From: a virus
Length of the DNA: 45,716 bases
IMG/VR virus record: IMGVR_UViG_3300005820_000002
Location: 1-45,716 of that record
Direction: 5' to 3' (one strand)
Both the position numbers and the translations under genes were made by a program. Each line of letters begins with the position of its first letter. Position 1 is the stretch's first letter. The notes beneath the pieces are model-generated. The model worked only from the letters and a program-made list of their open reading frames with translations, did not search any database and was not told the origin of the DNA. Positions 1 to 45,716 of the stretch are shown here, piece after piece.

Positions 1-99
1 GGAACCCGTTGAAAATGATCATAGTTTTTTTTATAGCTGCATTTGCCGGAAGTGTGGGCATGAATATGTATTCCATAGGTATTTTGTTCTATTATAAGG
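1..99. repeat. Left copy of 99-base terminal repeat
   Basis: Bases 1-99 are identical to 45618-45716. A single odd-length exact overlap at both ends is what a de Bruijn assembler leaves on a circular contig, so I read it as an assembly overlap on a circular or circularly permuted genome. A genuine short direct terminal repeat is possible but less likely. The copy cuts through the small zinc-ribbon gene 45538-45714. Confidence 0.9.
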
Positions 100-107
100 A
101 GAATGCA

Positions 108-362
108 ATGCTAACAATGATAAGCCACGAATGGCTAATAGCGAAAAGGAAACACAAGAGGCCGTGCGATTGGTGCCGGGAGAGTTTCGAGATAGGAGAA
201 GAATACTTGAAGGAATGCTGGGTGGACGATTGCAAATATAGTCTCAAATTCTACAGGGAATGTTATGATGCGCTGATAGAGACAATGGAAATAGACGACA
301 TGGAAACATTTTATTATTATCATGAAGGGCCGTTTCCGCGCGGCGAAGTCTGGGAAGGGTAG
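108..362 (+). CDS. Small zinc-knuckle protein
   Basis: 84 residues. Start chosen at 108 because AAGGAGA ends six bases upstream; the longer frame from 9 only exists because the contig was cut inside the preceding gene. A CDWC pair at residues 20-23, then a GEEYLKE stretch and YRECYDAL, match the layout of small phage zinc proteins of the type C-x2-C...GE-x-Y...HPEC, with Tyr where His is usual. Probably a zinc-stabilised nucleic-acid or regulatory protein; exact role unknown. The short peptide at 1415-1525 repeats its core motif. Confidence 0.75.
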   Translation: MLTMISHEWLIAKRKHKRPCDWCRESFEIGEEYLKECWVDDCKYSLKFYRECYDALIETMEIDDMETFYYYHEGPFPRGEVWEG

Positions 363-366
363 AAAA

Positions 367-966
367 ATGGAAGTCCTGGTAGCATGTGAATTTTCCGGTA
401 TCGTACGGGACGCTTTCATTGAACGCGGACATAATGCAATAAGCTGTGACCTACTGCCGACCGAGAGGCCAGGGCCCCATTACCAGGGCGATGTAAGAGA
501 CATCCTCAACGATGGCTGGGACTTGATGATTGCTCACCCGCCATGTACCTATTTATCAAAAGTAGGCGCTCATTATTTGAATACTGAACCAGGCAGAATT
601 GAAAAAATGGAAAAAGCAATTGAATTTTTTGCACTTCTGTGGAATTCAAATGTTGAATATATTTGCATTGAAAATCCGATAATGCATATACGGGCGCGAA
701 AAAAAATCGGGATGTACCATCAAATAGCCCAGCCTTTTCATTTCGGTGACAGGGAAAGGAAGGCGACTTGTCTGTGGCTGAAAAATTTGCCCCCCCTGAT
801 GAGCACAAAAATTATGGATGTGAAGCCAAGCGGATTTTGTGTGTTGCCTAATGGAAGGAAATTCAATTATTATTTCACGTCCATGCAGACCGGCAGCAAA
901 AACAGGAGCCGATCATTTCCCGGAATTGCAGCGGCAATGGCGGCGCAGTGGGGTAAGGAGGATTAA
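367..966 (+). CDS. DNA cytosine-C5 methyltransferase-like protein
   Basis: 199 residues, start at 367 rather than an upstream in-frame ATG inside the previous gene. The N-terminus (VLVACEFSG, residues 3-11) matches the SAM-binding motif I of C5 methylases, HPPCTYLS (57-64) carries the catalytic PPC of motif IV, and IENP (101-104) corresponds to the ENV motif VI. The C-terminal FPGIAAAMAAQWG ending is typical of a short phage family often annotated as DNA cytosine methyltransferase. It lacks room for a normal target-recognition domain, so it may be a monofunctional minimal methylase or act on nucleotides. Its neighbours (DUF5131, Dam-like) suggest genome modification. Confidence 0.8.
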   Translation: MEVLVACEFSGIVRDAFIERGHNAISCDLLPTERPGPHYQGDVRDILNDGWDLMIAHPPCTYLSKVGAHYLNTEPGRIEKMEKAIEFFALLWNSNVEYICIENPIMHIRARKKIGMYHQIAQPFHFGDRERKATCLWLKNLPPLMSTKIMDVKPSGFCVLPNGRKFNYYFTSMQTGSKNRSRSFPGIAAAMAAQWGKED

Positions 967-967
967 G

Positions 968-1144
968 ATGTATACAGGAGCAAAGGTAAGAGTTGTCCCG
1001 TGTGAGAAATGTGAGCACTGGAGAGGGTGCGCATGGAGAAGTTCGCTATATGAATATGTAACAAAATTTGAAGAGTCAAAACAAATCACCTTTGATAGTG
1101 TCAATTTCCGTTGCGAGGGATTCAAAAAGAAGGACAACCGATGA
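968..1144 (+). CDS. Small Cys-rich protein
   Basis: 58 residues behind AAGGAGG. Four cysteines (CEKC, then two spaced singles) suggest a zinc or metal site: VPCEKCEHWRGCAW near the start and FRCEGF near the end. The stop overlaps the next start by ATGA. No family recognised. Confidence 0.7.
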   Translation: MYTGAKVRVVPCEKCEHWRGCAWRSSLYEYVTKFEESKQITFDSVNFRCEGFKKKDNR

Positions 1145-1413
1145 AAAAGAAAAGTAACTTATCGTGGAAAGTCCATACACCGCGGCTGCTGGATGAGATT
1201 CTGCAAAACCCTGAAGTCCGATGTCTACATATACCGGTCTCTATTTTTGCCAGGTTGTTGGCGCGGGTTGCACAGAGAGCGGCAGAATTGAACGATCCAA
1301 AAATGAACAAGTTGATGGTAAGATTATCCCTGTACAGCGTCTCGGACCCGTACCACAAGGACTACGACCCGGAAGTAGTGCACGAATTGTTGTATGGGGA
1401 TAAGGAGGATTAG
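1141..1413 (+). CDS. Hypothetical protein, 90 aa
   Basis: Starts in an ATGA overlap with the preceding gene, so translation is probably coupled. It is rich in leucine and arginine and predicted mainly helical, with a basic first third (MKKKSNLSWK) and an acidic tail ending GDKED. No domain recognised. It belongs to the tightly packed accessory operon 108-8373. Confidence 0.65.
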   Translation: MKKKSNLSWKVHTPRLLDEILQNPEVRCLHIPVSIFARLLARVAQRAAELNDPKMNKLMVRLSLYSVSDPYHKDYDPEVVHELLYGDKED

Positions 1414-1414
1414 A

Positions 1415-1525
1415 GTGGCAAACGTAACATTAAGCCAAGGTTGGCGAAAAGCAAGAAAACAGCATATGTGCGATTGGTGTAATGGGGGCCGCACAAAAGA
1501 GGGAAAGAATTTGAAGGATAGGTGA
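1415..1525 (+). CDS. Short CDWC peptide, possible truncated paralogue
   Basis: GTG start seven bases after AAGGAGG; 36 residues. It contains MCDWCNGGRTKEGKNLKD, matching the CDWCRESFEIGEEYLKE core of the protein at 108-362 and then stopping. It looks like a truncated duplicate keeping only the first zinc-knuckle half; it may be a decaying copy or a functional micropeptide. Confidence 0.45.
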   Translation: MANVTLSQGWRKARKQHMCDWCNGGRTKEGKNLKDR

Positions 1526-1530
1526 AAAAA

Positions 1531-1740
1531 ATGATAAAAATGAAAAAAAATTGCAACGGATGCAAAGCTTACTGGATTAAAAATGTTGGGAGCTCTCTGT
1601 ATCCTGATTATGTCCCAGTTTGCCAATTGGGACATGAAATTAAAGAATCAGGCATATGGGACTTGGCAACCCCAACAGAAACTTGTCCAAAGCCAAGAAC
1701 GCACAAAAAATTGGAAGAGTTATTGAGAGGAAAAAAATGA
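1531..1740 (+). CDS. Small Cys-rich protein
   Basis: 69 residues from ATG 1531, with AGGTGA just upstream. A GTG at 1522 in the same frame, overlapping the previous stop, is an alternative start. CNGC near residues 7-10, CQLGH mid-protein and TCPKP near the end suggest a zinc site. Start uncertain, function unknown. Confidence 0.6.
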   Translation: MIKMKKNCNGCKAYWIKNVGSSLYPDYVPVCQLGHEIKESGIWDLATPTETCPKPRTHKKLEELLRGKK

Positions 1741-2663
1741 AAAATAAACTAACAGCAAAAACAGGGATTCCGACGGTCCTGCATAACGGAGAGCCAGGAT
1801 ACACATGGAATCCTGTTCGCGGTTGCGTCAATTATAAGTGTCATTTGCATCCCCGGCATAAGGGAAAAGGACCGGGGCACGGTGAATGTTGGGCGGCAAA
1901 GCAATGCAATAGATGGGCGGAGCCATGGGCAGTAACCAGCGGCGGATATTGGGAACACGGAAAATGGATCACAGTTGAAAAGATACAAGAAAAATTAAGG
2001 AAATTTGAACTCCAATGGTTTCATTCTCAATTTGATAAAATCCTGCCGTCAAAACCCTGTACCATTGCCGTGGGCTGGCAATCGGATTTTGCATATTGGC
2101 CTGACGAATGGACCCAAAAAATCATTGATAAGTGCGCCGCTCATCCACATATTGTTTTTCAGTGGCTTACGAAAAATCCGGAAGCTTACGGGCGGTTTGA
2201 GTGGCCAGACAATTGCTGGCTAGGATTTACCGCCACCAACCAAAACGAATTCAATGAAATGCGGGTGAAAATATATCAAAACGGAGTTAATAAGCTACAA
2301 GTACGCTATGCTTACCTGGAGCCACTTCGGGGAAAAATCGAACCCTGGAGCGATTTCAATCAACTTGATTGGATTATCGTAGGCGGCCATAATAACGGCC
2401 CCCCCATGCACCCGGATTGGGTTAGATCGATACGCGATTGGTGCATCAAAAACGATGTGCCATTTTTTTTCAAACAATGGGGATATTGGATAGAGCACGA
2501 TCAACTATGCGCCTGGCAAGTTAGAAAAAGAAGGATAATAAAGAAAGAAAAGTTGTTGTATTTCTATGGTCCCCACGAAGTATTCTATCCGTTCGGGAAA
2601 AAATCCGGTAACATACTTGATGGCCAGAAGTGGGAACAAATGCCGGAGATGAAAAATGACTGA
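1737..2663 (+). CDS. DUF5131 / phage Gp37-Gp68 family protein
   Basis: 308 residues, start 1737 in an ATGA overlap behind GAGAGG. Family hallmarks run in order: YTWNPVRGCVNYKC near residue 22, GWQSDFAYWPDEW, VFQWLTKNPEAYGRF, NCWLGFTATNQ, YLEPLRGKI, DWIIVGGHNNGP and VPFFFKQWG. This family is common in phages next to DNA methylases and has conserved cysteines reminiscent of a radical-SAM-like barrel, but its reaction is not established. Neighbours suggest a DNA-modification or counter-defence role (inference). Confidence 0.85.
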   Translation: MKNKLTAKTGIPTVLHNGEPGYTWNPVRGCVNYKCHLHPRHKGKGPGHGECWAAKQCNRWAEPWAVTSGGYWEHGKWITVEKIQEKLRKFELQWFHSQFDKILPSKPCTIAVGWQSDFAYWPDEWTQKIIDKCAAHPHIVFQWLTKNPEAYGRFEWPDNCWLGFTATNQNEFNEMRVKIYQNGVNKLQVRYAYLEPLRGKIEPWSDFNQLDWIIVGGHNNGPPMHPDWVRSIRDWCIKNDVPFFFKQWGYWIEHDQLCAWQVRKRRIIKKEKLLYFYGPHEVFYPFGKKSGNILDGQKWEQMPEMKND

Positions 2664-3309
2664 AAATGAATATGCAAAAGAAATAATCCCCGCAATCGGC
2701 GGGATACTAACGATGTTCGAGGAATACCATATCTTTGTGCCGGAAGCGCCACGGGCTTCGCATAACGATCATACCGACTTGCTCGTTATACTAACCAAAT
2801 CAAAACAGATGTTCAATATAGAATTCAAGCTGGGGAAAATTAAAGAACATAGAATACAAGTGGAACGAACAGAACGAAAAACCGGGATAAGAACCTATGG
2901 ATTGAATCCAGAGTTGAAAGCCCCCCGGGAACATCTCTACAATTTTGACTATGAAATTGATATTGACAAATTCGTGAATAATATTACTTGTTACAGGAGA
3001 CATAACCAGGTAGATGTAACACCCTGGTACCAATCGGCTATTTCCCGCCTGTATTGGTTCGGGTACCAAGATCAGTGGTGTCAATCGGATTTTTTCCCGG
3101 ATGCTATGGAATCTGTTGGAGCGAAAAATGCTAACCGCCTCTCCCTATACCAATTGTTCCAAAAGGCGTGTCTGCAAATTTTCGCAGAGCAAAGAATGAT
3201 TGTTGGTTTCGATATAATATATCCGGTACTTGGATATGGTGCATATACAGAAAGTGTTGCGAAGAAGCATTATCGCGACGCCGTGAAAATATTTAAGGAA
3301 AGAAAATGA
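2656..3309 (+). CDS. Putative PD-(D/E)XK nuclease-like protein
   Basis: 217 residues overlapping DUF5131 by eight bases. Asp41 in HNDHTDLLVIL followed by Glu56-x-Lys58 in FNIEFKLG gives the D-x14-E-x-K spacing of PD-(D/E)XK nucleases, after a helical N-terminus. The remainder is aromatic-rich and matches nothing I know. It could be a nuclease or restriction-like enzyme; the assignment rests on the motif alone. Confidence 0.5.
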   Translation: MTENEYAKEIIPAIGGILTMFEEYHIFVPEAPRASHNDHTDLLVILTKSKQMFNIEFKLGKIKEHRIQVERTERKTGIRTYGLNPELKAPREHLYNFDYEIDIDKFVNNITCYRRHNQVDVTPWYQSAISRLYWFGYQDQWCQSDFFPDAMESVGAKNANRLSLYQLFQKACLQIFAEQRMIVGFDIIYPVLGYGAYTESVAKKHYRDAVKIFKERK

Positions 3310-3539
3310 AAATAAATTGTAAAAGATGCAATCGCGAAATAGAGCAAAAGGAGATCGACAGCCCCTTATGTTCGGATTACCAGATATGCGATGACTGTGC
3401 GGCTGAAATAGCACCTTATTGTCCAGAATGTGAAGAAAATATTTACCCGTTCCTTTACCCCGAAAAAGGAAAGCAATGTGAATGCGAGTGCGGGCAGGAA
3501 TTTGTTGTTAATTGCGGCGCATGGGTAGAGGAAATATGA
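3306..3539 (+). CDS. Multi-zinc-ribbon protein
   Basis: 77 residues in an ATGA overlap. Five cysteine pairs or clusters (CKRC, CDDC, CPEC and CECEC plus singles) point to two or three zinc ribbons in a very small protein. The ending VNCGAWVEEI overlaps the Dam-like gene start. Likely a zinc-stabilised adaptor; function unknown. Confidence 0.7.
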   Translation: MKINCKRCNREIEQKEIDSPLCSDYQICDDCAAEIAPYCPECEENIYPFLYPEKGKQCECECGQEFVVNCGAWVEEI

Positions 3540-4378
3540 AACCCTTATTTCCCTACTATGGTGGCAAGCAGTGGGCCGTGCCCACCCTACTTGACTTGCT
3601 GCCGAAACATTTCAAGAAATACGTGGAGCCTTTCTTTGGCGCCGGCGCATTGTTTTGGGCGCTTCCTGAAGACGATAAGCGGCCCTATGTGGTCAATGAC
3701 CATAACCACAAGCTTATTGCATTCTACGAAGTATTACAGAACCCGGCAGAATATGATCAATTACTCCCGCTCATTGCCGGCACCCTGCATTGTGAACATC
3801 AGCATGACAGGGCAAAAAAAATCTATCATGAGGATTGGGAAAACGAAAACATGGTCAAACGGGCGTGGGCTGTATGGATGTTATTGCAGACTTCGATAGG
3901 AGGCCAAACAGATAGCAGCTTTCAGAAAGAAACAAAAGAGCATCGGGCTGGGGGCAAATTTCAATCACAGCTAAAAGGACAGAAAAAGGCAATCGTAAAA
4001 CAAAAAGAGCAAATTATAAAAAGGCTCGAAAAGACAATTATCCTTTGCCAGGATGCGATATCAGTTATTGACATGGTTGACAACGAGGATGTGTTAATAT
4101 TTCAGGACCCCCCCTACGTTGGCGCAGACCAAGGGCATTACAAAGGATATAGAGAAGAAAATTTAATAGAATTGCTTGAAACCGACGCCAAATTGAAGGG
4201 AATGTTTTTGTTGACACATCAGGAGCATCCAATTCTTGATGAATACATACAAAAGTACGGATGGAATTCCAAGAAAATTGAAAAGCTTTCATTTGCCGGG
4301 CCAACAAAAACAAAAAAAAGGACCGAATGTTTCTGTTGGAACTATGATGAAAAATTGAGACAAAGGAGGTTATTTTGA
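3536..4378 (+). CDS. dam: Dam-like DNA adenine-N6 methyltransferase
   Basis: 280 residues, start 3536 (ATGA overlap, GAGGAA upstream). The N-terminus PLFPYYGGKQW is the usual D12-class opening, FFGAGALFW (33-41) is SAM motif I and DPPY (191-194) is the catalytic motif IV, in the alpha-class order. The central charged helical part (residues about 120-175) is the likely target-recognition region. It should methylate adenine in a short site of the phage genome, either against restriction or for timing. The C-terminus overlaps the next gene's TTG start. Confidence 0.88.
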   Translation: MKPLFPYYGGKQWAVPTLLDLLPKHFKKYVEPFFGAGALFWALPEDDKRPYVVNDHNHKLIAFYEVLQNPAEYDQLLPLIAGTLHCEHQHDRAKKIYHEDWENENMVKRAWAVWMLLQTSIGGQTDSSFQKETKEHRAGGKFQSQLKGQKKAIVKQKEQIIKRLEKTIILCQDAISVIDMVDNEDVLIFQDPPYVGADQGHYKGYREENLIELLETDAKLKGMFLLTHQEHPILDEYIQKYGWNSKKIEKLSFAGPTKTKKRTECFCWNYDEKLRQRRLF

Positions 4379-5012
4379 AATTTGCGAAATTTAGCATTAT
4401 TGTTGTGGGTACGCTGGTTGTAATTGTTTCGATTGCACATTACCAGCCTGTGTTTGCGAAATTCGAGCATGCAGGCTGGATCAATTTGGTTTCGTGGCTA
4501 ATGGGGATCATATTTGATCTTCCTGGACTCCTCCTTTTGTATTTCTACGTACAGATACCGGCGAAATCGAAACATGTAATAGGGAGCTTGCTTTTGCTTT
4601 TGATTGCTTTTTTCCACTGGGTCTACTATACTCAGACGGTCCCGGATATTCTCACGAGGCTTGTATTATCAGCAGTATGGCCAGTTATGATAATTGTAGT
4701 AACGTTTGTTGCTTACCAGATTCGGAAAATTGAAAGCGAAAAAGCAAAAGCAAAAGCGGAGCCGGAGCCGGAAAAAGCGGAAGAAGAAGCGAAACCTGAT
4801 GGAATCTTGACATTTTTAGGTGTGCCAAAAAAACAAACGGCCCCGCCGCTGGCAAAAAAAAAACGGCAAACCCTGGACCGGGAAACCAGGAGTACAAAAA
4901 ATATGAAATCAGGCCCGACGCCTACCGGTGCCCCAACTGCCAAAAAGAATACCGGGGGGTCCACAGATTCAATGCGCACCGATGGCGGCAGTGCAAAGGA
5001 GGTGAAAAATGA
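4375..5012 (+). CDS. Four-helix membrane protein with a -1-frameshifted C2HC zinc finger
   Basis: TTG start after AAAGGAGGT. Four hydrophobic helices (about residues 5-23, 36-59, 66-86, 92-115) are followed by a Lys/Glu/Pro-rich linker. Read straight, the frame gives a low-complexity tail ending at 5025. A -1 shift on A10 (4854-4863) instead gives a 212-residue product with C186-x2-C189-x12-H202-x4-C207, a textbook C2HC finger, ending at 5012 in an exact ATGA overlap with the next gene. The -1 frame is open from 4800 but has no start codon. I therefore favour programmed frameshifting, or less likely an indel in the homopolymer. The function of the membrane part is unknown. Confidence 0.7.
4854..4863 (+). 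other. A10 slippery site for -1 frameshift
   Basis: Zero-frame codons read GCA AAA AAA AAA CGG; slipping back one base gives AAA ACG GCA and opens the zinc-finger frame. A second A7 run at 4827-4833 upstream is an alternative slip site in the same overlap. No strong stem-loop is obvious directly downstream. Confidence 0.55.
4914..4935. repeat. 22-base exact match to 32841-32862
   Basis: Located just downstream of A10 in the zinc-finger frame (codons for RPDAYRCP). See 32841-32862. A chance match of this length within 45 kb is unlikely. Confidence 0.8.
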
Positions 5013-5194
5013 AAAAAAAGAATGAAATTAAAGAATGGATTAAAAAGTTAATAGAGGAAAAAGAAACTTATCAAAGGGCAGGGCCTTGCTATAGTATTGA
5101 AATACAAGAATTTATCAATATTATCATTGAAATTCTTAATAAAAACATTGATTTTTTATCCAAAATTATGGATTCTATTGGAGGCGAAAAATGA
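5009..5194 (+). CDS. Hypothetical protein, 61 aa
   Basis: Starts in an ATGA overlap with the frameshifted reading of the previous gene, with AAGGAGGT at the right distance. Lysine- and isoleucine-rich, predicted as two helices with an amphipathic C-terminal half (EIQEFINIIIEILNKNI). No family recognised. Confidence 0.7.
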   Translation: MKKKNEIKEWIKKLIEEKETYQRAGPCYSIEIQEFINIIIEILNKNIDFLSKIMDSIGGEK

Positions 5195-5466
5195 CAGACC
5201 AAGAGATTGAAAAATTAAAAAAATTGGACAATTACTGTATCTGTCTGAGGGTTAGGTGCTGCTGGGAATTAGTGGTAGAAGAAGTTGAAAGTGTTGTTTT
5301 CAGCATTAAGAACATACCGACAGGATGGATTGTGGGCGAATCATGCGTGGATGAGTACGAAATATTAAGAGAGCAGCTTTTCCGGAGACTACCTGACTGG
5401 ATGCTTGAAAAGAAATTTTCTATTAGGTACTCCTGGAAGGCTGTTGAAATCGGAGGTAATGAATGA
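5191..5466 (+). CDS. Hypothetical protein, 91 aa
   Basis: ATGA overlap at both ends, GGAGGC upstream. It contains CICLRVRCC near the N-terminus and mixed alpha/beta composition. No motif that fixes a function; part of the coupled string leading to the methyltransferase at 5463. Confidence 0.65.
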   Translation: MTDQEIEKLKKLDNYCICLRVRCCWELVVEEVESVVFSIKNIPTGWIVGESCVDEYEILREQLFRRLPDWMLEKKFSIRYSWKAVEIGGNE

Positions 5467-6056
5467 AAGATTACAAGCGAATCAAAGAGTCATGCGCACG
5501 GCACGCTCTACGTAGGGCGTTTATGTGCGAAAAATTCACCAAAAACGCGGTTGGTGCGGAGATAGGGGTGTTATACTGGCAATTTTCAGAGCAAATATTA
5601 GAAATTGCAAAACCTAAATTGCTGTACCTGGTGGACCCCTGGGAAAAAGACGATGCCAATGGAGAGCGGACCCCGGAGGATATGGAGGTCATGTATGAAG
5701 AGGGTTTTTATAGATATTGCATGCTCGATAATGTTGACGTAATGAGAATGACCTCAAAAGAGTTTTTTGAAAGAGAAATGAAAAGGCGTATTGAGGATAA
5801 AGATCGCAGGTCTCCTTATAATCAGCCCCTTGACTTCGTGTACATTGACGGCGACCACAATCAAATCTATCAAGACCTTTGCGGTGCATGGGAAGCTGTG
5901 AGACCTGGCGGATTAATCACCGGTGACGACTGGAATTGTAGACATTGGGGAAACGGTGTCGAGTTGGCGGTCAAGAGGTTCTGTGCCGAAAAGGGAATAA
6001 CTTATGAATTGTTCCCGGTTGGCAATTTGCCGGCACAGTTTTTGATCAGGAGGTAA
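5463..6056 (+). CDS. Class I SAM-dependent methyltransferase (Methyltransf_24 type)
   Basis: 197 residues. VGAEIGVLYWQF (30-41) is the SAM-binding motif I in the EIGV form, LVDPW follows as motif II, DFVYIDGDH (124-132) is motif IV and RPGGLITGDDW is motif V/VI. This family usually methylates small molecules, sugars or O-antigen components rather than DNA, because it lacks NPPY or PC motifs. With the SpsF-like and DUF115-like genes elsewhere in this genome it may act on a glycan (inference). Confidence 0.8.
   Translation: MKDYKRIKESCARHALRRAFMCEKFTKNAVGAEIGVLYWQFSEQILEIAKPKLLYLVDPWEKDDANGERTPEDMEVMYEEGFYRYCMLDNVDVMRMTSKEFFEREMKRRIEDKDRRSPYNQPLDFVYIDGDHNQIYQDLCGAWEAVRPGGLITGDDWNCRHWGNGVELAVKRFCAEKGITYELFPVGNLPAQFLIRR
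6036..6054. repeat. 19-base direct repeat, copy 1
   Basis: Same 19 bases as 6394-6412 (starts CAGTTTTTGATC, ends AGGAGGT). It spans the 3' end of one gene and the Shine-Dalgarno of the next, marking a duplication seam. Confidence 0.7.
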
Positions 6057-6058
6057 GC

Positions 6059-6403
6059 ATGTTTGGATTAAGAAAAACAAAAAGATTGGAAGGTGTAGAC
6101 TTTTGGGAAAACAGATCAGTCAAAAAGCTCGATGAAGAATATCAGGCGTATTGGGACAAGAAGAGAGAAAAACCCCCAACGACAAACACCGCAAAACCCC
6201 CAACAATCGATTATGTGTCTAGTGGGGAATTATCAAGAAGGCTCGAAAATTATTTTGAATGGCGGAGAAAGCGGGGACAAAGAAATGTCCACACGCTTGA
6301 AAATTATGATGACACCGACGTGAGCGAAGCCCATTTTTTTGAAAATTTCAGGCGAAAATGGGGATGCTACCCATATGATTGGGAGCCGGGCAGCAGTTTT
6401 TGA
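6059..6403 (+). CDS. Hypothetical protein, 114 aa
   Basis: Starts behind AGGAGG. Basic, with a proline/threonine linker (residues about 38-50) between two charged helical parts; the C-terminal half contains FEWRRKRGQRNVH and ends WEPGSSF. No family recognised. Its last bases and the following Shine-Dalgarno repeat a 19-base stretch found at the end of the preceding gene. Confidence 0.6.
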   Translation: MFGLRKTKRLEGVDFWENRSVKKLDEEYQAYWDKKREKPPTTNTAKPPTIDYVSSGELSRRLENYFEWRRKRGQRNVHTLENYDDTDVSEAHFFENFRRKWGCYPYDWEPGSSF

Positions 6404-6412
6404 TCAGGAGGT
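6394..6412. repeat. 19-base direct repeat, copy 2
   Basis: Exact copy of 6036-6054 at the next gene boundary, read in a different frame relative to the upstream gene's end. Recombination between such copies would delete or duplicate gene 6059-6403 cleanly with its ribosome binding site. Confidence 0.7.
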
Positions 6413-6417
6413 GAATG

Positions 6418-6597
6418 ATGGAAATAAAAAAATATGGCGTTCGCATTAAATATAATAAATGGCGACTACGGAAATGTAGGCTGTACATGTTTTGGTTGAA
6501 GACATTCAGGAAAAAGAAATATGAAAAAATCATGAATGCCTTTAAGGCCAACATAGCTACAGAAATTTATAAATTATTTGAGGTAAAGGCAAAATGA
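6418..6597 (+). CDS. Small very basic protein
   Basis: 59 residues; ATG 6418 gives better spacing to AGGAGGT than ATG 6415. About a third of residues are Lys or Arg, interspersed with aromatics (KWRLRKCRLYMFWLK). It could bind nucleic acid or a membrane surface; no family recognised. Confidence 0.6.
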   Translation: MEIKKYGVRIKYNKWRLRKCRLYMFWLKTFRKKKYEKIMNAFKANIATEIYKLFEVKAK

Positions 6598-6686
6598 ATA
6601 GAGAAGGAATTTTGGACAGATACGATTTTTTCATAGGAGGTAAGCATGTTCAAAATGGGAGCCGGGAAAATGAAACCAAGATGTAA
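6594..6686 (+). CDS. Short peptide, 30 aa
   Basis: ATGA overlap with the previous gene; the frame runs through the Shine-Dalgarno and start of the next small gene. It may exist only to deliver ribosomes to 6646. Coding status uncertain. Confidence 0.35.
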   Translation: MNREGILDRYDFFIGGKHVQNGSRENETKM

Positions 6687-6741
6687 AAATTGCGGCGGCA
6701 CCTGGATTGCGGGAAATGGCACAAAGCCGAAATGGTGTTAG
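6646..6741 (+). CDS. Zinc-ribbon micropeptide
   Basis: 31 residues behind a strong AGGAGG at ideal spacing. CKNCGGTW and a C-terminal KPKWC give a minimal zinc-ribbon outline. Followed at once by the Shine-Dalgarno of gene 6754. Confidence 0.5.
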   Translation: MFKMGAGKMKPRCKNCGGTWIAGNGTKPKWC

Positions 6742-6753
6742 TGGAGGATTAAG

Positions 6754-7122
6754 ATGGGCGGAAAAGGCAGCGGCAGGCCGAAGGGGCCGGAGAAAGAAAG
6801 TATTAGAGTTACGTATCAACACGAAAACAAAAGGCATCATTTCTCGATATATATTCCCGTTGACGACCTTGATATTATCGAGGAGTATTGTCAGGAGCAT
6901 GAAATTCACCTCCGTACATATGCGAAATGGCTGATTGAAAAATCCATAAGGGGGAGATGGCCGCATCTATATGATATGCATATATTGAAAGCAATTTGGC
7001 ATGCCTACCGAATGTCAATGGGGAAAGAAATGTCCGCTTTCCTTTGGAGTGTAATTAGGCATGAGCTTGAGAAAGATGCGGATTTTCAAAAATTCAAAAA
7101 GGAGTACCAGGAGGTAATATGA
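6754..7122 (+). CDS. Putative DNA-binding protein with basic N-terminal arm
   Basis: 122 residues. It opens MGGKGSGRPKGPEKE, the Gly/Lys/Pro arm seen on phage DNA-binding and terminase-type proteins. A strand-helix-helix stretch (FSIYIPVDDLDIIEEYCQEH then LRTYAKWLIEKSI) recalls ribbon-helix-helix folds. Likely DNA-binding; not assigned to a family. Confidence 0.6.
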   Translation: MGGKGSGRPKGPEKESIRVTYQHENKRHHFSIYIPVDDLDIIEEYCQEHEIHLRTYAKWLIEKSIRGRWPHLYDMHILKAIWHAYRMSMGKEMSAFLWSVIRHELEKDADFQKFKKEYQEVI

Positions 7123-8114
7123 AATGGGAAAAGTGCAAGATTCCATGCCCGAAATGTGGGCAAGAAATATATACGAAAAGTGTCCCTTACAATGACAACT
7201 CAAATGGTGTGTATGTCAAATGTGGATGCGGAAACCAGGGGCCGTTTATCGAATGGGGATGGGTTGACCCGGGAATTTGCTTGAGAAAAAAGGAGGAGAG
7301 CACATTGAAAAGAAAGCAAACCCCACATTACTTGGCAATTTCTGAAATTGAAGAATGGGAAAATCGGTTGAACAATAGAACGATAAGCAAGAATTTGCTT
7401 TCATTTATAGAATCAAAAGATTTCGATAACAATTATCTGATGCTGATTTATAAATCTTTTCGTGAAAATACGGTAATAATAAGAGTGAGTAATGGGTATA
7501 AAACATATTTATATGCCGGCTATGACCATATTTTTATAGAGGGGATTGAAATATTGAAATCGGAATGCAAAGAAGGGCAAAAATGCCCTTTTTTTAAGGA
7601 ATTCGTGAAGAATGCATTAGATGTCGAGATCATACGTGATGGCGGCTATTGGTCATTCAGGACGAAGACAAAAAGGGATTATTGGCAAAACAGGAATTTT
7701 GAATTAAGAAATGAAGATGGTAGCAAGTTCTGTCAGGGGTTGATTGTTTTTTGCCCACCAAGAGGCTGGCCAGAATTCGGGGAATTGAGGTTTTTTATAG
7801 AAAATCATTGGCCGGCTATTTTCAAAGACATTGTTTTGGATGAGATTGCTGAAAGGAATGTGCTGCTGAGAAAATCAGGAGGGAACGACAATGGAATCTT
7901 TTCCCTTCCTGAATTCGATTGCTGCCGCCCACGTTTCGTCAATGCGATTCAGCAATTTTGGCAATTGTATGAATCCGAAACGATAAGCGAAAAGATAGTA
8001 ACTGAGTTAGTTGAAGAAAAAATAATTGAAATAAAAAATTATTGTAAAAGGCTATATGAGATGTTAAGCCAGGTCTATCCATGTGCATACCATCGAAAAA
8101 TAAAGCCAAAATAG
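7119..8114 (+). CDS. Hypothetical protein with N-terminal zinc ribbon, 331 aa
   Basis: Starts in an ATGA overlap. Residues 8-42 hold CPKCGQ and CGCGNQGPF, a zinc ribbon. The remaining 270 residues are alpha/beta and unrecognised. An AAAGGAGGA plus TTG start at 7305 in the same frame would give a shorter product without the ribbon. Further cysteines (CKEGQKCPF, DCCRPRF) may bind metal. Function unknown. Confidence 0.6.
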   Translation: MKWEKCKIPCPKCGQEIYTKSVPYNDNSNGVYVKCGCGNQGPFIEWGWVDPGICLRKKEESTLKRKQTPHYLAISEIEEWENRLNNRTISKNLLSFIESKDFDNNYLMLIYKSFRENTVIIRVSNGYKTYLYAGYDHIFIEGIEILKSECKEGQKCPFFKEFVKNALDVEIIRDGGYWSFRTKTKRDYWQNRNFELRNEDGSKFCQGLIVFCPPRGWPEFGELRFFIENHWPAIFKDIVLDEIAERNVLLRKSGGNDNGIFSLPEFDCCRPRFVNAIQQFWQLYESETISEKIVTELVEEKIIEIKNYCKRLYEMLSQVYPCAYHRKIKPK

Positions 8115-8124
8115 GAGAAAACAA

Positions 8125-8373
8125 ATGTCTTTAGAAAAAATTGTGTCTTTAGAAAAAATCGATAAAACAATGAAGAAGCTAGACGAATTTGCTGTAAGGG
8201 CGCTGCCGATAATTATTGAATATCTCAAAGCGACGGCACCCGAAAAAAGAAGGCGGACAAACCAATGGACATTGAGCAATATAGCGGCGATGTCGTATAC
8301 CCTGGCTGAAGAAATGCTAGAGAACAGCCAATTGAAACGAAACAAATTGATTGAAAGATGGGTTGAAAGTTGA
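8125..8373 (+). CDS. Hypothetical helical protein, 82 aa
   Basis: Opens with a direct repeat of SLEKI (residues 2-6 and 8-12) and is predicted fully helical. AGGAGAAAAC precedes the start. It is the last gene before the packaging module and its 3' end contains the -35 box of the next promoter. Confidence 0.6.
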   Translation: MSLEKIVSLEKIDKTMKKLDEFAVRALPIIIEYLKATAPEKRRRTNQWTLSNIAAMSYTLAEEMLENSQLKRNKLIERWVES

Positions 8374-8398
8374 AAAATTCATGAATTGGTATTATACT
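8370..8398 (+). promoter_or_regulatory. Sigma70-type promoter for packaging module
   Basis: TTGAAA (8370-8375), 17-base spacer, TATACT (8393-8398). The predicted transcription start falls at about 8405, exactly the ATG of the small terminase, which has no Shine-Dalgarno: a leaderless mRNA candidate. Confidence 0.6.
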
Positions 8399-8404
8399 TA
8401 AGAT

Positions 8405-8911
8405 ATGAAAAAGAACAGCAGGAAGAAACCAGAAAAAGCAACGGAAAAGCCAAAGGAGAAAAAGAGGGGGGGCAGGCCCACAAAGTATAGCGAAGTCGAT
8501 CTCGAAATGGTAACGAAGCTTGCAAAGTTAGGGCTAATTGATACAGAAATCGCGGACGTATTAGGCATAGCTGAATCCACATTGAACTTGTATAAGCTGA
8601 AATATCCGGAATTTTCGGAGTCCTTAAAAAATGGTAAAATGTATGCCGACGCACATTTGATTGACAGACTGTACCAGCGGGCATATGGATATGAGCACCC
8701 GGAGGAGAAGATATTTTGCCACGAAGGAGATATAATAAGAGCCGAGACCACAAAGCATTACCCCCCATCAGAAATGGCATTGATGTATTGGTTCAACAAT
8801 CGGCTTCCGCGCCTTTGGAGAAATAAGCGGGAGTTTGAAGACGTAACCGAAAACAAACCCAAAACGATAATTATCAAAAGGGCAAAGAAGGAAGAAAAGG
8901 AGGACGAATGA
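8405..8911 (+). CDS. terS: Terminase small subunit
   Basis: 168 residues. Lys-rich arm (MKKNSRKKPEKATEKPKEKK), then GGRPTKYSEVDLEMVTKLAKLG and a helix-turn-helix (DTEIADVLGIAESTLNLYK, about residues 58-76), the usual small-terminase order. It recognises phage DNA and delivers it to the large subunit. No ribosome binding site precedes the ATG; see the promoter at 8370-8398. Acidic/basic tail ends KRAKKEEKEDE. Confidence 0.85.
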   Translation: MKKNSRKKPEKATEKPKEKKRGGRPTKYSEVDLEMVTKLAKLGLIDTEIADVLGIAESTLNLYKLKYPEFSESLKNGKMYADAHLIDRLYQRAYGYEHPEEKIFCHEGDIIRAETTKHYPPSEMALMYWFNNRLPRLWRNKREFEDVTENKPKTIIIKRAKKEEKEDE

Positions 8912-9099
8912 AACAATTTGAATCTATGAAAGGATTTTATGTGCAAAATTGCCCATATTACAGGATGGGTAACCCCGGAATAACACCGTCGGGTTATGAT
9001 CAGCAGGAAGAGTTTGAAGCAGCAACAAGAGCGACATCAGACGGGCGGTGCCGGTGCATTATGTTGGTAGACGAGTTAGCGAAGGTGACAAATGAGTGA
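8908..9099 (+). CDS. Hypothetical protein, 63 aa
   Basis: ATGA overlap with terS. Small, with NCPYYRMGNPGITPSG and a later GRCRCIMLVDE. Inserted between the two terminase genes; no family recognised. Confidence 0.6.
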   Translation: MKQFESMKGFYVQNCPYYRMGNPGITPSGYDQQEEFEAATRATSDGRCRCIMLVDELAKVTNE

Positions 9100-9316
9100 A
9101 CATGCCAATTATAGTTATTCGGTCCCATTTGAGAAAGATTTTTGCCAGGCTTGCGGCAGGGGAATGTACATCATAATGAATGCCAAAGCTACGCTTCCAA
9201 TAGAATTGAGATCACTATTTAGATTCGGAGTTATTACCGCAGATGACAATAGGGCTTGCCTGGATTGCCTGGACAAAATGGGTATAGATTGGATAGGTGA
9301 CAGTGGGTATGATTGA
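9092..9316 (+). CDS. Small zinc-ribbon protein
   Basis: 74 residues overlapping its neighbours on both sides. CQACGRGM and CLDCLDKMGI form a two-pair zinc ribbon. It lies between the terminase genes, so it may assist packaging, but that is position only. Confidence 0.65.
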   Translation: MSEHANYSYSVPFEKDFCQACGRGMYIIMNAKATLPIELRSLFRFGVITADDNRACLDCLDKMGIDWIGDSGYD

Positions 9317-10679
9317 AACGGAACCCGACATTGAAATAGAACCGCTTCCGCACCAACAGGAATTTGACGACGCTATATTCCTGGACAACTACCGCTATGC
9401 CTGCTTATGCACCGGGCTTGGCGGTGGTAAAACATATTGGGGGGCAGTCATGGCGGCCTCGGCAGCATTGAATTACGATGCACCCGGATGTATCATCTCA
9501 CCAGACTACACAATGATGACAGACAGCACGCTTGAGGGCGCGTTTGCGGCATTCGATGATATGGGTCTGGAATATAATATTATTTTTAGCGGCAGAAAAA
9601 AATATCTAATTCTTGAGGGCCGGAAGATTTATTTACGTTCTCAAAAATATCACCGGCAAATACGAGGACTTCCAAAATTGGGCTGGATTTGGATAGACGA
9701 AACAAGCCCCGACCTCCACAAGGCGATGCGGAATGCCATAGGAAGAATAAGGAGGCGGAAGGGCGATACCACTTCAGAGAATTGGCCAATGAAAATGTGG
9801 ATAACCACGACCCCCAACGGCATGGATTACTTGTACGACTTTTTTGTTAACGAGCCAAAAGAAAACCCCCTTCTTGAAAAAGAGCGATGGATAATGCACG
9901 GGATTGATTCGGGTGATAACATCCACCTTGACGACCTGTACCTCCAGCACCTGGCAAGTGATTTCGCCGGCAAATGGAAACTACAAGAAAAGGGCGGACA
10001 ATTCGTGCAAATGGAAGGTGCGGTATGGGAACCGTATGTATCGGAACCCTTGATACTCACTGTCAACGGAAAGAAAAAATTCCAATACCCGATTGACCTG
10101 GCAATAGACTTCGGACGCCTGCGTCCCGCCGTGCTATTCATTACGAAATTATACGACATGAGACAGCAGAAACAGATAGATTTCATATTTGATGCGCTCA
10201 TGCCACAAGACATCCTGGTAAGCGATTTGATACAGAAAACATTGGACAGATTAGAAGTTGAATGGGGATTCGAGAACCCGGAGAAGGCCGTTTCTGTAAT
10301 ATACGGCGACCCGGCAGGCGATTCAAAGAATCCGCAAGAGTATATATCGGAGTTTGTGAAGTTTAAGAATGCCTTCGATGGGTGCCAAATCATGTATTCC
10401 CACCAAACGGAATTCAGGTCGATAGAGAAAGGAATTCAGAAGGTAGACAATCTTTTCCGAAAGAAGGAGCTAGCAATAGCCAGTTATCTCAACAAGAAAA
10501 ACACCGGCGATTATACCGACGTGGTGACGGCTTTGACTTGCTTGCGATACCCGGAGATTAAGCCGGGGGTGACAATCAGAAATGTGTACTATAAGGATGG
10601 AACATTTGACCATCCAGCGGACGCCTGTCGATATCGGGCGGTGTTTCAAATTCTAGAGAGCCAAAGGGAGGCATCATAA
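9309..10679 (+). CDS. terL: Terminase large subunit
   Basis: 456 residues from ATG 9309 (AGGTGA nine bases upstream; GTG 9297 is an alternative). ATPase: Walker A TGLGGGKT (35-42), Walker B WIWIDE (126-131). Nuclease: AIDFGR with D267, YGDPAGDS with D334, and HPADACRY with D438, the three RNase H-like acidic positions. It translocates DNA into the prohead through the portal and cuts it. Overlaps the portal start by TAATG. Confidence 0.95.
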   Translation: MIETEPDIEIEPLPHQQEFDDAIFLDNYRYACLCTGLGGGKTYWGAVMAASAALNYDAPGCIISPDYTMMTDSTLEGAFAAFDDMGLEYNIIFSGRKKYLILEGRKIYLRSQKYHRQIRGLPKLGWIWIDETSPDLHKAMRNAIGRIRRRKGDTTSENWPMKMWITTTPNGMDYLYDFFVNEPKENPLLEKERWIMHGIDSGDNIHLDDLYLQHLASDFAGKWKLQEKGGQFVQMEGAVWEPYVSEPLILTVNGKKKFQYPIDLAIDFGRLRPAVLFITKLYDMRQQKQIDFIFDALMPQDILVSDLIQKTLDRLEVEWGFENPEKAVSVIYGDPAGDSKNPQEYISEFVKFKNAFDGCQIMYSHQTEFRSIEKGIQKVDNLFRKKELAIASYLNKKNTGDYTDVVTALTCLRYPEIKPGVTIRNVYYKDGTFDHPADACRYRAVFQILESQREAS

Positions 10680-12202
10680 TGGCAAAAAAGAAGAATTACA
10701 GCCCTGGTATTTCGGACCGGATCGCGCAAAAGTTTGTGTTCGATTCTTACGTCAAGAGCCTCGACGAATACCAGCAGCAAGACATCAGAAGGGTGTCTCT
10801 GCGCCTATCGATGTATTACAACAATTGGGCAGAGGCACTTCAGGCATACATTGAACTGGTAGTGGCGGATACCTCAGCAAGAAAAGACCTGACATATATT
10901 AAGGACACGACGGCCAACGTCGTGAAGGAATGCATTAACAAAACTAGCATGCTGTACAACGATAAGCCGCAACGGACATTCATGATTGGAAGGGGCAAAA
11001 CGGACGATGTAGCAGAGGATGTGTACAAGCGTTTGAAGCTGTGGAAATTCGGAAAACAGGTAAACCGGATGTACAACCTATTGTACGATGTGCTTGTCCT
11101 GGTAGACTGGGACAGTGAGAAAAAGCTACCTTACTTCCGAAAGCTTAACCGGGCAAATTGCGGTGTAGTGATAGACCGATTTTTCCCAGACAGGATAAAA
11201 AAATTAATTATATATGCTGAAACCGACACAGAAACCGAGGCGAAGGAACAATACCGGGACGATTATGCAAAGTTAGGACAATACAAAATTATATGGACCC
11301 CCGATGAACATTATATTGAATTACTAAGCGGGGAAAGGATGACCGTTCCGGGGCGATCAAAGAAGGGGGACTTCAAAAATTACTACGGTATTATCCCGGT
11401 TGTCCAGATGCACAAAGAGCCTATAGACGGCCTGTTTTGGAACACGTGCAGCGGGGGTGAGTTGACAGACCTGATGCTGCATATAGGGCTGAAAAACAGC
11501 CTTGATTCTTTTGCGTATGTGTGGAATTCCTTCAAAATGATTGTTCTAACGGGTGAAGAAAGCCTTGTGAAGGGGGGATGGCCGGACACAATGAACCTGT
11601 CACCGTCAGCAATAAACAAATTCAGCACAGTGGGTGGTACCGGAAAAATAGATGTGCTTGACCTCATGAATAATTTTGAGATGCTTGAAAACTACAAAGA
11701 CGCGATGAAAAAGAACGTCTTTGACCTGTACGGGGTTAGGGTCGAGTCCCATGCTGTGCAATCGGCACAAAGCGGAATAAGCCTGAAAATCAAAAACGTG
11801 AATATGGCGGAGATAAGAAAAGAACAGGAGCCCGACTTCATTGAATATGAAACGGATATATTTGGTATTATTCGGACCGTTTGGAACTACTGGAATAGCA
11901 ATGATAAGATATCGGAAGAGACCAAGATGGAGACGTGTTTCGTGGAGTCGGAGGTTTTCATTTCTAGGCATGATAAACTAAAATATTATTGGGATTTATA
12001 CGAAAAAGGTTTAAAAACCGGGGCTGAAGTGTATATGGCGTTCAATCCGACGGTGACCGAAACGGACGAAGCGGAGGCCAAGTTTTTAGAAAATGTAGAA
12101 AAATTCAAAAAGCTTTTCGGTGAGCCTTCATTCACCCAGGGACCGGGTGCGGAAGGCGATGGGGCTGGCATGGAGGACCTGGATGAAGACGAAGCGGAAT
12201 AA
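10679..12202 (+). CDS. Portal protein
   Basis: 507 residues directly after terL. It has SPP1-type portal features: a conserved helical core with YDVLVLVDWDSEKKLPYFRKL, VQMHKEPIDGLFWNTCSGG, a long helix region ending MAEIRKEQEPDFIEYE, and an acidic tail (DLDEDEAE). It forms the dodecameric DNA gate at one capsid vertex. Confidence 0.88.
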   Translation: MAKKKNYSPGISDRIAQKFVFDSYVKSLDEYQQQDIRRVSLRLSMYYNNWAEALQAYIELVVADTSARKDLTYIKDTTANVVKECINKTSMLYNDKPQRTFMIGRGKTDDVAEDVYKRLKLWKFGKQVNRMYNLLYDVLVLVDWDSEKKLPYFRKLNRANCGVVIDRFFPDRIKKLIIYAETDTETEAKEQYRDDYAKLGQYKIIWTPDEHYIELLSGERMTVPGRSKKGDFKNYYGIIPVVQMHKEPIDGLFWNTCSGGELTDLMLHIGLKNSLDSFAYVWNSFKMIVLTGEESLVKGGWPDTMNLSPSAINKFSTVGGTGKIDVLDLMNNFEMLENYKDAMKKNVFDLYGVRVESHAVQSAQSGISLKIKNVNMAEIRKEQEPDFIEYETDIFGIIRTVWNYWNSNDKISEETKMETCFVESEVFISRHDKLKYYWDLYEKGLKTGAEVYMAFNPTVTETDEAEAKFLENVEKFKKLFGEPSFTQGPGAEGDGAGMEDLDEDEAE

Positions 12203-12221
12203 TATCATTTTGATTCTCCTG

Positions 12222-12269
12222 CCGGGCGGCGGCGTGTCATCCCTGACACTTCCTGTAGTCGCCGTCCGG
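12222..12269 (+). promoter_or_regulatory. Nested hairpin in portal-minor head gap
   Basis: Outer stem CCGGGCGGCG (12222-12231) pairs with CGCCGTCCGG (12260-12269) with one G-U. Inside it GTGTCA (12234-12239) pairs perfectly with TGACAC (12244-12249) around TCCC. No U-tract follows, so a terminator is unlikely; it sits 20 bases before the next start. Confidence 0.6.
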
Positions 12270-12289
12270 TTTGGGGCATGAGGTGAAAA

Positions 12290-12838
12290 ATGAAAACTAC
12301 ATCACGCGAATACCTCCTGGAAGTGAAAGGAAAGGAGGACGCCGCCCTTCGGAAAATTGGCAATCCGGAAATGTATGAGTTGAAATTCAACCGGCGGAAA
12401 AAGGCAAAGTCCATCTTGTATGAAAAAATCAAATCGACCCTTGATGATGCGTTCATGTTTGGGGTGAGGTTCGGAAAGCTCATTGCAGCAAAGGTGAAAG
12501 AAATCGAATCCCGCTTAACCGAAGAGGAAATGAAAAAATATATCAAAAAGGACACCCAGAAAGCAAAGCCAGCAAAATACCGGTTGAATCGGCTCCTGGT
12601 TTTCAACAACGCCATGGCGGAGATCGAAGTTGAGCGGCAGCGGTTCTTTGCGCTATATGACTTGAAAGTGAATGCCTACCTTAAGGATGGGTACTCCCGG
12701 AACCAGAGCCGAACGAATATCGAGATCATGAAGCTTGAAAACCAGGTCATTAACCAGGTGCGGAAGATAGTAGAAAACCTGGTATTTCTCAACGCGCAAA
12801 TCGGGCAATTTGCCGGCATGAAAGCGGGGATGAAATAG
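12290..12838 (+). CDS. Minor head protein, N-terminal part (apparently split)
   Basis: 182 residues behind GAGGTGA. Long helical protein whose end (NLVFLNAQIGQFAGMKAG) reads like the helix that precedes the Cys motif in MuF/SPP1 gp7-type minor head proteins. That Cys motif is missing here but present in the protein at 14217. Position after the portal fits a minor head protein that connects portal and capsid. Confidence 0.55.
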   Translation: MKTTSREYLLEVKGKEDAALRKIGNPEMYELKFNRRKKAKSILYEKIKSTLDDAFMFGVRFGKLIAAKVKEIESRLTEEEMKKYIKKDTQKAKPAKYRLNRLLVFNNAMAEIEVERQRFFALYDLKVNAYLKDGYSRNQSRTNIEIMKLENQVINQVRKIVENLVFLNAQIGQFAGMKAGMK

Positions 12839-12842
12839 GGCA

Positions 12843-13607
12843 ATGAACATAGGGGTAATAATTCAAGCCAGTATCGGAAACGCAACAAAGACCATTGCCG
12901 GCGTCCCTACCATAAGGCGCTGTATAGAAGCGTGCTTCAAATTCCCTGTCAGGAAAGAAAACATCGTTCTGGCCGTTCCCTGGACCACTGAAAACAAAGC
13001 GTTCAAAAACCATTTGTGTTTCCCTGGGGGAAACATCAAGATACACTACGAGCATGAGGAAAACCTTATGCAGCGGATTTTTTTCGCGTGTCTAAATAAT
13101 GGCCTTGATGTCATTTTTCAAGTGAATGGTAATAATCCTGTCCCGTCCTGGGAAATAGCCACGGTCCTGCTGAAATCGCACCTTGAAACCGGGGCGGACT
13201 TCACGGAGGCGGAAAAATTCACCCTGGGTATCGGTTGCCAGGTGTGGAATGTGGAAGCCCTGGGAATTCTGAATAGCCTATTTCCAAACCCGAAATATTC
13301 GGAACACATGAGCGAATACACGAAAAACAATCCAGGGGCGTTCAACGTCAACCGGGTCAAACTGCCCCCGGAGTACATCACGGATCATCGATTGACAATC
13401 GATTACCCCGAAGATTTAAGAATGTTCAAGATGCTTTTTGCCAGGATAGCGGAATCTGATTTGATAGGCAAATTTGACGTTCACGACGTTTTCCAGATAC
13501 TTAATGATAACCCGGAGATAGCGGCGGTCAATTCACACCGGCTGCAGGCCATATTGGAGCCGGGGCTAATTGAAAAAATTAAACAGGATTCGAGAATAAA
13601 GAGGTAA
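12843..13607 (+). CDS. SpsF/NeuA-like cytidylyltransferase family protein
   Basis: 254 residues. The overall order matches SpsF-type CMP-sugar synthetases: beta-strand start (MNIGVIIQA), NLMQRIFFACLNNGLDVIFQ, VNGNNPV, EHMSEYTKNNPGAFNV, HRLTIDYPED (from residue 182), FDVHDVFQIL and NPEIAAVNSH. The usual nucleotide-gripping RMGSTRLPGK is replaced by SIGNATKTIAG, so activity may be altered. It would make CMP-activated sugars; in a phage this suggests virion or host glycan modification. It lies in an island between the two parts of the minor head gene. Confidence 0.72.
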   Translation: MNIGVIIQASIGNATKTIAGVPTIRRCIEACFKFPVRKENIVLAVPWTTENKAFKNHLCFPGGNIKIHYEHEENLMQRIFFACLNNGLDVIFQVNGNNPVPSWEIATVLLKSHLETGADFTEAEKFTLGIGCQVWNVEALGILNSLFPNPKYSEHMSEYTKNNPGAFNVNRVKLPPEYITDHRLTIDYPEDLRMFKMLFARIAESDLIGKFDVHDVFQILNDNPEIAAVNSHRLQAILEPGLIEKIKQDSRIKR

Positions 13608-13608
13608 A

Positions 13609-13761
13609 ATGAAAAAAGAAACAACGATAGCAATAGATAATGAAAATCTCGTGGCGGCTGTAAACGCTTACTTATTATCGGAAGGCGAAATAACAGAAGC
13701 GCAAAAAGTGAGCACGCAAAAGTCCATAGTGTCTATAGTGTTCATAATTGAGGATGTGTGA
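13609..13761 (+). CDS. Hypothetical protein, 50 aa
   Basis: Begins two bases after the previous stop with AGAGGTAA upstream. MKKETTIAIDNENLVAAVNAYLL opening, then two short beta-like stretches ending IVFIIEDV. No family recognised; part of the island that separates the minor head halves. Confidence 0.55.
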   Translation: MKKETTIAIDNENLVAAVNAYLLSEGEITEAQKVSTQKSIVSIVFIIEDV

Positions 13762-13783
13762 ATTATAAACAGGGAGGTAAACC

Positions 13784-13963
13784 ATGAATAAGATTAGATT
13801 GAACAAAGAAACGGTTGCTGTACTGAATAGGCGGGACGCAGAATTTTATGCTTATACTCTTTTCAGCACTACGGTTAATACTGTTGATTTTTGCTACAAT
13901 GAAGCCTACCACCATAGCTGCCGGCGGCCACCTTGTAAGGGTAGCTGCTGTAAAGAGTGTTGA
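13784..13963 (+). CDS. Lanthipeptide-like precursor (putative)
   Basis: 59 residues behind a strong AGGGAGGT. The N-terminus KIRLNKETVAVLN closely follows the leader signature (KLxLxKETIAxLN) of class I lanthipeptide precursors known mainly from Bacteroidota. The rest is a core-like region with several Ser/Thr (TLFSTTVNT) followed by six Cys (last segment CRRPPCKGSCCKEC). No dehydratase or cyclase is in the window, so maturation would need host enzymes. A zinc-binding micropeptide is the main alternative. Confidence 0.45.
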   Translation: MNKIRLNKETVAVLNRRDAEFYAYTLFSTTVNTVDFCYNEAYHHSCRRPPCKGSCCKEC

Positions 13964-13972
13964 GGAGGGAAA

Positions 13973-14239
13973 ATGGATATCTTGGAAATCAAGAATAAAA
14001 TAGAAGAGATAAAACAGTCGGTTAAGGATGGTGAGATATCTTACGCTCACTATCTCGAAGATACGTTGTTTTATGATTTTGTGGAATTTGCAGCAAAGGA
14101 AAATACAGAAACAGGAACGATAGCAAGAGAAATTCAAAAAGTGAAAGAAACAATATTTATGCGGGTCTGTGGTGAGCCTAGCATGATGGAAAAGAAAATT
14201 GAAAGTTATATAGAAGATGGAAAATTGGGAATTATATGA
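13973..14239 (+). CDS. Hypothetical helical protein, 88 aa
   Basis: Starts after GAGGAGGGAAA. Charged, helical throughout (MDILEIKNKIEEIKQSVKDGE) with no cysteine motif except MRVCGEP. It overlaps the next gene by 23 bases. No family recognised. Confidence 0.6.
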   Translation: MDILEIKNKIEEIKQSVKDGEISYAHYLEDTLFYDFVEFAAKENTETGTIAREIQKVKETIFMRVCGEPSMMEKKIESYIEDGKLGII

Positions 14240-14741
14240 GTATGATTGGGTTGACTCTGGCGATTCAAAGGTATGCCCTACATGTCGGCGGCGCGCCGCT
14301 GAACCTCCGAAACTTTTCAGGGATTGGGAAGCGACCCCTGGCGACGGGCAGTCTGAATGCGGCGGAAAATGCCGATGCCTACCTATGCCACACATAATTA
14401 CATCCCTTGATGAGTCTTTTGAGGGGGGGAAAACAATCCTGCTTGAATTAGGAAAGCAAACAAAACGGTTCCCTACATCCATCAAGTTCGAAGAGGCTGT
14501 GTACAGGCAAATTGATGACCTGGTGGGTGAATACGAATCCCTGTCCTCCATCTACTACAAGACCGGGGACTGGAACCTTCCGGAAGAATTCTACCGGCTC
14601 CACGGCGGGGATGAAAAGCGGGCTTTTGTCCGGAAGCTTATTAAGTGGGTCAAATCCGGGGAATTCCCGGAAAGCATAAAAAAAGACATCCTCCACACCA
14701 ACGACTGGTGGATGCAAGGGAAATTTCCAAAAAGGAGGTAA
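14217..14741 (+). CDS. Minor head protein, C-terminal part (MuF-like Cys motif)
   Basis: 174 residues, no Shine-Dalgarno, start inside the previous gene, so translation must be coupled. YEYDWVDSGDSKVCPTCRR then GGKCRCLP is the W-x-D...VC-x2-C...CRC motif that closes phage minor head proteins of the MuF/gp7 type. The normal helical N-terminal part is missing and is plausibly the separate product of 12290-12838. The tail after residue 60 is unrecognised. Confidence 0.6.
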   Translation: MENWELYEYDWVDSGDSKVCPTCRRRAAEPPKLFRDWEATPGDGQSECGGKCRCLPMPHIITSLDESFEGGKTILLELGKQTKRFPTSIKFEEAVYRQIDDLVGEYESLSSIYYKTGDWNLPEEFYRLHGGDEKRAFVRKLIKWVKSGEFPESIKKDILHTNDWWMQGKFPKRR

Positions 14742-14743
14742 AA

Positions 14744-14965
14744 ATGGATGCCCTAATCTCAATAATTGCATTATTTTTTATAATATGTTTTGGTTTAATG
14801 ATTTATATTTTTGGATATCGTTCTGAAAAAAAGGAATGGAATTATGGTGAATGTAATCTTTGTAATGGCAAATGGACACTATTTGGTAGGGACTCACAAG
14901 GTGGCAGGGGTTATTCTTGTGGGTGCAATCGGTATATATGGATTTCTTATCCAATTGATAGGTAA
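14744..14965 (+). CDS. Membrane-anchored zinc-ribbon protein, 73 aa
   Basis: Starts after AAGGAGGT. One transmembrane helix (residues about 4-24), then ECNLCNGKW and YSCGCNRYIW, a two-pair zinc ribbon facing one side of the membrane. No family recognised; inserted between head genes. Confidence 0.65.
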   Translation: MDALISIIALFFIICFGLMIYIFGYRSEKKEWNYGECNLCNGKWTLFGRDSQGGRGYSCGCNRYIWISYPIDR

Positions 14966-14968
14966 ATA

Positions 14969-15511
14969 ATGGCACCGCCGATTCTTGGCTATAAGCAGGA
15001 CTGGGGAATCCGACTGAAAGGATATGACAACACCGTGAAATTTTTGAAGGGGCTTGAAACGGAAATCGGTATAAACAGTCAACTTGCGGATCGGATGGGG
15101 AACGAAGCAATAGTAATGATCAAGGCGCAGGTTGCCAGGAATGAAGATATGGACGGGAAAAAGATGATCCAGTACTCCGCGAAGTATGCGAAACGGAAAA
15201 AGGTGGCTCCTGGCGCCGTGGACATGCAATCGACCTCGCAAATGTTGAAGTCAATCAGGTTTCATAAGCATTTCGAGCGAAACAGGACGGTTATCATTGT
15301 GTCGCCTACAGGGACAAAAAATCAAGTTAAAACCTGGGTCCATCATGTAGGTGCGATTTCAGGATTTCGGAAATACGGCCGCTTTCGTATGCCACAAAGA
15401 AAATGGTTTGGACTGCAACGGGCGAACCGGGATAGAATCAGGCATATGGGAATCAGGCAAATTGAAGACTACATTATAAGTGTAGCGGGCGGGCAGAGAA
15501 GATTGTTTTGA
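14969..15511 (+). CDS. Virion morphogenesis / tail completion protein
   Basis: 180 residues. The segment YSAKYAKRKKVAPGAVDMQSTSQMLKSIRF follows the pattern of Mu gpG/P2 gpS-type completion proteins (G...YS..YA..K, then D...S..ML.S). The C-terminus FRMPQRKWFGL is also typical. It is expected to join or cap tail and head. Its 3' end is overlapped by 43 bases by the opposing gene 15469-15852. Confidence 0.65.
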   Translation: MAPPILGYKQDWGIRLKGYDNTVKFLKGLETEIGINSQLADRMGNEAIVMIKAQVARNEDMDGKKMIQYSAKYAKRKKVAPGAVDMQSTSQMLKSIRFHKHFERNRTVIIVSPTGTKNQVKTWVHHVGAISGFRKYGRFRMPQRKWFGLQRANRDRIRHMGIRQIEDYIISVAGGQRRLF

Positions 15512-15852
15512 AAACTTCTTTTTTTAATCTCGCAAATTTGTTTGCGGAGGTCAGCTTCATGTTTTTCTAATTCAATTAAATGCCCTACTTCCAAAGAATA
15601 TGCCTTTCTCCTTTTAAGATAATCGTTTATTGTTCGGCCTTTCAGCAATGAAAGAAGGAAAGATTTCTTTGAATATAAAAGGCCATAAACACATATCGCA
15701 TCATCTGGTACCGTACGAATAAGACCGCCCATGCAAAACCTTTCTTCATTGCAGTCGAAACTTTTACAGTCAAAAATCTGGCATTCCCTATTTTTCCCAA
15801 AGTATTGGTTTTCAAGCGCGGAAAGCTTTTTTTTCTTTTTTGAAAATAACAT
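15469..15852 (-). CDS. Opposite-strand moron gene, 127 aa
   Basis: The only minus-strand gene within the structural region. ATG at 15852 follows a perfect AGGAGG seven bases away. Lysine-rich start (MLFSKKKKKLSALE), then CQIFDCKSFDCNEERFC, a Cys cluster that may bind metal, and a helical C-terminus. It has its own promoter (15872-15900). No family recognised; the layout is that of a moron, possibly a regulator of the neighbouring divergent gene. Confidence 0.7.
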   Translation of the reverse strand: MLFSKKKKKLSALENQYFGKNRECQIFDCKSFDCNEERFCMGGLIRTVPDDAICVYGLLYSKKSFLLSLLKGRTINDYLKRRKAYSLEVGHLIELEKHEADLRKQICEIKKRSFQNNLLCPPATLIM

Positions 15853-15871
15853 GTTAATCCTCCTATCTATT

Positions 15872-15900
15872 ATTATAGCATCGTTTCGCTGTATTTTCAA
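15872..15900 (-). promoter_or_regulatory. Promoter for opposite-strand moron gene
   Basis: On the minus strand TTGAAA (15895-15900), 17-base spacer, perfect TATAAT (15872-15877). It faces away from the plus-strand promoter at 15921-15949. Confidence 0.7.
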
Positions 15901-15920
15901 CACAAATATTTTTTTCATAG

Positions 15921-15949
15921 TTGACAAATCCACAAATGTAGTACATAAT
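15921..15949 (+). promoter_or_regulatory. Promoter for DUF115-like moron gene
   Basis: Perfect TTGACA (15921-15926), 17-base spacer, CATAAT (15944-15949). Its predicted start is at the ATG of gene 15956, which lacks a Shine-Dalgarno, so the mRNA may be leaderless. Confidence 0.6.
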
Positions 15950-15983
15950 GTTCATATGAACAGTAACGAGGTTCACGTGAACC
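15950..15983. promoter_or_regulatory. Paired palindromic operator
   Basis: GTTCATATGAAC (15950-15961) and GGTTCACGTGAACC (15970-15983) are both perfect palindromes sharing GTTCAyrTGAAC. Their centres are exactly 21 bases, two helical turns, apart. They begin at the base after the -10 box and run into the coding start, an ideal place for a dimeric repressor. Confidence 0.65.
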
Positions 15984-16642
15984 AAGTACATGAACGCCAG
16001 ACGTATTATCTTAACGATTTCTACCACGAGCCGGAAAAAGCACCGTTCGATACCAGCAAAAACGCTGTGATAATCGGAAGAGGGAACCGAAACAAAGAGC
16101 GATTTTATTTTAATCTCAATAATCTCAATATCTTCTTTCTCAACTTTGCCCCCCCCAAGTGGGCGTTTGAATTCTATCAAAAAAAATTCCCAGAGAGATT
16201 GAAGGATAGCATTTTCGCATTCATTCACGGCGCTCACATCGATGCATTGAAACCAAATCTTGCTTCCAGTGTGAACATCATTACCTGGAAAAAAGAAACC
16301 AGGTTCAGCATGTTTGGTGTCAAGAATTGTATAGGCAAATGCGCGGAATGGTTGGGGATGACCCTCAAAGGAAAGGACATATATCTATGTGCATTGGATT
16401 TCGATGAACCAAGGCCGCGTGGAGCCTGGGAAATGGACAGGGATGCACTCAGGGGTGCAATGCAAAAACACGGAACCTATCCGGAAGATGGGCCTTATTT
16501 GTACAAAAATAAATTTAAATTCATAACCCCAAATCGGTATTATACAGCAGATTACATGCCAGTAGAGAAAGTTGATGCATGTCTAGAAAAATTAAAAAAC
16601 GAAAAATTAGTAATGGAGGTAAACGATGGCAGATGCAACTAG
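15956..16642 (+). CDS. DUF115-like / putative glycosyltransferase moron protein
   Basis: 228 residues. An early strand-turn NAVIIGRGNRNKER and a later GVKNCIGKCAEWLGMTLKGKDIYLCALDF are arranged like the nucleotide-sugar fold of DUF115 and related sialyltransferase-like proteins (glycine-rich loop, then I-YL-x-x-x-D). The match is by pattern only. It has its own promoter and no ribosome binding site. It overlaps the scaffold gene by 17 bases, which argues that it has been fixed here for some time. Confidence 0.45.
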   Translation: MNSNEVHVNQVHERQTYYLNDFYHEPEKAPFDTSKNAVIIGRGNRNKERFYFNLNNLNIFFLNFAPPKWAFEFYQKKFPERLKDSIFAFIHGAHIDALKPNLASSVNIITWKKETRFSMFGVKNCIGKCAEWLGMTLKGKDIYLCALDFDEPRPRGAWEMDRDALRGAMQKHGTYPEDGPYLYKNKFKFITPNRYYTADYMPVEKVDACLEKLKNEKLVMEVNDGRCN

Positions 16643-17258
16643 TCAAGGCGCTGCGGATGTCACGGCGGCAGAAAGTACAGCCACAGTACCCGCACCCGCA
16701 GTCGAGACAAAGCCGGTCGAACCGGGAAAAAAAGCAGATTCTCCCGCTGAACCGAAAGCGGGAAAAGCGGACGAAGCCGGAAAAACAATTGCCGAACTAC
16801 AAGTGAAAATTGAAGCCTACGAAAAAGCGGAAGCAAAGCGGAATGAAGAAAAGCTGAAAGCGGACGGTAAGTATCAGGAGCTGATCGCAGCAAAAGAAAA
16901 GCAGATTGAAGAAATGCAAAAGAAGATTGTGGACAAAACCAGGGTTGACAATATGCGCGCATACCTGAAAGAAAACGGGGTCGGGCAGGGAATTATCGAC
17001 TCAAAGTTTCCCGTTGACATTATTGCCGGTGATTATTTTGACGATGCGCACAATGTCAAAAAAGGCGCATTCAAATCTATCACAACTGATTATCCATTTG
17101 TTGCAACAGTGAAAGAGCCAAACGCACAATTCCAACAGACGGCTTCACTTAGCAACCCCATGGATATGGCCAGTTATGTAGAAAAACAAATTGAAGAAAT
17201 CAACCAAAATAAAGAATTGAAGGGTATCATAACCGGTACGCCTTTATTTATGAACTAG
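16626..17258 (+). CDS. Scaffolding protein
   Basis: 210 residues directly upstream of the capsid gene, after GGAGGT. Ala/Pro/Glu-rich disordered start (to about residue 50), a long coiled coil (AELQVKIEAYEKAEAKRNEE onward), then a compact C-terminal part ending NKELKGIITGTPLF. This is the standard composition of phage scaffolds, which shape the prohead and then leave. Confidence 0.82.
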   Translation: MADATSQGAADVTAAESTATVPAPAVETKPVEPGKKADSPAEPKAGKADEAGKTIAELQVKIEAYEKAEAKRNEEKLKADGKYQELIAAKEKQIEEMQKKIVDKTRVDNMRAYLKENGVGQGIIDSKFPVDIIAGDYFDDAHNVKKGAFKSITTDYPFVATVKEPNAQFQQTASLSNPMDMASYVEKQIEEINQNKELKGIITGTPLFMN

Positions 17259-17267
17259 GAGGAAATA

Positions 17268-18251
17268 ATGGGAACTATAACCATGAACGTTAATACGAGC
17301 GCCGTTACTGGTGCCGATACCCAGCTTGGTATTGTCCCAAACCAATTGATTCCAGTTGTTATCACGGCGCTCAGGGATGAAATCTGGCTGCTGCGCCTCT
17401 GCGCAAAGGACCTATCCAATGAAATCGCACAAAAAGGCGATACTATTACATGGGAAAAGGTGACTGGAACCCTTAACGTCGTGGACTTCACGACTGATGC
17501 GGTCTTGACTTTCCAAAATTATACTATCGCAACCGACTATGCACAGCTTGACCGGTGGATAGGTATCCCCTATACCGTGAAGGAGCTCAGCCAGCTTCTA
17601 CCCCATAACCCGCAGGGCAAATGGAATGCCTTTCGGGAAAACGTGGTGAAGGTGTTGGCCGAATACATTGAAGATGACCTGTTGGGACTATATGCTAGCA
17701 TGTCGTATTCTCACGACTGCAACGGTCCGCTTGGCAGGACCCAATACCCCACAATTAAGCGGAAAGCAAAGCAAAATTCAAAGTCAAGGGGTCCCTGGTA
17801 TATGCTTATAAGTGATTATGATGCGGAAGCCTTGCAGGGCGATACTAATCTACTCAATTACGGGTTTTCCCAGAACACCACGATGCTACAAAAAGGTGTC
17901 TTGTTTTCCCCCCTGTACAACATCATCACAGTAGATCACTCCATGATCCCATATACGTCAATTGAGAGTCCTGGGACCTATACGAGACAATACAACAATA
18001 TCCTTTTCCAACAAGAAGCCATCCAATTCTTTTCTAGATCGCTTGGAATTCCAGAACAAATGAACAATATAGCTAATCCAATGTTTGTCACGGTGACAGA
18101 TCAGGCAAGCGGCTTATCTTTCCGGATGAGAATCTATTACAACCATCAGCGGACACAACCCCGGTATGAGATTGTGCTGGAGGTACTATATGGAATCAAG
18201 CTGTACAAAGATGAGCTGGCGATGGTAGTGAACACGCAGCACACAGTGTAA
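17268..18251 (+). CDS. Major capsid protein
   Basis: 327 residues after AGGAGG. The segment LRLCAKDLSNEIAQKGDTITW near residues 41-61 is the conserved N-arm/E-loop region of P22-coat/gp56-like capsid proteins (vn-rd-l-x-x-e-i-x-x-x-G-d-t-v). Position after the scaffold and length fit an HK97-fold shell protein. Confidence 0.85.
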   Translation: MGTITMNVNTSAVTGADTQLGIVPNQLIPVVITALRDEIWLLRLCAKDLSNEIAQKGDTITWEKVTGTLNVVDFTTDAVLTFQNYTIATDYAQLDRWIGIPYTVKELSQLLPHNPQGKWNAFRENVVKVLAEYIEDDLLGLYASMSYSHDCNGPLGRTQYPTIKRKAKQNSKSRGPWYMLISDYDAEALQGDTNLLNYGFSQNTTMLQKGVLFSPLYNIITVDHSMIPYTSIESPGTYTRQYNNILFQQEAIQFFSRSLGIPEQMNNIANPMFVTVTDQASGLSFRMRIYYNHQRTQPRYEIVLEVLYGIKLYKDELAMVVNTQHTV

Positions 18252-18263
18252 AGGAGGACGTAA

Positions 18264-18758
18264 ATGGCACAAAAAAAGAAAATCGATGAACCAAAAGCGA
18301 CTGCGGCCATCAGGGAAATGGGAATCAGTGATATAATCGCAAGCATGAAACCGGATGAACTGAAAAAGCTTATCGAGGAAGAACCAAACCTCAAGGCCGC
18401 GGTATATGAGCAGGCAGTAAGCGCAGCGAACGAATCGACACACCATAAGCTGCGGGTTTTCCCGGAGGATCGCCCCGATAGAGAAAACGATGATAACGAC
18501 ATGTCGGGAAAGGATGTACTTGTTCCCGGCACCGGCGTTGGGAAACGGTCCGCAGTTTTCCGTACCGTTTCCGTTTATGATTACAACCGAAGGTACAAAA
18601 AACAGGGGTTCATAACGCGGGAGAAATATGAACAGATGCAGCGGGCGACCAATACGATTGTGATGTGGGACCCGGAAAATAAACCTTTTGACGTTTTCGC
18701 GGATATGGCTGGGTCCTTAACTAGTTCCGGATGGTCCATGGAAAAAAGAGAATCCTAG
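18264..18758 (+). CDS. Hypothetical head-associated protein, 164 aa
   Basis: Between capsid and connector genes, after AAGGAGG. Charged helical first half (SDIIASMKPDELKKLIEEE), a flexible acidic linker (PEDRPDRENDDND), then a beta-rich half with VSVYDYNRRYKKQGF. It may decorate or stabilise the head; assigned by position only. Confidence 0.55.
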   Translation: MAQKKKIDEPKATAAIREMGISDIIASMKPDELKKLIEEEPNLKAAVYEQAVSAANESTHHKLRVFPEDRPDRENDDNDMSGKDVLVPGTGVGKRSAVFRTVSVYDYNRRYKKQGFITREKYEQMQRATNTIVMWDPENKPFDVFADMAGSLTSSGWSMEKRES

Positions 18759-18761
18759 AAA

Positions 18762-19472
18762 ATGGCAATAAAAGCGGAATGCCTGCAAAACGAGTGCCTT
18801 GTTGACAGGGACTATGTTTTCCAGGTACGGGTATATGAAGAGGCAGACGACTCAGCCTACACGCCCACGGCGGCAACGGTTCGATTTTTGAAGCAGGACG
18901 CGACTGTAATTCTGGACACCGTGTCAATGGCCATAAGCGACACGAACTTGATTTCATACACGCTCGCCGCTGCACACCTGGATGAGCCGGCAATATACAA
19001 CGTGGCTGTAGTTACTGTCACGAAAGGTGCGGAGGTGTACGTCTTGACGTTCATTTTCCATATCGTCAAACAAATCATCACGAATCCATTATTATTGCAA
19101 ACGGTCTATGATCAGTACAACATGATTGAACAGCATCCACAGGCGGCAAAGTCTCACAAGAAAATTATCGCAGCATTCAAATTGGTGAAAGCGGATATGG
19201 TAGACAAAAAGGGTCTTGAATATTCCCTCGGTATGATTGATAGTGCGCAGATAGAAGAGCTCGTGTTGCAGAAAACGGTTGAACTGATAAGCCGGGACTT
19301 TGCCGCAGGTTCGGGGATGAATGATGAAAACTATTGGTACAAGCTGTTGAAAGATTCGAGAAATGATTATCAGGGAAAAATTGAAAATTTGAGACTTGTA
19401 TATGATTCGACCCTGGAAGAGCACGTCCCGGATGTACAGCGAACGAGTCTTACCATCGCATGCCACAGGTAG
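18762..19472 (+). CDS. Head-tail connector/adaptor protein
   Basis: 236 residues. The N-terminal ~105 residues form a beta-sandwich-like domain (AATVRFLKQDATVILDTVSM), the C-terminal part is helical and ends with NYWYKLLKDSRNDYQGKIENLRL, like gp6/gp15-type adaptors that sit below the portal. The fused beta domain is unusual for an adaptor. Confidence 0.6.
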   Translation: MAIKAECLQNECLVDRDYVFQVRVYEEADDSAYTPTAATVRFLKQDATVILDTVSMAISDTNLISYTLAAAHLDEPAIYNVAVVTVTKGAEVYVLTFIFHIVKQIITNPLLLQTVYDQYNMIEQHPQAAKSHKKIIAAFKLVKADMVDKKGLEYSLGMIDSAQIEELVLQKTVELISRDFAAGSGMNDENYWYKLLKDSRNDYQGKIENLRLVYDSTLEEHVPDVQRTSLTIACHR

Positions 19473-19476
19473 AGAA

Positions 19477-19911
19477 ATGGCATACACACAAGAACAAATC
19501 GTTAACATTTTTGTAACAGCCCTTGAAACAGCGGGATATTCCATCAGTCAATACCTGCTTGCATACGACCACGACATTGACGCTACAGTATTGAAAAACA
19601 ACACTTTTGCTGTGAACATCAGGAAAGGGAAGGATATAGAGCAATCGGGCGGTAATATCCAGGTGCCGGTTTATATTGATTTCATTTTCTGTTTTTCTCT
19701 TCCGCTTGTGATAGAGGGTACCCGCGCTTCCACTTATATAACCAGGTCCACCACAACGATTGAAAGTGTGAAGGATATTGTCAGGCGGCAGCAGGTAGGA
19801 AATTTCTATATATCGGAAGGTGACACGCCTCTACCGGCATCGAATGTCCAGGACTTTCTGTTTATCAAATTTGCCGTATACGTAGAGGCATGCCACAATT
19901 ATAAGGAGTAG
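19477..19911 (+). CDS. Tail terminator-like protein
   Basis: 145 residues; start 19477 after AGGTAGAG. Mixed alpha/beta with RGKDIEQSGGNIQVPVYIDF and an ESVKDIVRRQQ helix. Position between the adaptor and the tail tube fits the tail terminator (gpU-like) that stops tube growth and joins the head. Confidence 0.5.
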   Translation: MAYTQEQIVNIFVTALETAGYSISQYLLAYDHDIDATVLKNNTFAVNIRKGKDIEQSGGNIQVPVYIDFIFCFSLPLVIEGTRASTYITRSTTTIESVKDIVRRQQVGNFYISEGDTPLPASNVQDFLFIKFAVYVEACHNYKE

Positions 19912-19915
19912 GATC

Positions 19916-20083
19916 ATGAAAATTGATAAAAATACACATCCAGACTGGACATATCACCCGGTATGGGGCTGGATGAAAGTACCGAAATTACCGCCGGTAA
20001 AAAAGGTGTTCCAGGAAGAGCTGGAACCGAAAATAAAGAAACGTAAGAAGAAGCCTTTCGTAGTCAAGGTTTCGGGAGGTTAA
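19916..20083 (+). CDS. Small basic protein, 55 aa
   Basis: AAGGAGTAGG upstream. HPDWTYHPVWGWMKVPKLPP followed by KPKIKKRKKKPF-like basic tail. Located immediately before the tail tube gene; function unknown. Confidence 0.55.
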   Translation: MKIDKNTHPDWTYHPVWGWMKVPKLPPVKKVFQEELEPKIKKRKKKPFVVKVSGG

Positions 20084-20087
20084 ACAA

Positions 20088-21152
20088 ATGGCACAATTAA
20101 ATAAAGGAGACAAAGATATAGGCATTGCAAAAACAACGGCCTGGTTAACCGAGACAATGCCGGGCGTAAATGGTCGTGTTCCTGTGACAGATTTTACCCC
20201 CCCCCAAAATGACCGGCAGAAATACACGAACGAATTGGTAAGCGGGAATCAGAATATTGCCGATTGCCTTGAGATGCTGAATTACCCGGAAGTGAATTTC
20301 CCGTTCACTTTCAAGATGAAGTATGACACATACTATCTAATATGGGCACTAGCTAGCATATACGGGCAATATTCCTGCGATGCCGACACTCCCGAAGCCG
20401 GGGTCAATAAGCATAATTTCTTGTGGGATTCCCTCATTGCAGACACCACAAACCTTTTCCACACTTTTTCTTGGGACGCCTATACAACTATTTTCTATGT
20501 CGCTTCATGCCTGTTTCAGGGGCTTACAATTACCAATGACAACGGCTTCCAGGTTGCGTGCAATATGCTTGGGGATAGGGTGCAAGAATATTATGCAACG
20601 GGTCCACAGACGGTTACTAGCCCGAACGTTTGCGGCGGTGACCTCTGCAAGCTTGGCGGACTCACGGTGCTGATGAATGCAGAGAGCGGCGGCGCACTGG
20701 GGGCCGGTGATGAAGTCGTGGTCAATAACATAACGCTCAACCCAGTGCGAAATTACGAGGCAGCACCGCAGCAAAGCGGCACCCTCTACGCTGGCCAGCC
20801 CTACGAACCGGACACGCCGGCGGAATATATGATAACGATGGAACTTCGCAGCATGAATGCCGTGAATGCGCTGTGGTTTGCAACGCATAATGCAGGTACC
20901 CGGCAAAAGATGACACTGACATGGTTAGGTGACACCATTTCGGGAAAAACGGCTACCTATACCTGTTATCTTGAATTTCCGTCCCTGAAATCCAACGAGG
21001 AACCTACTTACGATTTTGCCGCCCCGACGCCGGTAACGATGGTCCTGGGTATTATGAAAGCACAAAGCGCACCCACGGGGATGACGCTAACTCTCCCCAA
21101 TGGGTATATATACAACACGTTGGCTGCCCTGACCGGGTACCCAACAATCTAA
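20088..21152 (+). CDS. Major tail tube protein
   Basis: 354 residues in the fixed place before the tail chaperones. Beta-rich with an opening GIAKTTAWLTETMPGVNG, a mid-region VVVNNITLNPVRNYEAAP and a C-terminal domain rich in Gly/Thr. It should polymerise in hexameric rings around the tape measure. It is long for a tail tube, so it may carry an extra domain. Confidence 0.7.
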   Translation: MAQLNKGDKDIGIAKTTAWLTETMPGVNGRVPVTDFTPPQNDRQKYTNELVSGNQNIADCLEMLNYPEVNFPFTFKMKYDTYYLIWALASIYGQYSCDADTPEAGVNKHNFLWDSLIADTTNLFHTFSWDAYTTIFYVASCLFQGLTITNDNGFQVACNMLGDRVQEYYATGPQTVTSPNVCGGDLCKLGGLTVLMNAESGGALGAGDEVVVNNITLNPVRNYEAAPQQSGTLYAGQPYEPDTPAEYMITMELRSMNAVNALWFATHNAGTRQKMTLTWLGDTISGKTATYTCYLEFPSLKSNEEPTYDFAAPTPVTMVLGIMKAQSAPTGMTLTLPNGYIYNTLAALTGYPTI

Positions 21153-21161
21153 GGAGAACAA

Positions 21162-21674
21162 ATGAAAGAACCGAAAGATTATGAGCAGGAAGTAATAGAA
21201 GCAGAAGCCCCTATTGCAACCGAAAGCAAGGGCTTCATTTTCCCTTCAAAGGAAAAAATTGAAAAGCAAAACACGACCGGGAAATTATTTGATTTCGATA
21301 TTCCCGGATTGGGAAACTTGCGGCTTCGCATCAGGTTTGTGACGCCTACCGAAATACAAAAATACCGGAAGAGTTATATTCTCCAACGGAAAAACCCAAA
21401 AACCGGGCGGTTGGATGACTATGAAGACGACGACAAGAGATTTGAAGTGTCAAAAAAGATGATCTATGACGCCGTTACCGGTTGGGAAAACGTCTCTGAC
21501 CAAAACGGGGGTCCAGTTGAATTCAACCGGGAAAACCTGGTGAATCTAATTGATATAATTGCATTACAGGAAATTGACGAGTTTGACGAAGTCGGAGAAA
21601 AAAAGACGGTCATGCGCGCAATCACTGACGCGATGAAGGATAGCGAAGCCCATTTTGGCGAAAAAAAAAACTAG
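21162..21674 (+). CDS. Tail assembly chaperone (G protein)
   Basis: 170 residues in the zero frame, ending two codons after A10. Helical/acidic with LRLRIRFVTPTEIQKYRKSY. With the -1 product below it makes the G/GT pair that coats the tape measure during tail assembly. Starts after AAGGAGA. Confidence 0.8.
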   Translation: MKEPKDYEQEVIEAEAPIATESKGFIFPSKEKIEKQNTTGKLFDFDIPGLGNLRLRIRFVTPTEIQKYRKSYILQRKNPKTGRLDDYEDDDKRFEVSKKMIYDAVTGWENVSDQNGGPVEFNRENLVNLIDIIALQEIDEFDEVGEKKTVMRAITDAMKDSEAHFGEKKN

Positions 21675-22009
21675 AATATTTCCTTCAATTTCGCCTGAAT
21701 AACCGCAACGACTGGAACGTCGATGACGAAATATTCAAACAGGAGAAAGTTGACATATTGGATTCCCTCTCCTATGTGCAAGGGTTGAGTCTCTATTTCT
21801 ACGAATTAGTTTGCACACAGTTTGTTTTTGAGTCGGGCCTGGGCGCTTTTCTTTTTTCAAACATTCAGGATTCATATGATTTCGAGCCTGGAGAATTAGA
21901 ACAAATCATCAGCAATATTTCTCTAATATATTCATACGACATGAAGGCGGCGGCGGCAGACCGGGAATTTGAAACCGCTGCGAACAGGGCAAAAATAAAG
22001 GCGGCATAA
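21162..22009 (+). CDS. Tail assembly chaperone G-T fusion (-1 frameshift product)
   Basis: A slip of -1 on A10 (21661-21670) moves the ribosome from GAA AAA AAA AAC TAG into a frame continuing LEYFLQFRLNNRNDWNVDDE and onward to the stop at 22009, giving 282 residues. The T frame has no ATG before its end and only a poorly placed TTG at 21758, so it is made only by frameshifting, as in lambda and most siphoviruses. The stop overlaps the tape measure start by TAATG. Confidence 0.85.
21661..21670 (+). other. A10 slippery site of tail chaperone
   Basis: Ten consecutive A residues in zero-frame phase GAA AAA AAA AAC. The zero frame stops (TAG) one codon later; the -1 frame stays open for 112 further codons. 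Confidence 0.8.
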
Positions 22010-25000
22010 TGGCAGAGCAGGACATCCAAATAATAATAACTTCCGATAGTAAGGGAGTGGTGACGGGTGTCCGCTCTGCAACGGGAGAATTAAAAAAGCT
22101 CAACAAACAAAGCGCGACCGCCGGAAAAACGGTAAAGAAGTTTGGGAAAGATGCAACGGGGGCGATGGATAAGCTTCACAGCAGCATTAAGCGATTCGTG
22201 GGCTTTGCTGCGGTGTCCATGGTGTTCTCAAAAGCCTTCGGAGAGGCGGACCGGTACTACAAGAAACTTGCAGAAATAACGGTCATGATGAAAAACACTA
22301 CCCCGCAGGCCGTTAGTGCACTGGAAAATAAAATTGATTCCCTCTCTATTGCAACCGGGAACATGACAGAAAACACGGCGGCTGGTGCCTGGCAATTGGT
22401 GTCTGCCTTCGGGGAAAGTGCGCTTGCAACAAATAAGCTTTCGATTGCCATGCATGGGGCGACTGCCGGGAGCGCAACGGTTCAAGAAACCATAAGCCTT
22501 CTTAGTGCAAATTTGAAAGGCTTTGGAAATACGACTGATGAAATGGCACAGAAAGTCGTGGACCTGGCACTGAAAACCAACGAGCTTGGCGAAACCAGTT
22601 TTCAGCAGCTTGCACAAAACGTGACAATGGCGGTTCCTACGTTTGCGGCATTAGGGGGTGAAATAGAGGAACTGTACGCATTGTACGCAACCCTAACCGG
22701 GGTAACCGGGAATACTTCGGAGGTAACGACACAGCTTACGTCAGCAATGGGGGCACTTACGAAGCCTACAAGGGCCATGATTGCAGCAATGAAAAGCATG
22801 GGGTACACAAGTTCAGAAGCCATGGTTAAGGAATTGGGCCTGGTTGGTTCACTGCAAAAACTTCTAGCTTCAACAGACGGGACCATGATTTCAATTGGAA
22901 AATTAATCAAACGCAAAGAGGCATTAACCGCGGTCCTGGCATTGACCGGCTCGCAGGCTGACACCTTCAAAGAGAAACTTGCAAAGATGTATGAGGAAGC
23001 AGGCGGCGCTGGGGCCGCTGCATTTGAAAAAATGACAGAGGGCGTCAATAAGGCCGGATTTGAATGGATGCAGGCAAAAGTGAAATTGCAAGTGTTCATG
23101 AAGGACCTGGGAAAAATATTACGGGACATCGTTATACAAATTGTCAAGTTTGGGGACGTAATAATCAAGGTGGGCGCAATCATAGCAACCGCTTTTTTGA
23201 TCAAAAAAATAAGCCCTTTCTTTTTGGCGATGCAAGCGGGCATGACAAACATGATCACATATTTCAAGGTGCTTCGATTGGAGGGGGCGTCATCGATGGC
23301 GGCTTTCAGTGGTTCCATGCAAGCGGCAACCGGAACGGCTGGGGGCCTGGGCGCGGCAATAAAAAAATTGCCCCCCAACATTACCATAACGCTTGCATTG
23401 GTAGGGGCCTATGCCGCAGGGAAAGCCCTTGCGTGGTTTTTCGATCAAATTTCGGAATATCATGACCGGGGAATGAAAGAAATTGTGGAAGCGAACGATA
23501 AAATAGAAAAAAAATGGAGCGAAATGACTTCGACGATATTGGACTTTCGGCAGGCTGGCGCTGTATATGAAGAAGTGTTCCAAAAAATGAAGAAAAGGGC
23601 GGACGGCTGGGTGACGAAAAATGAGGAAAAAATAACATCTCAACGGAGACTGCTTGACATGCTAATGTCAACGAAAGAATGGGCAACATATATCGGGCAA
23701 GTCAAAAAGGCCGGCGGCGCGGGAATGGACCTGACAAAAAAAATTGAAGACATGGAGACAACTTACAATAGCCTGGCTAGAACGATCGGAAATTTCACAA
23801 AGGATGAGCTTGAAAAATATGGAAAGGAGGTAATCAAGCAAGGCTTCCTTTCCGAAAAACAATTAAAGGACCTGGAGGAATTAAGAAAGAAAACAGAAGA
23901 GGCAGCAAAAGAATTTGATCAGCTTGCATCCTCTATGGGACTTCTTACCCGCAAGGGGTATGCAGAGCAAAGCAAAGAAATCCGGTCGCTGTTGAAAGTG
24001 TATGATGCTTACGAAGGCCAGATATTCGCAAACGAGGAGATCGCAAAGAAATGGTTTGACCGGATCACAGAGCTTTCAGAGACTGCGCTTCCGGAAGAAA
24101 AGAGGCAGCTTGAAAATGTCTCTTTTGCAATACGAAAATATATTGCTGGCAAAATATACGCAACAATAGAAACGGTGGATTTTTCAAAAAAAATCCAGGC
24201 TCTAAATCAAGAAATAATAGGATTGACTGGCGAAAATTTGCCAGGCGCTCAAATAATGTTAAAAATGTGGAGGGTTGAAAACACAAAAACGGCCGATGAG
24301 ACAGAAAACACAAGGTCAAAACTGGAAGAAATGAGTCAGACGTTTTCCGACCTGGCGGGCCTGATAGCCGGCGCCCTGGATGCGTTCAAGAAATTGGGGG
24401 TTAACCTGGGGGGGCTTGAAAATATCCTCGGAGGAGTGGCTTCTGGACTGGCTTCCATCGGCGGGGGCATGGATGCGATTGACCGGGCAGGTGCCGGATT
24501 CACCGGATTCCTGCAAAAAGCAACGGGATATATTGGGGTATTCTCCGGGGCGCTTAGCGTGGGCGTGTCTCTCGTGAAAGGATTCCTGAAACTCCTTTCC
24601 GGGGAATCCGGGGAAATGGAAGCGGCAAAGCGGGAGCTTGCTGGCCTGGCCGGGCTGTCAACCGATTGGTTCAAGACAATTGAAAAATTGGCAAAAGAGA
24701 TTGGGGGTAAGGACTCGACCGGCAAAGCTATTGCAGACCAGCTCGCAAATATTATCAATGACACCGTGGTTACCAACCAAAATCTAGGCCGGATAATTGA
24801 AGAGATTCGGGACATCGGCGCCCTATACCAGCGCGGGAGCCTGGACCTGGCAAAAGCTAGCCAGGATTATGGAGCGGCGTTCGCTGCGCTGCTGCCGCAA
24901 GTTCAGCGCCTCGGCGAAGAATCCAGCCGGGCATTTTTGGACCTGATTCGTAACGCCCGTGACCTTGGCCTGGAAGTCAAAGAGATTTCGGATTACGTAG

Positions 25001-26196
25001 GGGGTCTGCTTTCTCAATATGCAGAAAAATGGAAAACTTATACCGGGACTATAGAACAGATTACAACGGAAAATATTGGCTTCATTGAGATGTCAACCCT
25101 TGCAATGTTCAATGCCCTGCAAGCGGAGGGAGAATCCATCATTAATGTTATCCGGGGAATGTCCCCAGAATTGGCTAATCTTGCAACCATGATTGAGACG
25201 TCCGGTATAGACGTTTCTGATAGCCTTAAGAAGATATTGGACCTCTCCACCTTCATCGAGCAAAACAAGGCCCTGGCTGATCAAATTGATTCAACTATAG
25301 GAATGATGCAGGCGCTCGGAGACAGCGCATATTTGACGGGCAGTGACTTTGATACGTTCGCTTCGGAAGTAACCCGGCAATTTGAGGAGATACTCGCACG
25401 CACCGGGGACCAGGAGCTTGCACTCCGGCTCATGGCGCCGTCCTTTGAATCGCTAATCAAATATGCCGAATCATACGGGTACACCATCGGGGCTGACACA
25501 CAAGCAATAATTGATATGGGGGTCCAGGCCGGGATTGTGAATTCGGATCAAATCGATTTTCAGGACCGGCAAATCCAATTGCTTGAACAAATTGTAGAAT
25601 TGTTAGGCGGGAAAATCCCGGATGCAATGACGGAAATGGATGGGATTGCAAGAAATTCTCAAGACAATATGCGTCGGGGAATGCAGGATTACGCTGACAC
25701 GATTGAAGATTCCATCGATGCGATTGAACGGATGGGTGAAGAAATCAAAAAAACAGATAAAATTACAGAGGATTCAATTTCTGGACATTCCATGATGAAG
25801 GAATTCAGAAATAAATTAACACCGGCGATCCGGGAATCTGTGATAGAAATCGAGAACATAGGAAAAATGGCGGTCGCCGTAGACCGGGGAACAAATGGAG
25901 ATTCTCTATATGACTCCGTAACACAAGATCGCTTCGGAATCGATGATTTAAGATCGGAAAGAATTGGGAACCAAAATTCTACCTATCACACTAGAAACGT
26001 GACCGATAACCGGTCATCCGCCCCCCAATACACCCGGCAAAATAATAACTACTACAATACGATTACAAATTATGTGCAAAGCGACCGGGAAAGTGAAGGT
26101 GAGCTGGCAAAAAAAATGGTGAAAATCTTCCGGGAAAACCGGGGCGGGGCGGTGACGGAAATGTCACGGCAACAACAAAAAAGGACGGTGACATAA
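22009..26196 (+). CDS. Tail tape measure protein
   Basis: 1395 residues, the longest gene. N-terminal beta/coiled region, long alpha-helical stretches, hydrophobic segments near residues 373-410 (VIQIVKFGDVIIKVGAIIAT) and 458-480, Gly-rich helices in the middle (about 790-880), and a Gln/Asn-rich end. It sets tail length (about 200 nm if 1.5 A per residue, by analogy) and may help DNA cross the membrane. No peptidase or lysozyme motif is apparent to me. Confidence 0.93.
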   Translation: MAEQDIQIIITSDSKGVVTGVRSATGELKKLNKQSATAGKTVKKFGKDATGAMDKLHSSIKRFVGFAAVSMVFSKAFGEADRYYKKLAEITVMMKNTTPQAVSALENKIDSLSIATGNMTENTAAGAWQLVSAFGESALATNKLSIAMHGATAGSATVQETISLLSANLKGFGNTTDEMAQKVVDLALKTNELGETSFQQLAQNVTMAVPTFAALGGEIEELYALYATLTGVTGNTSEVTTQLTSAMGALTKPTRAMIAAMKSMGYTSSEAMVKELGLVGSLQKLLASTDGTMISIGKLIKRKEALTAVLALTGSQADTFKEKLAKMYEEAGGAGAAAFEKMTEGVNKAGFEWMQAKVKLQVFMKDLGKILRDIVIQIVKFGDVIIKVGAIIATAFLIKKISPFFLAMQAGMTNMITYFKVLRLEGASSMAAFSGSMQAATGTAGGLGAAIKKLPPNITITLALVGAYAAGKALAWFFDQISEYHDRGMKEIVEANDKIEKKWSEMTSTILDFRQAGAVYEEVFQKMKKRADGWVTKNEEKITSQRRLLDMLMSTKEWATYIGQVKKAGGAGMDLTKKIEDMETTYNSLARTIGNFTKDELEKYGKEVIKQGFLSEKQLKDLEELRKKTEEAAKEFDQLASSMGLLTRKGYAEQSKEIRSLLKVYDAYEGQIFANEEIAKKWFDRITELSETALPEEKRQLENVSFAIRKYIAGKIYATIETVDFSKKIQALNQEIIGLTGENLPGAQIMLKMWRVENTKTADETENTRSKLEEMSQTFSDLAGLIAGALDAFKKLGVNLGGLENILGGVASGLASIGGGMDAIDRAGAGFTGFLQKATGYIGVFSGALSVGVSLVKGFLKLLSGESGEMEAAKRELAGLAGLSTDWFKTIEKLAKEIGGKDSTGKAIADQLANIINDTVVTNQNLGRIIEEIRDIGALYQRGSLDLAKASQDYGAAFAALLPQVQRLGEESSRAFLDLIRNARDLGLEVKEISDYVGGLLSQYAEKWKTYTGTIEQITTENIGFIEMSTLAMFNALQAEGESIINVIRGMSPELANLATMIETSGIDVSDSLKKILDLSTFIEQNKALADQIDSTIGMMQALGDSAYLTGSDFDTFASEVTRQFEEILARTGDQELALRLMAPSFESLIKYAESYGYTIGADTQAIIDMGVQAGIVNSDQIDFQDRQIQLLEQIVELLGGKIPDAMTEMDGIARNSQDNMRRGMQDYADTIEDSIDAIERMGEEIKKTDKITEDSISGHSMMKEFRNKLTPAIRESVIEIENIGKMAVAVDRGTNGDSLYDSVTQDRFGIDDLRSERIGNQNSTYHTRNVTDNRSSAPQYTRQNNNYYNTITNYVQSDRESEGELAKKMVKIFRENRGGAVTEMSRQQQKRTVT

Positions 26197-26975
26197 TGAG
26201 CGGACGTGTTTTTCACTGGCCAAATATGAAAAAGTATACATTGACGGCAACAACGGAAGCAACCGACCACCCGGTTGAAAATGTATTGACTCCATTCCCT
26301 TTCAACACCTGGCAATCAACCACGAACGGTGACCAATACGTGACGTTCACGAGCGCTACGGCCAGGGACAATTCATTAATTTATATCGGGAACCACAATT
26401 TGTCATCTTTTAATAATTTCCGGGTGGAAGCTTCAAATGACAATTTTCTCAACATCGCGCGAACAAAAGATGTGATACTTATGACAGAAACCCGATACCG
26501 TCGAGATGCGAACGGGGAACCGGAAAGCTACACGTATAGAAGTGGATATGTTTTTTTTGCTACAGGCAATTATGAGGACTACCGGGTACACATCAACAGC
26601 ACGCTTAGCACCTACGAAATTGGATTCATCGGTATATATGAGAAAGACGACCCGTTTGACGTTAACTGGATTCAGAGATTTTCCGCCGGTATGCGAACGC
26701 AAAAGGATATAATCCAGGGGAATTATGGACACAACACATCAAAGCTCTGGTTTCAGCGGTGGGAATTTGAACTTGAATTCAAAGACAGCCTTCCAAAGAC
26801 GCAAGCGGACATGCTTACCCAGGAACTCCCGCTTTCCGAGACGTTCATATTCCAGCCGGAAACTGGGGGACATATGCACCTTGTAGAACTTTTCAACGAG
26901 GGTCTCCCCGAAAATTTGCAAGAAATAAGCACAGACAACAAATCGATGTCAATCAAAATGATCGAAAAAATATAA
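26196..26975 (+). CDS. Distal tail-type protein
   Basis: 259 residues directly after the tape measure, TAATG overlap. Beta-rich (GDQYVTFTSATARDNSLIYI, then IGFIGIYEKDDPFDVNW) with a C-terminal domain typical of baseplate proteins. Position fits a distal tail (Dit-like) protein connecting tube and tail tip; no diagnostic motif. Confidence 0.6.
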   Translation: MSGRVFHWPNMKKYTLTATTEATDHPVENVLTPFPFNTWQSTTNGDQYVTFTSATARDNSLIYIGNHNLSSFNNFRVEASNDNFLNIARTKDVILMTETRYRRDANGEPESYTYRSGYVFFATGNYEDYRVHINSTLSTYEIGFIGIYEKDDPFDVNWIQRFSAGMRTQKDIIQGNYGHNTSKLWFQRWEFELEFKDSLPKTQADMLTQELPLSETFIFQPETGGHMHLVELFNEGLPENLQEISTDNKSMSIKMIEKI

Positions 26976-26982
26976 AATCATG

Positions 26983-27011
26983 TTGAAAAAAAGCCCAAAT
27001 GATGCTATATT
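26983..27011 (+). promoter_or_regulatory. Promoter for tail-tip gene
   Basis: TTGAAA (26983-26988), 17-base spacer, TATATT (27006-27011), about 34 bases before the ATG of gene 27045, which has AAGGAGA. It allows separate late expression of the tail-tip protein. Confidence 0.6.
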
Positions 27012-27044
27012 AATACATATAAAACCAAAAAAAAGGAGAAAAAA

Positions 27045-29252
27045 ATGGCGATATTTTTCACGATTTTAATTGTCTGCAATTTCGGAAGCGGTACAGAATA
27101 TTATGCCGTTGGGCCAGCCGTCACCTACGATGGTCATTTTTATTGCGAAGGCGTGGTGGAGTCCATCCAGGATATTACAATTGCTATGAACATTTATGGT
27201 GATTTTCAAGCAAATGATTTTCGATTGCGGTTTCATGACAGCGTTTTCAAGCTTAGGGATAGGAATGAAAGCGACTTGCATAAGAAAGTAATATCTATCT
27301 ATCTATATGACGGTACCACGGCCACAAAGATAACGGATAGTTATGTTGCGGCTATAGGGTATAAGCGGGGGCTTGCTCTTTTGCGGTGCTCTACGCAGAA
27401 CACATCGTTTTATAAATATTTTTTGTACACGGTAAACAGAGAGGAATTTCCTGAATGTCCTGAGGATTCGGTTGGCCAAACAATAAATTATATGTTTGCC
27501 GAAACGCATGACAACCAAAGCGGGGAGCCAAAGATTGGTAAAGCATACAAAGTCAATCTTCCGGGCAACAAAGATTATATTTTCGCGAAAATGCCAACAC
27601 ATGGCGATGCGGCAAATACTAATCTTGGCTACATATCTAGAGTTCTTGACAATGGCTCAGAAATTAATTTCAATATTGTAACCGATACAATTACTATCGA
27701 GGGTGTTGAATATAAAAGAGGATTCATCGATTATGCTCCCGGTCCCCCAGCAACAAATAATCCTTTGCTTTTTACGTCTCAAAATTCAATGCAAAAATTT
27801 GAAGAAATTCCTAAAAAAATGGTAAAAATCTATGAGGACATCAATTATAATGACTCCAATATAGCGGATCTCAGAGCTTTTTTCATAAAAAGGGGATACA
27901 TCGGTTACTTTACACCAACGCAAGATGATCTTTATATCGGCGCGTTATATTCACAGAACATAACAGGCATCAGGCTTTTTCTCGATTTCTGCCAATCAAC
28001 GCTAACGAATTATATTATCAAAGACAATGAGCTGATTTTCAGGTGGATAGATTATAGTGAAATTGAAGGAAGCGAAGCCGGAACATTCAATGAAACTATT
28101 CTTGATGCAAATGGATACGAAACGGATACGGATTGGGTATCTAACGAAATAACCGTCAATTATAATTATGACGGTAAGGGTGGTTTTTTGAGGGTTGCAA
28201 ACTTCGTTTTCATTGATAGTGTTGATAGCCGTGATCAGTACGGGACAAAACACGATCGAATCGATACCCCCTTTATCGGTTATTTTACTGGAACTTTTCA
28301 GGATTTTCATGCAAGGGTAACGGCAAAGCATTATCAAATTTTGCACAGTCGGCCGATTACAAGGGTTACAGCTAGTGGCGCACTGATGAATACCGGGATG
28401 CTTTATCCCGGGGATTTCATCAAATTAAAACATTTAGATTTAAAAACCCCAGGGGAATACCGGCACTATCTGATTGAAGAATCGGCCTGTAATCTTTCGG
28501 AGGGGAATAGCCGGATTGATTTGCAGTTAATCGATGTTGAGCATTTGAAAAATATTGATTATAATTGTTATTTTCTTCTCCATTCCTGGATTGACGGAAG
28601 TTCTGAATTCTGGAGCGACGCGCCGGGTATTGATACACATATTTCAGATTACAACTCTATCGCTCATGCGGCTGTTACTGGTTCTTTGGGCGGCGCAATG
28701 ATCTCTGGGGACGGCATCAACAAATACCTTGTCCTGGACACGATAAATAATTATATAGATTATTTTGATATCTTGCAATTTATTGATTATACAATTTTTT
28801 TTGAATTCAAGATGAATACGTATTCAACGAACCAATGGTATATGAATTGTTTTGAAGATTCTAACAATGAATGGTATATCCGGCAGCGGGGGTCAGATTC
28901 AAAGATACAGTTCAGGCTGTATGAAGGCGGAGTTTTACGGTTAGCACTGATTTCAACAACAGCACTTACCGATACAGATATACATCAAGTCGCCGTAATA
29001 AAAGTAGGGGATGAATACGGATTGTATATCGATGGCGATTTGGAGGCGTATAATACCGGAAGTTATTCGTATTCGATTGACGGGCAAGCATATTTTTTTA
29101 TGGATCCAATTTCGGATACATATCTTGACGGGTACATGGGGGAGATATACCTGGGATCGTCAAATATTTTCAATGCCGCCCCCGACGTGGGGTTGACTGA
29201 TACGATAGTTATAAAAACAAAGCCGTTCAATTGGTACGGATTAAACGAATAG
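27045..29252 (+). CDS. Tail tip/receptor-binding protein with LamG-like C-terminus
   Basis: 735 residues. The N-terminal two thirds is a tail-hub-like body, with VNYNYDGKGG and RVTASGALMNTGMLYPGDFIKL, common in tail-associated hub proteins. From about residue 553 a concanavalin/LamG-type domain begins (GDGINKYLVLDT, DYTIFFEFKMN, VAVIKVGDEYGLYIDGDLEA, DGYMGEIYLGSSNIF), suited to binding surface sugars. No other fibre gene is visible, so this is the best receptor-binding candidate. Confidence 0.72.
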   Translation: MAIFFTILIVCNFGSGTEYYAVGPAVTYDGHFYCEGVVESIQDITIAMNIYGDFQANDFRLRFHDSVFKLRDRNESDLHKKVISIYLYDGTTATKITDSYVAAIGYKRGLALLRCSTQNTSFYKYFLYTVNREEFPECPEDSVGQTINYMFAETHDNQSGEPKIGKAYKVNLPGNKDYIFAKMPTHGDAANTNLGYISRVLDNGSEINFNIVTDTITIEGVEYKRGFIDYAPGPPATNNPLLFTSQNSMQKFEEIPKKMVKIYEDINYNDSNIADLRAFFIKRGYIGYFTPTQDDLYIGALYSQNITGIRLFLDFCQSTLTNYIIKDNELIFRWIDYSEIEGSEAGTFNETILDANGYETDTDWVSNEITVNYNYDGKGGFLRVANFVFIDSVDSRDQYGTKHDRIDTPFIGYFTGTFQDFHARVTAKHYQILHSRPITRVTASGALMNTGMLYPGDFIKLKHLDLKTPGEYRHYLIEESACNLSEGNSRIDLQLIDVEHLKNIDYNCYFLLHSWIDGSSEFWSDAPGIDTHISDYNSIAHAAVTGSLGGAMISGDGINKYLVLDTINNYIDYFDILQFIDYTIFFEFKMNTYSTNQWYMNCFEDSNNEWYIRQRGSDSKIQFRLYEGGVLRLALISTTALTDTDIHQVAVIKVGDEYGLYIDGDLEAYNTGSYSYSIDGQAYFFMDPISDTYLDGYMGEIYLGSSNIFNAAPDVGLTDTIVIKTKPFNWYGLNE

Positions 29253-29265
29253 ATCAAAGGAGGTC

Positions 29266-29775
29266 ATGCTCAATAATGGAGGTCATAGGGAAAAGCAAAA
29301 GCAAAAGCAAAAGCGGAAACAAAAAGCGGAAGCAGGCAGGTGTGGCATGTGGTTAGATTTGATCAAATTTTTCGGCCCGATATTTGCTATTTGTGGCACA
29401 GCCCTGGGGATATGCAAACTGCTGGTGAATGCGAGAGGCAAGGAGGCTTTGCCGCTGTGTTTGAAGCGATTTGGCGACATGGAAAATGATATAAAGGCAC
29501 TCCAAAAATCGGACACTGACAGGAGTAATCTACTCTCAGCCATCGATGCGAGCATGAAGCTGATGGAATCGCAGTGGAAAGAGATGAAAACGGAGAATAA
29601 GGAAAGGAATAAAGCCATAGCGGATTTGACGACATCGGTTGAAAAAATGAACCAAGGTCTCGAATTCTTGGAACGGAAAGTTGACGAAAAGGTCGGAGAG
29701 CAAACGCAGTCACTACAAGAAATAATCAAGGCAATCCAGTCAATTCATCCGAACAAAAAGAACTCAATCTCCTAG
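29266..29775 (+). CDS. Membrane-anchored coiled-coil protein
   Basis: 169 residues from ATG 29266 (AAGGAGGT very close) or about 142 from ATG 29347. Lys/Gln-rich repeat (KQKQKQKRKQK), a transmembrane helix (about residues 29-52), then a coiled coil to the end. Position after the tail genes and this shape make a lysis accessory or holin-like role possible, but no family match is clear. Its stop overlaps the convergent gene 29764-30099 by 12 bases. Confidence 0.55.
   Translation: MLNNGGHREKQKQKQKRKQKAEAGRCGMWLDLIKFFGPIFAICGTALGICKLLVNARGKEALPLCLKRFGDMENDIKALQKSDTDRSNLLSAIDASMKLMESQWKEMKTENKERNKAIADLTTSVEKMNQGLEFLERKVDEKVGEQTQSLQEIIKAIQSIHPNKKNSIS
29276..29356 (+). CDS. Overlapping 26-aa peptide
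   Basis: ATG 29276 is better spaced from AAGGAGGT than 29266 and reads through the hexanucleotide repeat as MEVIGKSKSKSKSG. It ends TAG just after ATG 29347 of the larger frame. It may serve to couple translation to that inner start. Confidence 0.3.
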   Translation: MEVIGKSKSKSKSGNKKRKQAGVACG

Positions 29776-30099
29776 TTCAATCATCCTGGGGTCATTCTTC
29801 TTTTCCACGAACTTGAAAGCGGTCAAGGGGGTCCCGGTCTCCGCTTTTTCCCATACCCCGTACGGACAAAGCGTGAGTTGGTACTGCCAATTGAACCCCT
29901 GAACCTTTTGGTTTTCATTGTAGATGTTCGCAGAGACGGCATCCAGTCGACCGGTCGCAATCTCATTCACCATATAATTTTTCACAGCCAGCCGGAAAAC
30001 CTGTTCACTTACCCCGGCGGGCCTGACAAAATATATTTTTGCCCGCTTTGCCCCGGGGCAATCGATTCTTGTACAGCTATAAATGCGAAATTTAATCAT
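29764..30099 (-). CDS. Hypothetical protein, 111 aa
   Basis: Minus-strand operon, most distal gene. Strong GAGGAGGTG. Contains YSCTRIDCPGAKRAKIYFVRP and a C-terminal alpha/beta stretch. It converges with the late plus-strand genes, overlapping the last by 12 bases. No family recognised. Confidence 0.65.
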   Translation of the reverse strand: MIKFRIYSCTRIDCPGAKRAKIYFVRPAGVSEQVFRLAVKNYMVNEIATGRLDAVSANIYNENQKVQGFNWQYQLTLCPYGVWEKAETGTPLTAFKFVEKKNDPRMIELGD

Positions 30100-30301
30100 C
30101 TTTCACCTCCTCGTATTTGGCTATCGCCTGAAACCAATAGTACCCCCACGGAGACAAATCCCTTCCATCGGAACCGGCATCACGTCCTGTATAAATCGGA
30201 TTCCCTAAACATTGCCAAAATGGCAAAAGGCTTTTTATTTGAGTTGTTAATCCGTCATAAGTGTTCGCCTTTACAATATCATAGTCAATTTGCCGTCTCA
30301 T
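30092..30301 (-). CDS. DUF1737-like small protein
   Basis: 69 residues. IDYDIVKANTYDGLTTQI then a W-rich turn with GYYWFQAI follows the pattern of DUF1737 (Y-x-V-V...L...V...L..GW.P.GG). The family is small and uncharacterised. Overlaps its neighbour at 30099. Confidence 0.5.
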   Translation of the reverse strand: MRRQIDYDIVKANTYDGLTTQIKSLLPFWQCLGNPIYTGRDAGSDGRDLSPWGYYWFQAIAKYEEVKDD

Positions 30302-30495
30302 TTCCCACCCCCCAGGATATCCGCTGCTTTCAGTATTGCCAGTCCCTTAATTGCCGGGCCGTTTTTCCCTGATGTCCCGGAGATCTTCTTGAATGCTTCT
30401 TCCAGGTCATCCATTTCTTTCTGTGTCACATACACATTCACAGCGAACGTTTCGCCTGGCTTTCTATCCTTTTTATATTTTCGATGTTTTTTCAT
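30298..30495 (-). CDS. Hypothetical small protein, 65 aa
   Basis: Basic start (MKKHRKYKKDRKPGE), then ETFAVNVYVTQKEMDDLEEAF, a strand-helix element like those of small phage DNA-binding proteins, and a Gly-rich end. AAGGAGG precedes the ATG; ATGA overlap downstream. No family recognised. Confidence 0.6.
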   Translation of the reverse strand: MKKHRKYKKDRKPGETFAVNVYVTQKEMDDLEEAFKKISGTSGKNGPAIKGLAILKAADILGGGK

Positions 30496-30680
30496 AAGTC
30501 CTCCTTCATCATTTCTAGAAATTGTTTCACCTGCTTATGTGGGCATTCAACTTCACTATCCATCCAACCATGCACCTGACAATATCCGTGATGATCATAC
30601 TCGCATTCATCTTCATCTGCAAGCATTTCCAATAGCTGGATTGCTATTTTTAAAATATCTTTTAATTTCAATTTTTTCAT
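30492..30680 (-). CDS. Hypothetical acidic/His-rich protein, 62 aa
   Basis: Start 30680 behind AGGAGG; a longer in-frame start at 30704 lacks one. Helical N-terminus, then CEYDHHGYCQVHGW with CPHK, a Cys/His cluster that probably binds zinc. Confidence 0.65.
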   Translation of the reverse strand: MKKLKLKDILKIAIQLLEMLADEDECEYDHHGYCQVHGWMDSEVECPHKQVKQFLEMMKEDL

Positions 30681-30691
30681 AATTCCTCCTA

Positions 30692-30793
30692 TTAGATAAA
30701 GCAAAGCATTATGCCGATTGCAATCAGTATCACAACCGCCAGGATGGCGCCGATATTTATTGCCAAATCCAATAAATCGATTTCCTTATTCAT
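30692..30793 (-). CDS. Single-helix membrane peptide, 33 aa
   Basis: Short gene after a strong AGGAGG and the repeated hairpin (30806-30821). One transmembrane helix spans nearly the whole peptide (NIGAILAVVILIAIGIMLCF). Small phage membrane peptides can be holin-like or exclusion factors; nothing decides here. Confidence 0.55.
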   Translation of the reverse strand: MNKEIDLLDLAINIGAILAVVILIAIGIMLCFI

Positions 30794-30828
30794 TTTATCC
30801 TCCTGCCCCGGCTATACGGGGACTGCCT
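30791..30828 (-). repeat. 38-base repeat with CCCCG hairpin, copy 1
   Basis: Exact copy of 31676-31713. It carries start codon, Shine-Dalgarno AGGAGG and a hairpin CCCCG/CGGGG (30806-30821) whose loop is TATAGC on the minus strand. It lies in front of gene 30692-30793. Confidence 0.85.
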
Positions 30829-30852
30829 CTATCATTTCTATTCAGGGAGCCT

Positions 30853-31176
30853 TCAACCGGCACATCGATACATGTTGCTTCCGGCAACCTTTTCGGCATA
30901 TTGTTTCCCTTTTTCCTGCAAGACCCATTTTGGGGCTGTTGGATTTTCTGAACCAAGACCACACCAGGTATAGAACAATTCATACACATTTTCTCCTGGC
31001 ACACTCTCACCGCCCATTTCCCTACAAAACAAGTTGACTCTCGGTATTGGGGTCGCCGACAAATACTCCAATATCATATCGATCTCGATCTTCTCTACCC
31101 ATACCTGTTTTTTCTGCAACCATTTGCATGCCCTCAGTATTGGGGGGCTTTTTGTGTCACTGAAAGTTGTCCTCAT
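30853..31176 (-). CDS. Hypothetical protein, 107 aa
   Basis: Start 31176 behind CAGGAGG (a longer frame to 31218 lacks one). Helical first half (ILRACKWLQKKQVWVEKIEID), two later Cys. The leader in front of it (31177-31258) contains the R2 and R1-like hairpins. No family recognised. Confidence 0.6.
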   Translation of the reverse strand: MRTTFSDTKSPPILRACKWLQKKQVWVEKIEIDMILEYLSATPIPRVNLFCREMGGESVPGENVYELFYTWCGLGSENPTAPKWVLQEKGKQYAEKVAGSNMYRCAG

Positions 31177-31209
31177 TTTTTCCTCCTGTTCGCCGTTTCC
31201 TCTTCGGGC

Positions 31210-31250
31210 GGGGTACACGGCTATTCCCCACGACCGGCTGTGCAGGCCGG
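31210..31250 (-). promoter_or_regulatory. Tandem hairpin leader, copy 1
   Basis: On the minus strand CCGGC-loop-GCCGG (31234-31250) is followed by GGGG/CCCC stem (31210-31229) around the conserved ATAGCCG. Compared with the copy at 31691-31737, the first hairpin is identical and the second keeps its loop but flips stem strands, which suggests selection for structure. Confidence 0.6.
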
Positions 31251-31258
31251 TTTCGGAT

Positions 31259-31414
31259 TCATGCAGTATTATGCATTTTCGATTCGGCTAACCAAAGGCG
31301 GGCTTCTTGCAACTTTGTGATCACAAGGGACCGCTCGCGATTAGCGTCAAACGTCTCAAAAATGTACTTTTCCATTTCTGAGATTCTCTTGATTGCTTCG
31401 TCAAATTTGTTCAT
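31259..31414 (-). CDS. Acb2/Tad1-type cyclic-nucleotide sponge (putative anti-CBASS/anti-Thoeris)
   Basis: 51 residues behind AGGAGG. The core NRERSLVITKLQEARLWLAES matches the helical-hairpin signature of Acb2/Tad1-domain phage proteins ([SN]RE.SL..TKLEEA.MW). Members of this domain bind cyclic di- or oligonucleotide signals and so disarm CBASS (Acb2) or Thoeris (Tad1-related) defences. It lies in an early minus-strand operon, the right timing for counter-defence. Very short; assignment by motif only. Confidence 0.6.
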   Translation of the reverse strand: MNKFDEAIKRISEMEKYIFETFDANRERSLVITKLQEARLWLAESKMHNTA

Positions 31415-31423
31415 CTTGTCCTC

Positions 31424-31678
31424 CTAATATTCATATCTTACCATAGAGAGGTCCAGGGATAACTCGCATTCCCGATTAACCCTTTCCATGAATTCTTTTT
31501 TCTTTTCGTTGTATTCCGCAAATGGCCACACCCGCCGCGGGGTCTTGTTGAATTCTATATCAAAAAGACGCTCGATCTCGTGAAGTTGCCAATTTTTTTG
31601 TGAATTGACGAGATCCTTAATCCCGTTTTCCAGGATGTGGTCCATCCTTTTTATCCTTTTCCCGTTTTCTGTCACCAT
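31424..31678 (-). CDS. Hypothetical protein, 84 aa
   Basis: Start 31678 behind CAGGAGG. Charged helical protein with NSQKNWQLHEIERLFDIEFN and an aromatic RRVWPFAEYNEKK. Preceded by the tandem hairpin leader copy 2. No family recognised. Confidence 0.65.
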   Translation of the reverse strand: MVTENGKRIKRMDHILENGIKDLVNSQKNWQLHEIERLFDIEFNKTPRRVWPFAEYNEKKKEFMERVNRECELSLDLSMVRYEY

Positions 31679-31713
31679 TTTATCCTCCTGCCCCGGCTAT
31701 ACGGGGACTGCCT
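31676..31713 (-). repeat. 38-base repeat with CCCCG hairpin, copy 2
   Basis: Exact copy of 30791-30828, again covering start codon, Shine-Dalgarno and CCCCG/CGGGG hairpin (31691-31706). Confidence 0.85.
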
Positions 31714-31737
31714 ATATTCTCCGGCTGTGCAGGCCGG
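31691..31737 (-). promoter_or_regulatory. Tandem hairpin leader, copy 2
   Basis: On the minus strand CCGGC/GCCGG hairpin (31721-31737) then CCCCG/CGGGG hairpin (31691-31706), ending a few bases before AGGAGG. Same order as at 31210-31250. Confidence 0.65.
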
Positions 31738-31746
31738 GTTTCGAAT

Positions 31747-31980
31747 TTATTCATGCTGGTAACCGCGGTCTGCGGTCATCCATTTGCCTTGCTCCTGCAA
31801 TCTCAGGAGTCCTTGTGTACTTTCGTCCGCCTCTTCGTGAGCCATAATAGCCGGATAATTTTCGTCAATATAATCCTTGCACCACTGGTAACCTCCCTCC
31901 GTATACAGCATCCCGCTTTTCCCCACAACCTTATACCGCCTGCCGGATATTCTCTTAATTCCAAAATACTCTTGACTCAT
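31747..31980 (-). CDS. Hypothetical protein, 77 aa
   Basis: Behind GGAGGTATAAC. Small alpha/beta protein: GIKRISGRRYKVVGKSG, then GYQWCKDYIDENYP, then helix LLRLQEQGKW. No family recognised. Confidence 0.65.
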   Translation of the reverse strand: MSQEYFGIKRISGRRYKVVGKSGMLYTEGGYQWCKDYIDENYPAIMAHEEADESTQGLLRLQEQGKWMTADRGYQHE

Positions 31981-31981
31981 G

Positions 31982-32326
31982 TTATACCTCCAACCATTCC
32001 TTAATGGGTTTCGCTTCTACGCATTCGCCATTAATAACCTGGCGAATTAATACACTCTCTTTCCAGTTAGCGTGCCCAGATTCTCTACCCCACCTAAATG
32101 ATATTCTTAATGCAGAGTTGTGCAGATCCGTAATTCCCAATTCGGACCCGTCCGCCTCTACCTTCCAATAATTTCTGCATTTTTCAACCCAACACTTAGC
32201 GCATACGCCCCTGGCTCGCCTTTCGTGATCAAACAACTTTACTTTTCGGCAATATTTACAATTGGGTATTCGGGATAGTGCCCGTCGAGTGCCACGTGAT
32301 GTGTTGATAGAATGTTTGCCTTTCAT
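31982..32326 (-). CDS. Zinc-ribbon protein, 114 aa
   Basis: Basic N-terminus (MKGKHSINTSRGTRRALSR), then CKYC and CAKC pairs separated by 17 residues, a classical zinc ribbon, then alpha/beta remainder. Behind GGAGGTATAAC. Likely nucleic-acid binding. Confidence 0.65.
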   Translation of the reverse strand: MKGKHSINTSRGTRRALSRIPNCKYCRKVKLFDHERRARGVCAKCWVEKCRNYWKVEADGSELGITDLHNSALRISFRWGRESGHANWKESVLIRQVINGECVEAKPIKEWLEV

Positions 32327-32327
32327 G

Positions 32328-32534
32328 TTATACCTCCTGTGGAAAAGCTTCGTTCATTACGTCCAGGAAGAATTCCTCTCCTGGATTAACGTCTTCTTCG
32401 TGGTCATCATCATCATGGGAAAAAACATTATTATCGATATTAGCCATAAGCCAACTGTAGATAATTTCATTTTCAGCGGAGAATTTTTTCCTTACATCCA
32501 GCGCGACCGATTTTACCACTTCTTTGTATTTCAT
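32328..32534 (-). CDS. Hypothetical acidic protein, 68 aa
   Basis: Behind GGGAGGTGTGAG. Helical N-terminus (VVKSVALDVRKKF), then a strongly acidic run with HDDDDHEED. Acidic small early phage proteins can mimic DNA or bind host enzymes; only composition supports that. Confidence 0.6.
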   Translation of the reverse strand: MKYKEVVKSVALDVRKKFSAENEIIYSWLMANIDNNVFSHDDDDHEEDVNPGEEFFLDVMNEAFPQEV

Positions 32535-32731
32535 CTCACACCTCCCCGTGCTGCTTTTTCTATACGAATCCAGTGGTAATTCATGTCCTCCCTGCCAAGA
32601 TTAGCATTGCAATCCCAGCCGGTACCACCCCAATACGAATCATTGGTAATTTTTCCATAGATTTCGTAACCATGCCGTTTTTCAGGATTTCCTGTCGGCC
32701 TAACGCCTAGATATTTTTTGTATTCTTTCAT
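32531..32731 (-). CDS. Hypothetical protein, 66 aa
   Basis: Start 32731 behind GGGAGGCATAAC; overlaps the next gene by four bases. Contains YEIYGKITNDSYWGGTGWDC. No family recognised. Confidence 0.6.
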   Translation of the reverse strand: MKEYKKYLGVRPTGNPEKRHGYEIYGKITNDSYWGGTGWDCNANLGREDMNYHWIRIEKAARGGVR

Positions 32732-32742
32732 GTTATGCCTCC

Positions 32743-33072
32743 CTATACCCACCTTCTACCATTCTTTTTCCAAATGTGGTACAAGGATGCGTCAATAACT
32801 ACTGGCTCCCTATTGTTCCCTTCATAGTAATGTACCTCGTCCCGACGCCTACCGGTGCCCCAGGCCCACACGACACCTCCGTGTCTCTGTAATATTGCTG
32901 TATACTCTCCTATATCGACCATCTCTCCTAGATTCCAGGAATCGATGACATTTCCGTCACCATCCTCGGCCTTGCAGGAAACCAGGTCCGACTTGCTGAA
33001 TACCTCCAAATGCAACTCGTATCCAGCCTCTTGTAACGTTGTCATTTTTTCTTCGTTTTCTTTCGTTGTCAT
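32743..33072 (-). CDS. Hypothetical protein, 109 aa
   Basis: Behind AAGGAGGACAAC. Beta-rich protein (TLQEAGYELHLEVFSKSD, VVWAWGTGRRRDEVHYY). The bases 32841-32862 inside it are identical on the plus strand to 4914-4935, so its transcript is complementary to the zinc-finger mRNA there. No family recognised. Confidence 0.65.
   Translation of the reverse strand: MTTKENEEKMTTLQEAGYELHLEVFSKSDLVSCKAEDGDGNVIDSWNLGEMVDIGEYTAILQRHGGVVWAWGTGRRRDEVHYYEGNNREPVVIDASLYHIWKKNGRRWV
32841..32862. repeat. 22-base exact match to 4914-4935
   Basis: The same 22 bases occur on the plus strand at 4914-4935, within the frameshifted zinc-finger coding region. Because the gene here is on the minus strand, the two transcripts are complementary over 22 bases. 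Confidence 0.8.
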
Positions 33073-33082
33073 GTTGTCCTCC

Positions 33083-33865
33083 TTAATACGACGGCGAATC
33101 AGATGTGATAATCCTGCCGTCCGGTGTCGCCATCTCTACGACGTTTACCCAGCCAAGTTCTTTGCCGGGGTACCTTTCGTCCCCATCATACCCGCCGATA
33201 TCTCGTATATAGACCATTTGCCCGGTGCGTTTGGCTTCCGCTAATTTTTCGGCTTTCAGGCTTTCGTATTCTGCTTTTTTGGTCTGGCTCTTGGCTTCGC
33301 GCTCCACGTTTTCGCTTTCGATAATCTCCTTTGCTCTTTCTATGTACACAGAAACCTCTTCTTTCATGAGCCATCCCCCGTAAGTACTCAGCTTCGCTTC
33401 AATGTTTTTCGGTAATTCGTTAGAAACCAACTTTGCGACCGCCTTTGCAAGTCGCTCATGGTTCTCCGTTCTTTTCTGTTCTATTGTCCATTCTAGCTTT
33501 TCTGCATCTTCGTATATGAACGTTACTCTGTCCGCCCAATCACAACCGATTTCGTAGGCGAAACCAATAATTTTTGCATCCATCGCTTTCTTGATGGCAC
33601 CTTCTTTTTCTTTACTTTCCTTTTCCCATTGTTCCCGTTGTTGGGCATTCATCGCGTCTTGCTCAACGATTGTGATTGCAAGCTTTTTCCCCTTTAGCGC
33701 GGAGGGAACATTTATGCCCTTTTTTTCCCATAATTTTGAATCGGCTTCAGCAACCCATTGTGACCCTTTAATTTCCTTAACGAATCGCTTTTCAATTACG
33801 ATTCCAGCTTCATCCTGCTCAATGCTTGCTGCCTGTCCGCTTTTTGTTCTTACTGTCAATGTCAT
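33083..33865 (-). CDS. First gene of minus-strand operon, 260 aa
   Basis: Behind CAGGAGGTAC, the first gene after promoter 33902-33930. N-terminal beta part (MTLTVRTKSGQAASIEQDE), middle helical with EQREQWEKESKEKEGA-type charged stretches, C-terminal part with YIRDIGGYDGDERYPGKELG and VVEMATPDGRI. No family recognised; position suggests early expression. Confidence 0.7.
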   Translation of the reverse strand: MTLTVRTKSGQAASIEQDEAGIVIEKRFVKEIKGSQWVAEADSKLWEKKGINVPSALKGKKLAITIVEQDAMNAQQREQWEKESKEKEGAIKKAMDAKIIGFAYEIGCDWADRVTFIYEDAEKLEWTIEQKRTENHERLAKAVAKLVSNELPKNIEAKLSTYGGWLMKEEVSVYIERAKEIIESENVEREAKSQTKKAEYESLKAEKLAEAKRTGQMVYIRDIGGYDGDERYPGKELGWVNVVEMATPDGRIITSDSPSY

Positions 33866-33901
33866 TTTTTGTACCTCCTGTTAATTTTTTTGTACACCTA
33901 T

Positions 33902-33930
33902 ATTATAGTATAATTTTCTCTTTTTTTCAA
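33902..33930 (-). promoter_or_regulatory. Promoter of minus-strand operon
   Basis: On the minus strand TTGAAA (33925-33930), 17-base spacer, perfect TATAAT (33902-33907). It drives the cluster 33865 down to 29764. Confidence 0.75.
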
Positions 33931-33988
33931 CAAATTCATTGATTTTATTTTTTTTTATATGAGTGTCCCATTGTCAAGTTTGCGCATA

Positions 33989-34001
33989 GCATGAATCATG
34001 C
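33989..34001. promoter_or_regulatory. Palindrome between divergent promoters
   Basis: GCATGAATCATGC, six-base arms around a central A, midway between the two divergent promoters; flanked more loosely by GTTTG and CAAAC. A possible operator for a protein that controls both operons. Confidence 0.45.
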
Positions 34002-34043
34002 CAAACCTGGAGGACAACAAAAAAATCTTTTTTATCTTTTTTG

Positions 34044-34072
34044 TTGACAAAAAAAACTTTTTGTACTATACT
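34044..34072 (+). promoter_or_regulatory. Promoter of rightward early operon
   Basis: Perfect TTGACA (34044-34049), 17-base spacer, TATACT (34067-34072). AT-rich T- and A-tracts lie directly upstream (34010-34043). Transcription should start near 34079 and pass into the leader genes at 34102. Confidence 0.75.
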
Positions 34073-34101
34073 ATTGGCAGACACGAAAAACAGGAGGTGT
34101 T

Positions 34102-34167
34102 ATGATGAAACATTTTGTTTTCAATGATATCAATAATTCAAAATTTATTCCTTTCCTAAGCGATTAG
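34102..34167 (+). CDS. Leader peptide, 21 aa
   Basis: Behind CAGGAGGTG, first frame after the early promoter (ATG 34105 also possible). MMKHFVFNDINNSKFIPFLSD. It ends just before the hairpin 34173-34195, an arrangement like attenuator leaders. Confidence 0.5.
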   Translation: MMKHFVFNDINNSKFIPFLSD

Positions 34168-34172
34168 ATAGC

Positions 34173-34195
34173 TTTAGGACCCCAATCGTCCTAAA
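34173..34195 (+). promoter_or_regulatory. Leader hairpin
   Basis: TTTAGGAC (34173-34180) pairs perfectly with GTCCTAAA (34188-34195), loop CCCAATC, six bases after the stop of the leader peptide. No U-run follows. Confidence 0.5.
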
Positions 34196-34251
34196 ATACA
34201 CATCAAATGAAGAAATGCGGAAAGGTATGGCGGACTTACAGGAGGTGCTGA

Positions 34252-34332
34252 ATGAAAACAGATGAATTATTGGCGCAACTAAAAGAAGTTACAACGGCTC
34301 TAAGAGAGAGCTGGAAAAATAAAAACCAATAG
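34252..34332 (+). CDS. Hypothetical peptide, 26 aa
   Basis: Behind CAGGAGGTGC. A single amphipathic helix (TDELLAQLKEVTTALRESWK). Function unknown. Confidence 0.5.
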   Translation: MKTDELLAQLKEVTTALRESWKNKNQ

Positions 34333-34342
34333 GAGGAAGCCA

Positions 34343-34588
34343 ATGAGCATGTACGAATTTGAAACATTAATTGATTTGAAAAAGGCGATTGATACTGGCA
34401 AGCTTAATGAAAATTTGTTGGTAATCGTCCTCGATAACTATTGCACTTCGTTCTACTACGGAGAATGTGAAGATGACCACGAAGAAGAAATTGACAACGA
34501 AATACATGTAGAAGAAACAAACGGATACGAGGATATCGAGCCGCTGTATAAGCTTGCGTTTCCGAAAGCAATTGTTGAATGGTGCTAA
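34343..34588 (+). CDS. Hypothetical acidic protein, 81 aa
   Basis: Behind AGGAGGAAGCC. Helical start (FETLIDLKKAIDTGKLNENL), beta strand, then an acidic run (CEDDHEEEIDNEI). No family recognised; early gene by position. Confidence 0.65.
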   Translation: MSMYEFETLIDLKKAIDTGKLNENLLVIVLDNYCTSFYYGECEDDHEEEIDNEIHVEETNGYEDIEPLYKLAFPKAIVEWC

Positions 34589-34620
34589 AAATGAAAGTAA
34601 AATGCAATTAGGAGGAAAAA

Positions 34621-34875
34621 ATGGAAATAAAAATCAAATGTGTTTTGGATGAAACTGGCCTTGAAAGGCAGGAAATGACAATTACAGAGGCCGATGGAAA
34701 AAAATGTAAGGTGCTTATAGGCCCCCTTTCCGAATCCCCCGAAGATGCAATCATCGGACGCAGCCTGATTGCATGCACGGAAATTGCCGAATATATGGAA
34801 ATGGCCTACGAGGTAGGGAAAAGCGGAGAACCGTTCACAGTTGACATTGAAGAACCGGAACCGGAAGAGGACTAG
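34621..34875 (+). CDS. Hypothetical acidic protein, 84 aa
   Basis: Behind TAGGAGGAAAAA. Beta-rich N-terminus (MEIKIKCVLDETGLERQEMT), ending in EEPEPEED. No family recognised. Confidence 0.65.
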   Translation: MEIKIKCVLDETGLERQEMTITEADGKKCKVLIGPLSESPEDAIIGRSLIACTEIAEYMEMAYEVGKSGEPFTVDIEEPEPEED

Positions 34876-34888
34876 AAAATGAAAACCG

Positions 34889-34949
34889 GGCGGAGTCAGG
34901 AGACCATGGGGGACCCCCGGCAGCGGAATGGCTGCCCCCTGGCTCCGCC
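34889..34949 (+). ncRNA. Three-way-junction RNA element
   Basis: GGCGGAGTCAGG (34889-34900) pairs with CCTGGCTCCGCC (34938-34949), 12 pairs with one G-U. Inside are two hairpins: GGGGG/CCCCC (34908-34918, tight loop) and GGCAGC/GCTGCC (34919-34936). It ends just upstream of AGGAGGT of gene 34967. A cis-regulatory leader is more likely than a terminator, as no U-run follows. Confidence 0.5.
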
Positions 34950-34966
34950 TATTATAGGAGGTAAAG

Positions 34967-35149
34967 ATGGCGATTTTAATAGTAATCGGAGCCTTTGTTT
35001 TAATTGGGCCATTAATTTTGATGTTACTTTGGAATTGGATAATGCCGTTCCTTTTTGGATTACCGACGATAGGGCTTTTGAGAGCATTGGGAATGCTGGC
35101 ATTATCATTCTTGTTGTTCCGAGATGCCCCGTCAAGCAAAAGCGAATAG
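34967..35149 (+). CDS. Two-helix membrane protein, 60 aa
   Basis: Behind TAGGAGGTAAAG. Hydrophobic residues 2-24 and 33-51 form two membrane helices; basic C-terminal end (SSKSE). Small two-helix phage proteins can act as holins or exclusion factors, but its early position does not favour lysis. Confidence 0.65.
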   Translation: MAILIVIGAFVLIGPLILMLLWNWIMPFLFGLPTIGLLRALGMLALSFLLFRDAPSSKSE

Positions 35150-35197
35150 GAGGTGATCGACACATCCGAAAGGTAGAAAAAGAAAAAACAATTTCAC

Positions 35198-35249
35198 GCG
35201 GGCCGGGAGCAGGCAGGGCTTACAAAATTCGTTCCCGGTCCCGCTTTTT
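35198..35249 (+). terminator. Rho-independent terminator-like hairpin
   Basis: GCGGGCCGGGA (35198-35208) pairs with TCCCGGTCCCGC (35233-35244) with one bulge, followed at once by T5 (35245-35249). It lies between 35149 and 35265 and also fits the hairpin family described below. Internal read-through or regulation is possible. Confidence 0.55.
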
Positions 35250-35264
35250 ACAGGGAGACAAAAC

Positions 35265-35594
35265 ATGTTGATATCAGAAAATATGAAGATTGAACGTTCG
35301 GACCCGCTCAACATTGCTCTATACGAGCGATATTACAGCAAAAAGCACGACACATATTTGTGGAGATCGTCCGGACATTATTGGCCTACATTCAAAAAAG
35401 CGATTGTTGGAATTGCCAAATTGTTTGGTCCGGAGTCCATAGCGTTCGCAGGAGACGTACAGGACGTTACCAGGCAGATTGGAGAGGCAAGCAATACTGT
35501 CACCATGCTCTATGAGAAAATACTCTCAGAGCTTCACAGCGTGTCCGTAGGGCAAAAAGAAAAATTAATAAAGAGAGAAAATGAGCACTCCTAA
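35265..35594 (+). CDS. Hypothetical protein, 109 aa
   Basis: Behind CAGGGAGAC. Contains YERYYSKKHDTYLWRSSGHYWPTFKKA and a helical C-terminal half. No family recognised. Followed by two tandem hairpins. Confidence 0.65.
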   Translation: MLISENMKIERSDPLNIALYERYYSKKHDTYLWRSSGHYWPTFKKAIVGIAKLFGPESIAFAGDVQDVTRQIGEASNTVTMLYEKILSELHSVSVGQKEKLIKRENEHS

Positions 35595-35610
35595 AGCTTA
35601 CTCTGACTCA

Positions 35611-35658
35611 GACCGGGGCACCCATTTTCGCCCAACCCTCTCCATTTGTGCCCCGGTC
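35611..35658 (+). ncRNA. Hairpin A of conserved family
   Basis: GACCGGGGCAC (35611-35621) pairs perfectly with GTGCCCCGGTC (35648-35658), 26-base loop containing CCCATTTT and later AACCC. The hairpin at 39775-39821 has a different stem but shares these loop elements. Confidence 0.55.
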
Positions 35659-35672
35659 GCTGCACTATATAC

Positions 35673-35726
35673 GGGGCTGGACACCCTCCTATCACCTCCT
35701 GTATCATCTTTCCCTTGTCCAGCCCC
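35673..35726 (+). ncRNA. Hairpin C with anti-Shine-Dalgarno loop
   Basis: GGGGCTGGACA (35673-35683) pairs perfectly with TGTCCAGCCCC (35716-35726). The 32-base loop carries CCTCCT (35685-35690) and ATCACCTCCT (35691-35700), the latter identical to the anti-Shine-Dalgarno end of 16S rRNA. It could pair with the downstream AAGGAGG at 35749 as a pseudoknot and hide the ribosome binding site of gene 35760. Confidence 0.6.
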
Positions 35727-35759
35727 ACCTTTTCGCACTATTAGCACAAAGGAGGAATT

Positions 35760-36032
35760 ATGATTAATGTAGTAGGCAAATTCTGCATAAACAACGATGC
35801 AGTAGAAAAAATTGCTGATGTCGAGATAATTGATGAGACCGAGCAATTAATCGAAGCCACGATAGGAAGGATAGTTATGGGGAGCTTGTACACGCGCAAA
35901 GCCCTGCTCTATATTGAGAATGACGTATACGAGACGGAGCTCGATGCATTCAAGGCTCTAGTAGAGCAACTAGAGGCAGGTCTTGAGTGGGCAGAAAGGC
36001 ACGTCCGGCAACTGGAGGGGGGCGATGGATAA
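35760..36032 (+). CDS. Hypothetical protein, 90 aa
   Basis: Behind AAAGGAGGAAT. Alpha/beta with a long helical C-terminus (FKALVEQLEAGLEWAERHVRQL). Its ribosome binding site may be masked by hairpin C. No family recognised. Confidence 0.65.
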   Translation: MINVVGKFCINNDAVEKIADVEIIDETEQLIEATIGRIVMGSLYTRKALLYIENDVYETELDAFKALVEQLEAGLEWAERHVRQLEGGDG

Positions 36033-36258
36033 AAAAATAAACCTATACGACATGAAGCTTCTTGAGTCAATATCGCTGGATGAAAAAAACCTTGAAACTT
36101 TCACCCGTGTACCCGGCGGATGGATTTACCAAAAATGCATTTGGGACAGCAATGTGGATATAGACTTGAGCTCTTCCTGCTGTTTCGTCCCTTATAGCGA
36201 TGAATTCAAGGACCCGCCGTATTACGAAGCATATTTGAAAGATAGGAGAAAAAAATAA
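36025..36258 (+). CDS. Hypothetical protein, 77 aa
   Basis: Start 36025 within GGAGGGGGGCG of the preceding gene's end. Contains GGWIYQKCIWDSNVDID and SSCCFVPY. Overlaps the next gene by TAATG. No family recognised. Confidence 0.6.
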   Translation: MDKKINLYDMKLLESISLDEKNLETFTRVPGGWIYQKCIWDSNVDIDLSSSCCFVPYSDEFKDPPYYEAYLKDRRKK

Positions 36259-36452
36259 TGAACGAAGATGACAAGACCCCTGCCGTCAAGGGATATTTGA
36301 CGGCGAACTTTCTTGGTGGGAACATGGATATATATTCTCTCATTGTATACGCAAGGAACAAATTGGATAGAAGCTGGAACTGGATTCTAATGGCAATACT
36401 GAGAGAAGGGCTAGATGGATTCAAAAAGAAATGGGGGCTGACCGATGATTAA
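36258..36452 (+). CDS. Hypothetical protein, 64 aa
   Basis: TAATG overlap with the previous gene. Contains VKGYLTANFLGGNMDIYSLIV and a helical WNWILMAILREGL. No family recognised. Confidence 0.6.
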   Translation: MNEDDKTPAVKGYLTANFLGGNMDIYSLIVYARNKLDRSWNWILMAILREGLDGFKKKWGLTDD

Positions 36453-36561
36453 GAAAATTCTTTTGCAGGTAGTAATCATCGCTTTTTTTTGGATTTGCAG
36501 GGTGTTATATATAGCCATTGCAGGCGATGGTCTCTACATTAAGCCGGTAGAGGAGGATTAA
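36445..36561 (+). CDS. Single-helix membrane peptide, 38 aa
   Basis: Overlaps the previous gene's end by eight bases. IKKILLQVVIIAFFWICRVLY is a hydrophobic helix with an N-terminal positive patch. Function unknown. Confidence 0.5.
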   Translation: MIKKILLQVVIIAFFWICRVLYIAIAGDGLYIKPVEED

Positions 36562-36562
36562 A

Positions 36563-36745
36563 ATGGGATATAACAAAACGAAAATCAAAATTAGTTTTGA
36601 TGCTGAAATTATTGAGACGCACGCCTATGGAAAAGACATGAGAGTATGGGCTACATGCAATATGGAAGACTTGCTACAGGCAATTATAGATGAAAACCTC
36701 AAAAACGAAGCGATTGACTATTTGAAGGAGAATCAAAATGGATGA
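36563..36745 (+). CDS. Hypothetical protein, 60 aa
   Basis: Behind AGGAGGATTAAA. Beta then helix (TKIKISFDAEIIETHAY, LLQAIIDENLKNEAID). No family recognised. Confidence 0.6.
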   Translation: MGYNKTKIKISFDAEIIETHAYGKDMRVWATCNMEDLLQAIIDENLKNEAIDYLKENQNG

Positions 36746-36893
36746 AGAAGAACAAATAATAATCGAACGTGATGGGGCCGCATGGTGCGCGCATTACGAT
36801 TGGTTTCAAAACCTGGCAGAAAGCCTTTGCGGGCATGGAGACACGCCCATAGAGGCATTGACGGATTTATTGGAAAAAGAGGAGGAACTATGA
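36738..36893 (+). CDS. Hypothetical protein, 51 aa
   Basis: AAGGAG upstream; overlaps both neighbours. Acidic ends with a Trp/His-rich middle (AAWCAHYDWFQN). No family recognised. Confidence 0.55.
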   Translation: MDEEEQIIIERDGAAWCAHYDWFQNLAESLCGHGDTPIEALTDLLEKEEEL

Positions 36894-37159
36894 GATCAAA
36901 ACTACGGTACGCTGAATGCGTCAACCCGGAAACACGCAGAATAGAGGAAAAGGGAATGACAGAAAGCAAGCGGTTTATTAAATCGCTCGCAAAGCAAGTG
37001 AGGCCAATCACATTGGTCCAAATGAAGCATTTAGCAGAGCTTTTAAAAAAAGAAAAAAATATAACAGAAAACATAGACGATTACAGTTTGCTCGAGTTGT
37101 ACACTTTGTGCCTTCTCAATATGATAGAAGACGATTCGGAAAAGGAGGAACCAAAATGA
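36890..37159 (+). CDS. Hypothetical protein, 89 aa
   Basis: ATGA overlap, GGAGGAAC upstream. Basic-helical N-terminus with RSKLRYAECVNPETRRIEE, helices after it. Located just before the recombination genes; may accompany RecT. No family recognised. Confidence 0.6.
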   Translation: MRSKLRYAECVNPETRRIEEKGMTESKRFIKSLAKQVRPITLVQMKHLAELLKKEKNITENIDDYSLLELYTLCLLNMIEDDSEKEEPK

Positions 37160-38205
37160 ACGAAAATAATGGCGAAAAGAAAACGGCAGGTGTTGAAAAG
37201 CCAAAAACATTTGTTGAATACCTAAGGAGAATGTCCAACGAACTGGAGGTAATAGTCCCGTCGTTTGTCAGCGTCCCCCGGCTGATCCAACTTGTATTAT
37301 CGAAATACGGAAGGGACCAAAAATTGCAGCAATGCAGTCACTCAAGTATTGCCGGATGCCTAATGATGATGGGGCAAACGGGATTAGAGCCGGTTGGGGG
37401 GCAATGTTACATTTTGCCTTTCAAGGAAAAGGGCGTCTATCAGGCGCAGTTCATCATTGGCTATATCGGGATGATAGAGCTTTTCTATCGGCACGATTCA
37501 TCCCTATCAATCTATCTCGAAACGGTAAAAGAAGGCGACGCGTTCGAGTATGAACTTGGCAGCAATCCGTACATCAAACACAAACCTTGTGAAAATCCGG
37601 GAGAATCAAAATTCCATTACTCAGTTGCAAAATTAACAAATAACGCCACATCCATCAAAGTTTGGACCCACCAGCAATGCATCAACCACGGCCTGAAATA
37701 CTCGAAAACAGTAAAGAACGGCAAATTTGAGCCGTGGTCAACGTGGGTGAAAGATTTAGACCCTATGTGTCGAAAAACCCTATTAAGGCAACATTCAAAA
37801 GTCCTGCCGCTTTCGTACGAAACAAGAAAAGCAATTGAAGCCGATGAAAGCGTCAGAAACTGGTTACCCGGGGCAAAAAACTTCATTGAACTTCCAAACG
37901 AGGCATGGGCCCCAGTTGAAAATGGAAATCAAAAAAGCCGTTTCGATGAAAAACCGCCGCAAGTTAAAGGAAAACAAAGCGAGGCCGCCAGCGAACTGCT
38001 TTCCGAAAAGTCAATTGAAAGATTGAAAAAAGAGGGTGTAGAGACTTTTGGAAATGAAAAAAATTTCAACGACTGGCTTAACTTCCACATGGACGGGAAA
38101 ATCCTTGACATGAAAAACGTTAGCACACAAAAGGATTATAAGAAAATTTGGGCCGGATTACGGCAGTACCAAAATGAACAAAAAGAAAAAAATGAACAAT
38201 CTTGA
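37156..38205 (+). CDS. recT: RecT-family single-strand annealing protein
   Basis: 349 residues, ATGA overlap. FVEYLRRMSNELEVIVPSFVSVPRLIQLV is the RecT N-terminal motif, GGQCYILPFKEKGVYQAQFIIGYIGMIELF is the central annealing core and CRKTLLRQHSKVLPLSYE the conserved C-terminal stretch. It anneals single strands in phage recombination and replication, with the exonuclease that follows. Confidence 0.92.
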   Translation: MNENNGEKKTAGVEKPKTFVEYLRRMSNELEVIVPSFVSVPRLIQLVLSKYGRDQKLQQCSHSSIAGCLMMMGQTGLEPVGGQCYILPFKEKGVYQAQFIIGYIGMIELFYRHDSSLSIYLETVKEGDAFEYELGSNPYIKHKPCENPGESKFHYSVAKLTNNATSIKVWTHQQCINHGLKYSKTVKNGKFEPWSTWVKDLDPMCRKTLLRQHSKVLPLSYETRKAIEADESVRNWLPGAKNFIELPNEAWAPVENGNQKSRFDEKPPQVKGKQSEAASELLSEKSIERLKKEGVETFGNEKNFNDWLNFHMDGKILDMKNVSTQKDYKKIWAGLRQYQNEQKEKNEQS

Positions 38206-38878
38206 ATATGACCCCGAAGATCACAGCTACAGTGTTGACGGGAAATATATACCAGGATTTTCGGAAATAATCAACCCCCTGGTAATACGAATATGCGAGA
38301 GATGCCAGGGGGTTGGCTGTGAGTACTGCAAGGGAAAAGGCAGAACGAATTGGTATACGGAAGAATCCTCAAAACGTGGGAAATGGATTCATGAGCGGTG
38401 TTATGAGATATTAAAAGGAGAATCCGATACCGATTGGTGGAGGTGGATAGAGTCAAAATTTCCTGATTTCGTGGGGCATTTGCGAGGCTGGGAACGATTT
38501 CTGAAAGAATATGCGCTATTTGGAAAGCAATTCATAAGCGAGTACCCCCTGCATTCACCCGAAATTTTCACAGCGGGGACCCCGGATTTGATTTTCCCAA
38601 CGGCCGGGATTGGCATCGAAATCAAATCCGGTTTGAAGCATGAAAGCCACATCTACCAAATCAGTGTGTATAACCACTTGGTGGAATGGAACGTCAAGCA
38701 GGGGTGGCTTTCAGAATACGAGTTGCCCCGGGGCCCCATGCGATGGTTTCTTGTGTACCTAACAGAAAAAGGGTATGATGCCAGGGAATACCCGAACAAG
38801 CTAAACACATACCGAATAAAATTCCAGTCATTCCAGGCTACGTATATGGCCTACCTGGAATTTACAGGAGGAAAATAA
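38174..38878 (+). CDS. PD-(D/E)XK exonuclease partner of RecT, with DnaJ-like Cys repeat
   Basis: 234 residues (ATG 38192 is an alternative). Two CxxCxGxG repeats (CERCQGVG, CEYCKGKG, residues 41-53), as in DnaJ zinc fingers, precede a RecB-like nuclease core: GTPDLIFP with D138 and GIEIKSG with E149-x-K151. Directly after RecT, it should digest one strand to feed RecT. The zinc element inside an exonuclease is unusual. Confidence 0.75.
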   Translation: MNKKKKMNNLEYDPEDHSYSVDGKYIPGFSEIINPLVIRICERCQGVGCEYCKGKGRTNWYTEESSKRGKWIHERCYEILKGESDTDWWRWIESKFPDFVGHLRGWERFLKEYALFGKQFISEYPLHSPEIFTAGTPDLIFPTAGIGIEIKSGLKHESHIYQISVYNHLVEWNVKQGWLSEYELPRGPMRWFLVYLTEKGYDAREYPNKLNTYRIKFQSFQATYMAYLEFTGGK

Positions 38879-38879
38879 A

Positions 38880-38924
38880 ATGTACGATCTATATGGAAAC
38901 AAAATGGAGGTGAATAATGAGTGA
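38880..38924 (+). CDS. Micropeptide, 14 aa
   Basis: ATG behind ACAGGAGGAAAAT; it reads MYDLYGNKMEVNNE and ends inside the next gene's start, ATGAGTGA. Likely a translation-coupling minicistron. Confidence 0.4.
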   Translation: MYDLYGNKMEVNNE

Positions 38925-39729
38925 AACAACAGCAGTGGTCCAATACGGACTTAATATCATTAAAAGTGAAAGGAAAGCGCCCGTGAAAAGAATGGTTGAG
39001 ATAACGAAAAATGTCATTGAGGGCGATCCTGAAATCAATGAAATTGAAAAAGCGATGGCCACAGCCCTGGTCAAGGCGGAGGGAATCGTAACGATTGAAG
39101 GACATGTAGAGAATAGCTGCGCTTTGGAATTCATTGGGGAACTCAAAGCCATGTCAGACGCAAAAGGTACAATTGATACCGGTTTTGACTATTATACTAC
39201 CGTATTTCACGGGATGCATAAGACGTCAACCGGCATCAGGGAAAAATGGAAAACCGCATTGAAAAAAGAGGCGACCCGGATAGGTTTAATCTGCGGGAAT
39301 TGGAGTAGAGAGCAGGATATAATTATAGCAGAACAGGAAGCCGAATTGAGGAGAAAAGCGGCGGAGGACGAAGCCGGAGTAAAAACCAAGCTATTGGAAG
39401 AAGCCGCAGAATACGAATCGCAGGGGCAAGATGACCTTGCAGCCCTCGCCTTTGATGAAGCCGAAACATTCAAGGCGGTACCGCCGACGGTGCCGCGGGA
39501 ACCAGAAAAAGTGAAAACGGAAGCCGGGAAAAAGGTTGAACTGAAAGATGTCTACAAGGTGACTGTCACGAATGAAGAGAAGTTGATAGCATGGCTGATA
39601 CGAAACCAGAAATTTGACTGCCTGAAATTCAATCAATCAAAAGTTAATGCGTACGTTGAGGAAAGGGAAATGAGCGGCAATTATCCAGTTATTGGAATTG
39701 AAGTTTGGGTCGATAGAGTCGCAAAATGA
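38917..39729 (+). CDS. Recombination-module accessory protein, 270 aa
   Basis: Behind GGAGGTGA. Helical, with a coiled coil (QEAELRRKAAEDEAG...LEEAAEYESQ), then a C-terminal globular part (EEKLIAWLIRNQKFDCLKF). It resembles DUF1351-type proteins that often follow recT genes, but I would not claim the family. Stop overlaps the next small frame by ATGA. Confidence 0.6.
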   Translation: MSETTAVVQYGLNIIKSERKAPVKRMVEITKNVIEGDPEINEIEKAMATALVKAEGIVTIEGHVENSCALEFIGELKAMSDAKGTIDTGFDYYTTVFHGMHKTSTGIREKWKTALKKEATRIGLICGNWSREQDIIIAEQEAELRRKAAEDEAGVKTKLLEEAAEYESQGQDDLAALAFDEAETFKAVPPTVPREPEKVKTEAGKKVELKDVYKVTVTNEEKLIAWLIRNQKFDCLKFNQSKVNAYVEEREMSGNYPVIGIEVWVDRVAK

Positions 39730-39836
39730 ACGGACTTTTGAAAATAGCTTCGCTGGGTGTAGGCGCGGCTCTTTGCGGCCGGGTGGGCCCATTTTGTCAA
39801 AACCCCAACCCACCCGGTCGCCTTTCCTGGAGGTGA
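39726..39836 (+). CDS. Small leader peptide over hairpin B, 36 aa
   Basis: ATGA overlap with the previous gene, stop four bases before the next ATG. MNGLLKIASLGVGAALCGRV has a signal-peptide look. Its coding sequence is mostly the hairpin 39775-39821, so it may be a regulatory uORF rather than a protein with its own job. Confidence 0.35.
   Translation: MNGLLKIASLGVGAALCGRVGPFCQNPNPPGRLSWR
39775..39821 (+). ncRNA. Hairpin B of conserved family
   Basis: GCGGCCGGGTGGG (39775-39787) pairs with CCCACCCGGTCGC (39809-39821), 13 pairs with one G-U. The 21-base loop holds CCCATTTT and AACCCCAA, like hairpin A. It sits just upstream of GGAGGTGA of gene 39840, and CATTTT in the loop can pair with AAAATG of the start codon region. 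Confidence 0.55.
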
Positions 39837-39839
39837 AAA

Positions 39840-40193
39840 ATGAGATTAGCAAGAGCAGACGAAAATGATATAAAAATGGCAGAGGCATTGCTACTTATCC
39901 TCTGTGATGTGTTCGAGGATGGGTTGAAACCACGTGACATAGATGGAAATATTGAAGAAAATTATATAGAAAATGACTCAGATTTTGATGAAAATCATTT
40001 TAATGATTTGTGGATACTTTATACGCGGATTGAAGATTGCTTCAATATGGCTCCCGGTGGACTCCGCCGGGTAATATGGGGCATGACAACATTGATGAAT
40101 TCTGGCATCATCGACCTGAAAAAAGATTGCCTTTGCGTCAGTGTTGAAGGTGTGAAAGATTTTCTTAAGAAAAATGGAGTGAATGATGATTAA
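39840..40193 (+). CDS. Hypothetical protein, 117 aa
   Basis: Behind TGGAGGTGA. Acidic (EENYIENDSDFDENHF), then WGMTTLMNSGIIDLKK and a C-terminal helix. Between the recombination and replication genes; no family recognised. Confidence 0.65.
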   Translation: MRLARADENDIKMAEALLLILCDVFEDGLKPRDIDGNIEENYIENDSDFDENHFNDLWILYTRIEDCFNMAPGGLRRVIWGMTTLMNSGIIDLKKDCLCVSVEGVKDFLKKNGVNDD

Positions 40194-40389
40194 CTATAGA
40201 AAAAAACTAAGGGAAATGGCGACGAATTTCAAAAGGGAAGAGATCGAGAAAGAATTGCAGAAATGCACAAGTGAACAACATGATACGTTTCGTCGCATAT
40301 ACAAAAATATCAAAGATATTAATGAAGATGATCTAGACATGGCTTACCACAAAGTCATGACAACGCTTGATTTGAATGGAGGTGAATGA
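40186..40389 (+). CDS. Hypothetical helical protein, 67 aa
   Basis: ATG 40186 gives better spacing to GGAG than ATG 40183. Fully helical and charged (KKLREMATNFKREEIEKEL). No family recognised. Confidence 0.6.
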   Translation: MINYRKKLREMATNFKREEIEKELQKCTSEQHDTFRRIYKNIKDINEDDLDMAYHKVMTTLDLNGGE

Positions 40390-40874
40390 TGAAATTAAAA
40401 AATCTTGAAATAACGTTTGAATTAGTAGGGTTTATCAATGGAGAAAAAAAAGTTTCAATCGAAGATGCGAGATTGAAAAACGTGAACATTTCGCTCAACA
40501 AAACAACGGCAAAGGAAATGGTCGCAGGGATGACCGACCGGGAAAAGTGGACCATGGCAAAGGCACTGGAAGAAAATGCCCCACACGAAAAAGATGAGGA
40601 ACTATGGAAAGATGCTCAAGAAATTCTTGACCAACTCAATCGGATCACCGGGAAAAAATTAAGAGGCAGGAACCCGGATGGTAAGGCAACCCAAAGCCTG
40701 AAACTTATTCACTATACTTTGAAACGGGAATACACAAAGCAGCAATGTCTCGCGGTCGTGAACCACAAATCATTGCAGGGTTGGTTTAGGAAGAATAATT
40801 TTCAATATTGTGTTCCAACTACCCTTTTCCGGGCATCGAATTTCGACAAATATGTCAATGAAATCCGGATTTAA
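40389..40874 (+). CDS. Replication protein with Phg_2220 C-terminal domain
   Basis: Start ATG 40389 behind GGAGGTGA. The C-terminal 90 residues (EILDQLNRITGKKLRG, AVVNHKSLQGWF, VPTTLFRASNFDKYVNEI) follow the conserved phage C-terminal domain Phg_2220_C, found at the end of replisome organisers. The N-terminal part is a small beta domain instead of the usual winged helix. Confidence 0.7.
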   Translation: MKLKNLEITFELVGFINGEKKVSIEDARLKNVNISLNKTTAKEMVAGMTDREKWTMAKALEENAPHEKDEELWKDAQEILDQLNRITGKKLRGRNPDGKATQSLKLIHYTLKREYTKQQCLAVVNHKSLQGWFRKNNFQYCVPTTLFRASNFDKYVNEIRI

Positions 40875-40876
40875 AG

Positions 40877-40905
40877 TTGACAAAACGGGAAAATGGATAT
40901 ATAAT
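40877..40905 (+). promoter_or_regulatory. Consensus promoter for replication initiator
   Basis: Perfect TTGACA (40877-40882), 17-base spacer, perfect TATAAT (40900-40905), the best promoter in the window. Transcription should start near 40912, giving a leader of about 125 bases. Confidence 0.85.
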
Positions 40906-40911
40906 AGGATA

Positions 40912-41037
40912 TTATGAACAATGACCAAGGCAAACCAAACATTATACAATTTGCAGTTTTGCGGCCGGCCGGGAGTGAATCCAAATGCCTTGGTCTTATG
41001 CTCCCGGTATCGGCTCACCTTTCAGGAGACCAAGGCA
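40912..41037 (+). ncRNA. Structured leader with mutually exclusive pairings
   Basis: GCCG..CCGGGAG (40964-40975) pairs with CTCCCGG..CGGC (41001-41014). Its loop exposes TGCCTTGGTC (40986-40995), which is complementary to GACCAAGGCA both upstream (40923-40932) and directly before the start codon (41028-41037). Only one pairing can form; the second would bury part of AGGAGA and the start. A switch-like design. Confidence 0.65.
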
Positions 41038-41802
41038 ATGCCAAAAAGATTCATAGATACCAGCATATTTAGTAGCCCTTCGGTAAGAAAATTACCTGGT
41101 AAATTAAAATTATTTTGGGTATACCTCTTCACCAATTGTGACCATGCTGGCATTTGGGTAAAGGATTTCGAGGCCGCTTCGCTTTTTTGCGGGATGGGGA
41201 TCAGTGAAGACGAAGCGACAAAATATCTTGATGGAAAAATTATTTCAATTGATAACAATGCGAGATGGTTTATTCCCGGATTCATAAGATTTCAATACCC
41301 GTCAGGCCTAAATCAGCAAAACAAAGCACATAGAAGCGTATTGGCGATATTAAAAGAATATGGTATAGGGTCTAGCCTAGCCCCTACAGTAGCCCCTACA
41401 GTAGCCCCTACTAAGGGGCACTATGTAGGAGCTAAGGATAAGGATAAGGATAAGGATCTAGATAAGGATATGGTTAATGATTTAGAAATCAAAGTAAAAG
41501 AAATCATGGAATACTTCAAAAAGACTACCAGGAGAGAATATAATGACGAGGACACATCCCTTGTAATTGAAAATCTATCGAATGGGAAAACCTATGAGCA
41601 GCACATGCACATTATTAACGTTAAAATCCACGATGACTATTTCAAGAATAACCCTCAATTCATGGACCCCCAAACCCTGTTTGGAAAAAACTTTGGTAAG
41701 TACACAAAGCAGAGGATTGAGGATTTTCAACGTAAACCAAAGCCCCTGGCGGAGGAAATGCCGGAGGATTATTATACACAATTCGAGGTTAAGGAGGATT
41801 GA
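41038..41802 (+). CDS. Replisome organiser / DnaD-like replication initiator
   Basis: 254 residues, start ATG 41038 after AGGAGA. N-terminal winged-helix domain of the phage replisome organiser type (FIDTSIFSSPSVRKLPGKLKLFWVYLF), a Pro/Thr/Lys-Asp repeat linker (APTVAPTVAPT, DKDKDKD), then a C-terminal domain ending MDPQTLFGKNFGKYTKQR, like Phg_2220_C. It should recruit the DnaC-like loader and host helicase. Confidence 0.8.
   Translation: MPKRFIDTSIFSSPSVRKLPGKLKLFWVYLFTNCDHAGIWVKDFEAASLFCGMGISEDEATKYLDGKIISIDNNARWFIPGFIRFQYPSGLNQQNKAHRSVLAILKEYGIGSSLAPTVAPTVAPTKGHYVGAKDKDKDKDLDKDMVNDLEIKVKEIMEYFKKTTRREYNDEDTSLVIENLSNGKTYEQHMHIINVKIHDDYFKNNPQFMDPQTLFGKNFGKYTKQRIEDFQRKPKPLAEEMPEDYYTQFEVKED
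41378..41470 (+). repeat. Tandem repeats in initiator linker
   Basis: About three copies of TAGCCCCTACAG, then a GCCCCT/AGGGGC hairpin (41404-41419), then AAGGAT hexamers repeated. The repeats encode the linker and can expand or shrink in frame. Confidence 0.75.
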
Positions 41803-42045
41803 ATGGATATGAATAATTTTTTAATTTTTGCACAAAAATGGGACATTGTAGATGATTGTCTGCGGGCCTGGTATAGAGAAAATAAAAAATATGAGACAGG
41901 CAAATATGATGGATTCGTAATATTCTTGAGAACAAAAACCCCATCAATAGTGATCTACGAATACAACGAACCCGATCGATATGAAATAGAATTGACATTT
42001 GAAGATTTTGTTGATTTTTATACCAATGTTTGGAAGGAGGATTGA
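41803..42045 (+). CDS. Hypothetical protein, 80 aa
   Basis: Behind AAGGAGGATTGA. Aromatic-rich (FVIFLRTKTPSIVIYEYNEPDRYEIEL) with a helical end. Located between initiator and loader; no family recognised. Confidence 0.65.
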   Translation: MDMNNFLIFAQKWDIVDDCLRAWYRENKKYETGKYDGFVIFLRTKTPSIVIYEYNEPDRYEIELTFEDFVDFYTNVWKED

Positions 42046-42228
42046 ATGGAACACCAAGAGGAAGAAAAAAAAATTGCTCAATTTGAGAGACTGATAAAGG
42101 AAAGGGAAAAAGAAATAATGAGAGAGGAATTAGAAAAGATAAAAATTGACAAACATATTAGGGACATGACCCTTGACATCGCGGATTTCAAAAGGCGGAT
42201 ACTCGACATCAAAAGGGGGACCTGGTGA
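42046..42228 (+). CDS. Coiled-coil protein, 60 aa
   Basis: Behind GGAGGATTGA. Almost entirely charged heptads (EEEKKIAQFERLIKEREKEI...). Probably dimeric; overlaps the loader's GTG start by four bases. Confidence 0.6.
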   Translation: MEHQEEEKKIAQFERLIKEREKEIMREELEKIKIDKHIRDMTLDIADFKRRILDIKRGTW

Positions 42229-42896
42229 ACTGCCCGAAAGCATGTATGCAATTCTGTGATGATTATCCCTGGATCCCGGGAACGGACCCCGTAAAAATGT
42301 GTCCGATCGAAAAGGAAGAACGTATCGAAAGAAGAGTCATGGAAATGGCAAAAGCGACCGGACATGATTATGCTGAATGCCCCCGATTTGACACACACCC
42401 CTGGAGCGCAAAACAGAAAAAGGCAATCGAAGAAATCCGCCGAATCCCGAAAAGCAAAGACTTTTTGTTTTTCATTTTTTCGCCTTTCGGCTCCGGGAAA
42501 ACAAGCGCGCTCCTCTGCCTTTGCTACGAGTGCATCAAAGCCGGCTTATACGCAGAGTACACAACAGCAAAACGGATGCGTGATCTTTTCATAAGGCGGG
42601 AGACAAATTATGAATGGTTTTGTGATGATGGAGCTGGAGAGATTGAAAGGTGGAACGATAGCGATATTTTGTGTATCGATGATCTTGGCTTTGAGGGACT
42701 TTCAAATACAAGGCATTTCAATCAGAACATTGAACCGTATTTTGACCGACGGGGGAAAAAAGCTATTTGTGCGTCAAATATTAAATATACGGATGCAAAT
42801 TTCCCCCTTAGCAATGACCCTTGGATAATCAGCAGATTGAAAGCGGCCAAAATAATTGGCTTTCATGATATAGATTACCGGGGAGGTAAAAGATGA
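42225..42896 (+). CDS. DnaC-like helicase loader ATPase
   Basis: 223 residues from GTG 42225. N-terminal Cys-rich part (CPKACMQFC, then CP), likely a zinc site, then AAA+ ATPase with Walker A SPFGSGKT (86-93) and Walker B DILCIDDLG (147-155), ending AKIIGFHDIDYRGGKR. Loads host replicative helicase onto the origin with the initiator upstream. Confidence 0.85.
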   Translation: MNCPKACMQFCDDYPWIPGTDPVKMCPIEKEERIERRVMEMAKATGHDYAECPRFDTHPWSAKQKKAIEEIRRIPKSKDFLFFIFSPFGSGKTSALLCLCYECIKAGLYAEYTTAKRMRDLFIRRETNYEWFCDDGAGEIERWNDSDILCIDDLGFEGLSNTRHFNQNIEPYFDRRGKKAICASNIKYTDANFPLSNDPWIISRLKAAKIIGFHDIDYRGGKR

Positions 42897-43024
42897 GTAA
42901 AATTTTCACGATTACCGGAAAATGCCCAAAGTGCGGAAAAGACATGATTCACTTCCCGAAGCAGGACATATATTATTGTCTGTTTTGTGGCAGGATGTGG
43001 GAAAGGAAGGTTGCCAATGAATAA
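42893..43024 (+). CDS. Zinc-ribbon peptide, 43 aa
   Basis: ATGA overlap with the loader. CPKCGKDM and CLFCGRMW form a complete two-pair ribbon. One of several small zinc ribbons in this operon. Confidence 0.6.
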   Translation: MSKIFTITGKCPKCGKDMIHFPKQDIYYCLFCGRMWERKVANE

Positions 43025-43229
43025 GCTCAAATACAAATTCAATATAGCGCCGATTTGCCCGTATTGTGACAGCCAGATGGATTCTGATGGATTGTTCTCA
43101 AGGAGAAGTGGGGACGGGGCTTTAAGGGAGGTGATTTGCGTCAAATGTAAAATAACGTACATTGTTGAGCAAAACCTTGAAACGAGTTACTCGACATACA
43201 AAAGGGAGCAATTCAATGGTGAAATTTGA
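43017..43229 (+). CDS. Zinc-ribbon protein, 70 aa
   Basis: Start 43017 inside the preceding gene's end. CPYCDSQMD and CVKCKITYIVEQ pairs, separated by a polar loop. No function assigned. Confidence 0.65.
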   Translation: MNKLKYKFNIAPICPYCDSQMDSDGLFSRRSGDGALREVICVKCKITYIVEQNLETSYSTYKREQFNGEI

Positions 43230-43278
43230 AGCGATTACCAAAATTACTTGGAAAAGATTCGAGCCAACCAGGAGGTGA
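43216..43278 (+). CDS. Short truncated duplicate peptide, 20 aa
   Basis: Reads MVKFEAITKITWKRFEPTRR; the next gene begins MTKFKAIIKGTLREFEPHM. The peptide looks like the first 17 codons of an ancestral duplicate followed by a frame end at AGGAGGTGA. May be a leader only. Confidence 0.35.
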   Translation: MVKFEAITKITWKRFEPTRR

Positions 43279-43281
43279 AAA

Positions 43282-43704
43282 GTGACAAAATTCAAGGCAA
43301 TTATTAAGGGGACGCTTCGAGAATTCGAGCCACATATGGTATATTCGGATTATTCTGCTGCTGAATGTGACTATCCAGGCCATGTGAAGCATTACTTATG
43401 CGATGAAATAATTCTACTAATGGGCGTCAATATTGACGGCGTGACCTATTATGAGAATGATGTGTTTCTTAACGTGCACAATGGCCAATATTATCGTTTT
43501 ATTCCACATTACTTCCGCTTTTGCTTTTTCCCTTTTGACCAAAAGGCGTATCTTCCACTGGAAATAAGTCAGGGCCAAAGAATGAAAAAAATAGGCACAT
43601 TGTATTCATTGGACCCGGAAATCCTGGAGCTTGCGGAAAGATACGACCCCCCAGTGTATTCCTGCCTTGAATGCATCGGGAAATTTTCGGAGGTGATGAA
43701 ATGA
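43282..43704 (+). CDS. Hypothetical protein, 140 aa
   Basis: GTG start 43282 behind AGGAGGTGAAA. Beta-rich with GVNIDGVTYYENDVFLNVHN, a YopX-like turn, and two C-terminal Cys. No firm family. Confidence 0.6.
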   Translation: MTKFKAIIKGTLREFEPHMVYSDYSAAECDYPGHVKHYLCDEIILLMGVNIDGVTYYENDVFLNVHNGQYYRFIPHYFRFCFFPFDQKAYLPLEISQGQRMKKIGTLYSLDPEILELAERYDPPVYSCLECIGKFSEVMK

Positions 43705-43883
43705 AAGAACAGATTGACGTTTTTTTCTTCCCGTGCTGTGAGGTGTGCGACTATTGCGAGAACGATGGGCATGGTTTCCGGTGCATGAATAGCAATATCC
43801 GCACCACAACAACAAATTGGCTGATAGAGATGATTCAGGATGGAACCTGCATCGAATTTTCAAGGGAGGTACGAAATGATTAA
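43701..43883 (+). CDS. Cys-rich protein, 60 aa
   Basis: ATGA overlap. FFFPCCEVCDYCENDGHGFRC is a cysteine/histidine cluster suited to zinc. Function unknown. Confidence 0.6.
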   Translation: MKEQIDVFFFPCCEVCDYCENDGHGFRCMNSNIRTTTTNWLIEMIQDGTCIEFSREVRND

Positions 43884-44166
43884 AATAATTAATGATGAAT
43901 TGGACCTTTGGCATCAGGATTTTCCTGTATGCCCGTTCTGCGGGTACGTGCTTGATGATTGTCCGGAAGAATTGTTTGCAGATTTTCGAGACGAAGAATT
44001 AGTAGAGGTGACCTGCGGGAATTGTGGCTCCCCCTTCGAGATCACACTGCATGTCGATTATGAATATACTACGGAGGCCGGGCACCACGAGGCGGAGCGG
44101 CAAAGGGAGAGGGAAGAAAGATTCAAAAAGGCAATCGCAGAGATGGAACAGATGGAGAAAAGATGA
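43876..44166 (+). CDS. Zinc-ribbon protein with coiled tail, 96 aa
   Basis: Overlaps the previous gene. CPFCGYVLDDC and CGNCGSPFE give two ribbons; the last 30 residues are a charged helix (ERQREREERFKKAIAEMEQM). Confidence 0.65.
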   Translation: MIKIINDELDLWHQDFPVCPFCGYVLDDCPEELFADFRDEELVEVTCGNCGSPFEITLHVDYEYTTEAGHHEAERQREREERFKKAIAEMEQMEKR

Positions 44167-44354
44167 AAGATGAAGAAGGAAACAAAATAAAAGTCGGAGA
44201 TAACCTTGTTACATCAGGGGATATGGTCTGCGACATAGCAAAAGTGAAACGAATAGACGGCAAAATTGTTGCCGTGTCCCCATTCAGGACGTACCAGCAG
44301 TCAGAGTTTTCAGATATGTTGATTGTTAATGCATGTAAGGGAGACGAAAAATGA
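44163..44354 (+). CDS. Hypothetical beta protein, 63 aa
   Basis: ATGA overlap. KVGDNLVTSGDMVCDIAKVK has an SH3-barrel-like look. No family recognised. Confidence 0.55.
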   Translation: MKDEEGNKIKVGDNLVTSGDMVCDIAKVKRIDGKIVAVSPFRTYQQSEFSDMLIVNACKGDEK

Positions 44355-44467
44355 GTGTAGATGACAAATACCGGCAATGGGCCGATGACGACCCGGAAAA
44401 TTATTTAACCTGGCAGCAGTACCAGGATTGGAAAGAGAAAATTACCGATAACAAAAAGGAGGATTAA
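44351..44467 (+). CDS. Hypothetical peptide, 38 aa
   Basis: ATGA overlap. Trp- and Asp-rich (KYRQWADDDPENYLTWQQYQ). No family recognised. Confidence 0.5.
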   Translation: MSVDDKYRQWADDDPENYLTWQQYQDWKEKITDNKKED

Positions 44468-44468
44468 G

Positions 44469-44711
44469 ATGGATGTTGTGGAAAGGCTACTAATAGAAAC
44501 AATAAGGCATGCAGACAAATTGGCTTTGATATATGCCGAAAAACAGTTAGGGTCATGGTTCAATGGAGAAAAATTTGTTTTCTTACCCATTGATATTGAC
44601 GTTGAGAAGGAAATGGAAAATAGTGCAAAAATGTGTTATCTATTTGTGCGAAAAATGATGACCGAAAGAAAAAGCTTCCTAAATGATGAGGAGCCGGAAG
44701 ATGAAACTTAA
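44469..44711 (+). CDS. Hypothetical protein, 80 aa
   Basis: Behind AAGGAGGATTAAG. Helical protein with acidic tail (NDEEPEDET). No family recognised. Confidence 0.6.
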   Translation: MDVVERLLIETIRHADKLALIYAEKQLGSWFNGEKFVFLPIDIDVEKEMENSAKMCYLFVRKMMTERKSFLNDEEPEDET

Positions 44712-44895
44712 AAACAATTGCGTTAGGTGCGAGATATGCGGCGGAGAAGCAGAAATAGAGCAAATTACAACCGATTCTTGGTTTATGGGTATAATTTCTA
44801 TATACGCAAAGTGCGTAATTTGCGGAAAGATGTGGGAAAAGATCGTTGAACTTGACGATTTTGACGACTATGAGGAGGATGAAAATGAAACTTAA
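44701..44895 (+). CDS. Zinc-ribbon protein, 64 aa
   Basis: Overlaps the previous end. CVRCEICGGEAEIEQ and CVICGKMW form a ribbon; acidic tail (DDFDDYEEDENET). Confidence 0.65.
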   Translation: MKLKNNCVRCEICGGEAEIEQITTDSWFMGIISIYAKCVICGKMWEKIVELDDFDDYEEDENET

Positions 44896-45538
44896 CGAAT
44901 ACCGGAAGATGCAGCAAAAACGAAGCCGGTATGGGCATAAGCCGGTTACGGTTTGCCCGGCATGCTTAGGCCGGGTCCCCTGGACGAAAAAGCAAATGAA
45001 GCAGACCGGGATGGTCTATCACTGTGCGAGGGGGCACTCGGTTATATGGAAAAGTGTCTGGACTGCCGACAGCGAGGCGGAATATCAAGCCTGGCGTATT
45101 TTTGATCAGTTAGAAAATGCCGGGCGGATAACGAAATTAAAACATCATGAGAAATTCAAGCTTACGCCGGATATGTGGGCAAAGAAATCACACAGAAAAG
45201 AATTTAACGGAGAAGAAGATTTTGACGATTGGTACCATAACAATATTTGTCGCACGCAATTCAAGCCGAAAGATATCACTAGATGGATGCATACTCCCGC
45301 TACCTATTATGAGAGTGATTTTACTTTTTGGGAAAACGGACAATTCAAAATTGTGGAAGTCAAAGAGCGTGACCGCCGGTCGAAAATGCCGAAATTCATC
45401 AACAGCCTGGAGCACTTCCGGCAAACGTGCAAGAGAATGAAAATGATTGGTTACCCGGTCCCGGAAGTCTACGAGATGCCAGACGGGATTTGGTGGCATT
45501 TCAATGAAAAATGGCAACTTGTACAGAGGGGTGCGTGA
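44885..45538 (+). CDS. DUF1064-like nuclease with N-terminal zinc ribbon
   Basis: 217 residues. CPACLGRVPW and CARGHSVIW (residues 24-53) are a zinc ribbon. The C-terminal part has ESDFTFWENGQFKIVEVKE with D145, E158 and K160, the PD-(D/E)XK spacing of DUF1064 phage nucleases, often thought to resolve Holliday junctions. Fits the recombination-dependent replication module. The stop overlaps the next ATG. Confidence 0.65.
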   Translation: MKLNEYRKMQQKRSRYGHKPVTVCPACLGRVPWTKKQMKQTGMVYHCARGHSVIWKSVWTADSEAEYQAWRIFDQLENAGRITKLKHHEKFKLTPDMWAKKSHRKEFNGEEDFDDWYHNNICRTQFKPKDITRWMHTPATYYESDFTFWENGQFKIVEVKERDRRSKMPKFINSLEHFRQTCKRMKMIGYPVPEVYEMPDGIWWHFNEKWQLVQRGA

Positions 45539-45714
45539 TGCTTGAAAGTATAACAAAACATTGGCATTATCGACATGAAACGTGCACACAATGCGGAAGT
45601 GCAAAAAAACGGAAAATGGAACCCGTTGAAAATGATCATAGTTTTTTTTATAGCTGCATTTGCCGGAAGTGTGGGCATGAATATGTATTCCATAGGTATT
45701 TTGTTCTATTATAA
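45538..45714 (+). CDS. Zinc-ribbon protein spanning the contig join
   Basis: 58 residues, TGATG overlap with the DUF1064-like gene. CTQCGS and CICRKCGHEY form a zinc ribbon. The stop at 45712-45714 lies inside the 99-base terminal repeat, so the gene is complete here; a second, 5'-truncated copy of its end lies at 1-97. Confidence 0.7.
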   Translation: MLESITKHWHYRHETCTQCGSAKKRKMEPVENDHSFFYSCICRKCGHEYVFHRYFVLL

Positions 45715-45716
45715 GG
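45618..45716. repeat. Right copy of 99-base terminal repeat
   Basis: Exact copy of bases 1-99. Joining the two ends brings gene 45538-45714, whose stop lies inside the repeat, directly upstream of gene 108-362. The Shine-Dalgarno AAGGAGA of that gene straddles the end of the repeat at 96-102. The spacing is normal for this genome, which supports circular closure. Confidence 0.9.

Follow-up and report, generated by a model that had tools for sequence, protein, structure and literature searches.

A homopolymer run that may add a zinc finger to part of a phage membrane protein pool

A membrane protein gene of an uncultured tailed phage runs into ten consecutive adenines (A10), after which two reading frames stay open: the zero frame, of low complexity, and the -1 frame, which reads as a C2HC zinc finger. 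The locus raises the question of whether the finger belongs to the product of this gene and, if so, how the -1 frame is reached. Of the readings weighed below, recoding by slippage at the A10 run (4854) best explains the locus as a whole, and we hold it with modest confidence; the slippage event at 4854 is itself one that we infer.

Results

Gene row and reading frames

The window, that is, the whole stretch of DNA analyzed, comprises the 45,716 bases of the virus record IMG/VR IMGVR_UViG_3300005820_000002 and has the gene set of a tailed phage: terminase, major head protein, tail chaperone, tape measure, RecT, and a DnaC-like loader. An exact 99-base direct terminal repeat (1-99 = 45618-45716) suggests, on its simplest reading, a circularized complete genome. 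The gene in question lies in a densely packed row in which 4-base ATGA overlaps occur at junctions 3306, 3536, 5191, and 5463 and a TTGA overlap at 4375, several of the junctions carrying a strong Shine-Dalgarno sequence. The features of the locus are as follows.

Ends 4378: Dam-type methylase (PF02086), the upstream neighbor
4375-5025, plus strand: membrane protein ORF, 216 aa, TTG start, AGGAGG at 4366-4371, TTGA overlap with the Dam gene
4375-4863, plus strand: N-terminal part in the zero frame, four TM helices predicted from hydropathy, then a charged K/E/A/P linker
4854-4863, plus strand: A10 run, the putative slippage site; zero frame GCA-AAA-AAA-AAA-CGG, containing A_AAA_AAA
4864-5025, plus strand: zero-frame C-terminal tail, the product without slippage, 53 residues
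4863-5012, plus strand: -1 C-terminal extension with the finger, stop TGA at 5010-5012
4923-4994, plus strand: predicted C2HC finger YRCPNCQKEYRGVHRFNAHRWRQC, C-x2-C-x12-H-x4-C with C2H2-type spacing of aromatics
5009-5012, plus strand: ATGA overlap of the finger-frame stop with the ATG (5009) of the next gene, whose Shine-Dalgarno sequence AGGAGG lies within the last codons of the finger frame
Starts 5009 and 5191: small downstream genes
Starts 5463: methyltransferase of the same row

Elsewhere in this part of the genome, a small Cys-rich protein with multiple CxxC motifs and a weak DUF1272 match is encoded at 3306-3539, directly upstream of the Dam gene, and a DUF5131 (PF07505) protein at 1740-2663. 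An Rfam search of 4000-6000 returned no match, and PADLOC assigned no defense family.

The membrane anchor and its zero-frame tail

The four hydrophobic segments fall within residues 1-118, and the charged linker then leads to the A10 run. A single-sequence AF2 model places helices at 2-31, 34-60, 63-86, and 92-128 with low confidence (pLDDT 63). Lysines are found at the N-terminus, after helix 2, and after helix 4. Lysine placement marks the cytoplasmic side under the positive-inside rule, and this arrangement would put both ends of the protein inside, which suggests that the C-terminal part is cytoplasmic.

As the first-pass annotation had described, the zero frame ends in low-complexity sequence: its tail is rich in S/T/G/K, with no cysteine, no histidine, and no aromatic residue, and its coding sequence shares 17 bases with the next gene.

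The finger frame

The -1 frame after A10 reads TANPGPGNQEYKKYEIRPDAYRCPNCQKEYRGVHRFNAHRWRQCKGGEK*, 49 residues in all, and the earlier reading of this stretch as a C-x2-C-x12-H-x4-C finger holds. The -1 tail fits every position of the C2H2-type consensus [FY]-x-C-x2-C-x3-[FY]-x5-hydrophobic-x2-H-x3-5-[HC], and this strict pattern has a single match in the six frames of the window. When the codons of the zero-frame tail were permuted, none of 1,982,554 permutations gave the strict finger, and 102 gave a loose CxxC-H-C/H.

The -1 frame is open from 4800 and, in agreement with the first-pass annotation, lacks ATG, GTG, and TTG from there on; the only start-like codons that it contains are ATT at 4812 and ATC at 4908. 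Its stop forms an exact ATGA overlap with the next gene, also as annotated, and this is the 4-base overlap typical of the operon. The terminal residues KGGEK* are encoded by the Shine-Dalgarno sequence of the next gene; the gene whose end is at 5194 closes in the same way, with GGEK*.

Profile and structure comparisons gave lower-scoring results. The phage FDXHR zinc-binding family PF24071 matched at 16.5 bits (model positions 18-41, E 0.0075), below its 27-bit gathering cut-off, and the zf-C2H2 profile at 13.3 bits, below its 25.2 cut-off; the match to the designed C2H2 finger array Aart (2i13) has an E value of 2.9e-4, which applies to the whole array. The structure model of the finger is a weak beta-beta-alpha fold, and Foldseek searches with this low-confidence model returned mostly zinc fingers (C2H2, UBZ), all at E >3, which we do not count as evidence.

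Because the consensus is fully matched, the match is unique, the permutations fail to produce it, and the frame has no usual start codon, the sequence indicates that the finger is, or was until recently, a genuine domain at the C-terminus of the membrane gene product. It is predicted to bind zinc.

A second A10 run at the tail chaperone

The genome contains only two A10 runs, at 4854-4863 and 21661-21670, each at a -1 frame transition, and no other A-run exceeds 9. The second marks the tail assembly chaperone.

21162-22008: lambda-type chaperone G/GT, lying before the tape measure gene, with a -1 T extension and a conserved slip site
21661-21670, plus strand: G to GT -1 site of the tail assembly chaperone (phrog_313), GGCG-A10-CTAG

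The chaperone is a known place of recoding in tailed phages (PMC5009743). A relative, L012, was found through its terminase, which is 48% identical, and its protein G is 32% identical. Its slip site, at 20632, is GGCG-A10-CTAG letter for letter, within a kept CATTTyGGCG-A10-CTAGA (21640-21690 in the window, 20615-20665 in L012), and this is the only A10 in L012. The T frames of the two phages match, starting LEYFLQFRLNNR and LEEFLDFRLNNR. The parallel drawn by the first-pass annotation with the chaperone at 21661 is borne out, and the chaperone site is conserved in a second phage. Because the slip site and the T frame are conserved despite a protein G that is only 32% identical, the comparison indicates that A10 serves -1 recoding in this lineage.

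Two further genes of this phage lack counterparts at the matching places in L012. The gene at 12843-13607, which by eye resembles a nucleotidyl or sugar-phosphate transferase and has no Pfam match, is missing from the syntenic stretch and is a probable moron insertion; an ORF at 15731-16642 with an odd N-terminal part, likewise without a Pfam match, sits between conserved head genes and has no counterpart at that place.

At 4854, the A10 run lies where two open frames overlap and connects them, the -1 frame having no start of its own, and an X_XXY_YYZ heptamer is in phase, as A_AAA_AAA within GCA AAA AAA AAA. Long A-runs are not enriched in the genome (6 A9 matches observed and 8.8 expected). 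Against recoding, the zero frame has no nearby stop after 4863, unlike classic recoding genes, and is open to 5025; by chance, an off-frame stays open over 49 codons in 7-10% of cases.

Recoding or a lost base

An indel of one base, either in the phage sampled or in its assembly, would produce the same picture: the finger would be in frame in the functional gene, with A11 or its equivalent, and the zero-frame tail would be a mutant read-out without a role. We regard this as unlikely, yet a serious alternative. Runs of A this long mutate readily and are prone to error, the tail read in the zero frame is of low complexity and has no domain, and a finger in frame would require no recoding. The evidence on the membrane gene also comes from one genome: peptide patterns run on viral_contigs and genome_contigs, tblastn against phages and plasmids, and a search of 31 related records all gave no homologue. 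The site at 4854 was not seen with other run lengths (8-13 bases) in other viral contigs, and degenerate DNA patterns for the finger had no match in viral contigs, the stricter pattern matching the window itself.

Against an indel stand the other homopolymers of the same genome. The A8-A9 and C8-C9 runs inside main genes all leave the reading frame intact, so indels do not pervade the assembly; the chaperone A10, from the same assembly, is matched in L012. In addition, the terminal repeat suggests a closed k-mer assembly, a type in which miscalling of an A10 is uncommon.

A finger frame that was the sole coding frame should also clearly beat the zero frame in composition, and it does not. In a phase-specific composition model, the stretch after A10 scores -185.6 in the zero frame and -186.9 in the -1 frame, a tie, with the third frame at -204.7; codon usage likewise did not decide between zero and -1. 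Among leave-one-out windows of known genes, 98.7% were decided by more than 1.3, small Cys-rich genes, which were included, nearly always being decided, and the single-coded T region of the chaperone was decided by 21. The tie, which looks like dual coding, weakly favors two real products and is supportive only, because 13 of 1642 windows of ordinary genes show a similar tie, as does one window in the TM region of the membrane gene itself.

Even with an indel, slippage at some level would be expected at this run, because an A11 run in tssM1 slips at about 20% (PMC4256274) and the E. coli RNA polymerase, which may not be the polymerase of the phage host, shows no slippage on fewer than 8 A's (PMC6260861).

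It is improbable that the finger is instead a separate small protein made without slippage from a rare internal start (ATC 4908 or ATT 4812). The weak PF24071 match would fit such a product, FDXHR phage zinc-binding proteins being small and standalone, and an AGGAG is present at 4888-4892. The finger frame, however, has no ATG, GTG, or TTG, the distance of 15 bases between the AGGAG and the ATC is too great, and the sole well-spaced ATG (4903) belongs to the zero frame. More improbable still is a zero-frame protein that is the whole product, with the finger a chance or decayed reading: the zero-frame tail does score marginally better in composition over the finger half, but none of the 1.98 million permutations gives a finger, all C2H2-type consensus positions are satisfied, and the finger frame ends in ATGA.

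Discussion

Under recoding, the membrane gene at 4375 would yield mostly a plain protein of four TM helices whose cytoplasmic tail is disordered. In part of its expression, slippage at A10 would lead into the -1 frame and give a minor form with the identical membrane anchor and a cytoplasmic C2HC finger, the end of which would be coupled to the ATGA start of the next gene. The slippage would most likely be that of RNA polymerase, which would put one extra A into the mRNA, and ribosomal -1 slippage on A_AAA_AAA may contribute.

Neither stimulator of a programmed -1 ribosomal frameshift, a structure or an upstream Shine-Dalgarno sequence, was found at 4854: structures downstream of the A10 were no better than shuffles (z 0.9 and -0.3 to -0.6), an upstream structure was not significant (z -1.1), and no Shine-Dalgarno-like hexamer lies just upstream. 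Low-level phage frameshifts can lack stimulators (PMC5009743), and the A_AAA_AAG-type site is the efficient kind for ribosomal frameshifting in E. coli (PMC4066793). Two features common to the A10 sites favor RNA polymerase slippage over ribosomal frameshifting: neither site has significant RNA structure, and both carry the homopolymer instead of an A_AAA_AAG-type site.

The first-pass annotation knew of no described example of such an arrangement, which overstates its novelty. The tssM1 gene of Citrobacter rodentium (PMC4256274) likewise encodes an inner-membrane protein and carries a poly-A run (A11) shortly before its zero frame ends. About 20% of its product acquires a C-terminal domain through slippage, and both forms are needed, in ratio; tssM1 differs in being a bacterial secretion gene rather than a phage gene, and its added domain is not a zinc finger. 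The lambda-type G/GT chaperone (PMC5009743) shifts to -1 on a slippery run late in its first frame and so gives a minor, C-terminally extended product, as the membrane gene would, and the copy in this phage has the same A10. It serves tail morphogenesis, however, and its zero frame stops at once (CTAG), whereas that of the membrane gene continues for 53 codons after 4863. Frameshifts that add a small domain to a fraction of a phage protein are also known, with Ig-like domains on T3 and A2 proteins and an extension that is not Ig-like in T7 gene 10 (PMC5009743), but these are virion structural proteins and the added domain is not a zinc finger.

Within the limits of the literature searched, we found no precedent for a zinc finger added by slippage to a non-structural membrane protein of a phage. 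The mechanism is already known, with TssM1 as the bacterial precedent, and its use, a finger on a non-structural phage membrane protein, is the new part. The finger itself shares with PF24071 the pattern CPxC-x3-[FY]-x5-F-x2-HR, and differs in having N in place of D and in its attachment to a membrane protein through a change of frame.

By analogy with the required ratio of TssM1 forms, the finger form, minor in the pool, may tether a partner, either nucleic acid or protein, to the inner membrane face in a set ratio. Whether this phage uses A10 and a -1 shift twice, once for tail assembly and independently to equip a fixed share of a non-structural membrane protein with a cytoplasmic finger, the stretch after A10 coding in both frames, we judge to be evenly balanced.

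In GGCG-A10-CTAG, kept by two phages that have diverged, the chaperone offers a clean homopolymer recoding signal that can be tested. Most known cases of recoding in tailed phages concern virion and tail-assembly genes. If recoding at 4854 is true, slippage-made two-form proteins would extend to non-structural, accessory membrane genes of phages, and some phage zinc fingers would have been missed where annotation ends at the zero frame.
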